From Acidobacteriota bacterium (GTDB taxonomy: Bacteria > Acidobacteriota > Terriglobia > Bryobacterales > Bryobacteraceae), in the NCBI GenBank assembly GCA_017304135.1, contig JAFLBB010000011.1:1-64000 (forward strand): 64,000 nt of DNA. The letters are read 5' to 3'. The notes beneath the pieces are model-generated. The model was not told the origin of the DNA, did not search any database, and worked only from the letters and a program-made list of their open reading frames with translations. Positions 1 through 64,000 of the stretch are shown piece after piece. The first letter of the stretch is position 1. Each line of letters begins with the position of its first letter. The translations under genes were made by a program, and so were the position numbers.

Positions 1-1
1 G

Positions 2-1792
2 GCGCCGACCGTGGCTGCTCCGTCAACGCCGCCGGCGTCGGCACCTTCCCCGCAGACCGGGTCCGATGGCCGCCGCGCGGCCGCCGCGGGCGACTCGACC
101 ATCCGCGTCGATGTGGGTCTGCTGGATCGCATCATGAACACGGTAGGGGAACTGGTGCTGGCGCGAAACCAGATTCTCCAGTTCACGTTGAACATCGAAG
201 ACGCCAACCTGCAGGCCGCCTCGCAGCGGCTGAACCTGATCGCCAGCGAGTTGCAGGAAGGAGTCATGAAGACGCGCATGCAGCCGATTGCGATGGTGTT
301 CGGCATGATGCCGCGGCTGGTGCGCGACCTGGCGCACGACACGGGCAAACAGATCCGGCTGGAGATCGAAGGCGCCGAGACGGAGTTGGACCGGACGCTG
401 ATCGAGGCCATTAAGGATCCGCTGACGCACATTGTGCGCAATTCGTGTGACCACGGCGTGGAAGCGCCGGAGGTGCGCGAGCGGCGGGGCAAGGCGGCCG
501 AGGGGCGGCTGCTGCTGCGGGCTTACCACGAGGGCGGGCACGTGATTATTGAGATGGCCGACGATGGCGGCGGCATCGATCCGGCGCGGGTGCGGGCCAA
601 GGCGGTGGAGCGCGGGCTGGTGGCGGCCGAACAGGCGGCCCGCATGAGCGACCGCGACGCGCAGCAACTGATCTTCCTGCCGGGGTTTTCCACCGCCGAG
701 AAGGTGACCGGGATCTCCGGCCGTGGCGTGGGGATGGATGTCGTAAAGACGAATATTGACCGTATTGGCGGGGCGATCGACTTGGTGTCACAGGCCGGCA
801 AGGGCACCACGGTGAAGCTGAAGATCCCGCTCACGCTGGCCATCATTCCCGGGCTGGTGGTGCACAGCGGGGGAGAGCGGTTTGTCATTCCCCAAGTGAG
901 CTTGCTCGAGTTGGTGCGGCTGGAGGGCGAAGCGTGCCGGACGCGCATTGAACGCGTGCATGCGGCGCCGGTTTACCGGCGGCGGGGGACGCTGCTGCCG
1001 CTGGTGTATCTGAACCGGATTCTCGGGCTAGCCTCGCCGCAGGAGCCGCCGGTGGTGAACATCATTGTGCTGCAGGCCGAGGAGAAGGCGTTCGGGCTGG
1101 TGGTGGACGACATCCACGACACGCAGGAGATCGTCGTCAAGCCGCTGGGCAAGCAACTAAAGGCCCTGCCCTGCTACTCCGGGGCAACGATCATGGGCGA
1201 TGGCCGGGTGTCGCTGATCCTGGATGTGCTGGGGGTGGCCCAACAGGCGGGCTTGATCGGGAGTGTCCCGGAGGCAGGGGCGGGGGAGACCGAGGGCGCC
1301 GCCGAGGCGGTTTCCGACCGCCAGACGCTGCTGCTGTTCCGCGCCGCGGGCTTACCGCAGGCCGCCGTGCCTTTGTCGCTGGTGGCGCGACTGGAGGAGT
1401 TTCCGCGCGGCCGCGTGGAGGGAAGCGGAAGGCGCCAGGTGGTGCAATACCGGGACCGCATTTTGCCGCTGGTGAGCCTAGCCGGGCTGCTGGGAGATGA
1501 CGCCGCCGGGGAGCCGGAGGCCGACCCGCTGCCGGTGATTGTCTTCACCGAGGGAGGGGCCAGTGTGGGCCTCATTGTGGAGGAGATCCTCGACGTGGTG
1601 GAGGAGGAGGTGCGCATCCGTGACAACACGCGGAGGCCGGGCGTGCTCGGCGCGGCCATTGTCGCCGGGAAGGTGACCGACTTTCTCGACCTGCGCGTGG
1701 TGCTTGCCTCGGGCGGCATGGGCGGGGGGGGGCACCAGGGCGGCGGCTGGAGATTCTGCTGGCCGAGCCCTCGCCGTTCCAGCGCGCGCTGA
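2..1792 (+). CDS. cheA: Chemotaxis-type histidine kinase CheA, 3' part (5' end outside window)
   Basis: The frame is open to the left edge, so the P1/Hpt and P2 regions lie upstream. After a Pro/Ala/Ser linker comes the dimerisation helix pair (VGLLDRIMNTVGELVLARNQ), then a HATPase with N box HIVRNSCDHGVE, G1 DDGGGI, F-box-like FLPGFSTAEK and G2 GRGVGMDVVKTN. Two CheW-like domains follow, the first from about residue 275 and a second from about 440. CheA autophosphorylates under receptor control and passes phosphate to CheY-type regulators in the cytoplasm. The frame then enters a run of nine G (1724-1732), turns to nonsense and stops at 1792, while a receiver domain continues in the -1 frame. 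The kinase assignment is firm; the C-terminus as read is not the natural one. Confidence 0.93.
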   Translation, partial: APTVAAPSTPPASAPSPQTGSDGRRAAAAGDSTIRVDVGLLDRIMNTVGELVLARNQILQFTLNIEDANLQAASQRLNLIASELQEGVMKTRMQPIAMVFGMMPRLVRDLAHDTGKQIRLEIEGAETELDRTLIEAIKDPLTHIVRNSCDHGVEAPEVRERRGKAAEGRLLLRAYHEGGHVIIEMADDGGGIDPARVRAKAVERGLVAAEQAARMSDRDAQQLIFLPGFSTAEKVTGISGRGVGMDVVKTNIDRIGGAIDLVSQAGKGTTVKLKIPLTLAIIPGLVVHSGGERFVIPQVSLLELVRLEGEACRTRIERVHAAPVYRRRGTLLPLVYLNRILGLASPQEPPVVNIIVLQAEEKAFGLVVDDIHDTQEIVVKPLGKQLKALPCYSGATIMGDGRVSLILDVLGVAQQAGLIGSVPEAGAGETEGAAEAVSDRQTLLLFRAAGLPQAAVPLSLVARLEEFPRGRVEGSGRRQVVQYRDRILPLVSLAGLLGDDAAGEPEADPLPVIVFTEGGASVGLIVEEILDVVEEEVRIRDNTRRPGVLGAAIVAGKVTDFLDLRVVLASGGMGGGGHQGGGWRFCWPSPRRSSAR

Positions 1793-2175
1793 TGCGCAAT
1801 GATCTTGAGATGGCCGGCCACCGCGTGATCGAGGCCGCCTCGGCCGAGGAGGCTGCACGCAAGCTGACGGGGGCCGTCGATATTCTTGCGGCCGATGTGT
1901 CAATGGTGGATCCGCCGGGAGGCGGGGAAGGCTTCGGGCGGCAGCGCTTCCCGCTTCGCCAGCACGCTTTGGAGTATGGCGTGGGCGTTTTGGCGCTGCA
2001 GCGCGACCCGGTGACGGAATCCGGGGCGGCCGGCCGGGAGGTGAGTTGCAAGTATGACCGCGAGGGCATGCTTGCCTCCATCCAGCGCCTGGCGGCGGCG
2101 TTGGAACGAAGCGCGCCGGCTACGGCAGCACGCGCGCAATCACCTGAAGCAAACGTTCCGGCTGGAAGGGCTTAA
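1735..2175 (+). pseudogene. C-terminal receiver domain of hybrid CheA, out of frame with the kinase
   Basis: In frame 1 the sequence reads RRLEILLAEPSPFQRALMRN and onward, the usual start of the receiver domain attached to hybrid CheA proteins. Further on DILAADVSM aligns with the phospho-acceptor segment, so the acceptor Asp is kept, and CKYDREGML resembles the family's C-terminal end. The first acidic pair is altered (AEP instead of AED). No stop lies between the G run and this segment: ten G instead of nine would join it seamlessly to the second CheW-like domain. It overlaps the 3' end of the convergent cheY by 56 bases. It may be a sequencing or assembly error, a phase-variable tract, a slippage site or a true mutation. 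Confidence 0.8.
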
Positions 2176-2485
2176 CGATCCAGCCGGTGGCGCCGGCGGC
2201 CTTGCCGGCCTGTTTCTTGCCATCCTCGCTCTCGGTGGTCAGCATGAGGATTGGCGTGGCCCGGAAGCCGGACTGGGCGCGCACGCCGCGGATGAAATCC
2301 AGGCCGTCCATGTTGGGCATGTTGAGGTCGGTGATGATGAGATCAGGCCTGGCCGAGGCGAGTTGTTTCAGACCCTCGCGGCCATCGGAGCCTTCGGCGA
2401 CGGCAAAACCGGCTTTCTGTAATGTGAATTTGAGCATCTGCCTCATGGAGGCAGAGTCGTCCACGATCAATACACTTTTTCCCAC
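2120..2485 (-). CDS. cheY: CheY-like single-domain response regulator
   Basis: A 121-residue receiver domain with no output domain. Acidic pair D9-D10, phospho-acceptor D53 (ITDLNMPNMDG), conserved Thr near residue 83 (LMLTTES) and K105 (WIVKPF) are all present, so it should take phosphate from the neighbouring CheA. The start is GTG at 2485, preceded by GAGGAG about ten bases upstream. A longer frame reaching 2617 is only read-through of the upstream STAS gene. It sits 7 bases after that STAS gene on the minus strand, forming a two-gene unit convergent with cheA. Confidence 0.93.
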   Translation of the reverse strand: MGKSVLIVDDSASMRQMLKFTLQKAGFAVAEGSDGREGLKQLASARPDLIITDLNMPNMDGLDFIRGVRAQSGFRATPILMLTTESEDGKKQAGKAAGATGWIVKPFQPERLLQVIARVLP

Positions 2486-2492
2486 GAATGTC

Positions 2493-2855
2493 TTACTCCT
2501 CTTGGCCTGCTGGCCGATTCCCTGGGGTCCGGCTCCCGGCCCGGGCGCCTGGGCTCTCCAGGAACCAGCCGCGCATGCCGGCCTGATCCAAGTTGGCGCC
2601 GACGGCATCCGGGACACGGGTCAGGCGCATCGTTCTGCCTTGTAGGGCGAGGGCCGCTTCGGCGGCGAGCAGAAGTTGCAGCCCACCCACGCCGGCTCGC
2701 TGCCAGCGGGCGCAGGAGACGATGAGCACGGAGTCGGTCCCTTCGATCTGGGCGCGGAGCTGTTGGTGCGCCGCCAGCAGGCCGTCGGGTGAGTCGACGC
2801 ATTCCAATTCCAACGGCTGCGGCCGGCCGGCCTCTGCTGCGGTACGTTCGCTCAT
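2493..2855 (-). CDS. Degenerate STAS-domain protein
   Basis: About 120 residues. The core has the STAS pattern: a strand (DSVLIVSCARWQ), then AGVGGLQLLLAAEAALALQGRTMRL, matching the usual D-S-x-G-L-x-x-L-L segment and its following helix and strand. The Asp-Ser pair phosphorylated in anti-anti-sigma factors is absent (RAGVGG). It may therefore act as a binding partner not controlled by Ser phosphorylation, or be a scaffold subunit. The start is ATG at 2855 (MSERT) with a weak AGGTGG upstream. The Pro/Gly/Arg-rich tail after about residue 95 is probably disordered. It lies upstream of cheY in the same unit. Confidence 0.7.
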   Translation of the reverse strand: MSERTAAEAGRPQPLELECVDSPDGLLAAHQQLRAQIEGTDSVLIVSCARWQRAGVGGLQLLLAAEAALALQGRTMRLTRVPDAVGANLDQAGMRGWFLESPGARAGSRTPGNRPAGQEE

Positions 2856-3040
2856 GATTCGCCACCTGTTTCCGGCATGCTTCCGCCAGTTGCCAGCACG
2901 CTCCGGCCTGTCGCGGGAGCCGTCTGGGGGCTCTGGACGCTGGCTTGGCGTGCCGCTCTCCACATGCTCATCGGCGGAATCGGCCCGCTCTTTATGCGGC
3001 GGATTCCCGGTTCAGAACCGAAGAGAGAAGGTGAGAGCAG

Positions 3041-4756
3041 GTGGAGCCTAACCCCTTGATGAGACCGCTCAGCGCCGGCCTGGACCAAACCGTGCCCGCT
3101 CCGGATCAGCCCGGCCAGACACCGCCGGAGGCGAGTTGCCGGGGTGAGTCTCTGGCCGCGTTGGGCCGCGTGGTCGAGCCGCTGCCGGGATCCCCGGTGG
3201 TGGAGCGCCCGGTGTTTCCGCGTGTCCGCGCCACCGGTGTTGTACTGCTGGTGGAAGACGACGCAGTGACGCGGCTGGCCTTCCAGCGGATTCTGGAGAA
3301 ACAGGGATACTGCGTACGGACGGCCAGCAATGGTGCGGAGACAAACGAACGACTGCGGCATGCCGAGGAAATCGACGCCGCCATTCTCGACTACGTGCTT
3401 CCGGATACCAATGGGATCGAGATCCTGGACGCCCTCCGGCTGCGAGATCCGCGCGTTGCCGCCAGCCTGGTGACGGCGCTGGGCGAGAAGGAGATTATTG
3501 CGCGCGCACTGACCAATGGCGCCTGCGGATTTCTGGAAAAGCCGGTGCGGGGGGCGGAGTTGGCGCGCGAGGTGAGGAAGCTTGTCTCAACGACGCGGCG
3601 CAACCGGCGGCTGGCGCACATGGTGGAAGAGGTTCACCAGATGAGCCTGATACTGAGCGCGCATCAGAAGGCGCGCCTGGAGGCTCCGCTGGCCGCCTGG
3701 CCGTTGGAGGTGCGAGCGGTTCACCATCCGCTGTATGAAGTGGGCGGCGACTATCTTCTACAGCACCGCCTGGGCGAGGGGGAGTGGCTTCTGATCTCGG
3801 TGGACATCAGCGGGCACGACCTGAGCGCGGCGTGCACACTGGCCTATTTTCAGGGCATTGCCTCGGGCATCCTGCCGCAGGGAGGCACGCCGGAGCAACT
3901 GGTGCGCGCGTTTCATGCCGCTTTGCTGGAGCAGCACTCGCTGATGGACTCTCCCGGGGGGATGGTCTCGGCCGCGCTGTGCTGCCTGGTGTTTCGTCAG
4001 GGGCAGGTGGAGGTCGCCTGTTTCGGCGCGCCGCAGCCGGTGTTGTCGCTGCCGGACAAACTGGCGCGGCGGGTGGGCTGCAGCCAGGCGCCGTTGGGCT
4101 GGTTCGAGCAGTTGGAGTGGAATCCGCAGATTCACGAGTTCCCGCCGGGAGCGACGGTGAAGCTGTGGACCGACGGGTTGGAGGATCTGGCGGCTTATCA
4201 CGGCATCGACACACTGGCTCTGGCCCATACGCTGTTGCTGCCGGCGGCGCAGTCCGGCGCAAGCGGGCTGGAGGACGCCGCCGACGATGTGATGCTGGTG
4301 GCCGTGTCGCACCGCGGCGAGCAGGCCGTTGAAGCTCCGGGGTGGGAATATGTGCTCAAGCAACGTTACCGGGACAAGCACCTGAAAGAGATCGACGCGC
4401 TGCAGCAGTTCTGGCAGCGCTCGCTATTGTGGGCGCTGCCGGCGGTCAGCTCCGAGCGCCTGCACGACATTCTACTGTGCTGCCGCGAGGCGGTGATCAA
4501 TTCCCTCCTGCATGGCTGCGGCCGGGACGAACACGTGCATTTGGAGGCGATGTACAGCGCCCGGGCCGGCCGCCTGCGGGTGCAGGTAAAGGACTGCGGC
4601 AAGGGCCATCAGGCCGACTGGCGGGCGGCGTTGGAGGACAGCGGAGATGGACTGCGCGAGTTCAGCCGCGGGCTGCTGCTGATCCACGCGTTGCCGGCGG
4701 AGGTGAGCGTGATCGGCGAAGGCGCGCACCTGATCATGGACTTCGAACTGAGGTGA
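3041..4756 (+). CDS. Receiver - PP2C (SpoIIE-type) phosphatase - HATPase (RsbW-type) fusion
   Basis: 571 residues in three parts. Residues about 66-180 are a receiver domain (LLVEDDAVTR; acceptor D117 in ILDYVLPDTNG; K in FLEKPV). Residues about 215-430 are a SpoIIE/RsbU-type PP2C domain (YEVGGDYLLQ, VDISGHDLSAA, LWTDGLED, DDVMLVAVS) with its metal-binding Asp residues. Residues about 440-571 are a GHKL ATPase of the RsbW class (N box REAVINSLLHG, G1 KDCGKG, G2 SRGLLLI). A phosphatase that reactivates STAS proteins and a kinase that inactivates them thus share one chain under a receiver domain. The start is GTG at 3041 after a GAGAGAAGG stretch. The STAS gene follows directly, the expected substrate. 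Confidence 0.9.
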   Translation: MEPNPLMRPLSAGLDQTVPAPDQPGQTPPEASCRGESLAALGRVVEPLPGSPVVERPVFPRVRATGVVLLVEDDAVTRLAFQRILEKQGYCVRTASNGAETNERLRHAEEIDAAILDYVLPDTNGIEILDALRLRDPRVAASLVTALGEKEIIARALTNGACGFLEKPVRGAELAREVRKLVSTTRRNRRLAHMVEEVHQMSLILSAHQKARLEAPLAAWPLEVRAVHHPLYEVGGDYLLQHRLGEGEWLLISVDISGHDLSAACTLAYFQGIASGILPQGGTPEQLVRAFHAALLEQHSLMDSPGGMVSAALCCLVFRQGQVEVACFGAPQPVLSLPDKLARRVGCSQAPLGWFEQLEWNPQIHEFPPGATVKLWTDGLEDLAAYHGIDTLALAHTLLLPAAQSGASGLEDAADDVMLVAVSHRGEQAVEAPGWEYVLKQRYRDKHLKEIDALQQFWQRSLLWALPAVSSERLHDILLCCREAVINSLLHGCGRDEHVHLEAMYSARAGRLRVQVKDCGKGHQADWRAALEDSGDGLREFSRGLLLIHALPAEVSVIGEGAHLIMDFELR

Positions 4757-4770
4757 AGATGAGGAACACA

Positions 4771-5085
4771 ATGGAAACGAGCAACACCGGACACATTCAA
4801 TTTTCCATCCAAGGCGACCTGTTGAGCACGAACGCGGCGGCGATGCGCAGCCAGTTGGATGCATTCCTGGCAGTGAGCCAGGGCGGAGCGGGCTGGGCGG
4901 TGCTGGAGCTGGACCTGCGCCGGGCGGCGATGGTCGATTCGGTCGGTTTGAATTTTCTGGTTTCCCTGCACAAGCGGCTCGCGGCGGACGGCAAACGGTT
5001 GCGGGTGCTCATTCTGAGCGAAAGCGTGCGGCGGATTCTGCGTTTTACGCGTTTGGATCAATATGTCGAAGTGGCGGAAGGGTAG
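4771..5085 (+). CDS. STAS-domain anti-anti-sigma-type protein
   Basis: 104 residues covering a complete STAS fold. MVDSVGLNFLVSLHKRL contains the canonical phosphorylatable Asp-Ser pair (D56-S57). Such proteins bind an RsbW-like kinase when unphosphorylated. It starts 14 bases after the phosphatase/kinase fusion, so it is its likely substrate. ATG at 4771 has GAGGAA five bases upstream; an in-frame ATG at 4759 would add four residues and is possible. It lies 12 bases before the next gene in an evident operon. Confidence 0.88.
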   Translation: METSNTGHIQFSIQGDLLSTNAAAMRSQLDAFLAVSQGGAGWAVLELDLRRAAMVDSVGLNFLVSLHKRLAADGKRLRVLILSESVRRILRFTRLDQYVEVAEG

Positions 5086-5097
5086 AGGCGGCGAGCC

Positions 5098-7062
5098 ATG
5101 ACAGGGGTCACTCATCGCACGGCTCAGCAAGAGGCTTCCGGCGCGGCAGGGCCGATGAGCGTGGCGCGTCTGAAGGCGGCCTATTTCCTGGCGGGAGCGA
5201 GCGGCTGGGCAGGGCAGCATGCGCGCTACGGCCGGGGACCGCTGTTGGAGCGCCTGCTGGCGCCCCAGTTGAACGAACTGGCGGCGGCGTCGGTGGCCAT
5301 CGGCGGGTACATGAGGCAGTTGGAGGGCCGTTTCGACGGCTTTGGCCAGGACATGGGCGAGCTGAGCACGGCCAGCCGGCAACTGGTGGATCAGTGCACG
5401 TCGCTGCTGGAGCTTTCGGTCGGCACCGGGGAGACCCACGCCTTGGCGCGGAGCGCGCTGGAGTTGCTGGAAGAGCCGCTGCGGTTTCTCACCGGGCAGG
5501 CCGAGTCGATCGAGGTGCAGGAGCGGGAGTTGGAGGAGTGCCGGGGGGCGATCCACGAGGTGTTGTGCGCCGATGCCAGGCTTTCCGAGGCCGTGGCGCC
5601 TTTGCGCTACATCCGCACCATGTTTCGCACCGAATCGGCTCGCCTGGACGAGGGCATTCAGGCCATGTTCAATGCCCTCACCGATCAGATGCGGGCGCTG
5701 CAGGAGCGGGTGGAAGGCGCTTTCGGATCCAACTACTCCTCGCTGCGGGAGACGCAGGAGACCCGCCTGCGCGTTTCCCAGACGCTGCGCGAGCGTTCGC
5801 AACTGTTGAGCGAGGGCGGCGCGGCGAGCGGGCTCAGCGTGGCCCGCTCGCGCGAGTCCCTGCTTGAAACGCTACGGCGGAACGAAGGCAAGACGGTGGA
5901 GCTTACCGAGGTGGCGCGAGGGATTGAGTCCTTCGTCCAGTCGATGGTCGTCTCGATGCAGGTGCACGACATTGTGAACCAGAAGCTGGATCATGTACGC
6001 GGGGCGATGGGCAACCTGCGCGAGTTGGGCGCGCGATTGCCGGACACCGAGGGCAGCCAGACGGCCTCATTGCTGGTGACGCTGAACCGCATGGCGCGAA
6101 TCCAGGAAGCGCAGTTGGAGGGCGCGGCCGAAGAGCTGCGGCATTCGGCGATTGAATTTGGCACGGCGTGCTCGCAGGTGGTGGGCAAGGTTGAGGACCT
6201 TGACCAACGGTGCCTGCAGTTGAAGGAGTTCGATGAGATTACGGCCTCGGCGGATGGGATGATCGAGGTGCTGGTGCACTCGATTGGCGAGGTGCGGCGG
6301 CTGGCCACCGAGGAGCGCGAGGTCATCAGCGGCGTATTGGAACGCGTGAAGGGGATGGGCGAACAGGCGGCGCCGTTGGGGCGGGGCATGGTCGAGGTAG
6401 CCGAGCAGATGCGGCGCATTGCCGTGAACACGCAGGTGTACGCGATCCAGATGGGGAACGGCACGGGGCTGGAGGCGTTGTCGGCCGAGAGCGTGCATGT
6501 GGCGGCGCGGGTGGCTGAGGTGAGCTCGGATGTGGTGGTGGCGCTAGCCCGGCTCAATACGCTGCTGGTGGACCTGTCGTCGGCGCTGGAGGAACGGCAG
6601 CGGACTGCAGCCCGGATCGAAGAGTCGATGAACGGCCGGGGCAGCGAACTGGAAGCCGCGTTGCACGCTACGCGGGACCGCATGCTCGGTCTTTTGCTCG
6701 ATGTCGGCGACAGCATGGAACAGGCGCGCGCGATCGGGTCGCGCGTGCAGGCGCACTTGCAGGCCGACGAGATGTTTTCTGGCGGCATCGCCAGGGCGCT
6801 GCGGGCGGCACAGATGTTTGCGTCGACCTGCGGCTGGCTCATCGAACAGTTGGGAATGACCGATGTCGAGCCAGACGCCGCGCTACTGACGGACCGCTAT
6901 ACGATGCAGTCCGAGCGGCGCATTCACGCCCAGGCCGCGGGCAAGGAAGGGCGATCCCGCACCGCCGCCAACGGGGAGGGGCGGGGCAGGGAAGAACCGC
7001 CGGGCGCCGTGCCGGCCTCCGCCACCAGCGAGGACCTGGGCGACAACGTCGAGTTGTTCTGA
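5098..7062 (+). CDS. Large cytoplasmic MCP-like coiled-coil protein
   Basis: 654 residues, no signal peptide and no membrane segment, almost entirely helical heptads rich in Glu, Arg, Leu and Ala. A segment near residue 440-480 (RIAVNTQVYAIQMGNGTGLEALSAES) echoes the tip of the chemoreceptor signalling hairpin (LNAAIEAARAGE...GFAVVA), suggesting a distant, soluble relative of methyl-accepting proteins able to engage the CheA/CheW complex. Around residue 286 is SMQVHDIVNQKLDHV, whose D291-x-x-x-Q295 resembles the phosphatase signature of CheZ. The last 60 residues are low complexity and probably disordered. It ends the phosphatase-STAS operon. Function is inferred from context and weak motifs only. 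Confidence 0.6.
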   Translation: MTGVTHRTAQQEASGAAGPMSVARLKAAYFLAGASGWAGQHARYGRGPLLERLLAPQLNELAAASVAIGGYMRQLEGRFDGFGQDMGELSTASRQLVDQCTSLLELSVGTGETHALARSALELLEEPLRFLTGQAESIEVQERELEECRGAIHEVLCADARLSEAVAPLRYIRTMFRTESARLDEGIQAMFNALTDQMRALQERVEGAFGSNYSSLRETQETRLRVSQTLRERSQLLSEGGAASGLSVARSRESLLETLRRNEGKTVELTEVARGIESFVQSMVVSMQVHDIVNQKLDHVRGAMGNLRELGARLPDTEGSQTASLLVTLNRMARIQEAQLEGAAEELRHSAIEFGTACSQVVGKVEDLDQRCLQLKEFDEITASADGMIEVLVHSIGEVRRLATEEREVISGVLERVKGMGEQAAPLGRGMVEVAEQMRRIAVNTQVYAIQMGNGTGLEALSAESVHVAARVAEVSSDVVVALARLNTLLVDLSSALEERQRTAARIEESMNGRGSELEAALHATRDRMLGLLLDVGDSMEQARAIGSRVQAHLQADEMFSGGIARALRAAQMFASTCGWLIEQLGMTDVEPDAALLTDRYTMQSERRIHAQAAGKEGRSRTAANGEGRGREEPPGAVPASATSEDLGDNVELF

Positions 7063-7368
7063 CCCCGGCACCCCGGCCGGGCCGGCGGTCGGGGCGGACG
7101 CTTTGGTTTTCCCGATGCCACCCTCCTTCCTCCGTGCGTGCCGCAACTGACCTTCCGGACGGCGCTGGCCAGGACCACAACCGGGCTCCTGCTCTGGTTT
7201 CGTATCCCTTTTGCGATGATCGCCACGCACCGGTTGCGGGCGGCGACGGTGAGCCTCGCGGCCAATCGGGCGCTGCTCGGGCTGACTGTCTGCATGACTA
7301 CGGCGTACTGGAAAGGCTGAGTGGTTCCGGTGGCGATGAACGGCCCCGCCGCGCCGGATCGACCCGTG
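7063..7368. other. Intergenic region between convergent operons
   Basis: About 300 bases between the stop of the coiled-coil gene (+) and the stop of the symporter gene (-). Apart from the hairpin at 7071-7094 nothing is recognised. Short frames on both strands lack a ribosome binding site and resemble no family. Confidence 0.6.
7071..7110 (+). terminator. Putative rho-independent terminator after the chemosensory operon
   Basis: Nine bases after the stop of the coiled-coil gene, CCCCGGCCG (7071-7079) pairs with CGGTCGGGG (7086-7094) with one G-U pair and a six-base loop. It is followed by CTTTGGTTTT at 7101-7110. The stem is strong but the U tract is broken and some bases away, so it is an imperfect terminator. 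Confidence 0.45.
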
Positions 7369-9066
7369 TCAGTTTTGTTGAGGACCGGGGTACTGGTGCC
7401 TGAACTTGGGGGCTGCTTGGGAGCGGCGAATCAGCCACACGGCAAGCGCTCCCACGGCGAGCACGAGGGCCGCCACGGCGAGGACCAAGCGCTGGCTGTG
7501 GGGTGCGAGCCAGCCGAGAAGGAGCAGGCAAGTCCCAATAAAGAGGATCGAGTAGGCGACGACTGTGGCGCCAAACCGGCTCTGCGCCGAGGAGGCGCCG
7601 CTGCCGGGGCGCAGAGCCGCGCGGTGCGCCTCGAACCGGGCCACACCCGGGCTCACCATACCGCGCGCCAGCAAGACAAGTTCGAACACGATCAGGACCA
7701 CGGTCGGGATGCCGACGCCAACGGTCATTTCAGCGGCGCGGTTGAGCTTGAGGCCGAGCAGGGGCGGGCCGAGCAGCTTGAGAAAGAGACAAACCCCGAG
7801 AGCGATCGCGGAAGCGGCAATGGCGGCGCTTGACGAGATGCGCTTGGAGCAGAGCGCCCAAATGGGAGGCAGCAGCGTGGCGCCTCCGGTGATGGCGGCC
7901 AGCGACAGGATCATCTCCACCAGGCCGCCCACCAGCGGAACGATCAGCGCGACCGAGATCATGAGTGCGCCAAACACGCAGGTGGAGAGGCGGGCGACGA
8001 TCATCAAGGCGCGCTCGCTCGCATCGCGTCGAATCCGGTTCTGATAAATGTCCCTCGTGAACACGGCCGACAACATGTTGAGCATCGTGTTGGCGGCGCT
8101 GGCCGAGGAAGAGAGCATCGCGGCCAGCATCAACCCGACAAGACCAGTGGGCAGGATTTTGCGGGCCATGAGGATGAAGGCGTCTTCCACCTGCAGTCCG
8201 GTCAGGTGGGGATTCACGGTGCGATAGAGCATGGCCGGGAGGAAGAACAGCACGGGGTTGAAGATATAGAGCACGCCGAAGAGCGCGGCCACCTTTCTGG
8301 CCGACCGCTCATCCGGAACGCTCGTGTAGCGCTGCACGTAAGGCCACTTGCCGCCGAGCATGTAGAGGTGATAGAGGGCGTAGGCGCAGACGAAGAGCCA
8401 GTTGTACGGGCCATGCACGAGGTGGAAGTAACCTTGCGGGGCGCCGGCCACCAGGGATTCGATTCCGCCCGCCTCACGCAGGGCGAGGGGCGCGGCAATC
8501 AGCAGCGCGGCCATGAGGACAACGAACTGCAGCGTGTCGGTGACCAGTACGGCCCACAACCCGCCGACCGCCGTGTAGATGGTGATCACGGCGCCCAGTA
8601 CGGCGCAGCATAGCGGAAGCGGAAGCCCGGAGGTAACCGACACCATCTTGCTCACCGGGTAGAGCAATCCGCCGGCCGTAAACACGCCGAAGAAGGTGTA
8701 GGCGTAAGTGTAAAACTGCTGTGCCCCCGTGCCGAGCCGGTGGCGGATAAACTCGCCAACGGTCATGACCCCGGTCCGTTTCCAACGATGGGCAAGAAAG
8801 ATGGCCACGGCAAAACCGCACAGTGAGGTGGTCCACTGGATGTTCAAGGCCACGACCCCGTGCTCGTATGCCATGCCGCCCCACACGACGAAAGCGCCGG
8901 CGGAGAAGAAGCTCATGTAGAGGGAGAGGCCGCTCAACCACCACGGCGCCTCACCGTCGGCGGCGAAGAAGGACTTCATGTTCGCGCCCGTGCGCGAGAA
9001 GATCACGCCTGAGGCGAGGATCGACACGCAGTAGACCGCCATGACGATGTAATCGAGGGGTGCCAT
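7369..9066 (-). CDS. Sodium:solute symporter (SSS family)
   Basis: 565 residues with about 13 hydrophobic segments, the usual size and layout of SSS/SLC5 transporters. The N-terminus MAPLDYIVMAVYCVSILASG, the loop SRTGANMKSFFAADGEAPWW and the following LSLYMSFFSAGAFVVWGG are characteristic. It would take up a sugar or sugar acid with sodium across the inner membrane. It is the last gene of a six-gene leftward operon (receptor, GH2, bicupin, dehydratase, aldolase, symporter) and starts 23 bases after the aldolase, so a uronate, aldonate or the sugar released by the GH2 enzyme is the likely substrate. The specificity cannot be read from the sequence. Confidence 0.9.
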   Translation of the reverse strand: MAPLDYIVMAVYCVSILASGVIFSRTGANMKSFFAADGEAPWWLSGLSLYMSFFSAGAFVVWGGMAYEHGVVALNIQWTTSLCGFAVAIFLAHRWKRTGVMTVGEFIRHRLGTGAQQFYTYAYTFFGVFTAGGLLYPVSKMVSVTSGLPLPLCCAVLGAVITIYTAVGGLWAVLVTDTLQFVVLMAALLIAAPLALREAGGIESLVAGAPQGYFHLVHGPYNWLFVCAYALYHLYMLGGKWPYVQRYTSVPDERSARKVAALFGVLYIFNPVLFFLPAMLYRTVNPHLTGLQVEDAFILMARKILPTGLVGLMLAAMLSSSASAANTMLNMLSAVFTRDIYQNRIRRDASERALMIVARLSTCVFGALMISVALIVPLVGGLVEMILSLAAITGGATLLPPIWALCSKRISSSAAIAASAIALGVCLFLKLLGPPLLGLKLNRAAEMTVGVGIPTVVLIVFELVLLARGMVSPGVARFEAHRAALRPGSGASSAQSRFGATVVAYSILFIGTCLLLLGWLAPHSQRLVLAVAALVLAVGALAVWLIRRSQAAPKFRHQYPGPQQN

Positions 9067-9089
9067 AAGTTGACCGGGTAGCGGCTATT

Positions 9090-10025
9090 TTAACCGCGCG
9101 AACAAGAGCCGGCGGGTGTGGAGAGGTCCGCGGTCGCCTCCATCAGGGCGCGGTAATACTGTTCAAACAACCGGTCGTGAGTTTCGTCCGGAGAGAAGCC
9201 AGGGCGGCGACAGTGGTCATGAGCGATCTTGCCGCTCATACACAGGATTTTCTTTTCGTAGTGGATGATCATCTCCACATCCTGTCGAATGTGATTCAGC
9301 AGCGGCAGCAGCAGGTTGTGGAGGCGGACCGCCGCATCGCGGCGGCCATCGTGATAGGCATCATGGATCGCCAGGTAGACCGGACTGAGTGAGCAACCCG
9401 GCATCACACCGATGGCGCCGCGGTCGAGAGTCTCGATCATTTGGAAGCCGGCGTTTCCCGTGAAGACGCGAGCGGATTCGCACAGGCTCAACAGGCGCGA
9501 GATGTAGGCTCCTGGCGGCTTGCATTCGATCTTGAAGAGGTTGATGTTGGGCGATTCGGCGTGCACCCGGGAGAGCATGTCGGGCGGGATGGCAACGCCG
9601 GTTTGCTCCGGCGCGTATTGCAGCATGACCGGCAGGCGCACGGCCTTGCCCACCGCCATCACGTGCTGGTAGACCGCGGCGGCGTTCGGTTTCAAGAAGA
9701 ACGGGGGAAGCAGCATGAGACAGTCGGCGCCGGCATCTTCCCACAGGAGCGCCTCACGCACGGCCAGCTCAGTGGCGTGCTGCGTCACCGAGAGAATGCT
9801 GGGCACACCGGCCTTCCGGCATTCCTCAACGGCGATGCGCGCCATCGTGAGTTTTTCGCCGTCGCTGAGTTTGTAGTACTCCGATGCGATGCCGAACAGC
9901 GTGAGGGCATGGCACCCTTCGGCGATGAGCGCGCGGAGCAGGCTCCGCAGGCTGTCGCTGTCAAGCTCGCCTCCCGGCGTGAACGGGGTGGCGACGATAG
10001 GGCAAATTCCCTTGATTGGTTTCAT
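9090..10025 (-). CDS. Dihydrodipicolinate synthase/N-acetylneuraminate lyase family aldolase or dehydratase
   Basis: 311 residues with a complete class I aldolase barrel. Markers are GICPIVATPFTPGG at the N-terminus, Tyr in LQYAPEQTG, and the Schiff-base Lys K165 in NINLFKIEC, then FTGNAGFQM. The start is ATG at 10025 (MKPIKG), 10 bases after the upstream dehydratase stop; the frame is open further but that part overlaps the dehydratase. Members next to an enolase-family dehydratase usually cleave or dehydrate 2-keto-3-deoxy sugar acids (KDG, KDGal, KDR), giving pyruvate plus an aldehyde, or 2-oxoglutarate semialdehyde. Such a catabolic role fits better than lysine synthesis here. Confidence 0.87.
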   Translation of the reverse strand: MKPIKGICPIVATPFTPGGELDSDSLRSLLRALIAEGCHALTLFGIASEYYKLSDGEKLTMARIAVEECRKAGVPSILSVTQHATELAVREALLWEDAGADCLMLLPPFFLKPNAAAVYQHVMAVGKAVRLPVMLQYAPEQTGVAIPPDMLSRVHAESPNINLFKIECKPPGAYISRLLSLCESARVFTGNAGFQMIETLDRGAIGVMPGCSLSPVYLAIHDAYHDGRRDAAVRLHNLLLPLLNHIRQDVEMIIHYEKKILCMSGKIAHDHCRRPGFSPDETHDRLFEQYYRALMEATADLSTPAGSCSRG

Positions 10026-10035
10026 GGCGTATGTG

Positions 10036-11205
10036 TTAGCAGGGGATGGAAAACCGCAGCACCTCGGAATTGGGTTGCACGCCGAGGCCGGGTCCCTCGG
10101 GCAAAGTGAAGAAGCCGTTCGCACACGCCATGCTGCCTTCGAGGAAGCGCAGATTGCGGTCGAAGATCGAGTGCTGATACTCGTGAAACACCAGGTGAGG
10201 CAGCGCCGCTGATGCATGCAGGCTGGCCGCCTGGAAGATCCCGATGCCGATGCTGGCGTGCGGCATGACGCGGCAATGGAACATCTTGGCGGCCTGGCAG
10301 ATTTCGGCAAAGGAAGTGATGCCGGTGCGGCCCATCTCGGGCTGGATGACGTCCATGCACCGTTTCAGGAACCGCGGCAGGAACTCGTAGGCCGTGCGCA
10401 ACTCCTCGCCCAGTCCGACCGGAGTGCGGATGCCGCGCGCCACCTCGGCTTGCCCTTCGATGTCTTCGGCGTGAACCGGGGCTTCGGCCAGATAAAGGTC
10501 AAACTCCTCCAGCCGGCGGATGATTTGGATGGCCTCGGCGGCGGTGTAGCGCCAGTGCAGGTCGACGAGTATTTTGATGTCGGGCCCGAGGGCTTCGCGC
10601 AGGCGGCGCATCTCGCGGTACTCGCCCTGGTCAGCGACGGCGGCGGCGAACTTCACCGCCGGAAAGCCGCGGCTTGTCCAGAGCCGGGCGATCTCGACGC
10701 GCTGATCCAGCGTGGGGGCGGGCAGGCCGGAGACGTAGGCAGGGATGCGGTCATGCCGCTGGCCGCCGAGCAGCTTGCACACGGGCAGGCTGGTGAGTTT
10801 GCCTTTGAGATCCCAGATGGCAATGTCCAGCGCAGCCAGCGCGTCAACGTAGAAACCGCCGAAGTAGCCGCGCACGCGCATGGCGTTGTAGAGGTCCTCA
10901 AAGATGGCCGTCGAGTCCATGGGGTCGCGCCCCACCAACAGCGGCCCCAGCAACTCTCGAATGATCGTCGCGGCGACCTGCGGAGCGACCACGCTCACAC
11001 ACTCACCCCATCCGAACGCCCCCCCGGCTGTGGTCAGGCGCACCAGGACAGAGTGGTCCGATGTGCTGTAGACCGTGCGGTTGCCGGGGCGGACAAAGCA
11101 GCCTTTCTCGTTGACCGTGACCCCCGGCTCAAGCGCCCCCAGATAGGGCACGTCGCGGGGAATGCTCAACGGGAAGACCTCGACGGACTGTATACGGTCG
11201 GACAT
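10036..11205 (-). CDS. Mandelate racemase/muconate lactonizing enzyme family sugar-acid dehydratase
   Basis: 389 residues with the two-domain enolase-superfamily plan: N-terminal cap (VEVFPLSIPRDVPYLG) and (beta/alpha)8 barrel. Barrel residues are Lys in FPAVKFAA, Asp in ILVDLHWRY, Glu in YLAEAPV, Glu in VGLGEEL and His in MPHASIGIG, so the Mg2+ site and the acid/base His appear intact. Dehydration of an aldonate or aldarate to a 2-keto-3-deoxy acid is likely, feeding the adjacent aldolase. ATG at 11205 has GAGGAG upstream; 17 extra codons further up lack one. It has no signal peptide, unlike the second family member at 33715. Confidence 0.87.
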   Translation of the reverse strand: MSDRIQSVEVFPLSIPRDVPYLGALEPGVTVNEKGCFVRPGNRTVYSTSDHSVLVRLTTAGGAFGWGECVSVVAPQVAATIIRELLGPLLVGRDPMDSTAIFEDLYNAMRVRGYFGGFYVDALAALDIAIWDLKGKLTSLPVCKLLGGQRHDRIPAYVSGLPAPTLDQRVEIARLWTSRGFPAVKFAAAVADQGEYREMRRLREALGPDIKILVDLHWRYTAAEAIQIIRRLEEFDLYLAEAPVHAEDIEGQAEVARGIRTPVGLGEELRTAYEFLPRFLKRCMDVIQPEMGRTGITSFAEICQAAKMFHCRVMPHASIGIGIFQAASLHASAALPHLVFHEYQHSIFDRNLRFLEGSMACANGFFTLPEGPGLGVQPNSEVLRFSIPC

Positions 11206-11262
11206 ATCGTCACTCCTCTCTGGCGTTGCGGCGCGGCTGCGTTCCCGAAGGTGCAACCGGGC

Positions 11263-12093
11263 TTACCGGTTGCCGAACGGGTACAGCGACCTCGCGGCCA
11301 GAATGCGCGCGGTCGACTTGCCGGTGTTATAGAACCCAACGGTTGTGTTCAACCGGTAGAAATACGCATCGCCCGCATTGGCTGGGAACTTCCCCTCCAC
11401 TCCGTCGCTGCCGCCCCCTGCGACCATCTGCCCCTCGCCTTCGAGTAGCACATATACCTCCTCTTCGCGGTCATGGTTGTGGGGGAAGTTCGTGCCGCCG
11501 GGCACAATTTCCATGATGAACAGGCTGGTCAGGACGGCCCCGGCGGCAATGCGATCGCGGGTGCTGTTCGTGCCGCCGATCAAGAGTTGATACAGCGTTG
11601 TGGGGGGGTGGTTTCCGACCACCTGTTTCTTCACCTCGCCGGAACTGGCAATTTGTAATTCGCTTGACCCGTGACGGCCCTCGGGGACCCGATACCCTTG
11701 CTGCAACAACTCCAAGCCTGACGCCGCCGCCGACAATTCGATTCGCGACCGGGCCGGGATGTACGCGAAATCGCCCTTGCTCAGCTTTTTGCCATTGACA
11801 GAGCCCGCACCGCTGAGAACAAACCACGACTGCTCCTCGGCGCCCAGCGTGACAGGCGCGCAACTCCCGTTGGCCTCCACCGCAAGGCGAGCAAATCGAG
11901 CCACGCCCCGCGCCACTCCGGCATGCGAAGTGCCTTCGCCGAACACGGGAAATACGCGGCAGCCCGGTGTTGTGAACGCTGACGCGGCAGCGGGCACCCG
12001 CGACAGGTTCGTGCGCAGAAACGTCGGATTCACAGACCGCTCCTCGGCGGCGAGCAGCAGGACAAAGACAGGAAACAGAAAATGCGTCCTCAT
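11263..12093 (-). CDS. Exported two-cupin-domain protein
   Basis: 276 residues. The N-terminus MRTHFLFPVFVLLLAAEERS is a short signal peptide. The first cupin (about 70-130, EEQSWFVLSGAGSVNG) lacks a clear His cluster. The second (about 165-270) carries NFPHNHDREEEVYVLLEGEG, with the two His and Glu of a cupin metal site. Bicupins in sugar-acid operons are often isomerases, lyase-like or sugar-binding proteins; which applies cannot be told. It lies between the GH2 and dehydratase genes of the same operon. The predicted export implies action on the sugar before uptake. Confidence 0.7.
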   Translation of the reverse strand: MRTHFLFPVFVLLLAAEERSVNPTFLRTNLSRVPAAASAFTTPGCRVFPVFGEGTSHAGVARGVARFARLAVEANGSCAPVTLGAEEQSWFVLSGAGSVNGKKLSKGDFAYIPARSRIELSAAASGLELLQQGYRVPEGRHGSSELQIASSGEVKKQVVGNHPPTTLYQLLIGGTNSTRDRIAAGAVLTSLFIMEIVPGGTNFPHNHDREEEVYVLLEGEGQMVAGGGSDGVEGKFPANAGDAYFYRLNTTVGFYNTGKSTARILAARSLYPFGNR

Positions 12094-12130
12094 TCAATCC
12101 CCTCCATCGGGTGGGCACCAACCTGCCCGC

Positions 12131-14215
12131 TTACTCATGGACGGCCACCTCCACCGAGGTTGCCAAGAAGCCGGTTGGGCGGACCACCTCGACTCTTGCC
12201 CTGGCCGATGGAGCACTCACCGGCACGAGGGCTTGCACCGTGTGCACCGCTCCCGGTTCCAGTGCAGGGAGCGCAACCGAATGCGCGGCCAGAACTGAAC
12301 CCACGGCGTCGAGCAGTCGCACGTGCGCTGTGTACCCGCGCAGAGTGTAGGCGGGAAAGTCGGCGCGGCTGGCGATGGCGGCCGTGATTGCCGTTGACGC
12401 ACCGCGGTTCACCGCGCCCGCATCCCGTATGAGGGCCGGCGATGATTCGGCGGCGAGCACAGCGTAGGACGATTTCGGTTGCCGGTCATAGGTGACCACG
12501 CCCCACTGCCTCCGCCCCTGCTTGTCGGTTCCGACGGGCCAGCGGCTGCGGTAGTCGTTGTAGGTCCACACGGAAGCGCCCACGACATAGGGGCGGGCGC
12601 GGAAAATCTCATAGGCTTCGCGGAAAAATGCATCGCGTTCGGCTGGACTCAGGGCATCGCCGCGAACTCCATACTCGCTCACGAGCACCGGCTTGTCGGG
12701 CCAGCGCAGGTGGACGCGGTCCAGACGGGCGGCGAGATCCTCATACATGTTGATGCAAATCAGGTCGACGTAACGCGAAGCTTCCTGGTCAGGTTGTTGG
12801 AAGGCTGTCGAGAAGGCATGGTTGCTGACGAAGGTGACCAGGCGGGAATCGTCGATGGTCTTCACCCACTCGATCATGTCTTTCGTCCACCGCAGGCCGG
12901 CGGGCTGGTAGGAGACATATTCGTTGCCGACGCTCCAGCCGATGACGGAAGGGTGATTCCAGTCCCGCTCGATCATCTCGCGCATCTGCGTTTGGAACTT
13001 GCCGCGAAGGAGCTCGGAGTCCATCTGTTCGCCGGTCAACTGCCAGTTCAGCCCCTCCTCGAGGATGAGGACTCCATTGCGGTCGGCCCAGTCAAGGACG
13101 GACTCGGCAAGCGGGTAGTGGCTCAGGCGGGCGAACTCGAGGTTGGCGAGTTTCATCTGGCGCATGTCGGAGTCGACGGTCTCGGCGTGATCCATGGAGC
13201 CGGTGCGGGGGTGATCGGCGTGGCGGTTGCCGCCGGCCATGCGGACCGGCTCACCGTTGAGGAGCAGCCTGCCGCCACGGGCCTCAATCGTGCGGATGCC
13301 GAATACGGCGGAATCCTCATCGCCGGAACTGGTCGAGCCGGCGCGCGCCAACGAGGCCCTGAGCGTATACAGGTGGGGGTGATCGACGTCCCAGAGCCGG
13401 ACCTGATTGCGTTTCAGTTCGATGCGCGCCCGCAGAGGCGTGATAGAGCGAGCCGGCAGCGGCGCTTCGGCGGTCACTGCCGCACCGTCCTGCAACTGGA
13501 GGTTCAGCGCGGCGTTCACCGGCTCGCTGGTTTCATTTGCGACGTAAGCCGTGATGTCGACCGAGGCGGCGCCGGCGGCGAGGTCGGGCTTGGCGGTGAC
13601 CCGCAGCCGGGCGATGTGCACCGGATCCGTCACCAACAACCGGACAGGCCGCAGGATGCCGCCATATTCCATCCAGGGATAAACCTGATCCTGCGCCCTC
13701 GGCCCGATGCGCGCGCCGGGCAGCGTGGTCGTGTTCCAGGAGTTGTCGACCTCCACGGCCAGCGTGTTGTCTCCCGGTTGAAGGTGAGGTGTGGCATCGA
13801 TTGAAAAGGGAGTGTAGCCGCCTTCGTGCTCACCGGCGAAGTGGCCGTTGATCCATACCCTGGCGCGATAAAACACGCTCTCGAACGCGAGGCGGACGTG
13901 CTTGCCGGCGGCGCCCGCGGGCAGCGCAAAGGTGCGGCGATACCAGGCCGCGCCTGTGTGCGGGTAGCGCGGATCGAGGTTCCAGCAGTGCGGCACCGCA
14001 ACTTCGCCCCAATCGCGAAGATTGAGGCCAGGCTTGTGCCAGCCGTATTGCTCACCGCCGCGGGCGGGATCGATGGCAAAGCGCCAGCGTCCGCCGAGAT
14101 CGATATGCGCTCTTGTAGCGGCAGCCGCCGCAACTGCCTGAGGAGCGGCTGCAAATACGCTGCCGCCGATCTCCATCAGCGCCGCACTCACCGCCAGTCC
14201 CCGCAACCAGTTCAA
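12131..14215 (-). CDS. Glycoside hydrolase family 2 (beta-glucuronidase/beta-galactosidase type)
   Basis: 694 residues with a signal peptide ending near VFAAAPQA. The sugar-binding domain (GRWRFAIDPARGG, VPHCWNLDPRYP, AWYRRTF), immunoglobulin-like domain and TIM barrel occur in the GH2 order. The acid/base is E432 in WSVGNEY and the nucleophile E514 in LVSEYG, 82 residues apart. The shape resembles beta-glucuronidase more than long beta-galactosidases. It should release a terminal beta-linked sugar or uronic acid in the periplasm. The start is TTG at 14215 with GAGGA upstream, 16 bases after the receptor gene. Its partners suggest a uronate- or sulfate-bearing glycan as substrate. Confidence 0.9.
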   Translation of the reverse strand: MNWLRGLAVSAALMEIGGSVFAAAPQAVAAAAATRAHIDLGGRWRFAIDPARGGEQYGWHKPGLNLRDWGEVAVPHCWNLDPRYPHTGAAWYRRTFALPAGAAGKHVRLAFESVFYRARVWINGHFAGEHEGGYTPFSIDATPHLQPGDNTLAVEVDNSWNTTTLPGARIGPRAQDQVYPWMEYGGILRPVRLLVTDPVHIARLRVTAKPDLAAGAASVDITAYVANETSEPVNAALNLQLQDGAAVTAEAPLPARSITPLRARIELKRNQVRLWDVDHPHLYTLRASLARAGSTSSGDEDSAVFGIRTIEARGGRLLLNGEPVRMAGGNRHADHPRTGSMDHAETVDSDMRQMKLANLEFARLSHYPLAESVLDWADRNGVLILEEGLNWQLTGEQMDSELLRGKFQTQMREMIERDWNHPSVIGWSVGNEYVSYQPAGLRWTKDMIEWVKTIDDSRLVTFVSNHAFSTAFQQPDQEASRYVDLICINMYEDLAARLDRVHLRWPDKPVLVSEYGVRGDALSPAERDAFFREAYEIFRARPYVVGASVWTYNDYRSRWPVGTDKQGRRQWGVVTYDRQPKSSYAVLAAESSPALIRDAGAVNRGASTAITAAIASRADFPAYTLRGYTAHVRLLDAVGSVLAAHSVALPALEPGAVHTVQALVPVSAPSARARVEVVRPTGFLATSVEVAVHE

Positions 14216-14231
14216 GGCAGATCCTCACTCT

Positions 14232-17200
14232 CTAGAACACCAGTTTCAAACCGAACTGCGCACGGCGTCCGAGCCCGGCCGTGGTGATGACGCCAAAGCC
14301 GCCAGCCGTGAAGTTCGTGTTGGGAAGGCCAAAGTTGACGCGGTTGAAGAGGTTGAAAAACTCCGAACGGAACTGGAGCTTCCACCGCTCCGAGAAGCGG
14401 AAGGACTTGAAGATGGAGAAGTCGACGCTGGCCATACCCGGGCCTCGCACGTTGGGAAGGGTACGCGCCGTGTTGCCGTAGGTGAATAGCGGAGGCTGCA
14501 CGAAGGCGGCCGTGTTGAACCAGCGGTCCGGCGTCCGCTGGTCCGCCGGCAGTTCGGGATTGGCAATGGTGTCCGGGCGGTCAGCGGCGCGGTTGTTGGC
14601 GCCTCGAACGGCGAGGGGGATTCCTGTTTGCATGGTGAGAATCCCGTTCACCTGCCAGTCGCCGAGTATCGCGCTGGCGATTTTCGAGCCGGGTGCAAAT
14701 GCCTTGCCGCGTCCGACGGGGAGTTCCCACAGCCCGCTGGTGGTGAAGATCTGTGAAACGTCCTGTGGCTCAATGGCGCGGCAGGAGCGGCGGTCGAGCA
14801 AGGTGTTCTGGCCGCATGAGATGTTGAATTGTTCGCCCGCCCCCGCAAAGCTGATGATGTTCAGGCCAATGTCACCGATGAGCTTGGAGACGGTGTAGAC
14901 ACCGAGAACGCTGAGGCCCTGGGAGAAACGCTTTTCCACGCGGAACTGGCCGCTGTGGTAAATCGAGTTGCCCAGATGCGGGTTCAGCACATTGACCCCG
15001 TTGTAGGCGGGGAAATCGAGCAGTGACTGCTGACGGGAGATGGTGGCGTTGCTGAGGGGAGTGCCCGGCGGGATGAGGCCGAACATCGGGTTGGCGACCC
15101 GGTCATCGAGGGCGAAACCGAGGCTGAGGTAGCGCGGGTCGAGTTGCCTCAGGCTGTAGCCCTGCGTGACGGCCTTGAGCGTATGGCTGCCGGCATAGAC
15201 GGCCTCCAGAAGCAGGCCGCTGTTGCCCACCGCCTGCTGGATGCCAAAGTTCCATTGCTGCACATACGGCGCGCGTGTGTTGGTTTCACGGATGCTGACC
15301 GCGTTGCCGAGGAAGCTTGCCGGCCCATCGGCGCTGCCAGGCGGTTGGATCACATTCGGCGGTCCGTTTCTCAAGCGGAACGACGGCGCCAGACCATCGG
15401 GCGAGGCGTAACTGGTGGTGGCCGAAAAGCCGAGCGTATCGGGGAAGGCGAAGGTCGCCGAGTGGAAGTAAAAGATGCCGTATGCGGCGCGCAGAACAGT
15501 GCGTCCGCCGCCGAAAAGGTCATAGGCCAGACCGAGGCGGGGCCCGAAGTTGTTGTAGTCGTTTTGATCGACTGTGCGGCCGAAATTGACACCGGCGAAC
15601 TCGAGCAAGCCGGGCAGCTTGGTGACGGGATTGATGGCGGTGGGGTTGAAATTGCTGTAGCGGTTGTAGCGTTCGCGCGGCGCGGTGATGATGTCGTAGC
15701 GGAAACCGGCGTTGAGCGTGAGCCGCGGTGTGACTTTGATGTCGTCCTGAATGAACCCGGCGTAGTAGTAATAGCGTTCCGAGGCGGCCAGGCCCACCAC
15801 GAGGCGGCCGGAGGTGACAGCGCCCAGGGCAAAAGTGGCGATGCCGAAACCGGTGGCGTTGGGTGACTGTGGGTTGTTCGTGGTGCCGCGCAGGAAATTG
15901 AACTCGCCGGAAACTGGTCCGGGCTGATACTTGTTGCGTTCGTCGAAGCGAACATCGAAGCCAATCTTCAGGTTGTGCCTGCCGCGCGTCATGTTGGTGG
16001 AGTTGGTCACCTGCAAAACCGTATTGCCGCGCAGAGCAAGCTGTCCCATGTTATTGCCGATGAGGATGCTGTCGTCCACGACGAAGCGGGGAAAGAGCGT
16101 CGACGGCACGATCGCCGGCAGGCCGAGTTCCTGCGTCGCGTTCTTGTTCATGCCGGCCGGGTTACTCCACACCCACTGGCGGTTGGCGGCCAGACGGAGT
16201 TCGTTCATCGTGCGTGGCGACAGGATACTGGTGATTCCGACAACAGCGTTTTGCGCTTCGCGGCCTTTGATCGCGCCGGTAGGATCGGCTATGTTGCCTT
16301 CGCCGAAACTCCACGGGGGATCGTTGCTGGTGACGTCATTGAAACTGTACCGTCCGAACAGCTTGTGGTTGGTCGTCAACTGGTGGTCGATCTTGGCGGT
16401 GAACTGATCGTTGCGGGTCGTTGAGCCTGGGGCGCGGGCATAGTTGTTGCGGCCGCTGAGGTCCTCGGCCGGGCGGTTCGGCTCAGGGACGTAAGTCAAT
16501 GCCTTCAGGGCAACTGGATCGAGCCTGCTGGCCGGGAGCACGGAGTTTGGAAACGGTGTGCGGACCAGTCCCGAGCCGGAGGGGTTGGCGCGGGTGGTGT
16601 CGGGGTCGAACAATTGGACCAGTGCGAATTGCCGCGAGGCTGGGTTGAGAACGTAGGTTTGCGAGAAGTCGCCGCGGCGTTCCAGCGGAGTCGCGACGCG
16701 GGCCTGCGTGGTGACCGAGGAGCTGTAGCGAATGGCTTCGTAGTTGGTGAAGAAGAAGGTCTTGTCCTTGCCGCTGTAGCCGGGCAGGTAGACCGGGCCG
16801 CCCCAACTGCCGCCGAACTGGTTGTAGCGGATGGGGGCCTTGCGGAGGCCGCTGCGATTGTTGGTCCAGCCGGCCGCGTCGAGTTTGTCGTTGCGCAAAA
16901 ACTCGAACATATTCCCATGGAATTCGTTTGTGCCTGACTTGGAGACGATGTTGATCACGCCGCCCCCCGTCATGCCATATTCGGCCGAGAACGCATTGGT
17001 CTGGACCTTGAACTCCTCGACGGCGTCCACATTCGGCGCGAGCGAATACTCGTTCCGTTCGGGAAGCGTCAGGCTGGCGCCGTCCAGCAGCATGGCGTTG
17101 GTGCCGCCCTGGCCGCCGTTGATGCTGACGCTGGTGAGATTGAAATTGGCCGTATCGAGAAAGGCCGATCCCTGCAGCCGGACGCCGGCGGCCAGGCGCA

Positions 17201-17666
17201 TCAGTTCGAGAGGGTTGCGCCCGTTCAGCGGAAGTTCGACGACGCGCTTGTTCTCAATCACCTGTCCGAGCGCCGAACTTTCCGTCTCGGTGGGCACCGT
17301 TGAGGAGACCACCTCAATTCGCTGCGCAGTCTCTCCCAACTCGAGGCGCATGTCGACGCGAGATCGCTGGTCCACCTGAAGCACGATGCCTTCGCGGACG
17401 AACGTCTTGAACCCGCTGAGCTCGGCTTGGACCCGGTAGGCGCCAACGCTGAGTGCGGGAAACAGGTAGTTACCAAGGGCATCGGTGAAGGTGGCCAGTG
17501 TTTGGTTGGTCCCCGTGTGTGTAGCCGTGACGCGTGCGTTGGTAACGCCCGCTAGTTGCGGGTCCTCGACTCTGCCCGCGAGGGATGCCCGGCCGATTTG
17601 TCCAAACGAGGGGAAGGTGCACGCGAGCAAGAGGAGTACGGCTGTGATTGGCTTGTGGAGAGACAT
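14232..17666 (-). CDS. TonB-dependent-type outer-membrane receptor with carboxypeptidase-regulatory-like N-domain
   Basis: 1144 residues. A signal peptide (ending TFPSFGQ) is followed by a carboxypeptidase-regulatory-like beta domain (ASLAGRVEDPQLAGVTNARV) at about 25-115, a plug (VVELPLNGRNPLELM; MLLDGASLTLPERNEY) at about 140-250, and a long 22-strand-type barrel ending in the aromatic residue typical of outer-membrane proteins (LKLVF). Such Oar-like receptors replace SusC/SusD in acidobacteria and import oligosaccharides. First gene of the leftward operon; its promoter and a LacI-type operator lie at 17684-17736. There are four such receptors in the window. Confidence 0.92.
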   Translation of the reverse strand: MSLHKPITAVLLLLACTFPSFGQIGRASLAGRVEDPQLAGVTNARVTATHTGTNQTLATFTDALGNYLFPALSVGAYRVQAELSGFKTFVREGIVLQVDQRSRVDMRLELGETAQRIEVVSSTVPTETESSALGQVIENKRVVELPLNGRNPLELMRLAAGVRLQGSAFLDTANFNLTSVSINGGQGGTNAMLLDGASLTLPERNEYSLAPNVDAVEEFKVQTNAFSAEYGMTGGGVINIVSKSGTNEFHGNMFEFLRNDKLDAAGWTNNRSGLRKAPIRYNQFGGSWGGPVYLPGYSGKDKTFFFTNYEAIRYSSSVTTQARVATPLERRGDFSQTYVLNPASRQFALVQLFDPDTTRANPSGSGLVRTPFPNSVLPASRLDPVALKALTYVPEPNRPAEDLSGRNNYARAPGSTTRNDQFTAKIDHQLTTNHKLFGRYSFNDVTSNDPPWSFGEGNIADPTGAIKGREAQNAVVGITSILSPRTMNELRLAANRQWVWSNPAGMNKNATQELGLPAIVPSTLFPRFVVDDSILIGNNMGQLALRGNTVLQVTNSTNMTRGRHNLKIGFDVRFDERNKYQPGPVSGEFNFLRGTTNNPQSPNATGFGIATFALGAVTSGRLVVGLAASERYYYYAGFIQDDIKVTPRLTLNAGFRYDIITAPRERYNRYSNFNPTAINPVTKLPGLLEFAGVNFGRTVDQNDYNNFGPRLGLAYDLFGGGRTVLRAAYGIFYFHSATFAFPDTLGFSATTSYASPDGLAPSFRLRNGPPNVIQPPGSADGPASFLGNAVSIRETNTRAPYVQQWNFGIQQAVGNSGLLLEAVYAGSHTLKAVTQGYSLRQLDPRYLSLGFALDDRVANPMFGLIPPGTPLSNATISRQQSLLDFPAYNGVNVLNPHLGNSIYHSGQFRVEKRFSQGLSVLGVYTVSKLIGDIGLNIISFAGAGEQFNISCGQNTLLDRRSCRAIEPQDVSQIFTTSGLWELPVGRGKAFAPGSKIASAILGDWQVNGILTMQTGIPLAVRGANNRAADRPDTIANPELPADQRTPDRWFNTAAFVQPPLFTYGNTARTLPNVRGPGMASVDFSIFKSFRFSERWKLQFRSEFFNLFNRVNFGLPNTNFTAGGFGVITTAGLGRRAQFGLKLVF

Positions 17667-17683
17667 GCGCTGTCCTTTTCGGT

Positions 17684-17736
17684 GAGAAAACGTTTTTTCA
17701 AATGGAACGCTATCATTCGTTGCGGAAACGTGTCAA
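17684..17736 (-). promoter_or_regulatory. Promoter with LacI-type operator for the leftward receptor operon
   Basis: On the minus strand TTGACA (17736-17731) is followed after 18 bases by a weak -10, TAGCGT. Just downstream lies GAGAAAACGTTTTTTC (17684-17699, written on the plus strand), which has a perfect ten-base core AAAACGTTTT and three mismatches to the palindrome at 26199. A second half-site, GCGGAAACGT (17722), overlaps the -35 box. The start codon is at 17666. Confidence 0.65.
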
Positions 17737-17796
17737 GAGAAATCTGCGTTCACCCTTCGGAGGCTTGCGGGCATTTGAAATCAATGCCTCTGGGGA

Positions 17797-17845
17797 TTGA
17801 CAGGCCTCGCCGCCCGCTGTCAGAATTGTGCGAAAGCGTTATTGT
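17797..17845 (+). promoter_or_regulatory. Promoter with weak LacI-type operator for the sulfatase-lacI unit
   Basis: TTGACA (17797-17802), 18-base spacer, CAGAAT (17821-17826), then GCGAAAGCGTTATTGT (17830-17845), whose left half matches GCGAAAACGTTTTCGC except for one base. The right half is poor. The arrangement (TTGACA, -10, palindrome a few bases later) is the same as at the other three units, and the unit includes lacI, so autoregulation is plausible. Confidence 0.5.
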
Positions 17846-17859
17846 GAAAGGCCTCAAAC

Positions 17860-19215
17860 GTGACTAGAAGATCCCTGTTGGGTGTGGCTCCAGCGCTCGT
17901 GAAGAGTGTGAGCGGAGCTCCCGCGGATCGCCCGAACATCGTCTGGATCATCTGCGAAGACCTTGGGGTGGAGCTTTCCTGTTACGGCCGCCGAGAGGTG
18001 GAAACGCACCACTTCGACAGGCTGGCCGAGCGCGGAACGCTGTTTGAGAATTGCCACTCACCGGCGCCGGTCTGCTCGCCCAGCCGTTCGGCCTTCCACA
18101 CCGGGCTCTACCAGACCACCACAGGCACGCATCACCACCGCAGCCACCGGGGCGACCAGTACCGCTTACCGGACGGAGCGCGCACCATCATGGACCGCCT
18201 GCGCGATGCCGGTTACTTCACCTGTAATGTCGGGCCGTTTGCTCCTGGCCTGAAGGGCGCCGGCAAGACCGATTTCAACTTCGAGGCCGACCGGCTATTC
18301 GACGGCAACCACTGGAACCAGCGCCAGGCGGGCCAACCTGCTTTCATCGAGGTGAACTTTCAGGAGGCGCACAAGGGGCCGGCATTCTTTGCAGCCCGCA
18401 AGCAGAAGCGGCTGGTCGATCCGGCCAAGGTAGAACTGCCCCCTTATCTTCCCGACCACCCCATCATCCGCGATGAATTCGCCAACTACCTGGACGCCGT
18501 GCAACTGGCCGACTACAAGCTCGGCGTGCTGCTGCAGGCCCTCGAACGGGACAAGATGCTCGACAACTCCGTGTTGTACTGTTTCGGAGACAACGGACGT
18601 TGCCTTATCCGCGGCAAGCAGTGGCTGTATGAGACCGGGACGCACGTGCCCCTGATCGTGCAAAGGCGGGGTGGCGGCGAGGCGGGAACACGGCGGAAGG
18701 ACCTGTGCTCACTACTCGATGTCACCGCGAGTTCGCTGTCGGCCGCTGGCGTCGAATTGCCCACGCCTTTCCACGGCCAAGATCCATGGGGGAGGCAGCG
18801 GCGCCGCGAGTTCGTGGTGACGGCCCGCGACCGCTGTGGCGAACAGCGCGACCGCATCCGGGCGGTGCGCGGCGAGCGGTTCCGTTACATCCGCAACTTC
18901 ATGCCCGAGATGCCCTACACGCAATTCAACAACTACATCTCGACGTTCTACGTGACGCTGCACATCATGAAGCAAATGGATCAGGCGGGGTTGCTGAATG
19001 AGGCGCAAAAGACCTTCATGGCGCCGCACAAGCAGCAGGAGGAGTTCTATGATCTGCGCAGCGATCCGCACGAGATCCACAACCTCGCCGCGCTGCCCGA
19101 ATACGCCGGGGAACTGCGGCGGCACCGCGCGCATTTGGAGGACTGGATGAGCTCGACCGGTGATCGGGGGGGGATCCAGGAAACCGCGGAAGAGTACGAT
19201 AAGTATCGAGGCTAA
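17860..19215 (+). CDS. Sulfatase (formylglycine type, family S1)
   Basis: 451 residues. RPNIVWIICEDLG holds the first metal Asp pair position, and VCSPSRSAFHTG contains the maturation motif C72-S-P-S-R, in which Cys is converted to formylglycine. GDNGR and KQWLYETGTHVPL are typical of the later part. The start is GTG at 17860 (MTRRSLLGVAPALV), with an RR pair before a short hydrophobic stretch that may be a Tat signal; GAAAGG lies upstream. It would hydrolyse sulfate esters from a carbohydrate, probably in the periplasm. It is followed 7 bases later by lacI, so desulfation and regulation are expressed together. No formylglycine-generating enzyme is in the window. Confidence 0.9.
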   Translation: MTRRSLLGVAPALVKSVSGAPADRPNIVWIICEDLGVELSCYGRREVETHHFDRLAERGTLFENCHSPAPVCSPSRSAFHTGLYQTTTGTHHHRSHRGDQYRLPDGARTIMDRLRDAGYFTCNVGPFAPGLKGAGKTDFNFEADRLFDGNHWNQRQAGQPAFIEVNFQEAHKGPAFFAARKQKRLVDPAKVELPPYLPDHPIIRDEFANYLDAVQLADYKLGVLLQALERDKMLDNSVLYCFGDNGRCLIRGKQWLYETGTHVPLIVQRRGGGEAGTRRKDLCSLLDVTASSLSAAGVELPTPFHGQDPWGRQRRREFVVTARDRCGEQRDRIRAVRGERFRYIRNFMPEMPYTQFNNYISTFYVTLHIMKQMDQAGLLNEAQKTFMAPHKQQEEFYDLRSDPHEIHNLAALPEYAGELRRHRAHLEDWMSSTGDRGGIQETAEEYDKYRG

Positions 19216-19221
19216 CGGTTC

Positions 19222-20283
19222 GTGCGCAAAGGTCGGCCAACGGCGGAAGAGACTGGACTGAGCGGGATCACGATCAAAGATGTGGCGCAGGCGGCCGGCG
19301 TTTCCGTGGCCACGGTTTCCAAGGCATTGCGCGGCGCTGACCGTGTGAGCAATGAAACGCGCGAACGGATTGTCGCCATCGCGGCGAGCATGGGCTGGCG
19401 CGCCAACAACGCCGCGCGATCTCTGGTTACCAAGCGCAGCTATCTGCTCGGCCTGGTGACGGCGTCCATCACCAACAATTTCTCGGCGCAAGTCTACGAA
19501 GGCGCCGACAGCTATGCTACCGAGAAGGGCTATGGCATTTTACTGTGCGTTACAGAAGACGATTACCGCAAGGAGCGCCAGGCGCTGGAACGGCTGCGCC
19601 TCGAGGTCCGGGCCGATGGGGTCATAGCCGTGCCCGCGCCGGCGCCGCTGGGAAAGTCGATTTTCTACGACCCCTCGATGGCGGCCTGGCCCTATGTGTT
19701 CGTCACGCGCCATTTCTCTGACCTCGCTTCGGACCGCGTTTTGTGCGACGACGCGAAGGGCGGAGCCATGCTCACGCGCCATCTGATCGAATTGGGCCAT
19801 CGCAAAATCGCCTTCCTCTTTGACTCGCTACACGCCGGCTGCAGCCACGTGATGGGGCGGCGCCAAGGGTATCTGGCCGCACTCACCGAGGCCGGCATCA
19901 GGCCCGACCCCGAACTCATGATGGCCCTTGATGTGAACGCGCCGGCGGAGTTGTCACGCGCTTTGATGACGCAGCTGGAAGCCAGGGGCGCAACCGCGGT
20001 GTTTGGTCACGTCGACCGGACGGCCGTTCGCGTCATGCAACTGGCGCGAGCCGCGGGGATCGATGTGCCGGGACGCCTATCCATTGTCGGCTTCGGCAAT
20101 TTGAACATCTCGGAATTAGTCAGTCCTCCCCTGACCACCGCCGACTATGCCCCCCGAGAGATGGGAAGGCTGGCGGCGCGGATTCTCATTGAGCGCCTGG
20201 AGAGGCCCTCTGCTGCCCGCCACCAGATCGTGATGGAGCCGCACCTGGTAAACCGGTCGTCGACGGCGAGGGTGCGGAGGTAG
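19222..20283 (+). CDS. LacI-family transcriptional regulator
   Basis: 353 residues. The helix-turn-helix and hinge are at residues about 14-65: ITIKDVAQAAGVSVATVSKALRG, then NETRERIVAIAASMGWRANNAARSL. A periplasmic-binding-protein-like sugar domain follows (LLGLVTASITNNFSAQVYEG; THHLIELGHRKIAFL-like segment; VDRTAVRVMQLARAAGIDVPGRLSIVGF). LacI regulators bind 14-16 base palindromes with a central CG and release them on binding a sugar. The four related palindromes at 17684, 17830, 20391 and 26199 are its probable sites, so it would control all four units of the locus. GTG start 7 bases after the sulfatase stop; a terminator follows. Confidence 0.93.
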   Translation: MRKGRPTAEETGLSGITIKDVAQAAGVSVATVSKALRGADRVSNETRERIVAIAASMGWRANNAARSLVTKRSYLLGLVTASITNNFSAQVYEGADSYATEKGYGILLCVTEDDYRKERQALERLRLEVRADGVIAVPAPAPLGKSIFYDPSMAAWPYVFVTRHFSDLASDRVLCDDAKGGAMLTRHLIELGHRKIAFLFDSLHAGCSHVMGRRQGYLAALTEAGIRPDPELMMALDVNAPAELSRALMTQLEARGATAVFGHVDRTAVRVMQLARAAGIDVPGRLSIVGFGNLNISELVSPPLTTADYAPREMGRLAARILIERLERPSAARHQIVMEPHLVNRSSTARVRR

Positions 20284-20308
20284 CCCAGCAGCCTGGGAGA
20301 TTTTTTTT
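20284..20308 (+). terminator. Rho-independent terminator after lacI
   Basis: Directly after the stop codon CCCAG (20284-20288) pairs with CTGGG (20293-20297) around a four-base loop, followed by AGA and eight T (20301-20308). It separates the sulfatase-lacI unit from the promoter of the next receptor gene. Confidence 0.75.
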
Positions 20309-20345
20309 GGATCACTCTCCGTTTAGGGAGTGCTTCTCCTCCTCC

Positions 20346-20406
20346 TTGACAGCGGGGTGGGCAGGTAGTATTCTCCGCTTGGTCGAGGGTGCGATAACGT
20401 TTTCCC
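20346..20406 (+). promoter_or_regulatory. Promoter with LacI-type operator for the second receptor operon
   Basis: TTGACA (20346-20351), 17-base spacer, TATTCT (20369-20374), then GCGATAACGTTTTCCC (20391-20406), differing from GCGAAAACGTTTTCGC at two positions. The operator lies 16 bases after the -10 box, so a bound repressor would block early elongation. The start codon is at 20472. Confidence 0.78.
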
Positions 20407-20471
20407 GTGGATGATGGTGATTCCATCCGGGAACGCGCCAGCCAGCCCCTCGAACCAGGAAGCGAGGACCC

Positions 20472-23400
20472 ATGCTCGGACGGTACTTCGAATGCGGCCG
20501 CTTGGCGCTGCTGCTTGTAATGGCACTGGCGGCGCACGCTCAAACCGACACGGCTACTATCACCGGGATTGTCACCGACACGACCGGGGCCTCAGTCCCT
20601 GGCGCAGCGATTGAAGCGGCCAACACCAGCACCGGACTCAAGTATCGTGGCTCAAGCAACGAGAGCGGAGCCTATACGCTGGCGGCGCTGCCGATCGGAG
20701 TGTATGAACTGAGTATCGCCGCGCAGGGTTTTCAAACCGTGCAGAGGCCCGGGATCCGGTTGTCAGCCGGTGATCGCGCCCGAATTGACGCGGAGCTCCA
20801 ACTGGGCTCGTTCAGCCAGGCGGTGCGGGTGTTGGCCGAGACACCGCTGCTGCAGTCGGAAAGCGCGAACCTCAACCAGGTGATTGAGAATTCCACGATC
20901 ACGCAGATGCCCCTCAACGGCCGCAACTATCAGCAACTGGCGCTGCTGGCTCCTGGTGTGATTCCGGCGCGGACGCGCAACTTCGTCAGCGACGGCTTCT
21001 CGGTGAACGGGGCAAGCTGGCTGCAGAACCAGTTTGTGATGGATGGCATGGATAACAACAACTACCACTACGGGATCGTGATCGCCTCGAACCAGACGAT
21101 TAAGCCGTCAGTGGACGCCATCCAGGAGTTTAAAGTGGAGACGCACAACGCCTCGGCGGAATTCGGACGAGGTGGCGGAGGCGTGGTGCAGGTGACCACA
21201 AAGTCGGGCACGAACGAGTTTCACGGAACCGCGTTTGAGTTTCTGCGCAACGACAAGTTGGATGCGAACAACTTCTTTAACAGCGGCCGCCCCAAGCCGC
21301 CCTATCGGCAAAACCAATATGGCGGCACCTTTGGCGGGCCGATCAGGAAGGATCGTACGTTCTTTTTCGCCAGCTACCAGGGTACGCGCATCCGCGAGAA
21401 ACTGACCACACTGAGCACGATTCCAACGCCTGCCATGCTCAGCGGCGATTTTGGTTCGATGGCAATCTACGACCCCGCAACGCAGGCCGCCGACGGCACA
21501 CGCCAAGCATTCGCCGGCAATCGCATTCCGGCTGCGAGAATCGACCCCGTGTCCATACGGGTGCTGCAACTCTATCCGCAACCAAACCGCGCGGGTGTTC
21601 AGAACTATCTTTACAATCCGTCGCGAAACGACAACGACGAACAGGTGGATACCCGCTTCGACCATCGTTTCCGCGAGCGCGACACCATCTTCCTCCGCTA
21701 TAGCTGGCACGATCGCGACCGCCTGGAGCCCGGCAACCTGCCTGGGCCGGCCAACGGGGGCGCCACCGCTGTGCGCCTGGCCAAAGCGCACTCCGCTGTC
21801 TTCAGCCACACGCATGTGTTCGCCAGTGCCAGCATGGTGAACGAACTGCGCGCCGCCTATTCCCGCAACAGCGGCAACATCGATACCCCGACGCGAGAAA
21901 AACTCTATCAGGACTTCGGGTTCAAGGGCCTGTTCGAACGGGGTGACATCACGGGCTTGCCGTTCTTCAGTCCGGGCGGTTATAACAACATCGGCGACCG
22001 CAGTTTCGCTCCCGACCCCAAGATTGTCGATCTGAAGCAACTGGTGGAGAACCTCTCGATCACGCGCGGCCGCCACTCGATGAAAATGGGGACCAATATC
22101 CGCAACTTCCGCCGCTACGCAGGCACGACGGACTTTGCTCGAGGCCGCTTCCTGTTCAACGGCCAATTCACGGCGGCGCGCGCCGGCGGCGGCACCAACA
22201 ACTCGATCGCTGATGCAATGCTGGGCCTCACCAACAATGCTCAATTGAGCACACCGCTCGACCACACACTGATGTCGACGGCCTGGGAGCTGTACTTCCA
22301 GGACAACTTCAAGCTCAGCGGGAAGTTGACGCTTGAGCTGGGCATGCGCTACGAATACATGCCGCCGTTCCACGAACGCAAGGATCGCTTCGCCACGTTC
22401 GTTTTTGATTCGCGGCTGCCGGCAGCGGGAACGATTGTGCAGGCTGACCCGAAGGGATCGCACGAAACACGGTCGTTCCAAATGCCGGACCGAAACAACT
22501 GGGCTCCGCGCATCGGGCTGGCGTGGCAAGTGACGCCGAAGACCGTGGTGCGGTCCGGGTATGGCCTCTTTTACGACAACACGGTGCCGGTGAACTTCGA
22601 CCAGCTCTCCGTGATGAACCCGCCCTTCTATTTGCGCACCGACATCCCGACCGGGAACCAAAGCGCGACGTCGAACCTGGTTGTCCGCAACGGCTTCGCG
22701 GCGGACGCGCTGCAGCCTAATGTGCTCACGGGGCGCGCTCTGTTTTCCGCCTGGCCCTATGAGTTCCCCGATGGCCTCACCCACCAGTGGAACATCAACG
22801 TGCAGCGAAGTCTGCCTGGCAACGCCGTATTCTCGGCGGCCTATGTGGGCACGAACTCGGTGCACCGGCGCAGTGGGCCTGTGGACATCAATCAGCCGAT
22901 TCCGGGCAGTGGCGACCTGAACTCGCGGCGCACCTACCGGACCGTGGCCGGCATCACCACGAGCGTGCCCGAAGGGCGCGGCAACTACCAGGGCCTGGAG
23001 TTGCGCTTCGAACGTCGCTTCTCACGGGGGTTTTCCACCCTTAACGGCTACACGCGCAGCAAGACGATGCAGACGGATATGAACGAGCAGACGCGTATTC
23101 TCGGCCGGGAAAAGGGACTCTCCACCGAGCATATTCCCAACCGCTTCTTCTCGACGGTGATCTACGAACTGCCCTTCGGCAAAGGACGGAAGTGGATGGA
23201 CTCCGGTGTGCTTGCCCTGATCGCCGGCGGTTGGCAGGTTTCCTCCATGGTGATGGCACAAGATGGGATGCGCCTGACGCCCACCATGACCGCGAACCCC
23301 GCCAATACGACGGGCGCCACCCGTCCAGACAGGCTGCGAGATGGCAACCTGCCCGCGGGCGAGCGCACGCCTGACCGCTGGTTCGATCGCACCGCCTTTG

Positions 23401-23666
23401 CACTGCCCGCGGCGTTCACGTTCGGCAACGCCGGCGTCAACATCATCGAAGGTCCTGGTCTGGTGAACGTCGACGGAGCGCTGGCGCGGGTGTTCCCGCT
23501 CACGGAGCGAGTGCGCATCGATTTCCGGGCGGAGTTCTTCAACATCCTCAACGAAGCTCAGCTCGGATTCCCGAATATGGCGGTGAACACAGCTCCCGCG
23601 GGTGCGATCTCGGCAACTGACCGCCCAGCGCGGCAGCTTCAATTTGGGCTGAAAGTTGTGTTTTAG
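20472..23666 (+). CDS. TonB-dependent-type outer-membrane receptor with carboxypeptidase-regulatory-like N-domain
   Basis: 1064 residues. Signal peptide MLGRYFECGRLALLLVMALA-AHAQ, regulatory-like beta domain (ATITGIVTDTTGASVPGAAI), plug (ITQMPLNGRNYQQLALLAPG; FVMDGMDNNNYHYG) and barrel ending LKVVF. ATG at 20472 is preceded by GAGGA. It is the first gene of a three-gene unit (receptor, unknown protein, DUF362 protein) and carries its own promoter and operator. It is clearly diverged from the receptors at 14232 and 26271, so a different oligosaccharide or linkage is likely. Confidence 0.92.
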   Translation: MLGRYFECGRLALLLVMALAAHAQTDTATITGIVTDTTGASVPGAAIEAANTSTGLKYRGSSNESGAYTLAALPIGVYELSIAAQGFQTVQRPGIRLSAGDRARIDAELQLGSFSQAVRVLAETPLLQSESANLNQVIENSTITQMPLNGRNYQQLALLAPGVIPARTRNFVSDGFSVNGASWLQNQFVMDGMDNNNYHYGIVIASNQTIKPSVDAIQEFKVETHNASAEFGRGGGGVVQVTTKSGTNEFHGTAFEFLRNDKLDANNFFNSGRPKPPYRQNQYGGTFGGPIRKDRTFFFASYQGTRIREKLTTLSTIPTPAMLSGDFGSMAIYDPATQAADGTRQAFAGNRIPAARIDPVSIRVLQLYPQPNRAGVQNYLYNPSRNDNDEQVDTRFDHRFRERDTIFLRYSWHDRDRLEPGNLPGPANGGATAVRLAKAHSAVFSHTHVFASASMVNELRAAYSRNSGNIDTPTREKLYQDFGFKGLFERGDITGLPFFSPGGYNNIGDRSFAPDPKIVDLKQLVENLSITRGRHSMKMGTNIRNFRRYAGTTDFARGRFLFNGQFTAARAGGGTNNSIADAMLGLTNNAQLSTPLDHTLMSTAWELYFQDNFKLSGKLTLELGMRYEYMPPFHERKDRFATFVFDSRLPAAGTIVQADPKGSHETRSFQMPDRNNWAPRIGLAWQVTPKTVVRSGYGLFYDNTVPVNFDQLSVMNPPFYLRTDIPTGNQSATSNLVVRNGFAADALQPNVLTGRALFSAWPYEFPDGLTHQWNINVQRSLPGNAVFSAAYVGTNSVHRRSGPVDINQPIPGSGDLNSRRTYRTVAGITTSVPEGRGNYQGLELRFERRFSRGFSTLNGYTRSKTMQTDMNEQTRILGREKGLSTEHIPNRFFSTVIYELPFGKGRKWMDSGVLALIAGGWQVSSMVMAQDGMRLTPTMTANPANTTGATRPDRLRDGNLPAGERTPDRWFDRTAFALPAAFTFGNAGVNIIEGPGLVNVDGALARVFPLTERVRIDFRAEFFNILNEAQLGFPNMAVNTAPAGAISATDRPARQLQFGLKVVF

Positions 23667-23680
23667 CAAAGCAGGCGCTC

Positions 23681-24931
23681 ATGTCGACTGAAGATGTCAA
23701 CCAACTGCGGCCCCTCCTGTGGCCGCGCGAGTGGTCAGCGGAGATGATCCCCGTGATCCCGGCGCGGGAGTTCGGCTGTGTGGTCATGGCCGAAACGGCG
23801 CCAGAGGTCGCCGCGGCAGCTGCGCAGGCTGGCTTGCGGGTGATTCCAATCAACGGGGGAAAACTGGATGCGCCTGAGGGCGTGACCGTGGTGAACGACG
23901 GTGTGTGGGCGAAGGTTGTCCGGGCACGAGACGACCCCACGTCCACCGAAGCGGGTCCGACGGGCCTGCCCTGGATTGACTCCAACGGCTGGCGGATTCA
24001 ACTTGCACGGGCGCAGTCAAAGGGGAAGACTCCGTGGGTCCGGTTCGGCCCGCCGCCCCAGGAGGTCCTGCGTGCCGGCGCTTATCAGATCGCGGTTGCG
24101 GATTGTGAGGCCAACGGCGGGCGGTGGGTGGTGGAACTGGATGCGGAACTGAGCCGCGGCATGGCCGCAGGCAACGGGGCCGCGCGCGACATGTGGCAGG
24201 CGATTGTGCAGGCGGTGGCCTTTTATCGTGACCGGCCGCCGCTGCGTGAGGCACCTGGCGCCGGGGCTCGCATGGGGGTTCTCTCCGACTTCTCCGGCGA
24301 GAACGAGTTGATGAGCCATGAGTTCCTGAACCTGATTGCGCGCGAGTATGTGCCGGTGAGGATTCTCATGAAGCCGGACGCTCCGCCCGCGTTGGAGGGT
24401 TTGCGTCTGGTGGTCTATCTCGATGCGCAGCCTATGCCCGCTGCCTGGACACAAGCCCTGTCGGCACTTGTGAACAGCGGCGGGACGCTGGTGACCACGC
24501 GCTCAGCCGATCCGAAACTGGGCAGCGGCATGCGAACAGTTCCTGGCCTCGAGTATCAGATCCGCACGGTGGGGCAGGGAAGGATCGCGGTTTCCCTGGA
24601 GGACTTTGACGATCCCTGGCGGGTGGCCACTGACGCTCACGTTCTGCTGGGACGGAGCCATGATCTGGTGCGCCAGGCCAACGCCGGATCGATGAACATC
24701 ACTTATGCAGCGGCGCGAGACCGGCGCCACGCGCGGCTGGAACTAGTGAGTTACTCCCTGCAGCGGGCACTCAACCCGGTGACACTGACCTGCCACGGCC
24801 AGTTCTCAAAGGCGATGTTCCGCTCGTGTGCGACCCCCGCCGCCGCCGTCCCGCTGGCGATTGAGTACGGCCGGACGGCTGTTTACCTGCCGCATTTCAC
24901 CATCTGCGGAACGGTGGACCTGCAGGCATAG
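23681..24931 (+). CDS. Unrecognised protein of the receptor operon
   Basis: 416 residues, start ATG 23681, 14 bases after the receptor stop. No signal peptide is evident and no catalytic motif is recognised. The N-terminal third (REFGCVVMAETAPEVAAAAAQAGLRVIPINGG) looks like alternating strands and helices. The middle (ARMGVLSDFSGENELMSHEFLNLIAREYVPVRIL, then EGLRLVVYLDAQPMPAAW and LVNSGGTLVTTRSAD) has the rhythm of the amidotransferase-like domain that follows the barrel in some glycoside hydrolases of the GH42 type. The last 100 residues are predicted beta strand. It may be a carbohydrate-active protein with a lost or unrecognised catalytic domain. Function unknown. Confidence 0.6.
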   Translation: MSTEDVNQLRPLLWPREWSAEMIPVIPAREFGCVVMAETAPEVAAAAAQAGLRVIPINGGKLDAPEGVTVVNDGVWAKVVRARDDPTSTEAGPTGLPWIDSNGWRIQLARAQSKGKTPWVRFGPPPQEVLRAGAYQIAVADCEANGGRWVVELDAELSRGMAAGNGAARDMWQAIVQAVAFYRDRPPLREAPGAGARMGVLSDFSGENELMSHEFLNLIAREYVPVRILMKPDAPPALEGLRLVVYLDAQPMPAAWTQALSALVNSGGTLVTTRSADPKLGSGMRTVPGLEYQIRTVGQGRIAVSLEDFDDPWRVATDAHVLLGRSHDLVRQANAGSMNITYAAARDRRHARLELVSYSLQRALNPVTLTCHGQFSKAMFRSCATPAAAVPLAIEYGRTAVYLPHFTICGTVDLQA

Positions 24932-24941
24932 GAGGATCATC

Positions 24942-26084
24942 ATGCAAACACCACAGTGCTCAAGACGCACGCTGGTAACGGCCGGCGCGGCGGCCGCACT
25001 GAGCGTGGTCAGGCCAGCCTTCGCCCTTGCCCCAACGGCTCCGGTGTCGGTTGCGCGATGTCCGGCCTATGGCCCCGGCGTGCTTCCGCAACTGGAGACC
25101 ATGTTCGACCAGTTGGGCGGGCTGGGACGCCTGGTGAAGGGCAAGACCGTGGCCATCAAACTCAACCTGACCGGCCGCGCCGACTCGCGCATCCACCACA
25201 TCCCGGCCGGCCGCGCGCAGTGGGTGCACCCCGATGTGATCGCGGCCACGCTTCAGCTTCTGGACCGCGCCGGCGCCCACCGCGTGCGCCTGCTCGAAAG
25301 CCCGTGGTCGTCGGCCGAGCCCTTGCAGGAGTTCATGAGCTGGGCCGACTGGGACCCGCGAATGTTCATCAGCGCCGCCAAGAGAGTGGAGTTTGAGAAT
25401 ACGAATTTCCTCGGGCCGGCCAGGCACTACTCGCGTTTCCAGGTGCCCGGCGGCGGCTACATGTTCGACGGCTACGACATGAATCGCGCCTACGAGGACT
25501 GCGATGTGTTTGTGTCTCTGGCCAAACTCAAGGAGAGCCCGGCGGCCGGCGTTACCCTGTCGATCAAGAACCTGTTCGGCTGCCTCCCGGCGACCATCTA
25601 CGGCGACGGCGCGGGTGAGAAGGAACCCAGCAAGTGGCCGCGCGGCGGGCGCGGGATTATGCACAGCGGCTCGCGCAATCCCTCCGGCTGGAAGGAGAAG
25701 CAGCCGTCATCGCCGCGTGAGCCCGGCTATCGCATTCCCCGCATCATCGTCGACGTCGCGCGGGCGCGGCCCATCCACCTTGCGATCATTGACGGGATCG
25801 AGACCATCACCCGCGGTCCCACGCCCCGGCGCGACACTAAGCACCTCAAACCCGGCTTGCTGATCGCAGGCACCAACTGTGTCACCACCGACGCCGTGTG
25901 CACGGCGCTTATGGGGTATGACCCGATGACTGACCGCGGAACACCCCCCTTTGAAACGCGTGACAACACCATGCGGTTGGCCGAGGAGGCAGGACTGGGC
26001 ACTCGCGACCTGCGCCGGATTGAGGTTCTCGGGGCCAGCATCGCGTCCTCCGTCTTCGATTTCCGGAAGGCCGATCCGCGGTAA
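24942..26084 (+). CDS. DUF362-domain protein with Tat-like signal
   Basis: 380 residues. ATG at 24942 has a perfect GGAGGA five bases upstream. The N-terminus CSRRTLVTAGAAAALSVV is a twin-arginine signal. The body matches DUF362: GKTVAIKLNLTG near the start, ADTLAKLK-like VFVSLAKLKESPAAGVTLSIKNLFGC, and DGIETITRGPTPRR with LLIAGTNCVTTDAVCTALMGYDP. DUF362 proteins are often ferredoxin-linked or of unknown function; no Cys-rich cluster motif is seen here. Last gene of the second receptor unit; its role in glycan use is not known. Confidence 0.8.
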   Translation: MQTPQCSRRTLVTAGAAAALSVVRPAFALAPTAPVSVARCPAYGPGVLPQLETMFDQLGGLGRLVKGKTVAIKLNLTGRADSRIHHIPAGRAQWVHPDVIAATLQLLDRAGAHRVRLLESPWSSAEPLQEFMSWADWDPRMFISAAKRVEFENTNFLGPARHYSRFQVPGGGYMFDGYDMNRAYEDCDVFVSLAKLKESPAAGVTLSIKNLFGCLPATIYGDGAGEKEPSKWPRGGRGIMHSGSRNPSGWKEKQPSSPREPGYRIPRIIVDVARARPIHLAIIDGIETITRGPTPRRDTKHLKPGLLIAGTNCVTTDAVCTALMGYDPMTDRGTPPFETRDNTMRLAEEAGLGTRDLRRIEVLGASIASSVFDFRKADPR

Positions 26085-26160
26085 GCGCATACTTTCCCCG
26101 ACTCTCTGCCTGTGGCCCGGGCCGCTGAATCCCGGACTGAAAATTCCCCTCGAAATTCCC

Positions 26161-26214
26161 TTGACACTATGCCGGCATGGGAATAAAATCCACTGAAAGC
26201 GAAAACGTTTTCGC
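26161..26214 (+). promoter_or_regulatory. Promoter with perfect 16-base LacI-type palindrome
   Basis: TTGACA (26161-26166), 17-base spacer, TAAAAT (26184-26189), close to the sigma-70 consensus. Nine bases on comes GCGAAAACGTTTTCGC (26199-26214), a perfect palindrome with central CG that covers the expected transcription start. This is the best operator copy in the window. It controls the receptor gene at 26271 and probably all genes up to 37764. Confidence 0.85.
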
Positions 26215-26270
26215 ATCCTTTTCGCAGAGATTCACCGCCTCGGATGTCCAGGCGGCTTGAGGAGGGTACG

Positions 26271-29200
26271 GTGAGACAGTGTAATGCAAGGACCTGGATC
26301 GGGAGAGCCTCTGTTGCGCTCTTCCTGGCGCTCGTGCCGGCGTGGAGCCAAACCAATACCGCGAGCATCACGGGACGAATCACCGACCAGACACAAGCTG
26401 CCGTACCGGCCGCCGAAGTGCTGGCGGTAAACCGCGAAACCGGCGTTGAACGGCAAGTGGTGTCCAACCAGGAAGGTTCGTTCGCCATTTTGCTTCTGCC
26501 GCCGGGCAATTACAGTGTCACCGTCAAGGCTCCTGGATTCCGCTCCGCCAGCCGCTCCTCGGTTCAGCTGATCGTGAACCAGACGATCCAGCTCGATTTC
26601 CCCCTTGAGGTGGGAACCGTCGACCAGACAGTGGAAGTCTCCGCCGGGGCCAATCAGATCCAGCTGGAAAGTTCGAAGATCGTCTCCGCCGTCACCAATA
26701 AGATGGTGGATGAGTTGCCGCTTGTCGTCGGCGGCGCCATGCGCAGCGCCTTCGATCTTGCCCTCATTACGCCTGAAGCGAACCAACCCGAAGGCGTGGG
26801 CAGCGCCGACACCTCGCTGAACATCGGCGGCGGCCAGGCCTCGGCCTACGGAGCCACGCTGGATGGGGTTTCGGTTCTCAGCACCGCATCCAACCGGGTC
26901 GCCTGGTCGGCCTTGAACACTCCCTCGGTGGATGCCATTACCGAGTTCGCGGTTGAGTCCAACGGCATGAAGGCCGAATACGGCCGCGGCCAGGGCGGGA
27001 TGATCACCTTTTCCTCCAAGTCGGGAACCAATCAGTTTCACGGCACGGCGTATGAGTTCCTTCGCAATAATGCGCTCGACTCGCGCCGCTTCTTTGAGGA
27101 CCGCCGCGGCGTCTACAAGCAGCATGACTTCGGTTGGAGCGCCGGCGGCCCTGTCTACATCCCCAAGCTCTACGACGGTCGCGGCAAGACCTTCTTCTTC
27201 AGCTCGATGGAGTGGTTCCGCAACCGCGTCGGTGCAAACAGTCAGAGGTTCACGGTGCCGACGCCGGAGATGTTCGGAGGCGACTTCACAAACTGGGTCG
27301 ACGCGCAAAACCGCCAACTGGCCGTTTACGATCCCTCCACCACCCGGGCCAATCCAACCGGAGCCGGCTTCATCCGCACGCCGTTCGCGGCCAACCGCAT
27401 CCCGGTGAGCCGCTTTGCCACCGTCAGCCGGAATGTCGCCAGCGTTCTTGACCTCCGCCCGAATGTCGGCGCCGCGCCCGGCACGAGCGACTACGTGCGC
27501 GACAACTACATCAACAACAGCGGCACCCAGTTGACACCGTCCAACAAGTTCAGCGTGAAGGCCGACCACAACTTCTCCTCCAACGACCGCGTCAGCCTGC
27601 TCTACAATTTCAGCCGCCAGAAAGTGGAGGCCGGCCCGGATGGTTTCCCCGGACTGCCCGGTGTCGCCAATCAACAACGCGTCACCAATCGCGAGAGCCC
27701 CGTCTATCGGGGCTCCTATACAAAGGTGATTTCGCCCACCATGGTCAACTACGCCTACGGGGGCACGAACGGCTTCTTCGAAGGGCACCGCTCGCCTTAC
27801 CATGTCGGCGGCTGGAAGGCAAAGGGCATCTGCCTGAACAACGTGCAGGACTGCGACGCGAATTTCCCCATGTTCAACTTCTCCGATTACGCCGGGTGGG
27901 GCGCCTTCGGCATCACCGGCTCGCGCAACTTCGTCTACTCCTTCGGCGACGACCTCACCGTTACCCGCGGCAGCCACACCTTCAAGGCCGGCTACCTCTA
28001 CGAGCGCCTTCACTATTACGGCGGTCCGCCTGACAATCCCGCCAACCGCGCCATTGCCGGCATCCTGACCTTCGACCGCCGCTCGACCAGCATCCCCAAC
28101 AACAACAACCTCGCCGTGGGCGGCGGCAACTCCTTCGCCTCTTTCCTGCTGGGTGAAGTCTATTCAGGCGCCGTTGAGTCCGATCAGAATAACGCCCTCC
28201 AGTGGCTCAGCCACTCCCTGTACGTGCAGGACGACTGGCGTGTCAGTACGCGCTTGACGATCAACATCGGGCTGCGCTTCGAGTTCACCCAGCCCACCGT
28301 CGACCGTCTTGATCAGATCAGTGACTTCACTCCCGACAGGCCCAATCCGCGTGCAGGAGCCCTGCCCGGCGCCTTGCGCTTCGCCGGCTTCGGCCCGGGC
28401 CGGGAAAACTCACGAGCCATCGTTCCCGGCTGGTATGGCGGCTTCGGGCCGCGCTTCGGCATGGCGTACTCGCTGGACTCGAAAACCGTTGTGCGAGTCG
28501 GCGCCGGCCGCAGCTTCGGTGTCGCCAAAACCAACACCGGCACAACCCACTTTGATGGCTTCCGGCTGGTGGCCTCTCCGGCCAGCATCGACAACGGAAT
28601 CAACTCAGCGTTTCACGCCGATACCGGATTCCCTGCCTACCCCAAGCCGCCCGTCATCGACCCCTCCTACGCGAACGGCCTCAGCATTCCCTATTGGGAA
28701 GACACCCCCGTGCGGCTCCCCGAGAACTACCAGTGGACGGTCGGTTTCCAACGGCAGCTCTCCAGCGCGATGGTCTTTGAGGCAACCTACAACGCCACCA
28801 TCGGCGCCCACCTGCTGAGCTACCTGAAGAACCTGAACCAGGTGCCCTTCAGCCAGTACCAGCGGCTTGGCCCGGCCTTGCTCTCGAGTTCGGTCGTCTC
28901 GCCCGCTGCGGTGGCCGCCGGCATCCAGCGACCCTACGCATCGATCGATGCCGACTACGGAGGCAGGCCTGTGAGCGTCGCGCAAGCGCTCAGGCCATTC
29001 CCCCAATACCAGGCCATCAGCACCGGAGGCGGCCAAGGCGATAAGAGCGGCCATTCCTCCTATCACGCGGTGATCCTGAAACTCGACCGCAGGTTCTCCA
29101 CTGACTTCACGTTTCAAGGTTCCTACGTGTTGTCCAAAATCCTCACCGACTCTGATCGCTTTGACGACGGCTCCGCGGCAATGGATCACTATAATCGCCG

Positions 29201-29789
29201 GCTCGAGAAGTCCATCGGCATGTTTGACCAAACCCACAACCTGAAGGCCAGCTATGTATGGGAACTCCCCGTTGGCAGGGGAAAACGCTGGCTGGCCGGC
29301 GGAGGACCGCTGGGAGTGGTTTTGGGCGACTGGCGCCTCTCCGGGATCCAACTCTACAGCAGCGGTTTCCCCATTGGGCTCACCAACAGCATCAACTACC
29401 TCATCTTCAACGGAAGAAGTGCCGCACAGGTCACCACCTACGACGGTTGGAACGCCAGCGGCGACAATCCCAATTGGAAAGGCGCCGACCGCTTTTTCCA
29501 ACCCTCGTCGTTCTTCGGGCCGCAGTCCAACGCCGTGCTGGGCAACTCCACACGCTTCAATCCCAAGTCCCGCACTCCGTGGGGGCTCACTGAGAACTTC
29601 TCGCTGGCCAAGAGCTTCCGCTTCACAGAGGCCCTGCGGCTCGATTTCCGCTTCGAGATTTTCAACGCGTTCAACCGCTCGCGCTTCGACACCGGCCCGC
29701 GCAACGTGGAAAGCCTCACCTTCGGCCGCGTGACCACCACGGTGAATGAGCCGCGGCGGGCGCAATTGGGGCTGAAGTTGTACTGGTAA
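26271..29789 (+). CDS. TonB-dependent-type outer-membrane receptor with carboxypeptidase-regulatory-like N-domain
   Basis: 1172 residues from GTG 26271, chosen because GAGGAGGG lies four bases upstream; an ATG at 26244 has no such site. Signal peptide ending LVPAWSQ, regulatory-like beta domain (ASITGRITDQTQAAVPAAEV), plug (MVDELPLVVGGAMRSAFDL, ATLDGVSVLSTASNR) and barrel ending LKLYW. First gene of the long rightward operon with two sulfatases, a degenerate phosphatase, an exported enolase-family protein and a sugar dehydrogenase. This association suggests import of a sulfated oligosaccharide. Confidence 0.92.
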   Translation: MRQCNARTWIGRASVALFLALVPAWSQTNTASITGRITDQTQAAVPAAEVLAVNRETGVERQVVSNQEGSFAILLLPPGNYSVTVKAPGFRSASRSSVQLIVNQTIQLDFPLEVGTVDQTVEVSAGANQIQLESSKIVSAVTNKMVDELPLVVGGAMRSAFDLALITPEANQPEGVGSADTSLNIGGGQASAYGATLDGVSVLSTASNRVAWSALNTPSVDAITEFAVESNGMKAEYGRGQGGMITFSSKSGTNQFHGTAYEFLRNNALDSRRFFEDRRGVYKQHDFGWSAGGPVYIPKLYDGRGKTFFFSSMEWFRNRVGANSQRFTVPTPEMFGGDFTNWVDAQNRQLAVYDPSTTRANPTGAGFIRTPFAANRIPVSRFATVSRNVASVLDLRPNVGAAPGTSDYVRDNYINNSGTQLTPSNKFSVKADHNFSSNDRVSLLYNFSRQKVEAGPDGFPGLPGVANQQRVTNRESPVYRGSYTKVISPTMVNYAYGGTNGFFEGHRSPYHVGGWKAKGICLNNVQDCDANFPMFNFSDYAGWGAFGITGSRNFVYSFGDDLTVTRGSHTFKAGYLYERLHYYGGPPDNPANRAIAGILTFDRRSTSIPNNNNLAVGGGNSFASFLLGEVYSGAVESDQNNALQWLSHSLYVQDDWRVSTRLTINIGLRFEFTQPTVDRLDQISDFTPDRPNPRAGALPGALRFAGFGPGRENSRAIVPGWYGGFGPRFGMAYSLDSKTVVRVGAGRSFGVAKTNTGTTHFDGFRLVASPASIDNGINSAFHADTGFPAYPKPPVIDPSYANGLSIPYWEDTPVRLPENYQWTVGFQRQLSSAMVFEATYNATIGAHLLSYLKNLNQVPFSQYQRLGPALLSSSVVSPAAVAAGIQRPYASIDADYGGRPVSVAQALRPFPQYQAISTGGGQGDKSGHSSYHAVILKLDRRFSTDFTFQGSYVLSKILTDSDRFDDGSAAMDHYNRRLEKSIGMFDQTHNLKASYVWELPVGRGKRWLAGGGPLGVVLGDWRLSGIQLYSSGFPIGLTNSINYLIFNGRSAAQVTTYDGWNASGDNPNWKGADRFFQPSSFFGPQSNAVLGNSTRFNPKSRTPWGLTENFSLAKSFRFTEALRLDFRFEIFNAFNRSRFDTGPRNVESLTFGRVTTTVNEPRRAQLGLKLYW

Positions 29790-29798
29790 GGGGATGGC

Positions 29799-31328
29799 AT
29801 GGCGAACCACAAGAGCATGAGGCGGAGAGAATGGCTTGGCATGGCGGCGGCGCTGGCGCAGGGGCCTTTGGCACACGGCGCTGCCACGCCGCAACGGCCC
29901 AACATCCTGATCATTTACACCGATGATCATTCTCACAGAACGCTGAGTTGCTACAAGGAGGCCTACCCCTGGGTGCGGACACCGGCCATTGACCGGCTGG
30001 CTGCCCAGGGTGTCCGCTTCACCGCCGCCTACAACGGCGCCTGGTGCATGCCCGCCCGCGCCATCCTCCTCACCGGACGCCACACCTTCGGCATCGAATC
30101 CATGCGCATGGAAGGCGATTATCCAGGCAGCACCTACGATCCCCAGAAATGCCCGTTCTGGCCAAAAGTGTTCCGCCAGAACGGCTACTTCACCGCCCAC
30201 ATCGGGAAATGGCACACCGGCTCCGACACAGGTTTCGGCCGCGATTGGGACTTTCAACTCGTCTGGAACCGCCCCAAGTTCCCCGAGACGAATCAGAATT
30301 ACTACTTCGATCAGCCCATCACCTACCACGGCGGCAAGACCGAAGTCCTGAAACGATACACCACCGATCAGTACACCGATTGGGCCGTGGATCTCATTAG
30401 GGGCAAGGACCGGCCGCGGGACAAACCCTGGTTCCTGTGGCTCTGTTATGGCGCAGTGCACAGCCCGTATCAACCAGCCCCGCGCCATCAGAACGAACTG
30501 GCCGGCGTCGACATCGACACGCCCAAGGACATCTTCGGCCCACGGCCAGGCAAGCCGGATTGGGCACAGAAAATCAACGAGTGGGAGAAGGACGCGCAAG
30601 GGCGGCCTGTGGGAGGCAAGAAGTCACTCGCCGAATGGGTGCGGCTCTATCATCAAGGCGTGATCGCCCTCGACGAAGCCGTGCAGCGGCTGATGGAGGT
30701 TCTCGACGAAACCGGCCAGCGCGAAAACACATTGGTCCTGTTTACTTCCGACCAGGGGCTGGCCTTCGGCCAGCACGGCTTCCGCGGCAACAAGGTCGCG
30801 CCCTATGACGCCAACATCCGCAGCCCGCTGATCTTCTCCATGCCCGGCAGAATTCCCCAGGGGAAAGTCTGCGAAACGCCGGCAACGGGCCCGGACCTGG
30901 TGTCCACCATCTTCCGCTTCGCAGGCATGCGGGAACCGTGGGAAATGCATGGCCGCGACCTCTCACCGTTGCTGAACGACCCCAACGCGCCCTGGCCCTA
31001 TCCGGCGATGATGGTCTCCACCGCCCACTCGTTCGGGTCAGACACCAGGGTCACACCGTCCAGTGAAGAGGCTTACCAGCGCGGGGTTCCCTGGTACGTG
31101 CTGATGCGCGACAAGCGCTATAAGTACATCCGTCCGCTGGTGTCCGACCTGGAGGAGTTGTATGACCTCCAACTCGATCCGGAAGAACTCGACAACCTCG
31201 CTGGGAAACCCGAGCATCGAAAGGTGCTCGAGCGCATGCGCGCGGCGATGATTGCCGAATTGCGGCGTACGAAGGCCCCCTTCCTGAACACCATGCCGCC
31301 CCCTCCGGAAAGGACGGCCCCGGCCTGA
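29799..31328 (+). CDS. Sulfatase (formylglycine type)
   Basis: 509 residues. Tat-like N-terminus MRRREWLGMAAALAQG. PNILIIYTDDHSHRTLSCY gives the metal Asp pair. The maturation motif is C83-M-P-A-R in AWCMPARAILLTGRH, which fits C-x-P-x-R but has Ala where Ser is usual. HIGKWHTG and FTSDQGLAFGQHGFRGNK are conserved sulfatase segments. ATG 29799 lies 10 bases after the receptor stop with AAGGGGA upstream. It would remove sulfate from the oligosaccharide in the periplasm. Confidence 0.9.
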   Translation: MANHKSMRRREWLGMAAALAQGPLAHGAATPQRPNILIIYTDDHSHRTLSCYKEAYPWVRTPAIDRLAAQGVRFTAAYNGAWCMPARAILLTGRHTFGIESMRMEGDYPGSTYDPQKCPFWPKVFRQNGYFTAHIGKWHTGSDTGFGRDWDFQLVWNRPKFPETNQNYYFDQPITYHGGKTEVLKRYTTDQYTDWAVDLIRGKDRPRDKPWFLWLCYGAVHSPYQPAPRHQNELAGVDIDTPKDIFGPRPGKPDWAQKINEWEKDAQGRPVGGKKSLAEWVRLYHQGVIALDEAVQRLMEVLDETGQRENTLVLFTSDQGLAFGQHGFRGNKVAPYDANIRSPLIFSMPGRIPQGKVCETPATGPDLVSTIFRFAGMREPWEMHGRDLSPLLNDPNAPWPYPAMMVSTAHSFGSDTRVTPSSEEAYQRGVPWYVLMRDKRYKYIRPLVSDLEELYDLQLDPEELDNLAGKPEHRKVLERMRAAMIAELRRTKAPFLNTMPPPPERTAPA

Positions 31329-31350
31329 TGCACGGTACGGAATGCCGTTA

Positions 31351-31401
31351 TGAGGAGCAGCGGGCAGGCGAAACGGTTTGCCATGCGCCAACTGCTCCTC
31401 A
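31351..31401. repeat. Long inverted repeat between sulfatase and phosphatase-like genes
   Basis: TGAGGAGCAG (31351-31360) and CTGCTCCTCA (31392-31401) are perfect 10-base inverted arms separated by 31 bases. Inside, GGCGAA (31367-31372) pairs with TTTGCC (31377-31382). The nested structure lies 22 bases after the sulfatase stop in a 229-base gap inside the operon. No T tract follows, so it is more likely an RNA processing or stability element than a terminator. Confidence 0.5.
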
Positions 31402-31557
31402 CATGCTTCCGAAGGAGCCCTCCGATGCGGCCTATGGCCGCGCGAACTTGCGCGTGAGGGCCGGCCAGACCGGTCCGGCGACGAAACGTTGGCTGATGCC
31501 TTGGCCCACCGTCGGCTATGTGGGCGTCTCGCCGGTGTCGACGATGAGGAGACCAGA

Positions 31558-33462
31558 ATGAAGACAGGACATCACCGAGGAGCGCTGAGGAGCGTCAGGC
31601 GCTGGGCGGCATTGTGCACCCTGTTTGCCCTCTGCTGCCAAGGCGCGGCGCAGAACTCTCCGCGGCGGCGTGTGTTCGTGCTGGGCATCGGGTCGGTACG
31701 GCTTGCCGTGATCGAACGCTTGGTCCGCCAGGGCCGCATGCCGTCGTTTGCCAGGCTGCTGAAGGAGGGCGCCCTGGCTCCGGAACTGCTGAACGTCTAC
31801 CCCAATAAAAGTCACACGCCGTGGATTAGCGCGGCGTCGGGAGCGCCGGCCGGCGCGCACGGCGTGTTTTCGATGATGAAGAGTGACAGCGGCCGTCCAC
31901 CGTACCGGCAGGACTTGCTCGGCCGGCTGCGCCAGGCGGAATACCTTTGGGAGGCCGCCGAGCGTCAGGGCAAGTTGCCCATCTTGCTGAACTGGCCCGA
32001 TGCGTGGCCTTCGAAATTGAAACGAGGAACCCAGATCGGTGGGGCGTCTTTGAGCGTCAATGGCACTTTCTATGCCGGCGAGGCCAACGCCTACAGAGGG
32101 CCCATCCACCGCTTCGCCCTAGGCGCCGACGAGATCTTCTCAACCGAAGCCGGTGAAGGCCTTTCGCCCATCCAGGTGGTTCCCGCCGCTGAGTCCGCCG
32201 CGCGGGCAACCGGCAGTGGGGCCGGCGCTGCGATTCGCGTGGAGTTGGCCTGCCGGGATTCCGATCGGGAGATCGCGAGGAAACCCGTACTGTGGCTGGT
32301 CGCTCCAGAATCAGGCGGACCGCTGCGCGTCTACGCCGAGGGCAACTGGACAAAGCCGGCGGCCACCGTTGAGATCGGACGCTGGACGGACCGCATCGAT
32401 TTGCAGGTCGAGACCGGAGGCGGGCCGGTCGCCGCCGCGGTACGGTTGAAACTGCTTGCCTTTGATGCCGCCCGGCGCCGGGCAAAACTCTACGCGACGC
32501 CGGTCAGCGCCATCCGCGACGGCCGTGTCGCGCCTGCGGGGGCGGCTCCTGAACTGGCCGGGCTGAAGTCGTTTCCCATTCCGACGCCCGTCTTTCTCAG
32601 CGCCTACTCGGCGCAGTGGCTCGATCCGGCCAGCCAGGGCGAGCTGCTGGCCATGAACGGCGATTGGCACATTGATGCCCTGCGCCTTCTGTTGCGGCGG
32701 CCGTTTGACCTGTTTGTCTTCCACGATAATGACGTCGATTGGGCCGAGCACGCCGTGAGCGTGAACGTGCGCAACGGCGTCAGCAGGGAGGCCTGCGAGC
32801 GCCTGGTCGATGACGCCTATGCGGATCTGGACCGGCGCGTTGGTGCGATTCTGGCCGCGCTTCCGCCGAAGACCACCATATTGGTGATGTCGCAGCATGG
32901 AATCGTCTCCCCGTGGGAGGTCCGTCCCGCCCCGTCGGTGGCCGCGGTCCTGGAACGGGCGGGCCTTCTCGTCCGTGCCGGCGACGCGATCGACTATGAC
33001 AAGTCGGTGGCGTTTCCCGCCGCCGAAGGCGGCCTCATCCACGTCCAGCCCAAGAATCCAGCCTCGCCGGAACAGCGCGCCACGCGTGAACGAAACGTCG
33101 AAGCGGCCCTCGTCGCGCTCTCTTCAGCCACTGAGGGTGCGGCGAAACAACGCGCGTTCACCGTTGTCCTGCGCTGGGAGGACGCGGCCCCGTTTGGCAT
33201 CTTCGGGGCCCCGCAGGCCGACATCATCGCCCTGCGCCCGGCGGCCACCGGAGGCATCCACGGCGCCTGCTGGCCGCTGGCGGCAGGCGGCGAGAGCACG
33301 CTCAAGGGCTTCTATCTGTTTTGGGGGCCCGCTGCGCGAACGGGATGGAGAGAGGCTCGTCCGGCATGGCCCGAAGACCTGGCGCCCACTGCCGCCCATC
33401 TGCTGGGCATCGCACCGCCAGCGGATTCCTCCGGCGCCGTGCTGCACAGAATGATCCGATGA
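31558..33462 (+). CDS. Alkaline-phosphatase-superfamily protein with altered metal site
   Basis: 634 residues. ATG 31558 has GAGGAG six bases upstream; the signal peptide ends near CCQGAAQ. The layout is that of type I phosphodiesterase/nucleotide pyrophosphatase: RRVFVLGIGSVRLAVIERLV, MPSFARLLKEGA, NKSHTPWISAASGAPAGAHGV (Ser/Thr nucleophile region), FHDNDVDWAEHAV, and ILVMSQHGI. The first metal Asp of the family (iDG) is replaced by G45-S46, and the SDHG motif reads S-Q446-H-G. At least two metal ligands are therefore missing, so it may be inactive or bind substrate only. It lies in the sulfatase operon. Confidence 0.75.
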   Translation: MKTGHHRGALRSVRRWAALCTLFALCCQGAAQNSPRRRVFVLGIGSVRLAVIERLVRQGRMPSFARLLKEGALAPELLNVYPNKSHTPWISAASGAPAGAHGVFSMMKSDSGRPPYRQDLLGRLRQAEYLWEAAERQGKLPILLNWPDAWPSKLKRGTQIGGASLSVNGTFYAGEANAYRGPIHRFALGADEIFSTEAGEGLSPIQVVPAAESAARATGSGAGAAIRVELACRDSDREIARKPVLWLVAPESGGPLRVYAEGNWTKPAATVEIGRWTDRIDLQVETGGGPVAAAVRLKLLAFDAARRRAKLYATPVSAIRDGRVAPAGAAPELAGLKSFPIPTPVFLSAYSAQWLDPASQGELLAMNGDWHIDALRLLLRRPFDLFVFHDNDVDWAEHAVSVNVRNGVSREACERLVDDAYADLDRRVGAILAALPPKTTILVMSQHGIVSPWEVRPAPSVAAVLERAGLLVRAGDAIDYDKSVAFPAAEGGLIHVQPKNPASPEQRATRERNVEAALVALSSATEGAAKQRAFTVVLRWEDAAPFGIFGAPQADIIALRPAATGGIHGACWPLAAGGESTLKGFYLFWGPAARTGWREARPAWPEDLAPTAAHLLGIAPPADSSGAVLHRMIR

Positions 33463-33714
33463 ACCGCGAGGAACGAATCCGTATCGAGGCTCGACTTTCC
33501 GCCGTGGGGACGCTGCGCACAGCGGGGAGCGCCCCCGGCAATCCGGGCGGACGCTCTGCGGCGAGGCGGGAGCCGGCACGGGGGGAGGCGGAATACGGCG
33601 ACTGGGGCGGCGGCCGGCCCTCAGCCCACGCACCGCGGCGGGGCGAGTGGACCAGCAGCAGGACCGCCGCTCGCTTCCTAGGACTTGATCGAACACCTGA
33701 TGGAGAAGGTCCCT

Positions 33715-34941
33715 ATGACACGGCGTGATTTACTGAAGACGGCTTTGGGAGTCCCGGCAGGGGCGTGGCTTGCACAGTACCAGGCGCATGCGGCATCTGC
33801 GGTGGGCAAGCACAAGATCACCGCGATCCACGCGCTCCAGCTCAAGGACGGGTCCACCTTGATCAAGCTGGATACTGATGCCGGCATCAGCGGCTACGGA
33901 GCGTGTGGCGGCACCGGGCCGGCGGCTCGCGATTTCATTCACGCGCTGCACCACGCGCGTCTGCCGCACCTCGGCTTGATCGGCAAAGACCCGCTGGCGA
34001 TTCAGGTGCACTTCCACAACATGTTCTACGCCTACCCGCAGCGCTGGCGGGCCGTGCGCATCCTGAGCGGCATCGACATGGCGCTGTGGGACGCCGCCGG
34101 CAAGATCCTCGGTGTGTCCGTGGCACGCCTCCTGGGCGGGCCCTTCCGCGACGAGATTCCGCTCTATTCCCACTCCAGCCTCCAGGACTGCTTCAACAAG
34201 GAAGCCTGGCGGGCGGTGGCGGATAAGAACCGCGCTGATCCCGGCGGATTCAAAGCGTTCAAGATCGACATCCACTTCCCGCTGCGCGGCTATATGCAGC
34301 AGTACATTCCCAGCATCGGCCCGCGCGAGGTGCGCGACGTAGCCCTGTGCTATTCCCTCGCGCGCGAAGCCTTCGGGCCGGACATCGATATCATCGTGCA
34401 TTGCCATAGTGAACTCGACTTGGCCAGCGCAATCCGCGTGGCCGAGGCCGTGGAGCCGATCAAGCCGCTCTACTTCGAGGATCCGCTCACCCCGGCCTAT
34501 TCCGACTCCTGGATGGCGCTTCGCCGCTCCACGCGCCTCCCGCTCATGACTGGTGAAGTTCTGGAAATGATCGAGGGCTTCCAGCCCTTCATTCAGAACC
34601 AGGCCGTCGATTGCCTCCAGCCCGACCTCCGCTACTGCGGCGGCATCTCCGGCGCGAACAGGATCGCCGACCTCGCCGCGGCCTACCGCATCCCCGTCTG
34701 CCTGCACAACGTCAGCGGCTATGCCCTCAACCTGGCCTCGCAGCAGTGGACCGCTGCTCACTTCGATTGCCCCATGATGGAATGCCGCCGCGACGCCGCC
34801 CGCGCTCCTGAAGCCGCGGCCAACGTGCCCGTACTCAAGGACGGCAAAATGCGGGTGTCCGATGTGCCCGGTTGCGGAATCGAGTTCGATCCTGAGTATC
34901 TAAAGGCGAACCGGGCGCCGGGTGAGCCCTGGTGGGCCTAG
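33715..34941 (+). CDS. Exported enolase-superfamily (mandelate racemase-like) protein
   Basis: 408 residues. ATG 33715 has GGAGAAGG upstream. MTRRDLLKTALGVPAGAWLAQ is a clear twin-arginine signal, so it would act in the periplasm, unusual for this superfamily. The cap domain (ITAIHALQLKDG) and barrel are present: FKIDI (Lys), IIVH229-C-H231, YFE255DP, MTGE281V, CLHNVSG. The ligand spacing 229/255/281 fits the family, but the first ligand, normally Asp, is His. A dehydratase or epimerase acting on exported sugar acids is possible; activity is uncertain. It sits between a degenerate phosphatase and a sulfatase in one operon. Confidence 0.82.
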   Translation: MTRRDLLKTALGVPAGAWLAQYQAHAASAVGKHKITAIHALQLKDGSTLIKLDTDAGISGYGACGGTGPAARDFIHALHHARLPHLGLIGKDPLAIQVHFHNMFYAYPQRWRAVRILSGIDMALWDAAGKILGVSVARLLGGPFRDEIPLYSHSSLQDCFNKEAWRAVADKNRADPGGFKAFKIDIHFPLRGYMQQYIPSIGPREVRDVALCYSLAREAFGPDIDIIVHCHSELDLASAIRVAEAVEPIKPLYFEDPLTPAYSDSWMALRRSTRLPLMTGEVLEMIEGFQPFIQNQAVDCLQPDLRYCGGISGANRIADLAAAYRIPVCLHNVSGYALNLASQQWTAAHFDCPMMECRRDAARAPEAAANVPVLKDGKMRVSDVPGCGIEFDPEYLKANRAPGEPWWA

Positions 34942-35045
34942 CCGCAGGGTGAGCGTTTCGCTTTCCGGGACGGAGCCGGCGGAAACTGCCCGGCCGCGCC
35001 ACCGGCGATCGCCAGGCAGGCCGAGGCGGAACTCCAGGAGGACCG

Positions 35046-36455
35046 ATGAAGATCACAAGACGAGCCCTGGCCGCGGGTTTAGGGGCGGCCCCCGCGGTGA
35101 CTGCCGCGCCGTCGGCGCCGCCGAACATCCTGTTGGTCTTGAGTGACGACCACAGCTATCCCTATCTCGGGGCCTATGGGGCAAACTACCTCTCCACTCC
35201 CCATCTCGACCGCTTTGCCAGCCAGGGCATGCTCTTCGAGCGCGCCTTCACGGCTGCCCCGCAATGCGTCCCCTCACGCACCGCGATCATGACCGGACGC
35301 TCGCCGGTGAGTTGCCGCATGGGGCGTTTCAACTCGCCGCTGCCGCCTGACGTGTTGACCCTCCCCGAACTGTTGCGCCAGCGCGGCTACTACACCGGCG
35401 TGTGCGGACGCTACTTCCATCTCGACGGGCTCTCCAAGGCTTGGATCACCGAAGTCACGAAGTCGGTCTACGACAAGCACGGCCTGCAGAACTGGCACAG
35501 ACGGGTCGACTACCTGGATTCTAGCGATCAGTCCGAAACTCCGGCCCGCCTCGATGAGTTTCTCTCCAAGGTCCCGCCAGGCCGGCCGTGGTTCCTGTGG
35601 ATGAACTACCTTGACCCGCACCACGTGTGGGACGCCGGCGCCGGAAACGTCGATCCCGGCAAGATCAAGTTGCCCGCCCATCTGCCTGACCTGCCCGGCG
35701 TGCGTGGCGACCTGGCGCGGTACTGCGGCGAAGTGGAGCGCATGGACGGGCTGTTTGAGCGAAATCTGGAGTTGTTGCGCCGGCGCGGTATTGAGGAGAA
35801 CACCCTGATCGTCTTCATGGGCGACAACGGGATGGCCTTTCCTCACGGCAAGGGTTCGCTTTACGATCCCGGCTTGCACGTGCCGCTGGCCCTGCGCTGG
35901 CCAGGGAAGATCAAACCCGGACGCACACAGTCCCTCATTTCCGGCGAGGACCTTGCGCCGACCCTCATCGAGGCGGCCGGCGCCAAGCCGCTCCATGAGA
36001 TGACCGGACGGAGCTTCCTGCGGCTGTTGACGGGTGGATCGTATGAGCCGCGCCGCCATATCTTCGGCGCGCGGCTGCACCACGGAAACGCACCGTTTTC
36101 CGAGAGGACGAAGGCTTCCGGCTTCGATCTGTCGCGCTGCGTGCGCTCCGAACACTGGAAGTTGATCTACAACTGCACACCGCTGATGGAATACCAGCCC
36201 GTGGACAGCTCCGGCCAGCCCAGTTGGAAGGAGATGGTCGCGGCCCACCAGGCAGGCAAACTCGACCCTAAGTTTGACCGCGCCTACTTCGGCCGCCGCG
36301 ACGTGCTGGAACTGTATAACCTCGACCAGGATACTGGCGAGCTACACAATCTCGCCGGCCGGCCGGAACTCGCCGCCGTCCAGCATGAGCTGATGGTGGC
36401 CCTGACGGAGAAGATGATCACGGATTACGACTTCCTCCCGCCGCCGCTCATGTAG
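35046..36455 (+). CDS. Sulfatase (formylglycine type)
   Basis: 469 residues. Tat-like signal MKITRRALAAGLGAAPAV. PNILLVLSDDHSYPYLGAYG carries the metal Asp pair and C74-V-P-S-R (QCVPSRTAIMTGRSP) is the canonical formylglycine motif. YLDPHHVWDAG, MGDNGMAFPHGKGSLYD and LHVPLALRWPGK are further family segments. ATG 35046 has GGAGGA five bases upstream. It is the third sulfatase of the locus, probably with a different positional specificity from the other two. Confidence 0.92.
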   Translation: MKITRRALAAGLGAAPAVTAAPSAPPNILLVLSDDHSYPYLGAYGANYLSTPHLDRFASQGMLFERAFTAAPQCVPSRTAIMTGRSPVSCRMGRFNSPLPPDVLTLPELLRQRGYYTGVCGRYFHLDGLSKAWITEVTKSVYDKHGLQNWHRRVDYLDSSDQSETPARLDEFLSKVPPGRPWFLWMNYLDPHHVWDAGAGNVDPGKIKLPAHLPDLPGVRGDLARYCGEVERMDGLFERNLELLRRRGIEENTLIVFMGDNGMAFPHGKGSLYDPGLHVPLALRWPGKIKPGRTQSLISGEDLAPTLIEAAGAKPLHEMTGRSFLRLLTGGSYEPRRHIFGARLHHGNAPFSERTKASGFDLSRCVRSEHWKLIYNCTPLMEYQPVDSSGQPSWKEMVAAHQAGKLDPKFDRAYFGRRDVLELYNLDQDTGELHNLAGRPELAAVQHELMVALTEKMITDYDFLPPPLM

Positions 36456-36537
36456 CTCCGGACGGCCCCCGGCCTCGCGGCGGCCTCCGGTTGGTACTCT
36501 GAATGACAGCCTTCACACACCACAGCGAGGAGATTGC

Positions 36538-37764
36538 ATGATGAAGAAACTGGTGCGAGCGGTGTTGCTGCTCACCTTGGCCTCGGCCGCGGGCTGGACC
36601 CAAGTCAATGTGGGCGAACAAAAGCCCGAAGCCACGCTGCCGTTCAAGATGACCACAACGGCCACCTTCGGACTGCCCTGGAGGATCGCCTTCCTTCCCG
36701 ATGGACGCATGCTGGTGACCGAAAAGATCGGTCCCATCTGGCTCGTCTCGCCGCAGGGGGAGAAGATCGCCCCGCTGGGCGGTACGCCTCCCGTCTATTG
36801 GCAGGGTCAGAACGGCATGCTCGGCATCTTCGTCTCGCCCCAGTTTGCCAGCGATGAGAGCGTGTATCTCACCTACATCGAACCGGGAGAGTACGGCGGC
36901 AGCCAGGTGCTGGCGCGGGCCAAGCTCAACACCGGCCGTGTGCCCCGCTTGCAGGACTTGCAGGTGCTGTGGCGGCAAATGCCGCGCGGCAAGGGCGGCC
37001 AGGCGGGCGGGCAGATCGCCTTTTCCCCCGACGGCGAAACCCTGTTCATGAGCGTCGGCGACCGCCAGCGCATGACGCCGGCCCAGGACCCCAACCAGCC
37101 CGTCGGTAAGATCCTGCGCCTCACCCTGGATGGCAAACCGGCGCCCGGCAACCCGAACTTCGGCAAGACCGGCGCCGCCACCATTGCCCTCATCGATCCG
37201 CCGCGCGACACCGAGCTTGCCAAGACGGCTCCGGTGGTGAGCACTTACACGTTTCCCAGCCCGAACCTGACGCCCGCGGAAACCTGGGCGGTTGGCTTTC
37301 GCGCCCCCTACGGCTTGGCCATCTCGCCCGCCGGCGAGTTGTGGGAGGTCGAACACGGCCCGCGCGGGGGGGATGAGCTGAACCTCATCGAGAAGGGCAA
37401 GAACTACGGCTGGCCGCTGGTCTCCTACGGCATGAACTACAACGAAGTGCCCATCCCCAGTCACGACACGCGGCCCGAGTTCACCAAGCCGGCGCTCTAT
37501 TGGGTGCCCGTGATTGCCCCCGGCAACCTGATGTTTTACCGCGGTAAACAGACCTTCCCGCAGTGGGACGGCAGCGGCTTCATCAGCGGCCTGGGGAGCC
37601 ATACGCTCAATCGCATCCTATTTGATGGCAAAGGCGGAGCCAAGCCCGCCGAGCGCTGGGATGTCGGCAAACGCATTCGCGATGTCGAACAGGCCCCGGA
37701 TGGTTCGTTGTGGATGCTCGAAGATGCCAATCCCGGCGCCTTGATTCACGTAACGCCGCAGTGA
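36538..37764 (+). CDS. PQQ-dependent sugar dehydrogenase (soluble aldose dehydrogenase type)
   Basis: 408 residues. Signal peptide MMKKLVRAVLLLTLASAAGW. A six-bladed propeller of the GDH/sorbosone dehydrogenase fold: LPWRIAFLPDGRMLVTEKIG, GMLGIFVSPQF, GGQIAFSPDGETLFMSVGDR, GFRAPYGLAISPAGELWEVEHGPRGGDELNLIEKGKNYGWP, GNLMFYRGKQTFPQW, IRDVEQAPDGSLWMLED. These contain the His/Arg/Asp positions used for PQQ and calcium in the family. Such enzymes oxidise aldoses to lactones in the periplasm. The product acids could then be taken up by the SSS symporter and processed by the dehydratase and aldolase of the leftward operon. Last gene of the third receptor operon; GAGGAG lies upstream of the start. 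Confidence 0.88.
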   Translation: MMKKLVRAVLLLTLASAAGWTQVNVGEQKPEATLPFKMTTTATFGLPWRIAFLPDGRMLVTEKIGPIWLVSPQGEKIAPLGGTPPVYWQGQNGMLGIFVSPQFASDESVYLTYIEPGEYGGSQVLARAKLNTGRVPRLQDLQVLWRQMPRGKGGQAGGQIAFSPDGETLFMSVGDRQRMTPAQDPNQPVGKILRLTLDGKPAPGNPNFGKTGAATIALIDPPRDTELAKTAPVVSTYTFPSPNLTPAETWAVGFRAPYGLAISPAGELWEVEHGPRGGDELNLIEKGKNYGWPLVSYGMNYNEVPIPSHDTRPEFTKPALYWVPVIAPGNLMFYRGKQTFPQWDGSGFISGLGSHTLNRILFDGKGGAKPAERWDVGKRIRDVEQAPDGSLWMLEDANPGALIHVTPQ

Positions 37765-37883
37765 CCGCCGTGCGCTGGAGTTCGCCACTCGCGGCCTCCG
37801 AATGGGGACAGGGTGACCACTGCCGCCGGGTGGGCGAAACCATCCACGTAACGACCAATCGCGGAAATTAAGGTAAAGACGGA

Positions 37884-37908
37884 GTCTACTCGACCGAAAT
37901 GAGTAGAC
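37884..37908. promoter_or_regulatory. Inverted repeat abutting the cpaE-like start codon
   Basis: GTCTACTC (37884-37891) and GAGTAGAC (37901-37908) are perfect 8-base inverted arms around a 9-base spacer, ending three bases before the ATG at 37912. No good Shine-Dalgarno sequence lies outside the repeat. It may be an operator or an RNA hairpin limiting translation. Confidence 0.55.
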
Positions 37909-37911
37909 GAG

Positions 37912-39168
37912 ATGCTGACGGCGATCATCGTTGGTGAGAATCCGACACTGGTGCAGTATCTCCGTCAGCTGATCGCCGAATTTGGCGACATTTGCGTCTA
38001 CAAACACATGGACGGAGGGTGCCGGCGCTACGACATCGCGGCCACGCTCTCCTCCTACGAGCCCGACGTCGCCTTTGTTGAAATCACCGACCTGGAAAAG
38101 CCGGACTCGCTGGCTGCGGTGTGCCTGCAGGAATTGCTGCCGGGGCGGCTGCGTACGGTTCTTGTTCCGTTCGCTAGAGCGCCCCTGCCGGCTTCCTCGG
38201 ACAGGGCACTGGGTGCGCTGGCCGGGCCCATACTCACGCCTCCGTTCGACGCCGACGAACTGGACCGGGCTGTGCGGGCTGCTCTGCGCCGGAAGGCGTC
38301 CAAAGTAGCCTCTCTGGTGCTTGCCGTTCTGCCGGCCAAACCGGGGGATGGGGCCAGCACGCTGGCCATCAACCTCGCCGGCGCCGCCGTGAATACGTTC
38401 GGCAAGAAAACGCTCTACATCGAAGCCGATCTGCGTTCCGGGGCAATCTGCTACAGGCTCAATCTTCAGCCGCGTTTTCCGGCTGGCGACATCTTCGTCA
38501 ACGCGGGCAGTTTGATGGAAGGGTGGAGCGGCGCCGTCAGCCCCAGCCATGGCATCGACATTCTGCCCACGGGCGGCTCGCCGCAAACGCTCCGTGGTGC
38601 GCGTTGGGATTTTTACCGTCTGCTGCGATTTGCCCGGGAGCAATACGAAGTAGTCGTGGTGGACCTGCCGGCCGCCATCGACGAAGTCGCTGAATCGGTG
38701 ATCGCCGAGGCCGACCGTGTGGTGATGGTGTGTACGCCGGAAACTTCCTCGCTTGGTCTGATTTCCCGGCGCGTGCGGGATTTGGAAGCCGGCGGGACGC
38801 GTCATGGGCATCTGCGGCTGCTGGTGAACCGCTACGCCGCGGGCGACCCGGCTCCCAGCGAAATGGCCCGCATGGCCCGGCGCGAGGTGACCGCAGTCCT
38901 GCCCGAGGACGTCGGGGCCGTGAAAACCTCTTGCCGTGCCAGCACGCTGCTCAGCCCTGACTCGCGCCTGCAAATGGGCATCCTGGATCTGGCCGGAGCT
39001 TTGCTGCAAATGGAAGCGCCCGGGTGCTCGGTCACGCTACTCGACCGCCTGAAACGGACCGTCCGGCAGTTAGTGGGCAACCACTCCCAGCCTGGCGGCA
39101 CTACCTCAGCAATCAACTGGAATGTGGAGCAGAACAGTGTCGTATGTGATCTTCGCGGTAGAAGATAA
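37912..39168 (+). CDS. CpaE/MinD-like ATPase with N-terminal pseudo-receiver domain
   Basis: 418 residues. Residues 1-125 have the receiver fold pattern (MLTAIIVGENPTLVQYLRQL; DVAFVEITDL; ALAGPILTPPFDADELDRAV), but the acceptor Asp is Glu, as expected of the pseudo-receiver of CpaE proteins. From about residue 135 comes a ParA/MinD-type ATPase: deviant Walker A AKPGDGASTLAINLA, LYIEADLRSG, EVVVVDLPAAID, VVMVCTPE. CpaE proteins localise Flp pilus or other assemblies at the pole. No pilus genes are nearby; instead it overlaps the response-regulator gene and precedes the kai genes. Partner assignment is inferred. Confidence 0.85.
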   Translation: MLTAIIVGENPTLVQYLRQLIAEFGDICVYKHMDGGCRRYDIAATLSSYEPDVAFVEITDLEKPDSLAAVCLQELLPGRLRTVLVPFARAPLPASSDRALGALAGPILTPPFDADELDRAVRAALRRKASKVASLVLAVLPAKPGDGASTLAINLAGAAVNTFGKKTLYIEADLRSGAICYRLNLQPRFPAGDIFVNAGSLMEGWSGAVSPSHGIDILPTGGSPQTLRGARWDFYRLLRFAREQYEVVVVDLPAAIDEVAESVIAEADRVVMVCTPETSSLGLISRRVRDLEAGGTRHGHLRLLVNRYAAGDPAPSEMARMARREVTAVLPEDVGAVKTSCRASTLLSPDSRLQMGILDLAGALLQMEAPGCSVTLLDRLKRTVRQLVGNHSQPGGTTSAINWNVEQNSVVCDLRGRR

Positions 39169-39514
39169 TCCGATCGCCGGCGAGATCGTCCAAACCGCTC
39201 TGGAGAGCCGCGGCCATTCCGTGGCGCTCGTATCGACTGGGCGCAACGCCATTGAGTGGCTGTCCAACAACCAGTGCCACCTCATCCTGTTGGACCTGAT
39301 GCTTCCCGACGCCGATGGGGGGCAACTTGTGGAGGTCCTCCGCAGGCTGCCCAACGGAGCCGGTATCCCCATCCTGGCCTTTTCGGCCTTCGCCTCCAAG
39401 CTCGCCGACCTCCGCCGCAGCGGGGCCCCGTTTGACGGCTACATTGCCAAGCCCGTTGAACCCGAAGATCTGATCCGCATCGTTGAGCAACATCTTCATC
39501 CGGCCGCGGTGTAA
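39137..39514 (+). CDS. Single-domain response regulator
   Basis: 125 residues: acidic E9-D10 (AVEDN), acceptor D53 (LLDLMLPDADGG), Ser/Thr near 83 (AFSAFAS), K105 (YIAKPVEP). No output domain. The start GTG 39137 has GGAG seven bases upstream; an ATG at 39122 would lie within the end of the ATPase gene without a site. It overlaps that gene by 32 bases, so the two are translated together. The histidine kinase at 41977 is the nearest candidate phosphodonor. Confidence 0.88.
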   Translation: MSYVIFAVEDNPIAGEIVQTALESRGHSVALVSTGRNAIEWLSNNQCHLILLDLMLPDADGGQLVEVLRRLPNGAGIPILAFSAFASKLADLRRSGAPFDGYIAKPVEPEDLIRIVEQHLHPAAV

Positions 39515-39838
39515 GCAGGAAATGCCACCACGGTCGAAGGGAACAGCGAGTCGAGCCGCGCGTACAGGTACGTCTCGGTCGCGGTCGTCCCCATTCGGGA
39601 CCGCATGAACGTGATTGAGGGACGCGTACTTGCTGGGACAGTATGTCGGGGACCAGTTTCGATCGCAACGCCGCAGGCTGGCGGCGTCACTCTCCTCCCG
39701 GCAGCCAGTTGCTCACGGACCTTCCAGGTCAGCATCTCAACGCGCGGGCCTGTCCGAGCAGCCGGCTTTGCCTGGCGGTCCGCTTGTGCCGGGGAAACAC
39801 CCTGAGAGAAGTCCCTCGGGAAATGACCTCTTATATAT
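39515..39838. other. Intergenic region upstream of kaiC
   Basis: 324 bases between the response-regulator stop and the kaiC start. Short frames exist on both strands, none with a family resemblance or ribosome binding site. The last ten bases (TTATATATAT, 39831-39840) are strikingly AT-rich against the GC-rich background and run into the kaiC start codon. No clear -35 box is seen. Confidence 0.55.
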
Positions 39839-41623
39839 ATGGTCGCCCGAGTTGGTTCCCGAATAAAGGATCAAATAGTCAGATTTTCAGGCAAGCGGAA
39901 GGCCAAAGACCATCCGGCTCCGCCGACGAAGTGCCCTACCGGCATCCGAGGCCTGGACGAACTCACCGCTGGAGGCTTGCCTAAAGGGCGACCCACCCTG
40001 GTTTGTGGCGGCGCCGGTTGTGGCAAGACCCTACTAGCGGTGGAGTTCCTGGTTCGAGGAGCTACGCAGTATGACGAGCCGGGCGTCCTGGTGGTCTTTG
40101 AGGAGTCGGCACAGGACGTAGCCAGCAATGTCGCCTCATTGGGCTTGGACCTCGACGATCTCGTTGCGCGGAAACTTTTGCGGATCGACTACATCCGCAT
40201 TGATCCGGTGGCCCCGATTGAGAGTGGCGATTACAGCCTGGAGGGGCTCTTCGTCCGCATCAAGTCCGCCATCGACGAGGTGGGCGCCAAACGTATCGCG
40301 CTGGACTCGATCGAGAATCTGTTCGGCACCTCCACCAGCGATTTCCTGGTCCGCAGCGAGTTGCGACGTCTCTTTGCCTGGCTGAAGGATCTGGGATTGA
40401 CAGCGATCATCACGGGCGAGCGCGGTGAGGGCGAACTGACGCGCCGCGGCATTGAGGAATACGTCTCTGACTGCGTGATCCTTCTCGACCATCGCGTCTC
40501 CGAACAAATGGCGACCCGCCGGCTGAGGGTGGTGAAGTACCGCGGCTCGCGGCATGGAACCAACGAATACCCCTTCATGATCGACGACCGTGGCATTGTG
40601 GTGGTGCCGCTCACCTCGCTCCAACTGGAACAGCCTGTTTGCAACGACTTCGTCTCCACCGGCCTGCCGCAGTTGGACGAAATGCTGGGGGGGCGGGGCT
40701 ACTACAGCGGCAGCACCGTGCTGATTTCGGGTTGTTCGGGAACGGGCAAGACAAGTCTGGCGTCTTCCTTTGTCAACCACGCCTGCCGCCAGGGCAGCCG
40801 CGCGCTTTACTTCGCCTACGAGGAGTCGGCGCATCAGATCCAGCGCGGGATGAGCTCCATCGGCCTCGAACTGGAGAAGTGGGTCCGCCTGGGGCGCCTT
40901 CGCTTCCACTGTGTCCGCCCCCACTACTGCGGTCTGGAGATGCATCTGGCCGCGCTGCATAACGCGATCCTCGAATTCGATCCGCAGGTGGTGGTGATGG
41001 ACCCGGCCACGGACCTGTCCGTGATCGGTACGGAGATTGAGGTGCGCTCCACGCTGACGCGGATCATCGATTTCTGCAAGTCGCGCGGTCTCACAGCCGT
41101 CATCACCGCTTTGCATCACGATGTCCGCTCGGAAGCGGCTTCCTCGGTGGGAATCTCCTCGCTGATCGACACCTGGATCGAGGTTCGCGACGTGGAACAA
41201 ATTGGGGAAAGAAACCGGGCGATCTACGTGCGGAAGGCCCGCGGGATCGCTCATTCCAACCAGGTCCGCGAGTTCCTCATCACCAGCAAAGGCCTGCGGC
41301 TGGTGGATGTCTGTATCGGGCCGGAGGGTCTGTTAACCGGGTCGGCGCGGGCCAGCTATGAAGAGCACCTGGCCGGTGAACAGGCGGTCATGCGCCGGCG
41401 CACGGAAACGATGTCGAAGGAGTTGCTCTTGCGGGAGGAGATCCTCTCTTCCCGCATCGCCGCCCTGAAGTCGGAGTTCGAATCCGAGCGTTCCCGGATG
41501 GAAACCGAATTTGCGTTTCTGGCCTGGCAGGAAGAGACCAATCGTAGTTCCCGGGATGCCGTCGCCCAAACCCGGACCCGGGCCGGCGGCCATATTCTGG
41601 ACGCATCAAAGGAGATGGAATGA
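39839..41623 (+). CDS. kaiC: KaiC-family double-domain ATPase with C-terminal coiled coil
   Basis: 594 residues. Two RecA-like KaiC domains. CI has Walker A GGAGCGKT (57-64) and paired catalytic glutamates in VVFEESAQD; CII has GCSGTGKT (298-305) and YFAYEESAHQ. TGIRGLDELTAGGLPKG opens CI and STGLPQLDEMLGG opens CII. Near the end of CII, SVGISSLIDTW aligns with the segment carrying Ser431-Thr432 in cyanobacterial KaiC, giving S440-S441, so autophosphorylation is plausible. After about residue 495 a charged helical tail replaces the cyanobacterial C-terminus. An in-frame stop at 39824 forces the start to ATG 39839, which lacks a Shine-Dalgarno sequence. It overlaps kaiB by four bases. Confidence 0.93.
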   Translation: MVARVGSRIKDQIVRFSGKRKAKDHPAPPTKCPTGIRGLDELTAGGLPKGRPTLVCGGAGCGKTLLAVEFLVRGATQYDEPGVLVVFEESAQDVASNVASLGLDLDDLVARKLLRIDYIRIDPVAPIESGDYSLEGLFVRIKSAIDEVGAKRIALDSIENLFGTSTSDFLVRSELRRLFAWLKDLGLTAIITGERGEGELTRRGIEEYVSDCVILLDHRVSEQMATRRLRVVKYRGSRHGTNEYPFMIDDRGIVVVPLTSLQLEQPVCNDFVSTGLPQLDEMLGGRGYYSGSTVLISGCSGTGKTSLASSFVNHACRQGSRALYFAYEESAHQIQRGMSSIGLELEKWVRLGRLRFHCVRPHYCGLEMHLAALHNAILEFDPQVVVMDPATDLSVIGTEIEVRSTLTRIIDFCKSRGLTAVITALHHDVRSEAASSVGISSLIDTWIEVRDVEQIGERNRAIYVRKARGIAHSNQVREFLITSKGLRLVDVCIGPEGLLTGSARASYEEHLAGEQAVMRRRTETMSKELLLREEILSSRIAALKSEFESERSRMETEFAFLAWQEETNRSSRDAVAQTRTRAGGHILDASKEME

Positions 41624-41976
41624 TCAGGAAACCGCCCGCTTCCGGCAAAAGAGCCCGGCGCGGCGTCGCGCCACCGGAAACGCCGAAAACCCCTGAGGCT
41701 CCCCGCTATCTGCTGCGTTTGTACGTAGCCGGCCTCACCGCCCACTCCACCATGGCTTTGGCCAATCTCAAGGCCGTCTGCGAGTCGCACCTCAAGGGAC
41801 GTTACGACCTGGAGGTATGCGACATCTACCAGCAGCCGGAACTGGCCCGGAGGGAACAGGTGGTTGCCGTGCCTACGCTGATCCGCAGGTTGCCGCCGCC
41901 GGTGCGCCGCGTCATCGGCGACATGTCGCGCGAAGACCGAGTCCTTATTGGGCTCGACATCCTGCCGGAGATGTAA
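41620..41976 (+). CDS. kaiB: KaiB-family protein
   Basis: 118 residues. After a basic, Pro-rich extension of about 28 residues comes the thioredoxin-like KaiB domain: RYLLRLYVAGLTAHSTMALANLKAVCESHLKG, then YDLEVCDIYQQPELARREQVVAVPTLIRRLPPPVRRVIGDMS. KaiB binds KaiC depending on its phosphorylation state. The ATG overlaps the kaiC stop (ATGGAATGA context) and the next start follows the kaiB stop with no gap, so kaiC, kaiB and the kinase form a translationally coupled unit. Confidence 0.95.
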   Translation: MIRKPPASGKRARRGVAPPETPKTPEAPRYLLRLYVAGLTAHSTMALANLKAVCESHLKGRYDLEVCDIYQQPELARREQVVAVPTLIRRLPPPVRRVIGDMSREDRVLIGLDILPEM

Positions 41977-43947
41977 ATGGCCAAGGCGGCACGGCTCGAT
42001 TCCCGCGCGGCGTCTCCACCCCTCAGTGCGCCGGGTGGGCTCGCCGATGTGATTGCCGCCATCGCCGCCGGCGAGGTAGATGCCCTGGTTCTGCGCACAC
42101 CGGCCGGCGAGCAGATCTTCTCCGCGGTCACCGAGGAGCATCCCTACCGCGTACTTGTGGAGGCGATGCAGGAGGGCGCCCTCACGCTGACCCGCGAGAG
42201 CATGGTTGTCTATGCCAACTCCGCGTTTGCTGCACTGGTGGGACAGGGCCTGGAAACGGTGATTGGCAGCAACTTCAAGCGTTTCGTCTGCCGCCGGGAC
42301 GCGGCCAGGATCGAGGGCTTGCTGCATGAGGCCGGTACGGCTCCCACCCGCGCCGAGATCTCGCTCCAGGCCCCCTCGGGCCCTTGCGTGCCGGCCCAAA
42401 TCTCCATCCAGTCGCTGCCCGGCCGGACACCGGAAAGGTTTTGCGCCGTGGTTACCGACCTCAGTGCCGTGGAGGTAAACCACCAATCACAAGCACGCCT
42501 GGCCTCGATTGTGGAAACCTCCTCGGATGCCATTGCCAGCGTGCTTCTGGATGGAACAGTCCTCAGTTGGAATCGCGGCGCGGAGAGCCTGCTTGGCTAT
42601 GCGGCCAGCGAGATCATCGGGCGGCCGGTGCTGGCCCTCCTGCCGGGCCGGGCACGCGGGCAGTTTCAGGCCATGCTGGAGCGGACGGCCCGGGGCGAAG
42701 CGGTTGCCACACTGGAGACCGCGGCGATCCGTGAAGACGGCCTGGAAATCGAAGTCCTGCTCACGCTGTCGCCCGTCCACGACCGCGAGGGAAAGGTGGT
42801 GGCCGCCAGCGCGATTGCCCGCGATTTCACGGAGCGGCGCAGGGCGCACCGGCGCTTGCTCAGCGTGTTGGAATCGGCGCCCGACGCCATTGTTGTTGTC
42901 GACCTTGCGGGCCTCGTGGTGATGGTGAACACCCAGGCTGAGACGCTGTTTGGCTCACGCCGCGACCAACTCATCGGGCTCCCGCTGACATCGCTGCTCT
43001 CCCACGATTTCAGCGAGCAGTTCGCGGAGTGGCTCCGATTGGGGCCGCGGAAGGTCTGGCCGGGCAGCCATCGGGAATTCACGGTCTTGCGTGGCGGCGG
43101 CAGTTTGCCCGCCGAGATCTCCATCGGCACTGTGGAAACCGGCGACGGAATCCTGCTCTGCGCCACGCTGCGCGACGTCAGCGAGCGGAGGCTCTTCCAA
43201 AGCGCCTTGCAGGAAAGGAACCTCCAACTGGAGGAAGCCCTTCTGGCCAAGGATCGTTTCCTTGCCGCTATGTCGCATGAGCTCCGTACCCCGCTGACGG
43301 CCATCGTCGGCCTCACGGGCCTGCTGCTGATGAAGACCGCGGGACCGCTGCAGGAGGCCCAGGTCCGCCACCTGGAGCGGATCCTTGGCAGCAGCCGACA
43401 CCTGAAGACGCTCATCAGCGATTTGCTCGACCTGGCGCGGCTGGAATCAGGAAACGCGACTCTGCAGATCGAACCGGTCGCCTGCAACGAAGTGCTGGAA
43501 GAAGTGTTGCAGGACCTGTCCTCCCAGGCCGAGCACAAGGGCCTGGCGCTGGCGGCAGGAAGCTCCTGTGGCAGTGTGACCCTGCATACCGACCGGCGCT
43601 ACCTGCGCCAGATCCTGTCAAATCTGGTGGGCAACTCCGTCAAGTACACCAACCAGGGAGAAGTTGTCGTCTCTGTCCGTCAGGAGAACGACGGTCGGCG
43701 CGACCTGGTTCAATTCGCGGTTCGCGATACCGGCGTCGGCATCTGTGCGGAGGACCTCACCCGGCTGTTTTCTGAGTTCTGGCGCGCCCAAAGCGCCACT
43801 GGGGGCCGCAGCGAAGGAACCGGTATCGGACTGTACCTCAGCCAGCGCCTCGCATCTTTGTTGGGCGGCCGGATTACCGTCGACAGCGAACCAGGCCGCG
43901 GCAGCACGTTCACGCTGAGCCTCCCCCAGCAGGTGCACACCGGCTGA
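41977..43947 (+). CDS. Multi-PAS sensor histidine kinase linked to kaiBC
   Basis: 656 residues, no membrane segment. The N-terminal GGLADVIAAIAAGEVDALVLRTPAGEQIFS leads into three PAS domains (about 65-165, 170-290, 300-415). The kinase core has H434 in AAMSHELRTPLTAIVG, N box NLVGNSVKYT, G1 DTGVGI, and G2 EGTGIGLYLSQRLASLLGG. It is a soluble hybrid-free kinase. Direct abutment to kaiB suggests it plays the part that SasA or LabA-type kinases play in cyanobacteria, passing Kai state to the response regulator at 39137, though it lacks the KaiB-like sensor domain of SasA. GGAG at the end of kaiB serves as its binding site. Confidence 0.92.
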   Translation: MAKAARLDSRAASPPLSAPGGLADVIAAIAAGEVDALVLRTPAGEQIFSAVTEEHPYRVLVEAMQEGALTLTRESMVVYANSAFAALVGQGLETVIGSNFKRFVCRRDAARIEGLLHEAGTAPTRAEISLQAPSGPCVPAQISIQSLPGRTPERFCAVVTDLSAVEVNHQSQARLASIVETSSDAIASVLLDGTVLSWNRGAESLLGYAASEIIGRPVLALLPGRARGQFQAMLERTARGEAVATLETAAIREDGLEIEVLLTLSPVHDREGKVVAASAIARDFTERRRAHRRLLSVLESAPDAIVVVDLAGLVVMVNTQAETLFGSRRDQLIGLPLTSLLSHDFSEQFAEWLRLGPRKVWPGSHREFTVLRGGGSLPAEISIGTVETGDGILLCATLRDVSERRLFQSALQERNLQLEEALLAKDRFLAAMSHELRTPLTAIVGLTGLLLMKTAGPLQEAQVRHLERILGSSRHLKTLISDLLDLARLESGNATLQIEPVACNEVLEEVLQDLSSQAEHKGLALAAGSSCGSVTLHTDRRYLRQILSNLVGNSVKYTNQGEVVVSVRQENDGRRDLVQFAVRDTGVGICAEDLTRLFSEFWRAQSATGGRSEGTGIGLYLSQRLASLLGGRITVDSEPGRGSTFTLSLPQQVHTG

Positions 43948-44098
43948 ATCTTCTCCCTATCTGCCGGGCCAGCCCGGCTGCAGCCCGCAGGCTTCAGCCG
44001 GAGTATTCGTCGCGACGCGCCCGCCGCCGGGTCCGCAGCCTAGGTAGTTCCGCCTCTAAGGGGACAGCCCCGCACAGGGTGCGCCAATTCCCGGCCTG

Positions 44099-44602
44099 CT
44101 ACTTCGGCGCGGGCATCTCTCCTCGGTACCGCGGGCTGGAGAATTGCACCTGGATGCCGTCAGGGTCCTTCACGTACACCTGAGGCGCCCGAAATCGAAC
44201 GCCCAGGGCTTCGGTCAAGATCCGCGGCTTGTGCCCCTGGGCCTCCAACGCTTTCGCGATGCGGTTCGCATCGTAGCCCTCGACACCGATGCAGAAGTGA
44301 TCGATGCCTACCGGCCGGTTCACGCTCATGAGCGCCAGAAAGCCCGAGCCGAGACTGAGGTCCTTCTCCGCCTGAACGCTTCCGATCACCTCGGCCTGCA
44401 GGATTCCCTGATAGAAGGCGCGAGACTGCTCCAGGTTGGTCACCGACAGCGTCACGTGGTTCAGTGTGGCAGGACGGAATGTCTCTGGTGCGGCTGCGGC
44501 TTGCGTGGCGCCGGCAAGCGCGGCCAGGGCGCTGACCAGTTCACGGCGGCTGAGCAGGCCCCTCTCGAACCGCGACACCAGGGTCTCAATGGTGTGCCTC
44601 AC
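44099..44602 (-). CDS. VOC (glyoxalase/bleomycin resistance) family protein with Tat-like signal
   Basis: 167 residues from GTG 44602, with GAGGAG upstream. The first 40 residues (LLSRRELVSALAALAGATQAAA) form a twin-arginine-like signal. The rest is a single VOC domain: LNHVTLSVTNLEQSRAFYQGIL, IDHFCIGVEGYD, VYVKDPDGIQVQFSSP, with His and Glu/Gln positions of the metal site (H near 50, H in DHFCI; Gln in VQFSS where Glu is usual). Substrate unknown. Last gene of the leftward GH127 operon, 22 bases after it. Confidence 0.8.
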   Translation of the reverse strand: MRHTIETLVSRFERGLLSRRELVSALAALAGATQAAAAPETFRPATLNHVTLSVTNLEQSRAFYQGILQAEVIGSVQAEKDLSLGSGFLALMSVNRPVGIDHFCIGVEGYDANRIAKALEAQGHKPRILTEALGVRFRAPQVYVKDPDGIQVQFSSPRYRGEMPAPK

Positions 44603-44624
44603 ATCGTCTCCTCGGCTGGCCTCC

Positions 44625-46625
44625 TCACCGGGCCAGGGAAAGCCACACGCTCATGTACGGCACGCCGCGGTTGTTCCAGGCATAGTAGGGAATGAGCCGC
44701 AGAGGAACGCTTTCCGGTCTGCCCGCCCGGAGCGGCCGGTAGAGCTGGTTGCTCCACTCGCCTTGCCTGACCAGGCGGCCCTCACCTTCAATCACAGTGA
44801 CCCCGCCGAGAAGTGAAGGGTCGTGGCGGGCCGTGAGCTTGGCATTCACCGGCAAGGCTATGTCGGCTGGCTTGATGCCCGCGGGCAGGTCGAATGACTC
44901 GAGCGCATAAACCACCGGCCCGCGCGCCACGGCCACCTGGTTACGGGCTTCCTCCACTTTCGGATTGGCCTCCAGAAGGCGCGGCTCCATGGGTAGGGCG
45001 AGTTCGATGGTGTCGCCCGCCTTCCATATACGGCTCACCTCGGCGTAGGCGCCCGACCGGACGGCGGTGTTGGCGGCGCTGCCGTTCACCTTCAGCGTCG
45101 CGCTCTCGGCCCAGGCCGGAATGCGCAGGCGCACGGCCAGGGCTTGCGTCGTGCCTTGTTGGAATGTGAACTTGATCTGCCCCTGCCACGGATAGTCTGT
45201 TTGCTGCACCAGGTCGACGACGGCGCCCGAAGGCAGCTTCGTCTTCAGCGTATTGCTGCCGTAGAAATGCACCCACACGGCGTTGTCCGACCAGCCATAG
45301 GCCCAGCCGGCCAACTCCGCCACCGTGCGCGCCACGTTCGGCGGGCAGCAGAAGCAGTAAGGTGCACCAGGGGTCGTGGTTGCCGGCCAGCGATCCCAAC
45401 TGTCGTTGCGAAGAAGCCGGTCCTCCTTGCCGTCGCGGCGCAGCACGTTGGCATAGCAATATGTCGTACCATCCAGACCCCAGCCGGAAAGGAAGGTGTT
45501 GTAGAGAACCTGCTCCACCACATCGGCATAGCGGGCTTCGCCGGAAACGCCGAGCATGCGCCAGCTCCACATGGCATGGGCGATGTTGGCGCAGGTTTCG
45601 TTGTAAGCGATGGAGTTGGGAAGCTGGTAGCGGAATCCGAACGCTTCGTGAACAGGATCGCCGCGGAAGGAGACGCCGTTGTTGATGGCGGCGATCCCCC
45701 CGGTGACGTACATCTTGCGGTAGCTGACGTCTTCCCACAACCGGACGAGAGCAGTCCACAATTCGGCTTCGCCGGTCTCAGCGTACACGTCCGTCGCTCC
45801 GGCCCACAGGTAGGGTCCGGTCACGGAGTGGCCCACGGCTTCGGTTTCCTCGCGCATCGGAATGCGAGCCTGATTCTGGTCGGTGCCGCCAGGGCGCGCT
45901 CCCCGCATGAGTGTGTAGATGTGGGCCAGGTCGAGGTGCTTGGGATCGCCCGTCAGGCGGTACAGCTCGACCAACCCCATCACCTGCGAGGGGTTGAAAT
46001 CGAAATGCACGAGTTCAGGCGGACGCGGCTTGAAGACGCCATAGAGATAGTCCGCTGTCTTGCGGGCCACGGCAAGAAAGTTGTCCTTGCCCGTGATGCG
46101 CTTGTGGATGCACGCGGCCGTGATCAGGTGGCCCATGTTGTACAGCTCGTGGTAGCGCAGGCTGCCCCAGCGCTTCTTCGAGGTGAGTTGCGTTTGGGTG
46201 CCGATGTAGCCTTCCGGCGTCTGCGCTTTGGCGATGATCGAGATGGCCTCGTCCATCTGCCGGTCCAGGTTCGGATCCTTGGTATGGAGCCACACCGCGG
46301 CCATCGTCTCGATCACCTTGTAGACATCGCCATCGCTCCAGTCGTTGCCGTGGAACTCTCCCTTCTCGAGGCCGGCGGCGATCTTCAGATTGACCAGATT
46401 GGCGGAGTTGCCCGAATCCTGCATGGTCTTCCAAAGCCCGGGAACGCTCTTTTCGGTGACCGTCCGGAAACGGTCACCCCAAAAGCCATCCGTCCACCGC
46501 ACGGCGTCGAGGTCAAACGTCTTCACCTTCACATGCGGGCTCGCCGAGGTGTCGATGACACCGCGATTGCGTGTCTGAGCCGCCAAGGCAAGGGCCGAGA
46601 GCAAAACCAGCAGAATGATCCGCAT
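44625..46625 (-). CDS. Glycoside hydrolase family 127 (beta-L-arabinofuranosidase-like)
   Basis: 666 residues; signal peptide MRIILLVLLSALALAAQT. DUF1680/GH127 (alpha/alpha)6 barrel: GFWGDRFRTV, YNMGHLITAA, HFDFNPSQVMGL. Residues equivalent to the zinc-thiolate site of the Bifidobacterium enzyme are present: E343-x-C345 in NETCANI, nucleophile C426 and C427 in CFCCPPN, and acid/base E327 in HEAFGFRY, 16 residues before E343. It would release beta-L-arabinofuranose or a related sugar in the periplasm. Sixteen bases after the receptor gene; GAGGAGG precedes the ATG. Confidence 0.92.
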   Translation of the reverse strand: MRIILLVLLSALALAAQTRNRGVIDTSASPHVKVKTFDLDAVRWTDGFWGDRFRTVTEKSVPGLWKTMQDSGNSANLVNLKIAAGLEKGEFHGNDWSDGDVYKVIETMAAVWLHTKDPNLDRQMDEAISIIAKAQTPEGYIGTQTQLTSKKRWGSLRYHELYNMGHLITAACIHKRITGKDNFLAVARKTADYLYGVFKPRPPELVHFDFNPSQVMGLVELYRLTGDPKHLDLAHIYTLMRGARPGGTDQNQARIPMREETEAVGHSVTGPYLWAGATDVYAETGEAELWTALVRLWEDVSYRKMYVTGGIAAINNGVSFRGDPVHEAFGFRYQLPNSIAYNETCANIAHAMWSWRMLGVSGEARYADVVEQVLYNTFLSGWGLDGTTYCYANVLRRDGKEDRLLRNDSWDRWPATTTPGAPYCFCCPPNVARTVAELAGWAYGWSDNAVWVHFYGSNTLKTKLPSGAVVDLVQQTDYPWQGQIKFTFQQGTTQALAVRLRIPAWAESATLKVNGSAANTAVRSGAYAEVSRIWKAGDTIELALPMEPRLLEANPKVEEARNQVAVARGPVVYALESFDLPAGIKPADIALPVNAKLTARHDPSLLGGVTVIEGEGRLVRQGEWSNQLYRPLRAGRPESVPLRLIPYYAWNNRGVPYMSVWLSLAR

Positions 46626-46640
46626 GGCGCAGCCTCCTCC

Positions 46641-49600
46641 TCAGAAGTTGACCTTCAGTCCGACTTGGATGATACGGGCGGAACCGGCCGTGGTGATCGT
46701 GCCGAATGCGGGACTTCCCAGGGCCGTGGCCGGCAATCCGAAGTTCGTATTGTTGAAGGCGTTGAACGATTCGCCCCGCAACTGGGCGCGAACCCGCTCG
46801 GTGATCGTGATGTTCTTGAGCAGGGACAGGTCGAAGTTGATGTTGGCCGGGCCGCGAACGTCAGGCAGTGTGCGCCCCAGGTTGCCGAACGTGTAGGGGT
46901 CGGGCTGCGTGAATGCCGAGGTGTCGAAGTACCGGTTGAGGCGGTCCACCACCGGGCCGGATAGTTTGGCGCTCACGCCCGTGGAATTGGGCCGCGAACC
47001 GCCGCCGTAGGAGTTGGTGTTGTTGACCTGCGTGCTGAGAGTGAGCGGGATGCCGCTTTGGAAAGAAGCGATGCCGTTTACCTGCCAGCCACCAAGGATC
47101 ATGTTGGCGACGGCAGGCATAGCGGAGCCGATGGCCTTGCCACGCCCGATGGGCAGTTCGTAACCGGCGGCGATGGTCAGACGCTGCGGGCCCTGCTGGG
47201 AGTTGAGGCTGCGCTCGGAACGGCGGTCGTTGTTGTTCTGGAAGTTGGGCACATCACCGATCCAGGCAATCCGGCTTCCCGGCGCGCCGTCGTCGATCAT
47301 TTTATTGAAGGTATAGCTGATCAGGAAGTTCAGCCCGTGCGAGAAGCGTTTGTCGGCGCGGATCTCTACGGCGTGGAAGGTGGAACTGCCCGAGGTGGAG
47401 CCGATCGTGCTCACTCCGGTGTAGTGCGGATAGGGACGCAACAGCTGACCATAGGTCGTGGTGGCCGCGCCCAGAGCTTGCGCCGCTGGAATCGCGCCGC
47501 GGAACGGGTTTGCCACCACGCGCTGTAGGTCGGTCCTGAGGGAAAGAAACTGATCGGGCAACTGGTTGTACTGGAGATTCTGCCAGAGGTGAGTTCCCTT
47601 GCTGCCGGCATAGGCCATGTCGAGACCAATGTCGCCGGGAAGTTGGCGCTGGATGCTGAAATTCCAGTGCTGCATATAGAGGCCCTTCTGATCCCGGTCG
47701 GGAGCGCTGATGGCGCCGCCAATGTTGGTGAGTAACCCGAGGCTGGAACCGGTCGGGGCGATGAACCCGTTGGGGAACGGATCGGAATAGTAAGAGACGA
47801 TGTTCACGCCATCGGCGCTGGCCACATGAGGAGTCGTTGAAGAAAAGCCCGTCTGGCCAAGCTGATTGAAATCCCACCCCGTGCGCGGCGCGAAGAAGAT
47901 GCCATAACCGCCGCGGACCACCGTCATGTCATTCACCTGGTAGGCGAAGCCGAATCGCGGCGAGAAGTTGTGATTCACCGCCGCCTGTTCCCGCGGGATG
48001 CCGCCCACGTTTACAAAGCCCAAGCCGCCGCGCAGCGGACCGACGCCGGCAACCTGCAGCGGAACGGGGCTGGTGTAGTCGAGGATGTTCAGCCTGTCGT
48101 AGCGGTCGGTGCGGAGATTCTCGATCTCGAAGCGAAGCCCGAGGTTGAGAGTCAGTTTCGGGGTGAGCTTGTAATCGTCCTGAACAAACGCGCCGTAGTA
48201 GTAGCTCTGGATGTCCTGCGTGGCGTTGCTCTGCGCGTTCCCCGCGCCGGCCAGGCCCAGCAGAAAGCTGGCCACACTGTGGCCGGCCGTGGCGCTGCCC
48301 TGCAACGGGTTTGGCCCCTGCGTCAGCCCAGGGCTGAACGTGAAGCTGGGCAGGTTCGGCCGGTAGCCGCCGGAGCGGAACAGCCGGCCCTCAAACCCCG
48401 CCTTCCCCACATGCTTGCCACGCGTGTGCGTGACGTCGCTTTGCGCCGTGTAGGCGTTGGAGACGTTGTTGATGATCGTCGTGTTGACCGGACCAATGCT
48501 GCTCGTGCCGAAGCCAATGTTGCTCACTGAATAGCCGTTCACCGTGATGGAAGGAAACACGGGCGCGGCCTGGGCGTCGCGGAAATACTTGGGGAAGCCC
48601 AATTGCGTGGAGTCAAAGTTGGTGTCAAAGGGGTTGTTGTAATCCCGCAGGCGCGTCCAGCCCACGCGGAACGTGGCGAACGTTGTTGGCGAAAACGAGT
48701 GCGTATCGTTGATAGCCAGATTGCGCTGCGTGAACAACTGCGGCCCCGACGACGGATTTGCGCTGGCGCTGTTGAAGATGGTGGGCGGAGTCACTTCGGA
48801 TTCGTTCCAGGAGAACCTGCCGAAGATGCGGTTGGCGTTGTTGAACGTGTGGTCAACACGCATATTGAGCTGGTTCACCATGTACTTCTCAGGCTGGTTG
48901 CTGATGAAATTGTTGATCAGTGTTCCCGCATCGCCAGGCAGGTTCGGCTCCATCCAGTGGGGCAGGATGTTTCGGCTGACCGTGTTGAACCGGCTGGAGG
49001 GAATCTTGTTGCCCGGAAACGCCTGGCGCTGGAAGCCGGTTCCCACCTGGGCCGCGGTGAGTGGATCGAAAATCTCGATGAGCCGTCCGTTCTGTGCCAG
49101 CGTGCGGCTGAAATCGCCCAATCGCTGGTCGGCGGTGGGTACCGAGAGGAGGAAGGTCCGCCCTGTTGTGCGGCGCAGCCCTTCATAGTTGGCAAAGTAG
49201 AAGGTCTTGTCCTTGCGCAGCGGCCCGCCCACGCTGGCGCCGAACTGGTTGAACCGGAACGGCGGCTTGGCCTGCGCCGTGCGGTTGTTGAGCCAGGAGT
49301 TGGAGTCGAGCGCATCGTTGCGGAGGAAGTTGTAGACCGTGCCGTGGATCTGGTTGGTGCCGCTCTTCATCACCACATTCACCACGCCGCCGGCCGTGCG
49401 GCCGAATTCCGCCGCCATGTTGTTGGTCTTCACCTCGAACTCTTGCACGGCATCAATCGAAGGGACCACCGTGAATTGGTTGTACTGCGGCGAAGTGCTC
49501 GGGATGCCATCCAGAAGAACTTCGTTCGCCATCGCCGGCCCGCCGTTGATGGAGAGATTTGAGAGCGGGATGTTGTTGCCTGGCAGTGAGGTGCGGCGGT

Positions 49601-50087
49601 AGGCCTGCGTGCCCGGCGCGAGGAAGATCAGATCAAACGGATTGCGCCCGTTCAGAGGCAACTCGACGATCTTGCGATTGTCCACCACCGAACGCAGCGA
49701 CGACTCGCCTGTTTGCAGCAGAGGCAAGTCAGCCGTCACCGAGACCGATTCACTCACGCTTCCCAGCGGCATGGTGAAGTCGAGCCGGACCGTCGTGTTC
49801 ACGCTGAGCGTGATGCCGGAACGCTCCGCCGTGCGGAAGCCCTCCTTTTGAACCGTCACAGAGTAGGAGCCCGGCTCCAGCAAGGGCACAGAGTAGTTGC
49901 CTGACTCGTTGCTCGCCGTTTGTCGAATGACACCGGTGGCGGTGTTTCTGGCAACGACGCTGGCGTTGGGGACAGCGGCGCCGGCGGGGTCGGTGACGAT
50001 TCCCGTAATTTGACCGGCCGTGGTCTGGGCCATTGCAGAGATGGGGGCGAGGCTGAGTGCCAGGAAGGCGAGGGTGCGAGCAGACAT
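46641..50087 (-). CDS. TonB-dependent-type outer-membrane receptor with carboxypeptidase-regulatory-like N-domain
   Basis: 1148 residues from ATG 50087 (MSARTLAFLALSLAP), chosen for AAAGGAG nine bases upstream and the signal peptide ending SAMAQ. Regulatory-like domain (GQITGIVTDPAGAAVPNASV), plug (IVELPLNGRNPFDLIFLAPG; VLLDGIPSTSPQYN) and barrel ending LKVNF. First gene of the leftward operon with a GH127 enzyme and a VOC protein; divergent from a second GH127 operon. The likely cargo is an arabinofuranose-containing oligosaccharide, by association only. Confidence 0.92.
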   Translation of the reverse strand: MSARTLAFLALSLAPISAMAQTTAGQITGIVTDPAGAAVPNASVVARNTATGVIRQTASNESGNYSVPLLEPGSYSVTVQKEGFRTAERSGITLSVNTTVRLDFTMPLGSVSESVSVTADLPLLQTGESSLRSVVDNRKIVELPLNGRNPFDLIFLAPGTQAYRRTSLPGNNIPLSNLSINGGPAMANEVLLDGIPSTSPQYNQFTVVPSIDAVQEFEVKTNNMAAEFGRTAGGVVNVVMKSGTNQIHGTVYNFLRNDALDSNSWLNNRTAQAKPPFRFNQFGASVGGPLRKDKTFYFANYEGLRRTTGRTFLLSVPTADQRLGDFSRTLAQNGRLIEIFDPLTAAQVGTGFQRQAFPGNKIPSSRFNTVSRNILPHWMEPNLPGDAGTLINNFISNQPEKYMVNQLNMRVDHTFNNANRIFGRFSWNESEVTPPTIFNSASANPSSGPQLFTQRNLAINDTHSFSPTTFATFRVGWTRLRDYNNPFDTNFDSTQLGFPKYFRDAQAAPVFPSITVNGYSVSNIGFGTSSIGPVNTTIINNVSNAYTAQSDVTHTRGKHVGKAGFEGRLFRSGGYRPNLPSFTFSPGLTQGPNPLQGSATAGHSVASFLLGLAGAGNAQSNATQDIQSYYYGAFVQDDYKLTPKLTLNLGLRFEIENLRTDRYDRLNILDYTSPVPLQVAGVGPLRGGLGFVNVGGIPREQAAVNHNFSPRFGFAYQVNDMTVVRGGYGIFFAPRTGWDFNQLGQTGFSSTTPHVASADGVNIVSYYSDPFPNGFIAPTGSSLGLLTNIGGAISAPDRDQKGLYMQHWNFSIQRQLPGDIGLDMAYAGSKGTHLWQNLQYNQLPDQFLSLRTDLQRVVANPFRGAIPAAQALGAATTTYGQLLRPYPHYTGVSTIGSTSGSSTFHAVEIRADKRFSHGLNFLISYTFNKMIDDGAPGSRIAWIGDVPNFQNNNDRRSERSLNSQQGPQRLTIAAGYELPIGRGKAIGSAMPAVANMILGGWQVNGIASFQSGIPLTLSTQVNNTNSYGGGSRPNSTGVSAKLSGPVVDRLNRYFDTSAFTQPDPYTFGNLGRTLPDVRGPANINFDLSLLKNITITERVRAQLRGESFNAFNNTNFGLPATALGSPAFGTITTAGSARIIQVGLKVNF

Positions 50088-50105
50088 GGCGCGAGGCTCC
50101 TTTCG

Positions 50106-50146
50106 ATTGGTAGATCCAATATATTCCCAGGCGGCCACTTCGTCAA
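50106..50146 (-). promoter_or_regulatory. Promoter and ATTGG-N5-CCAAT operator of the leftward receptor operon
   Basis: On the minus strand TTGACG (50146-50141), 17-base spacer, TATATT (50123-50118). The dyad ATTGGTAGATCCAAT occupies 50106-50120, overlapping the last three bases of the -10 box and covering the transcription start. Its mate lies at 50202-50216 in the opposite promoter. Confidence 0.78.
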
Positions 50147-50174
50147 CGGATATTGTTGGAGTTTTTGTTAACTA

Positions 50175-50216
50175 TTGACAGGGAACTCCGCCGAATCTAG
50201 AATTGGAGCGACCAAT
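50175..50216 (+). promoter_or_regulatory. Promoter and ATTGG-N5-CCAAT operator of the rightward GH127 operon
   Basis: TTGACA (50175-50180), 17-base spacer, TAGAAT (50198-50203). The dyad ATTGGAGCGACCAAT (50202-50216) overlaps the -10 box and ends directly before the ATG at 50217. The inner GGAG (50205-50208) would be a ribosome binding site only if transcription began upstream of it. Confidence 0.8.
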
Positions 50217-52235
50217 ATGCCAAGTCGCGCGATATCGCTGCCAGTCCTGGCCCTGCTCGCCGTCTCCACTGCGCATGCCCAGCAGGCCGGCATCACCGGG
50301 ACAACGGCAAGCCCCCACGCCGTTGTGAAAGCAGTACCCCTCAACGCGGTGCACTGGACCGATGGGTTCTGGGCTGACCGGGCCACCTTGTGCCGCCGGT
50401 CCATGGTCACCGAGATGTGGAAGGTTCTCCAGATTCCCGACAACGGCGCCTCGTTCGACAACTTCCTGATTGCGGCCGGCCGCAAGCAGGGTCCAAACGG
50501 CACCACGGGGTTCGGCGACGGCGACTTCTACAAATGGCTGGAGTCGGTGGCTCACGTCTACGCCTCCACGCGCGCGCCCGAACTGGACCGGCAGATGGAT
50601 GAGATCATCGCCATCATCGCGCAAGCGCAGGCAGCCGACGGTTACCTCTCCACCCCCATCCAGATCAGCGGCAAGCAACGCTGGCAGCGCTTCGGCGACC
50701 ACGAACTCTACAACATGGGCCACCTGATGACCGCCGCCGCGATTCACCATCGCGCCACTGGAAAGACCACTCTGCTCGAAGTGGCTCGCAAGAACGCTGA
50801 CTACCTCTATCGCCTCTTTCAGCCCCGCCCAAAGGAGCTGGCCCACTTCTGCTTCAATCCATCGCAAATTATGGGGCTCACCGAACTGTACCGGGCCACC
50901 GGCGAAAAGCGCTATCTGGAGCTGGCGGGAATTTTTGTCGACATGCGCGGCTCGCAGCCTGGCGGCTCGGACAACCACCAGGCGCGCACTCTGCTGCGGG
51001 CGGAAACAGAGGCGCTGGGTCACGCTGTCGTCGGCCCATACCTATGGGCGGGCGCGGCCGACGTTTATATGGAGACAGGCGAGCCTGCGCTGCGCGAGGC
51101 CCTGACCCGTCTCTGGAACAACGTCACCCAGCAGAAGATGTATGTCACCGGCGCCATCGGCGCCGTGCACCAGAGCGCATCGCACCACAAGGACCTCGTG
51201 ACCGAGGCCTTCGGCAAGCCGTACGAACTGCCGAGCCGGACTGCTTACAACGAAACCTGCGCCAACATCGCCAATGCCATGTGGAACTGGCGCATGCTGA
51301 GCCTGAGCGGAGACGCGCGGCACGCCGACGTGATGGAGCTGGTCTTCCACAACAGCATGCTTTCGGGTATGTCGCTCAAGGGCACGGAGTTCTTCTACAC
51401 GAACGTGCTGCGGCGCCATGGCTCCGACCTGCCCATGATGTGGCTGGATACGCTCGAACGCTGGCCCGACACCGCTCCCAGCCGGCATAAGGAGTTGCGC
51501 GCGTATTGCTGCCCGCCCAACGTGGTCCGCACCGTGGCTAGCCTGCACGAGTATGCCTACGGCGTTTCCTCAGGCGCCGTGTGGGTGAACCTGTACGGGG
51601 CGAACTCGCTGGAACTCGAACGCCCCGGTGGCGCGAAGTTGAAACTCCGTCAGGAGACGGCTTATCCGTGGGACGGTAAGATCCGTCTCCTCATCGATCA
51701 GCCGGATAAAGGGGAACTGGCGCTGAAGCTGCGCATCCCCGGCTGGAGCGAAGGGGCCGTGCTGAAACTGAACGGGGCGGTGCGGCGGCTGGTACTGAAG
51801 CCGGGCACATATGCCGAGGTGCGCCGCGTCTGGAAGGCGGGCGACGTTGTGGAACTCGACCTGCCCATGCCGGTGCGGCTCATCGAGTCCAACCCGTACG
51901 TCGAGGAGACGCGTAACCAGGTAGCTGTGGCGCGAGGCCCGGTGGTGTACTGCTTGGAATCACCCGACCTGCCCGCCGGCGTGCGCGTGTCTGAAATCGC
52001 TATCCCCTCGCGCGCCAGGTTCAGCCACAAACATGAGGATCGTCTGCTCAATGGCGTCACCGTGATCGAAGGAAGTGCCGTCCGCTACGCCGAGGGCGAC
52101 TGGTCCAATGCGCTGTTCCGTGCCTGGCGTCCGACCAGGTCTCAACATGTATCGGTGCGGCTCATTCCCTACTATGCGTGGGCGAATCGAGGGATCTCTC
52201 ACATGACGGTCTGGATGCCTCGCGCAATGGAGTAA
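50217..52235 (+). CDS. Glycoside hydrolase family 127 (beta-L-arabinofuranosidase-like)
   Basis: 672 residues from ATG 50217; the longer frame back to 50175 would start inside the -35 box. Signal peptide ending STAHAQQ. The GH127 site residues are E346-x-C348 (NETCANI), C431-C432 (YCCPPN) and acid/base E330 (TEAFGKPY). YNMGHLMTAAAIHH and FCFNPSQIMGL are family segments. It heads a six-gene operon with a sugar transporter, an aldehyde dehydrogenase, a GntR regulator, another GH127 and a sugar-acid dehydratase, so the released sugar is taken up and oxidised. It is clearly paralogous to the GH127 genes at 44625 and 55522. Confidence 0.92.
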   Translation: MPSRAISLPVLALLAVSTAHAQQAGITGTTASPHAVVKAVPLNAVHWTDGFWADRATLCRRSMVTEMWKVLQIPDNGASFDNFLIAAGRKQGPNGTTGFGDGDFYKWLESVAHVYASTRAPELDRQMDEIIAIIAQAQAADGYLSTPIQISGKQRWQRFGDHELYNMGHLMTAAAIHHRATGKTTLLEVARKNADYLYRLFQPRPKELAHFCFNPSQIMGLTELYRATGEKRYLELAGIFVDMRGSQPGGSDNHQARTLLRAETEALGHAVVGPYLWAGAADVYMETGEPALREALTRLWNNVTQQKMYVTGAIGAVHQSASHHKDLVTEAFGKPYELPSRTAYNETCANIANAMWNWRMLSLSGDARHADVMELVFHNSMLSGMSLKGTEFFYTNVLRRHGSDLPMMWLDTLERWPDTAPSRHKELRAYCCPPNVVRTVASLHEYAYGVSSGAVWVNLYGANSLELERPGGAKLKLRQETAYPWDGKIRLLIDQPDKGELALKLRIPGWSEGAVLKLNGAVRRLVLKPGTYAEVRRVWKAGDVVELDLPMPVRLIESNPYVEETRNQVAVARGPVVYCLESPDLPAGVRVSEIAIPSRARFSHKHEDRLLNGVTVIEGSAVRYAEGDWSNALFRAWRPTRSQHVSVRLIPYYAWANRGISHMTVWMPRAME

Positions 52236-52240
52236 CGAAA

Positions 52241-53260
52241 ATGAATGACTCCTACCTTCCCTTCGTTCTCGTCCTCATGGCAAGTTTCTTCCAGGGGACG
52301 TTTGGCTTGGGGATGAAGAAGACGAGCCCGCTGGCATGGGAGGTCTGGTGGTTCCTCTACGCCGCCGTGGGCATGGTGGCCGTTCCCTGCATATGGGCGA
52401 GCCTGGTCGTGCCGTCGCTTGGCACGGCGATCACGACGGCCGGTGCAACCCCGGTGGCTCTTGCCGCTTTCTTCGGTTTCCTGTGGGGCGTCGGAGGAAT
52501 CCTGTTCGGCCTTAGCGTCTCCTATGTCGGAATCTCGCTCACCTATGGCATCGTGATGGGGCTGGCCGGTTCGGTAGGATCCCTGGTTCCGCTGGTGCAA
52601 GGCGGCGGCTTGGGCGGCCCAGCCGCACCCTACGTACTGGCTGGCGTTGGCGTGATGATCGCTGGAGTTGCCGTGGTTGCCTGGGCCGGCATGCAGCGCG
52701 ACCGGGTAGTCGAGGTGCAAGGCGTCACGCGCGGCAGGCAGTTTCGTCTCGGCATGCTCATCGCCGTGCTCAGCGGCGTGTTGTCAGCCTTACTCAACGT
52801 CGGTTTCGCCAATGCCGCGCCGGTGGCGCGTGCCGCTGAGATGGGCGGCGCCAACGCTCGCAACGCCAGCCTCGCCGCCTGGGTGGTTGTGTTGGGCGGA
52901 GCGTTCGTCATGAACGCCTCCTACTGTCTCATGCTGCTGATACGAGGCCGCAAGTTGCGGGTTCCGCGCGCAGAGGGAAGCGCGGCGGTAGCTGCCGGAT
53001 GGGCGGTGCTGACCGGAGTGCTCTGGTTCGCCGCGCTCGGCGTTTACGGTCAGGGCGCCTCTCTGATGGGATCCCTCGGTCCGGTGATCGGCTGGCCCAT
53101 GCTGCTTGGGCTGGCGCTCATCATTAGCAACCTCTGGGCAATTCACGCCGGGGAATGGATGGGCGCGCCAGGCCCCATGCGCCTCATGTTTGCGGGCGTA
53201 GCGATCCTGATCGTGGCATGCGCGCTGTTGGGTTATTCGAACGGGCTGCAGGGATCTTGA
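52241..53260 (+). CDS. RhaT-like sugar:proton symporter
   Basis: 339 residues, about ten hydrophobic helices, in the drug/metabolite transporter fold with the N-terminus typical of the L-rhamnose transporter family (LVLMASFFQGTFGLGMKKTSPLAWEVWW, then GGILFGLSVSYVGISLTYGIVMGLAGSVGSL). ATG 52241 has GGAG eight bases upstream, overlapping the end of the GH127 gene. It would import a deoxyhexose or pentose released by the GH127 enzymes across the inner membrane. L-rhamnose is the family substrate; L-arabinose is suggested by GH127. The sequence does not decide. Confidence 0.85.
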   Translation: MNDSYLPFVLVLMASFFQGTFGLGMKKTSPLAWEVWWFLYAAVGMVAVPCIWASLVVPSLGTAITTAGATPVALAAFFGFLWGVGGILFGLSVSYVGISLTYGIVMGLAGSVGSLVPLVQGGGLGGPAAPYVLAGVGVMIAGVAVVAWAGMQRDRVVEVQGVTRGRQFRLGMLIAVLSGVLSALLNVGFANAAPVARAAEMGGANARNASLAAWVVVLGGAFVMNASYCLMLLIRGRKLRVPRAEGSAAVAAGWAVLTGVLWFAALGVYGQGASLMGSLGPVIGWPMLLGLALIISNLWAIHAGEWMGAPGPMRLMFAGVAILIVACALLGYSNGLQGS

Positions 53261-53269
53261 GGAGCAACC

Positions 53270-54706
53270 ATGGAAGACGGATACCGGCGACTGTATATCA
53301 ATGGAGAACTACGCGACGCCGACGGCGGCAGACGCCGCACCGTGGTGTGCCCGGCGACCGAGGAGCCAGCCGGCGAAATCGCCTGGGCTACGCAACGGGA
53401 TGCTCTCGCCGCGCTCGAGAGCGCTCGCCAGGCCTTCCGCTCCTGGTCGAAAACACCACTGGAGGAGCGCTCGCGCTGGATGCGCCTGCTGCGTGAGGCC
53501 GTCATGGCCAGGGAAGAGGACCTCCGCCTGGCTGTCATGACTGAGATGGGCAAGCCGTGGGATGCCACCGCGGAAGACTATCAGACGGTAGTGAACTCAC
53601 TCCAATGGTATGCCGAGGAGATGCGCCGCAATCGCGACCTCGCGCTGCCCGATATGCAGGGCTCGCACCGCCATGAGGTGATCACCCAGCCTGCTGGTGT
53701 CGTGGGTGCATTCCTGGCGTGGAACTTCCCCCTGCTCAACGTCGGATTCAAGCTCGGCCCGGCGCTCGCCGCCGGTTGCAGCATCATTCTGAGGCCATCG
53801 TCGTCATCGCCCCTATCGGCGTATGTGCTGGGGGAGATCTGCGCGCAGGTCCACTTCCCGCCCGGCGTGATCAATATCCTCTGCGGCCCGGCGGACGAAG
53901 TGGCCGAGACGATATCGACCAGCACCATCCCGCGCGTCCTGACCATGATCGGCTCATCGGAGACCGGACGCCGGCTCATTGCGCAAAGCGCCACCAGCGT
54001 GAAGCGGCTGAGCATGGAGTTGGGCGGAAACGCCCCCGTCCTTGTGTTTGAGGATGCCGACGTGGAAACAGCGGCGCGCGAAACCGCGGCGCTCAAATTT
54101 GGCAATTGTGGACAGATCTGCGTCGCGCCCAACCGCATCTTCGTTCACGAGCAGGTCTACGAGCGATTTACCGCCCTCTTCCTGGAGCATGCAAAAGCAG
54201 TCAAGGTCGGCTTTGGCCGCCATTCCGGGGCCACTATGGGACCCTTGATCGATGCCAGGTCACGAGAGCGTGTGGAGGGGATGGTGGCGTCGGCCATCGA
54301 TGCCGGAGCACAGCTCTCCTTCGGTGGTGCCCGCCCGCCTCATCTTTCCAAAGGCTACTTTCTTGAACCCACGGTATTGGAGGCCGTGACACCGTCGATG
54401 CGCGTTTTCCGCGAGGAGGTCTTCGGCCCCGTTGCGGCGTTGATGCGGTTCCGTGATGAGCGTGAAGTTCTCCACTTGGCCAATGACACCGAATACGGTT
54501 TGGTGGCCTACGTTCACACCCGCGATGGCGCGCGGGCGAGACGCGTGGCCGAGGAGTTGGATTTCGGCGAAGTCATGGTGAACGGCTTCAAGTACGCAAT
54601 CGACTTGCCTCACGGTGGAATCAAAGAAAGCGGTATCGGTAAGGACTGTTCCCAGTACGCGCTGGAGGACTACCTCATTCGCAAGCGCATCACGACTCGG
54701 ATTTAG
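53270..54706 (+). CDS. NAD(P)-dependent aldehyde dehydrogenase
   Basis: 478 residues, full-length ALDH. Cofactor loop GVVGAFLAWNFPL, catalytic E250 (SMELGGNAPV) and nucleophile C284 (FGNCGQICVAPNR), and the C-terminal FGPVAALMRF. It resembles succinate-semialdehyde/glycolaldehyde/lactaldehyde dehydrogenases. In this operon it could oxidise 2-oxoglutarate semialdehyde (pentose route), glycolaldehyde, or L-lactaldehyde (rhamnose route). It starts 9 bases after the transporter. Confidence 0.9.
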   Translation: MEDGYRRLYINGELRDADGGRRRTVVCPATEEPAGEIAWATQRDALAALESARQAFRSWSKTPLEERSRWMRLLREAVMAREEDLRLAVMTEMGKPWDATAEDYQTVVNSLQWYAEEMRRNRDLALPDMQGSHRHEVITQPAGVVGAFLAWNFPLLNVGFKLGPALAAGCSIILRPSSSSPLSAYVLGEICAQVHFPPGVINILCGPADEVAETISTSTIPRVLTMIGSSETGRRLIAQSATSVKRLSMELGGNAPVLVFEDADVETAARETAALKFGNCGQICVAPNRIFVHEQVYERFTALFLEHAKAVKVGFGRHSGATMGPLIDARSRERVEGMVASAIDAGAQLSFGGARPPHLSKGYFLEPTVLEAVTPSMRVFREEVFGPVAALMRFRDEREVLHLANDTEYGLVAYVHTRDGARARRVAEELDFGEVMVNGFKYAIDLPHGGIKESGIGKDCSQYALEDYLIRKRITTRI

Positions 54707-54716
54707 GCCGATATAG

Positions 54717-54727
54717 TGGTCGTACAA
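54717..54727. promoter_or_regulatory. FadR-type GntR half-consensus site before the regulator gene
   Basis: TGGTCGTACAA fits the FadR-subfamily pattern T-N-G-T-N3-A-C-N-A and lies between the dehydrogenase stop and the regulator start at 54730. A TATAGT (54712-54717) touches it. A short pattern, so chance occurrence is possible. Confidence 0.4.
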
Positions 54728-54729
54728 AT

Positions 54730-55506
54730 ATGCCCAGGCATCCAGTCACCCCCCCCGACAAAGATGGCGTCACCAATCAGCTCATCTCGAGATTGAAGGA
54801 TCTCATTTCTCGCGGCGTGCTCGCGCCCGGCGCCAAGCTGCCGCCCGAACGTGAACTTGCGCCGGCCTTCGGCGTCAGCCGCTCCTCGCTGCGGCACGCG
54901 CTGAAGGCGATGGAGATCATGGGTGTGTTGACGCAGCGCGTCGGCGACGGTACCTACCTTGCCGGCGACGCCGAGGGCATCCTGCGCGAGCCGTTCGAAC
55001 TGCTCATGTTGATCGATGGCATCTCGCTCGACGATCTGCTGGAGACGCGCCTCATCGTCGAGCCCGAACTTGCCGCCCGTGCCGCCGAACGTGCCACCTC
55101 GGAAGACCTGCGCAAGATGAGCGCCACGCTGGAGGTGAACCGCCGCGGCGCCGATCTGTCAGCCCTGATCGAAGCGGACCTTGCCTTCCATAAGGCGATT
55201 TTCCAGGCCGCCCGCAACCCCATCTGCAACCGGCTCTTCTCCCTGGTTCACCGCGCGATGGCGAGCAGTATCGGTTTGACCTCCCAACTTGTGGACTGGA
55301 ATCACACGCTCGAATTCCACCGTCCGATCTTTGACGCCATTGAGAAGCGGCGTCCCGTGGATGCGCGCGTGGCGATGATTGCGCATCTCTCCGATGCGCG
55401 CACACTGTTGGGCATGGTGGAGGAGAAGGCTAAGCGCATCGACGTGACATCGGCGATTGAACCGATTGCCGCCCCTCTCCGAGTGGTGAAGCGTGCGAGG
55501 AAATGA
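54730..55506 (+). CDS. GntR-family transcriptional regulator (FadR subfamily)
   Basis: 258 residues. Winged helix at about 12-80: VTNQLISRLKDLISRGVLAPGAKLPPERELAPAFGVSRSSLRHALKAMEIMGVLTQRVGDGTY. All-helical FCD domain after about 90: LDDLLETRLIVEPELAARAAERAT, ALIEADLAFHKAIFQAARNPI, and WNHTLEFHRPIFDAIEKRRPVDARVAMIAHL, with the Asp and His residues of the metal/ligand pocket. Regulators of this class sense sugar acids or other carboxylates. It is inside the GH127 operon and its likely operators are the two ATTGG-N5-CCAAT dyads between the divergent operons. Confidence 0.92.
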   Translation: MPRHPVTPPDKDGVTNQLISRLKDLISRGVLAPGAKLPPERELAPAFGVSRSSLRHALKAMEIMGVLTQRVGDGTYLAGDAEGILREPFELLMLIDGISLDDLLETRLIVEPELAARAAERATSEDLRKMSATLEVNRRGADLSALIEADLAFHKAIFQAARNPICNRLFSLVHRAMASSIGLTSQLVDWNHTLEFHRPIFDAIEKRRPVDARVAMIAHLSDARTLLGMVEEKAKRIDVTSAIEPIAAPLRVVKRARK

Positions 55507-55521
55507 AATGAGGAGATACCC

Positions 55522-57468
55522 GTGTTACGTCTGATTGTGTGGTTGCCGTGGATTGTGGGCCTGGCTGCGATGGCGGCTCCCCATGCCGTCCTCTCGCCCG
55601 CTCCGGCAGGCGCGGTTCGCTGGACGCAGGGCTTCTGGGCCGACCGCTTCACACTCGCCCATGACGTGGTAGCGCCGGAAATGGCTCAAACGCTCGAGCT
55701 TGCCGGGAATGGCGCCAACCTGGTAAACCTCAGAATCGCCGCTGGCCTGCAAGCGGGCGAGTTCAAGGGAAACAACTGGTCAGACGGTGATGTCTACAAA
55801 TGGCTGGAGGGCATGGCTCATCTCTACGCCCGCACCAAGGACGCGAAGATCGACGCCCAAATGGATGCCGTCATCAGCCTGGTGGCCAAGGCGCAGCAAC
55901 CCGATGGCTACGTGTCGACCAACATCACGCTGCGTGGCCTGGAGCGCTGGCAGTTGCCCAAGAATCACGAGATGTACAACATGGGCCACCTGCTGGCGGC
56001 GGCAGCGGCGCACCATAAAGCGACCGGTAAGAGGAGCCTGCTCGTCATCGCAGCCAAGGTGACCGGTCTTCTCTACCCGCTGCTGCAACCGAGGCCCACT
56101 CATATGGCGCACTTCGGCGCACCCTCCAACGTGATGGGCTTCCTTGATCTGTATCGCGTAACAGGCGACCGGCGACTGCTCGAACTGGCCCAGATCCTGG
56201 TCGACTCGCGCGGTTCGGCCCCCGGCGGAACCGACCATTTTCAAACCCGCGTTCCCCTGCGCAAAGAGATACAGGCTGTCGGGCATGCCGTGCACGCCAC
56301 ATACCTGTTTGCCAGCGCCGCCGATGTGGTGGCCGAGACGGGCGAACCGGCTCTCCGTAAGGCCGTCGAGCGGATGTGGCGCGACGTAGCCAGCCACAGG
56401 GTCTACATCACGGGGGCCGTCGGACCACAGGATCCCGGCCTCACGCTACGCCGCGACATCGCCTATGAGGCGTTCGGGGCCGACTACGAGCTCCCCAACC
56501 GCCGCGGGTACAACGAAACCTGCGCCAACATCGGCAATGCTCTGTGGAACTGGCGCATGCTCGCCATGAGCGGCGAAGCCAAGTATGCCGACGCCTTTGA
56601 GAACGTGTTGTACAACAGCATGCTCTCCGGGATGAGCATCGATGGCCGTACCTGGTTCTATGCAAACGTCCACCGCCGCTACGGAGACGAGGCCAAGCTG
56701 TTGCGCAATGAAACGCCCATCCGCTGGCATGATACGGCGCAGAAAGCCGGAGCGGACAGCTACTGCTGCCCGCCCAATGTCCTGCGCATGCTGGCGTCGC
56801 TTGATTCCTACGCCTATGGCCTCTCCGCCAAAACGATTTGGGTGAATCTCTATGGCGCCAGCACGCTCGATGCGCACGGCGTGAAACTTGTGCAAGAGAC
56901 CAACTATCCCTGGGAGGGGCAAGTGAAGCTGATCGTGAAAGCCGCCCCGGCCGCGGAGGTGGCGCTGCGCTTGCGCATTCCGGCGTGGTCGCAAGAAAGC
57001 GCGCTTTTTGTGAACGGCCAGGCGGAGGCTGCCCCCCCCGCGGGCCGCTACGTCGAGCTCCGCCGCCGCTGGGCGCCTGGTGATACGGTGGAACTGCGGT
57101 TGGACATGCGGCCGCGGCTGATGCAAGCCCATCCGCTGTTGGAGACATCGCGCAACCAGGCCGCCGTGATGAGGGGACCAATCGTGTATTGCCTGGAATC
57201 GCCCGACCTCCCTGCCGGCGTCCGCGTCTCCGAGGTCCTTCTCCCGCGCCGCATGCATCTGGCCCCCACATTCCACGCCGCCTTGCTCGGCGGTGTTACC
57301 GTTTTGGAGGGGATGGGCGTGCGTTATTCGGAGGGAACCTGGGCCAGTCTGTACTCCGCCTTGCGTCCGGTCGAGCCGGAGCGAGTGGCCGTGCGCCTGA
57401 TTCCTTACTATGCGTGGGCCAACCGGGGAGTGACGCACATGACGGTGTGGATCCCGCTGTCGGATTGA
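55522..57468 (+). CDS. Glycoside hydrolase family 127 (beta-L-arabinofuranosidase-like)
   Basis: 648 residues from GTG 55522, with GAGGAG six bases upstream; short signal peptide MLRLIVWLPWIVGLAAMAAP. Site residues E332-x-C334 (NETCANI), C415-C416 (YCCPPN), acid/base E316 (YEAFGADY). Third GH127 copy within 13 kb. It shows a cluster of segments shared with the other two (WSDGDVYKWLEGMAHLYARTKD, YNMGHLLAAAAAHH) but is more diverged in the first 50 residues, consistent with old duplication and specialisation. Confidence 0.91.
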   Translation: MLRLIVWLPWIVGLAAMAAPHAVLSPAPAGAVRWTQGFWADRFTLAHDVVAPEMAQTLELAGNGANLVNLRIAAGLQAGEFKGNNWSDGDVYKWLEGMAHLYARTKDAKIDAQMDAVISLVAKAQQPDGYVSTNITLRGLERWQLPKNHEMYNMGHLLAAAAAHHKATGKRSLLVIAAKVTGLLYPLLQPRPTHMAHFGAPSNVMGFLDLYRVTGDRRLLELAQILVDSRGSAPGGTDHFQTRVPLRKEIQAVGHAVHATYLFASAADVVAETGEPALRKAVERMWRDVASHRVYITGAVGPQDPGLTLRRDIAYEAFGADYELPNRRGYNETCANIGNALWNWRMLAMSGEAKYADAFENVLYNSMLSGMSIDGRTWFYANVHRRYGDEAKLLRNETPIRWHDTAQKAGADSYCCPPNVLRMLASLDSYAYGLSAKTIWVNLYGASTLDAHGVKLVQETNYPWEGQVKLIVKAAPAAEVALRLRIPAWSQESALFVNGQAEAAPPAGRYVELRRRWAPGDTVELRLDMRPRLMQAHPLLETSRNQAAVMRGPIVYCLESPDLPAGVRVSEVLLPRRMHLAPTFHAALLGGVTVLEGMGVRYSEGTWASLYSALRPVEPERVAVRLIPYYAWANRGVTHMTVWIPLSD

Positions 57469-57483
57469 GAGTACGGAGGAACT

Positions 57484-58671
57484 GTGAAAACCGACGCACT
57501 TGCTGAAACCAGCCTGATCAACGCGGGAGCTTTGCCCAGGATCAGGATCACCGGGGTGAAGATCCACCAACTGCGCGCGCCGTTGACGCGTCGATTCGGC
57601 TGGTCACTCAATTGGACCGACCAGCGCACCGCGACGCTTGTGGAAGTGACCACCGATGCCGGATTGACCGGCTGGGGAGATGGCAACTGGGGAGGTGAAC
57701 GGCTGCTCCAGCACCCCGAATTGGTTATTGGACGATCACCGTTTGAGGTTGAGTCCATCTTCGATGACCTGCGCCCGGAAGCGGGACACCAGACGCGCGT
57801 CGGGGAAGCCTCGGCCGGCGGCCTGGATGTGGCCCTATGGGATCTGTGCGGCAAGATCCTCCAAACACCCGTGTGCGACCTGTTAGGGCGCCGCTATCGA
57901 AGTCGTGTGACGCCCTACCTGACCGCGCTCTACCGGCAGGACTGGCCCGATCTTGCCGAGGGACTGGCCGAGGAAGCGCGCTACTGGAAAAGCCTTGGTT
58001 GGCGCGCCATGAAGATGAAGATCGGATATGGACCGGAAACCGACGTGCGCGTCGTGCGGGCCGTGCGTGAGGCCATCGGCAGCGAGATCGAACTGGGTGT
58101 CGATTCCAACTGCGCCTACGATGTGGGCACCGCGCTCGCATTGGGTCGGCGGCTCGGCGAGTTCAACCTGATGTGGTGGGAAGAGCCCATTCTGGCGGAA
58201 GATCTCACCGGCTACGCGCGGCTCGCCGCGGCCCTCCCCATGCCGGTTGCCAGCGGGGAAACGCTCACCACCGACCGCCTGATCGTGGACTATATCCAGC
58301 CCCGTCTGGTCGATATTGTGCAGCCTGACATTGAGACGGTTGGGCTCACCGGAGGGCGCCGGTTGTCCTATCTCTGCTGGCTCAATCATGTCCGCCTGAT
58401 TCCCCATCACTGGGGGACGGCGGTTCGTGCCGCCAGCACGCTCCACTGGATGGCCGCGACGCCGGCGCTCACCTCCGGACTCCATGCGCCTCCCATTGCC
58501 TTCGAGTTCGATCAGACCGAAAGCCCGTTCCGGGATGCCGTCATCCGGCAGAAAATGGAACCCAGCCCAGAGGATGGCCTGATCGCCGTGCCTGCCGGCC
58601 CAGGCTTGGGTGTTGACGTGGAACCACTGGCCGTGCAAGAGTATCGCGCACGTCTCATCGAGGTGCGATAG
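57484..58671 (+). CDS. Mandelate racemase family sugar-acid dehydratase
   Basis: 395 residues, no signal peptide. Active-site set of the mandelate racemase subgroup: K-x-K in AMKMKIGYG, metal ligands in GVDSN, WWEEPI and ASGETL, and the general base His in PHHWGTA. Likely an aldonate dehydratase (L-rhamnonate, L-fuconate or L-arabinonate), giving a 2-keto-3-deoxy acid. No aldolase is in this operon; the DHDPS-family enzyme at 9090 or one elsewhere could complete the route, or the ALDH could follow a second dehydration. GTG start at 57484 with GGAGGA three bases upstream, 15 bases after GH127. Confidence 0.88.
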   Translation: MKTDALAETSLINAGALPRIRITGVKIHQLRAPLTRRFGWSLNWTDQRTATLVEVTTDAGLTGWGDGNWGGERLLQHPELVIGRSPFEVESIFDDLRPEAGHQTRVGEASAGGLDVALWDLCGKILQTPVCDLLGRRYRSRVTPYLTALYRQDWPDLAEGLAEEARYWKSLGWRAMKMKIGYGPETDVRVVRAVREAIGSEIELGVDSNCAYDVGTALALGRRLGEFNLMWWEEPILAEDLTGYARLAAALPMPVASGETLTTDRLIVDYIQPRLVDIVQPDIETVGLTGGRRLSYLCWLNHVRLIPHHWGTAVRAASTLHWMAATPALTSGLHAPPIAFEFDQTESPFRDAVIRQKMEPSPEDGLIAVPAGPGLGVDVEPLAVQEYRARLIEVR

Positions 58672-59298
58672 TCCCACGAAGCACGAATTCGCGCTCCGTA
58701 CTCAGGGGCCGGCCGATGGCCCGGTACACGAGGAGCCAGCCAGCACCACCGACGATGGAAACCACCCGCGCCGGAGCGAAACCAGACCGGAGATCGCAGC
58801 GCGTGGGGGTGGCGGTGGAGCCGCACCAAGCCGCCGGGCGGCCGGCTCGGCGAACATTTCCCGTGAGTTGCGTTTTTTCCTGCCGTGGAGAGGTGAACTC
58901 GGCAGAGATCTCCGCGCTCGTGCGGCAAGCGAATCTCGTCGAGGGCCGGTGCATCCAGGAGCAAGAGGAGGCGAAACGTCAAGTCCGTGCCTGTTGAGAA
59001 GTTCCTCATAGTGAGCTGCGCTTAGGTTTACGATGGTACTCGATAGTACTAAGGAGTAGGCTTATCTACGCTCGAAAACTCACCTCAGATCTTATCGTCT
59101 CGTCACTAAGTTATCCGGCAAAGGGTTCGTTTTTAGGCGCTTTGGCGCGGGGTTGGGGCGGGTCTTCAGGTGAACACACTACATTCGACAGCATATTAGT
59201 ACTAGAACTTAAGTATGCAATGCGTTTGTATTGACAACGCATTCCTGACACCTCTATTCTGGGTCAATCCACATTCTGGTTAGAGGGATTTTTTTGTG
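58672..59298. other. Noncoding region between the sugar operon and the cellulose operon
   Basis: About 630 bases. The first 350 are GC-rich; minus-strand frames there contain a short hydrophobic stretch but no recognisable protein. From about 59020 the base composition becomes markedly AT-richer than the rest of the window. CGATGGTACT and CGATAGTACT form a tandem repeat at 59031-59050. The bcsQ promoter lies at 59231-59260. Confidence 0.6.
59231..59260 (+). promoter_or_regulatory. Probable promoter of the cellulose operon
   Basis: TTGACA (59231-59236), 18-base spacer, TATTCT (59255-59260). An ATTGAC/GTCAAT inverted pair (59230-59235 and 59263-59268) brackets the -10 box. A leader of about 30 bases with AGAGGGA precedes the bcsQ start at 59299. 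Confidence 0.7.
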
Positions 59299-60339
59299 AT
59301 GGCTGCGATCAAGGACCTGGACTTCGTGTTTTCAGAGGCTGGCTTTGACCGTGATGCGTACCGATCATTTCCCCTCACCCTGCAGAGCCGAGCCGAAGAA
59401 GCGGAGCTGGGAAAGGTCGCCGGGGAGCCTGAAGTTACCCACGGCGCGCCTTCACGCCGGACTACTAACACGGCCGCCGGATCCGGCAATCAATCCTCCG
59501 CAAGTGGAGTCGAACCCGCCTCAACCCAGCATCGGCCCCCTGTTTTGAGCGGGCTCTTGTCGTCATTGCACGAGGGAGTGCCTACTAGGGCGGCTATGTT
59601 TGGCCGCACCATCACCGTCATAGGCGCCGCCGGCGGAGTTGGAACCACGACCATCGCTGTGACCCTGGCGCGTTTTGCATCACGCCGTGGTGGCAACATC
59701 TTCCTGTTGGATGCCGCCGAAGAGAGCATCGTCCCGTTATATCTGGGAGCGGGACGGGCAATTTCGGGCGTATCCGCGGGTTGGTCGTTCCTTCCCCATC
59801 CGGAGTCTCGGCAAGGTGTGATTTCCGTGGTTGCCTGTGGTGATGCAGCCGCGGGCGGTGACCACTCCCCGTGGAACCGGGCTCGCAATCTGGGCGGCGC
59901 GTCTCATGACACGCTCATCGATTCCGGCTCGCATCGCTATCTGGATTGTTCTCCGGAGATCGTGCACAACACCACGAGCCTTGTCATTCTCTCCCCCGAC
60001 ATCCGATCCGTTTTGCAGGTGCGTCATATCGAACGGAAGTTTGCCGGCCGTGATGCAAACTCCCTTCCCCTTTATCTTCTGAACCAGTTTCATTCCGAAA
60101 TCCCACTGCACCAGGAAGTGCGTGCTTCATTGTCGAATCATCTGGGCGACCGGTTAGCGCCCATGACGGTCCGCGACGCCCGGGAGGTCCCCCTGGCGCT
60201 CTCCGAAGGGCTCACCGTGGTCGACTATGCCCCGGATAGCCCAGTCGCGAGCGATATCGTCCACGTGGCTGACTGGTTGCTACGCAGCGCCATGTTTGAC
60301 GCCCAACCAAAGCAGTCCGCCGCGGTGGCTGGACTGTAG
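59299..60339 (+). CDS. bcsQ: Cellulose biosynthesis ATPase BcsQ (MinD/ParA-like)
   Basis: 346 residues. About 100 N-terminal residues are low in predicted structure; then a MinD/ParA domain: ITVIGAAGGVGTTTIAVTLARF, NIFLLDAAEE, LVILSPDIRSVLQVRHIERK, LPLYLLNQFHSEIPLHQEV. The Walker lysine is replaced by Thr (GGVGTTT), a feature I also recall from enterobacterial BcsQ. BcsQ helps to place or activate the cellulose synthase at the inner membrane. GTG at 59296 directly precedes ATG 59299; either may be used. It is 29 bases upstream of bcsA. Confidence 0.85.
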   Translation: MAAIKDLDFVFSEAGFDRDAYRSFPLTLQSRAEEAELGKVAGEPEVTHGAPSRRTTNTAAGSGNQSSASGVEPASTQHRPPVLSGLLSSLHEGVPTRAAMFGRTITVIGAAGGVGTTTIAVTLARFASRRGGNIFLLDAAEESIVPLYLGAGRAISGVSAGWSFLPHPESRQGVISVVACGDAAAGGDHSPWNRARNLGGASHDTLIDSGSHRYLDCSPEIVHNTTSLVILSPDIRSVLQVRHIERKFAGRDANSLPLYLLNQFHSEIPLHQEVRASLSNHLGDRLAPMTVRDAREVPLALSEGLTVVDYAPDSPVASDIVHVADWLLRSAMFDAQPKQSAAVAGL

Positions 60340-60367
60340 CAGCGCACTCAATCAGGAGCTTTTGCCC

Positions 60368-63300
60368 GTGAGTTCAACTACCACTGTCACTAAACGTTCA
60401 GTGTCTTCCCGCTCCCGCCTACCCCGGCTGGCCCTTGCGCTGCTGATGACCGCCATGCTCTTGATGCTGGCCACGGTTCCCCTCGACTGGAAGGACCAGG
60501 CTGTGCTCGGGTCGGTGCTCTTTGTGGCGGGGCTGTTCATCAGCAAGCGCTTTGCCAGCGAGCGGGCTACCTCCGTGCTCATCGTCATTTCGCTCTTCTG
60601 CGCAACGCGGTACTTTTGGTGGCGCGTCACCGAGACGATCCAATACTTCATCGCCAACGGATCGCAGGTGCCGCTGCTGGATGTCTTCTTCGTCGTCCTG
60701 CTGCTGGGGGCTGAAGCCTATGCCGTTGTGATTCTGGTGCTCGGGTATTTCCAGAACGCACGCCCGCTGCGGCGCAAACCGGCGCCGCTGCCTGACGATC
60801 TTTCGCTCTGGCCGAGCGTCGATGTTCTCATCCCCACCTACAACGAACCCCTTGAGATTGTGCGCACGACCATGCTCGGCGCAATGAACATCGATTGGCC
60901 GCGGGACCGGTTGAATGTCTTCATCCTCGATGACGGCAAGCGCGCTGAAGTCCATAAACTGGCCCAGGAGGCCGGCTGCGGCTACATCGCGCGGCTGGAT
61001 AACGTAGGCGCGAAAGCGGGCAACATCAACCACGCGCTCGGCCGCACCACGGGCGAGTTTGTAGCCATCTTTGATTCCGATCACGTACCGACGCGCTCGT
61101 TCCTCCAACTCACCATGGGGTGGTTCGGCAAAGACCCGCGCCTGGCCATGGTGCAGACCCCACACCACTTCTACTCGCCCGACCCCTTTGAGAAGAACCT
61201 CGGCACCTTCCGCAAGGTGCCCAATGAAGAGGAGCTCTTCTACGGGACGCTGCAGGATGGCAACGATTTCTGGAATGGCATGATCTTCTGTGGCTCGTGC
61301 GCCGTATTACGGCGCTCGGCCCTCGACGAGGTCGGCGGCATCGCCACCGAAACAGTAACCGAGGATTCCCACACCTCGCTGCGCCTGCTCAAGTTGGGCT
61401 GGAATACGGCCTACATCAACATTCCGCAAGCGGCCGGGCTGGCCGCCTCCAACGTGTCCGACCACATCGGCCAGCGCATCCGGTGGGCGCGCGGCATGGT
61501 GCAGATCCTGCGCATGGAGAACCCTCTGTTCGCCAAGGGGCTCACCTGGCCGCAGCGGCTGTGCTATTTCAACGCGACCATCCACTTCCTACACGCCATC
61601 CCGCGCCTGGTCTTTCTCACCGCGCCCCTGGTCTTCCTGCTCCTTGGCCGTTCCAACGTCTACGGCTACTCGTGGGCCATCCTGGCCTACGTCATCCCCT
61701 ACGTGCTGATGGCCACGCTCACCAATTCCCGCGCCCACGGCAAGTTCCGCCACTCCTTCTGGAACGAGGTGTTCGAAACCCTGCTCGCGCCCTACATCCT
61801 GGTTCCCACCGTCCTCGCTCTGGTCAACCCGCGCTGGGGCAAGTTCAACGTGACGCCGAAGGGCGCGCTTGTTCACAAGAAATACTTCGATTTCGCCATC
61901 GCCACCCCGTTCCTGGTGTTGTTCGGCCTCAACGTGGCCGGCCTTATTGTCGGCGTGATGCAGAGCCTGTCCGGAATTGAAGACAACGGGACAATCCTCG
62001 TCAACCTCACCTGGACGCTGTTCAACACGCTGATCCTCGGCGCAACGCTTGCCGTGCCGTGGGAGTCGCGCCAGACGCGCTCGGCCGAACGCATCCCGCT
62101 GCGCATGCCCATCCGTTTGCGCAAGCGCAACGGAGTGGAGCTGAACGGGTTCACGCTCGACATTTCCACTTCCGGCGCCTCTCTTCAACTCGATACGCCG
62201 GCCGAGCTCAACGCAAACGATGGGGCCGACGTCATTTTCCATCTCTCCGGTGAGGAGTATGCCCTGCCGGCACAGGTGCGCCGGTCGCGCGGCCTGGTGG
62301 TGGGATTGAATTTCCAGTTCACCAGCCTGCTGCAGCACGAAGCGCTGGTGCGGGTTATCTTCGGGCGCGCCGATTCGTGGGTCAACTGGGGCGCCGGACG
62401 TCAGGATGACCGGCTGCTGTGGAGTTTCGGGCGCGTGCTGTGGGTGGCCTTGCGTGGTATTGCGATGCTGCCCAAGGGGCTCATCTCGACTCCGGCGACC
62501 GCGGTGGAGGAAGAACCCGAGGCGTTGCCGCAGGCCGAAGCACAATCGGTTTTGCGGGGCCGCGTGGTGCCGCTGTCGGTGCTTCTGATCGCCGCCGTGC
62601 TGCTCGCCATCGGGGTTGCCCGCGCCAACGAACCATTCGCCGAAACACGCGACTGGGCCGAACTCGGCCATCGCCAGCCGGTCACGTTTCAAGCCGGTGA
62701 GGGCCGGGTCAACCTCGCGTTCACCGTGCCGCTGACGAAGCTGGTTACCCAGGGCAGTCTGGTGTTTCAGTACAAGTCCTCGGGCGGGTTTCGCGACGGC
62801 AGCGCGTTGAATGTGTCTTTGAACGGCGTTGCACTAACGTCGATCAATCCACAGGTGAAGCCAGGCGCCGCCGGTGTGCTGCAGCAGGTGGAGATCCCGC
62901 TCCCCTCAGATCTGGTGGTGAGCGAGAACACGCTGACGCTTCAACTGGCCGCCACCTGCCAGGGGGGCTGCAAGGAACGGGTGCACTGGGTGCAGGTGGA
63001 CCCTTCCACCACCATCCGGCTCTCCGGCGCCATGCTGCCGCTGCCCGATAGCCTGCGTGTGCTGCCGGCGCCGTTTGTCGATTCCACCACCCGCCGCATG
63101 TCGCGTGTGACGATGGTGTTCGGCGGCGACATGCGCAATGAGACGCTCGAAGCGGCGGGCGTGGTTGCTTCCTGGATCGGCGCCATCGCCGATGACCGCG
63201 GCAGCCAGTTCACCGTGCGCACGGGCAGCATTCAACGTGGCAATGCCATCGTATTTGCCACCAGCGATTCGGAACTCATCCGGTCGCTCGGCATCGAGGC

Positions 63301-64000
63301 TGTGCAGGGGCCCGAGATTGCCATCCGCACCAATCCGCTCGATCCCTTCGGCAAGCTGCTGATCGTTACAGGCCGCACAGGCACTGAACTTCGCACCGCC
63401 GCGCAAATCCTGGCCGCGGGCAGCTATCCCAAAGATGGCGACCGCGCCGCGCTTACCGGAATCCGCGTGCCTCCGCCCGCCGCTGCCTACGATGCGCCTC
63501 GCTGGCTCAATCCGCTCCGCTCCAAAGGGCTGGGCGAGTCGCTGAGCCCTGAGATGCTGCGCTGGTACGGCGCCGGAGCGATGAACCTCTATTTCCGTCT
63601 CCCGCCCGACCTTGCCTTCGGCCAGCGCTCCACGGTTCCGCTGCGGCTGGGCTTTCGCACAACGGCCTCAGTCGAACAGTCCGGAGAGCTGCGAGTGACC
63701 CTGAACGGAGGCCGCGTCAGCACCACTCGTTTCACTATCAGCGAAGGGGCGACGTCCCACCATCGCACGGTTTATCTGCCGGTGCCTTCGCTTTACACCG
63801 GCAACACGCTCACGATCGAGTTCCACCTCAATGCGCCGGCCAACAGCGCCGCCAGCAGCTATCCCGAGATCAGTGTGCTGCCGAACTCGTCCATCGAACT
63901 GCGCGGTATTCCCCGTTTCGTCCGCCTGCCGCGTCTCGATCTCTTTGCCAATGCCGGCTTCCCGTTCACGCGCCTGGCTGACCTCTCTGGAACGGCCGTG
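60368..64000 (+). CDS. bcsAB: Cellulose synthase BcsA-BcsB fusion (3' end outside window)
   Basis: One frame without a stop from GTG 60368 (AGGAG nine bases upstream) to the window end, over 1210 residues. Residues 1 to about 560 are BcsA: membrane helices, PTYNEP, D236-S-D238, TED333, Q369-RIRW, further helices. The PilZ domain follows (R571-SAE-R575, D598-ISTSG), which binds cyclic di-GMP. After a Glu/Pro linker a hydrophobic segment at about 733-752 (VVPLSVLLIAAVLLAIG) takes the place of a BcsB signal peptide, then the periplasmic BcsB part begins (FQAGEGRVNLAFTVPL, LVFQYKSSGGFRDGSALNVSLNG, LPLPDSLRVLPAPFVDS). Synthase and periplasmic guide subunit are thus one chain, as in AcsAB of some acetic acid bacteria. 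Confidence 0.93.
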   Translation, partial: MSSTTTVTKRSVSSRSRLPRLALALLMTAMLLMLATVPLDWKDQAVLGSVLFVAGLFISKRFASERATSVLIVISLFCATRYFWWRVTETIQYFIANGSQVPLLDVFFVVLLLGAEAYAVVILVLGYFQNARPLRRKPAPLPDDLSLWPSVDVLIPTYNEPLEIVRTTMLGAMNIDWPRDRLNVFILDDGKRAEVHKLAQEAGCGYIARLDNVGAKAGNINHALGRTTGEFVAIFDSDHVPTRSFLQLTMGWFGKDPRLAMVQTPHHFYSPDPFEKNLGTFRKVPNEEELFYGTLQDGNDFWNGMIFCGSCAVLRRSALDEVGGIATETVTEDSHTSLRLLKLGWNTAYINIPQAAGLAASNVSDHIGQRIRWARGMVQILRMENPLFAKGLTWPQRLCYFNATIHFLHAIPRLVFLTAPLVFLLLGRSNVYGYSWAILAYVIPYVLMATLTNSRAHGKFRHSFWNEVFETLLAPYILVPTVLALVNPRWGKFNVTPKGALVHKKYFDFAIATPFLVLFGLNVAGLIVGVMQSLSGIEDNGTILVNLTWTLFNTLILGATLAVPWESRQTRSAERIPLRMPIRLRKRNGVELNGFTLDISTSGASLQLDTPAELNANDGADVIFHLSGEEYALPAQVRRSRGLVVGLNFQFTSLLQHEALVRVIFGRADSWVNWGAGRQDDRLLWSFGRVLWVALRGIAMLPKGLISTPATAVEEEPEALPQAEAQSVLRGRVVPLSVLLIAAVLLAIGVARANEPFAETRDWAELGHRQPVTFQAGEGRVNLAFTVPLTKLVTQGSLVFQYKSSGGFRDGSALNVSLNGVALTSINPQVKPGAAGVLQQVEIPLPSDLVVSENTLTLQLAATCQGGCKERVHWVQVDPSTTIRLSGAMLPLPDSLRVLPAPFVDSTTRRMSRVTMVFGGDMRNETLEAAGVVASWIGAIADDRGSQFTVRTGSIQRGNAIVFATSDSELIRSLGIEAVQGPEIAIRTNPLDPFGKLLIVTGRTGTELRTAAQILAAGSYPKDGDRAALTGIRVPPPAAAYDAPRWLNPLRSKGLGESLSPEMLRWYGAGAMNLYFRLPPDLAFGQRSTVPLRLGFRTTASVEQSGELRVTLNGGRVSTTRFTISEGATSHHRTVYLPVPSLYTGNTLTIEFHLNAPANSAASSYPEISVLPNSSIELRGIPRFVRLPRLDLFANAGFPFTRLADLSGTAV

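Follow-up and report, generated by a model that had tools for sequence, protein, structure and literature searches.

A KaiA-less KaiC2-KaiB-kinase locus adjoined by genes for a lone receiver and a CpaE-type ATPase in an acidobacterial family

The central finding of this study is that genes for a lone receiver and a CpaE/TadZ-type ATPase lie beside a kaiC-kaiB-histidine kinase operon, both in the window (the whole stretch of 64,000 nucleotides that was analysed) and in related genomes. Operons of the kaiC-kaiB-kinase kind are already known; what is new is the CpaE and lone receiver genes beside them. We consider it an even call that this locus encodes a KaiA-less KaiC2-KaiB energy or time switch to which a two-component pair and an ATPase of the CpaE type are coupled, with a flow from kinase to receiver to CpaE. 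The overall interpretation of the original prediction, a timer or stress switch signalling to protein localisation rather than to transcription, is partly supported. All five genes that it had placed at 37912-43947 are found there on the forward strand: a CpaE/TadZ-type ATPase gene (37912..39168; 418 aa, with CpaE/Ssd, BcsQ and MinD family matches that fall below curated cut-offs), a single-domain response regulator gene, rr (39137..39514; 125 aa), kaiC (39839..41623; 594 aa), kaiB (41620..41976; 118 aa) and a histidine kinase gene (41977..43947; 656 aa). The translational coupling that had been proposed is seen within cpaE-rr, where the 3' end of the first gene overlaps the start of the second, and within kaiC-kaiB-kinase, where kaiC and kaiB share 4 nt and the start codon (ATG) of the kinase gene stands directly 3' of the kaiB stop. 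It does not extend across the 324-nt gap between rr and kaiC (39515..39838), which makes separate transcription of the two parts possible; the corresponding spacing is about 95 nt in one relative (G194) and about 90 nt in another (G125). Promoter, terminator and Rfam scans gave no match above chance, and an inverted repeat 5' of cpaE was rejected as an element of interest because relatives do not conserve it.

The linkage of CpaE, receiver and Kai genes occurs in three genomes of two genera. The locus is complete in G194 and runs in G125 up to the end of the contig, inside kaiC, so that the synteny survey removes the objection that the kaiBC-cpaE association might be confined to the window genome. 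In all three loci cpaE lies directly upstream of rr, the two genes overlapping in two of them, and the outer flanking genes differ in G194. That these genes are neighbours by accident in a handful of related genomes would fit the presence of the association in only 3 of the 237 genomes of the family. However, the gene order is the same at deep divergence despite the different outer flanks, and the KaiC proteins of the three genomes form one clade (97/99), as do the Kai-linked CpaE proteins (100/99). Because the linkage is conserved we reject chance, which we consider very improbable. Between the window and G194, dN/dS is approximately 0.09-0.19 across the five genes with dS above 1, values that point to purifying selection on all of them; an in-frame stop at codon 118 of G194 kaiC may be an assembly error. 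The association was not found in the phylum sample outside the family, CpaE was found at none of 36 other acidobacterial KaiC2/KaiB2 loci, and a GTDB scan for the CpaE clade matched only the two known relatives, its reach being limited to close relatives by the two short peptide patterns that it used.

The Kai core of the locus is of the KaiC2 kind, in a KaiA-less KaiC2-KaiB system. KaiC has two domains with both of the predicted catalytic Glu pairs (E88-E89 and E328-E329), a MxARxGSR start also present in G194, and a C-terminal coil region at about residues 503-583. The predicted lack of kaiA was borne out genome-wide: the KaiA family (PF07688) had no match anywhere in the genome, and the S. 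elongatus positive control matched. The predicted dyad S440-S441 (codons at 41156-41161) is present and aligns with the Ser-Ser dyad of the KaiC of Cereibacter (Rhodobacter) sphaeroides (RsKaiC), S413/S414 (PMC10076222), in an alignment to PDB 8dba that extends to residue 583 of 594. Such a dyad is not unusual, Ser-Ser being what KaiC2 proteins normally have (PMC5520375), and for these the absence of KaiA is equally ordinary. The KaiA-less R. sphaeroides KaiBC hourglass (8dba, 8fwi, 8fwj) is the best solved relative. It has the same kaiC-kaiB-kinase order and a plasmid-borne KaiC that is 52% identical to that of the window, and both systems have the C-terminal coil, the Ser-Ser dyad and no KaiA. 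Unlike in the window, neither CpaE nor a lone receiver adjoins the R. sphaeroides operon, and its kinase is annotated as HWE type; the paper searched holds no description of the output of that kinase. It is somewhat probable that the module senses metabolism or stress through the ATP:ADP ratio and has no rhythm, a reading that concerns what KaiC measures, keeps the wiring proposed above and can be combined with any of the others. RsKaiBC responds to the ATP:ADP ratio and is an hourglass rather than a self-sustained clock (PMC10076222), KaiC homologues of Legionella and Pseudomonas affect stress resistance according to the passages of PMC11832031 that cite them, and KaiA is absent, but for the KaiC of R. 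palustris a fitness effect of proto-circadian type has been reported (PMC4794148).

The regulator beside the Kai genes is a receiver domain only, without a DNA-binding domain, in agreement with the predicted lack of an rpaA-like regulator. Its gene, the most conserved of the five, starts at the GTG at 39137 (VSYVIFAVEDNP), a start kept in G194, and its product has E9, D10, S83, K105 and the phosphoacceptor D53. The kinase consists of an N-terminal head, three PAS domains, HisKA (with H434) and HATPase_c, and a simple hydropathy scan revealed no apparent transmembrane segment. H434 and D53, the residues for the predicted phosphotransfer, are thus both present. The pairing of kinase and receiver is independently supported by a genome (G066) in which a receiver orthologue (59% identical) is directly followed by a kinase orthologue (44% identical), with no kaiC, kaiB or cpaE alongside. 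PAS2, PAS3, HisKA and HATPase of the window kinase are 41-61% identical to this orthologue vs 7-35% to other Kai kinases, and the orthologue lacks the N-terminal head of about 55 residues. This makes G066 a natural control, in which the same kinase-receiver pair occurs free of Kai proteins and of the head. The Kai genes may have entered between rr and the kinase gene, or may have been lost in G066.

The head, with its GEVDA...YR signature, defines a group of kinases in this analysis, and the window member adjoins kaiB. Head and start of PAS1 span 42019..42189 on the forward strand (kinase residues 15-71, ...AAGEVDALVL...PYRVLVEAM...), and AF2 places a helix at 21-30 and a hairpin at 36-49, both with low-to-moderate confidence. 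Using a model built from nine sequences, the window sequence among them, the head was found in 35 of 40 genomes with KaiC2 or KaiB2 and in 0 of 40 others; with the nine model-building genomes removed, the counts were 26/31 vs 0/40 (Fisher test, the genomes not being independent). Apart from G125, the four KaiC2-positive genomes without the head have no recognisable kinase after kaiB, which leaves the association of head and KaiC2 uncontradicted. Among 72,556 plasmids, head and KaiC2 match exactly the same 13, including the one with the R. sphaeroides kaiC-kaiB-HK operon, whose kinase carries the same head. Common to KaiC2-linked kinases, the head follows the occurrence of KaiC2 both in acidobacteria and on plasmids of alphaproteobacteria. 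It is a candidate docking element, directly testable in R. sphaeroides, whose Kai system has been solved structurally. Other acidobacterial loci of the kaiC-kaiB-kaiB-kinase (-LuxR-type regulator) type (e.g., L065 and L136) share KaiC2, KaiB and a kinase with head and PAS1 with the window. They differ in having different kinase bodies, no CpaE, and two tandem kaiB, as most other acidobacterial KaiC2 loci have, in contrast to the single copy in the window; their output is a LuxR-type regulator, a fused receiver or nothing adjacent. The cyanobacterial KaiABC-SasA-RpaA system likewise couples a KaiC/KaiB core to a histidine kinase, whereas the window has no KaiA, a kinase N-terminus of head and PAS that is not a KaiB-like sensor domain, and an adjoining regulator without a DNA-binding domain. 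Outside cyanobacteria, earlier work (PMC3164672) had described kaiC close to kinase genes, as in the KaiC-HK pairs of Ramlibacter, or with a receiver gene after it, but with no CpaE noted and with a KaiB/SasA-like N-terminus in the KaiC-linked kinase.

All the biochemical steps that follow are inferred, most of all the action of the receiver on CpaE and any effect on localisation. KaiC, probably a coil-linked dodecamer as RsKaiC is, would autophosphorylate S440/S441, and its phosphorylation and nucleotide state would set KaiB binding. The soluble kinase would read the KaiC-KaiB state via its head and PAS1, autophosphorylate H434 and then phosphorylate the lone receiver at D53. Once phosphorylated, the receiver may in turn act on the CpaE-like ATPase. 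The simplest route would be for it to pair with the receiver-like domain of CpaE, and the outcome would be control over the ATPase activity, dimerisation or localisation of CpaE. As the same genes are found together again in relatives, this switch may steer protein placement rather than gene reading.

The ATPase has an N-terminal atypical receiver (about residues 1-130) with Glu57 at the phospho-Asp position, and a MinD-like ATPase domain with the deviant P-loop P-x-K-x-G-x-G-A-S-T, motifs that are invariant across 28 homologues. The identification as CpaE in the original prediction is upheld by the fold, the AF2 model (pLDDT 85) having 3fkq (E 7.6e-13) and 3ea0 (E 6.4e-13) among its best matches. 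These are CpaE/TadZ ATPases of Tad pilus localisation, which likewise join an atypical receiver to a MinD-like ATPase with a deviant P-loop. An output to the Tad (Flp) pilus, in which CpaE would position the pilus and KaiBC time its assembly, would accord with this fold and with Tad-type cpaB above the curated cut-off at three loci of the genome, but we consider it quite unlikely. All three loci are on other contigs, and two of the cpaB matches (C305 and C347) have other cpaE-family genes nearby; no pilus genes are recognised in the Kai locus. In a tree that included the C347 copy of these two, the Kai-linked CpaE falls among stand-alone members of the family and apart from C347, whose branch is long. 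The Kai locus was accordingly rejected as a Tad pilus locus, and the assignment to CpaE/TadZ is by architecture only, for a copy outside any Tad cluster and within an acidobacterial paralogue family that has expanded and whose members mostly stand alone. A C-terminal membrane helix of the MinD type was also rejected for CpaE: an amphipathic tail reaches significance for the window copy and not for those of G194 and G125, and no conserved membrane-targeting helix was found among the three.

An ordinary KaiC2-KaiB-kinase-receiver pathway is a further alternative, in which the receiver diffuses to some other targets or acts as a phosphate sink, and the CpaE gene is carried along as a co-transcribed passenger whose own function is unrelated. 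The G066 pair, without an adjoining cpaE, indicates that CpaE is not an obligate partner; CpaE evolves fastest of the set (65% identity vs 86% for the receiver, window to G194); and the genome has about ten clear CpaE-family copies, while members of the family in relatives are mostly beside unrelated genes. Yet each of the three Kai loci has cpaE immediately 5' of rr despite changed outer neighbours, and in a further genome (G619) a cpaE-family gene, its fragment a family member and not clearly an orthologue, precedes a related receiver and then a kinase on a 3.8-kb contig with no kai gene. We regard a passenger CpaE as unlikely and favour the flow from kinase to receiver to CpaE.

How KaiA-less KaiC/KaiB systems outside cyanobacteria pass on their state is poorly known, and the window locus offers a concrete, testable signalling chain. 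A bolder version, which we find rather doubtful, is a Kai timer that would bypass transcription, running from KaiC-KaiB via the kinase head and the receiver to the position of a CpaE/MinD-type ATPase, with the head as a general KaiA-less KaiBC-kinase coupler across phyla. No paper in the literature searched mentions KaiC and CpaE together and, to our knowledge, a link from Kai output to spatial organisation via a CpaE-type ATPase would, if true, be the first suggested. The host of this locus is a soil-type bacterium.

The association of cpaE-like and kai genes noted in the original prediction is real but rare. All five predicted reading frames were borne out in this 6.5-Mb draft genome, and searches of Pfam and NCBIfam confirmed their domains. 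The cpaE-like gene spans 37912-39168 and overlaps a gene for a single receiver; GTG 39137 is the best choice of start for the latter, being shared with the relative G194. After a 324-nt spacer come kaiC (39839-41623), the overlapping kaiB (41620-41976) and, directly 3' with zero gap, a histidine kinase gene (41977-43947). A perfect 8-bp inverted repeat (GTCTACTC/GAGTAGAC, 37884-37908) lies immediately ahead of the cpaE start; such repeats occur by chance in 3% of random stretches, and this one is not kept in G194, where the surrounding leader is partly conserved.

The proposed survey of kaiBC synteny with cpaE-like genes found the association beyond this genome, in two relatives (the relatives being acidobacterial, Bryobacterales-type MAGs), and the CpaE clade of the window occurs in only three of 237 family genomes. 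All five genes occur in unchanged order in G194 (JAFDVS010000013), with identities of 65% for CpaE, 88% for the receiver, 76% for KaiC, 72-77% for KaiB and 73% for the kinase, while the values for G125 (JAEUQF010000332) are 40% for CpaE, 72% for the receiver and 63% for KaiC up to the contig end. Purifying selection acts on each of the five genes (window versus G194), KaiC and CpaE from the three loci each form one supported clade (97/99 and 100/99, respectively), and the outer neighbors differ among the loci (M20 peptidase and DUF3500 in G194; in G125, ahead of cpaE, an FkbH-domain protein and an unassigned 843-aa one). The kaiC of G194 (L063, 8124) contains an in-frame TAA at codon 118, owing either to misassembly or to disruption of the gene in that MAG. 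A CpaE-family gene is absent from all 36 other acidobacterial KaiC2/KaiB2 loci, of which 16 come from the family and 20 from the rest of the phylum. Downstream of the kinase, some of these loci have a LuxR-type regulator (e.g., L065-L067, L069, L136 and L145); in others the kinase is fused to a receiver (L130, L143 and L144) or has no obvious partner beside it. In a kinase-less KaiC2 locus (L138, 5427-6671, G427), an adenylate-kinase-like protein apparently lies 3' of two kaiB genes, as judged by eye from the sequence.

The kaiC-kaiB-kinase core is of an already known kind. The predicted KaiC residues were confirmed, namely both catalytic Glu pairs (E88-E89 and E328-E329) and the S440-S441 phosphorylation dyad, and the absence of kaiA holds genome-wide. 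KaiC2 proteins usually have a Ser-Ser dyad (PMC5520375), the hourglass-like dodecameric KaiC of R. sphaeroides functions without KaiA (PMC10076222), and operons of the kaiC-kaiB-PAS/kinase type have been described (PMC4794148, PMC3164672), which together place the core. R. sphaeroides KaiC is also the closest solved structure (8dba, E 5e-172), its alignment with the window KaiC reaching into the C-terminal coil. Contig C92 of the genome studied here carries another KaiC locus (1269-4441; L083), whose more distant KaiC is 37% identical and has no C-terminal extension. Two divergent kaiB genes flank it, a PAS-like protein is encoded on the opposite strand, and a TonB receptor lies nearby.

How the kinase relates to its neighbors is suggested by relatives outside Kai loci. 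A family search with the receiver gave five close members—the three Kai loci, G066 and G619—before the score fell from 205 to 98 bits; two of the five entered the model after the first search, in which they had come immediately after the Kai loci. The G066 receiver (59% identical) is directly followed by a kinase (44% identical to that of the window), with no kaiC, kaiB or cpaE at that locus. The G619 receiver lies between the end of a cpaE-family gene and a multi-PAS kinase. PAS2, PAS3, HisKA and HATPase of the window kinase are 41-61% identical to G066 versus 7-35% to other Kai kinases, PAS1 being about equally close to both, and the G066 kinase begins where the head of the window kinase, a stretch of ~55 residues ahead of PAS1, stops. 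These comparisons indicate that kinase and receiver belong together regardless of Kai and that the head accompanies Kai.

A 60-position model of the head and the start of PAS1 matched 35 of 40 KaiC2- or KaiB2-bearing genomes, almost always beside kaiB, and none of 40 genomes taken to lack KaiC2 and KaiB2 (G619 by assumption). One of the five misses is G125, whose contig ends inside kaiC; in the remaining four, no kinase is recognizable after kaiB. Nine of the 35 matching genomes supplied the model; with these removed, the head is found in 26 of 31 versus 0 of 40, a contrast whose Fisher value is overstated by shared ancestry. Out of sample, the plasmid records matched by a head query and by the window KaiC were identical, 13 of 72,556 (L201, L202 and 11 others), mostly from Cereibacter sphaeroides and including the R. 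sphaeroides operon. The head, modeled by AF2 with low-to-moderate confidence as a short helix and hairpin ahead of PAS1, may be a general KaiBC-kinase coupling element. Two copies of the head lie apart from the KaiC2 locus (G261, contig C220, 6569-6745, within a 1776-residue open frame; G440, contig C23, 29612-29788).

A chain from KaiBC through the kinase to the receiver is likely, and the odds of a final step from receiver to CpaE are about even. Protein localization, the putative output proposed originally, is still the most natural reading of a CpaE-type ATPase together with a receiver that has no DNA-binding domain. The AF2 model of the CpaE-like protein (pLDDT 85) matches 3fkq (receiver-like plus MinD-like, the TadZ architecture) and the ATPase 3ea0, both of them TadZ structures. 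Its P-loop has the deviant CpaE form (K143 and A148). On inspection, its receiver-like domain has Glu57 at the phospho-Asp position, where G194 and G125 have Asp, and no conserved Lys; it is therefore probably not itself phosphorylated. Two of about ten clear CpaE-family genes in this genome lie near Tad-type cpaB genes, and the Kai-linked gene is not among them. At least one CpaE-like match occurs in 199 of 200 family genomes; many such ATPases in the family stand alone, away from pilus clusters, and begin with a receiver-like domain (e.g., L014, L016, L021 and L028).
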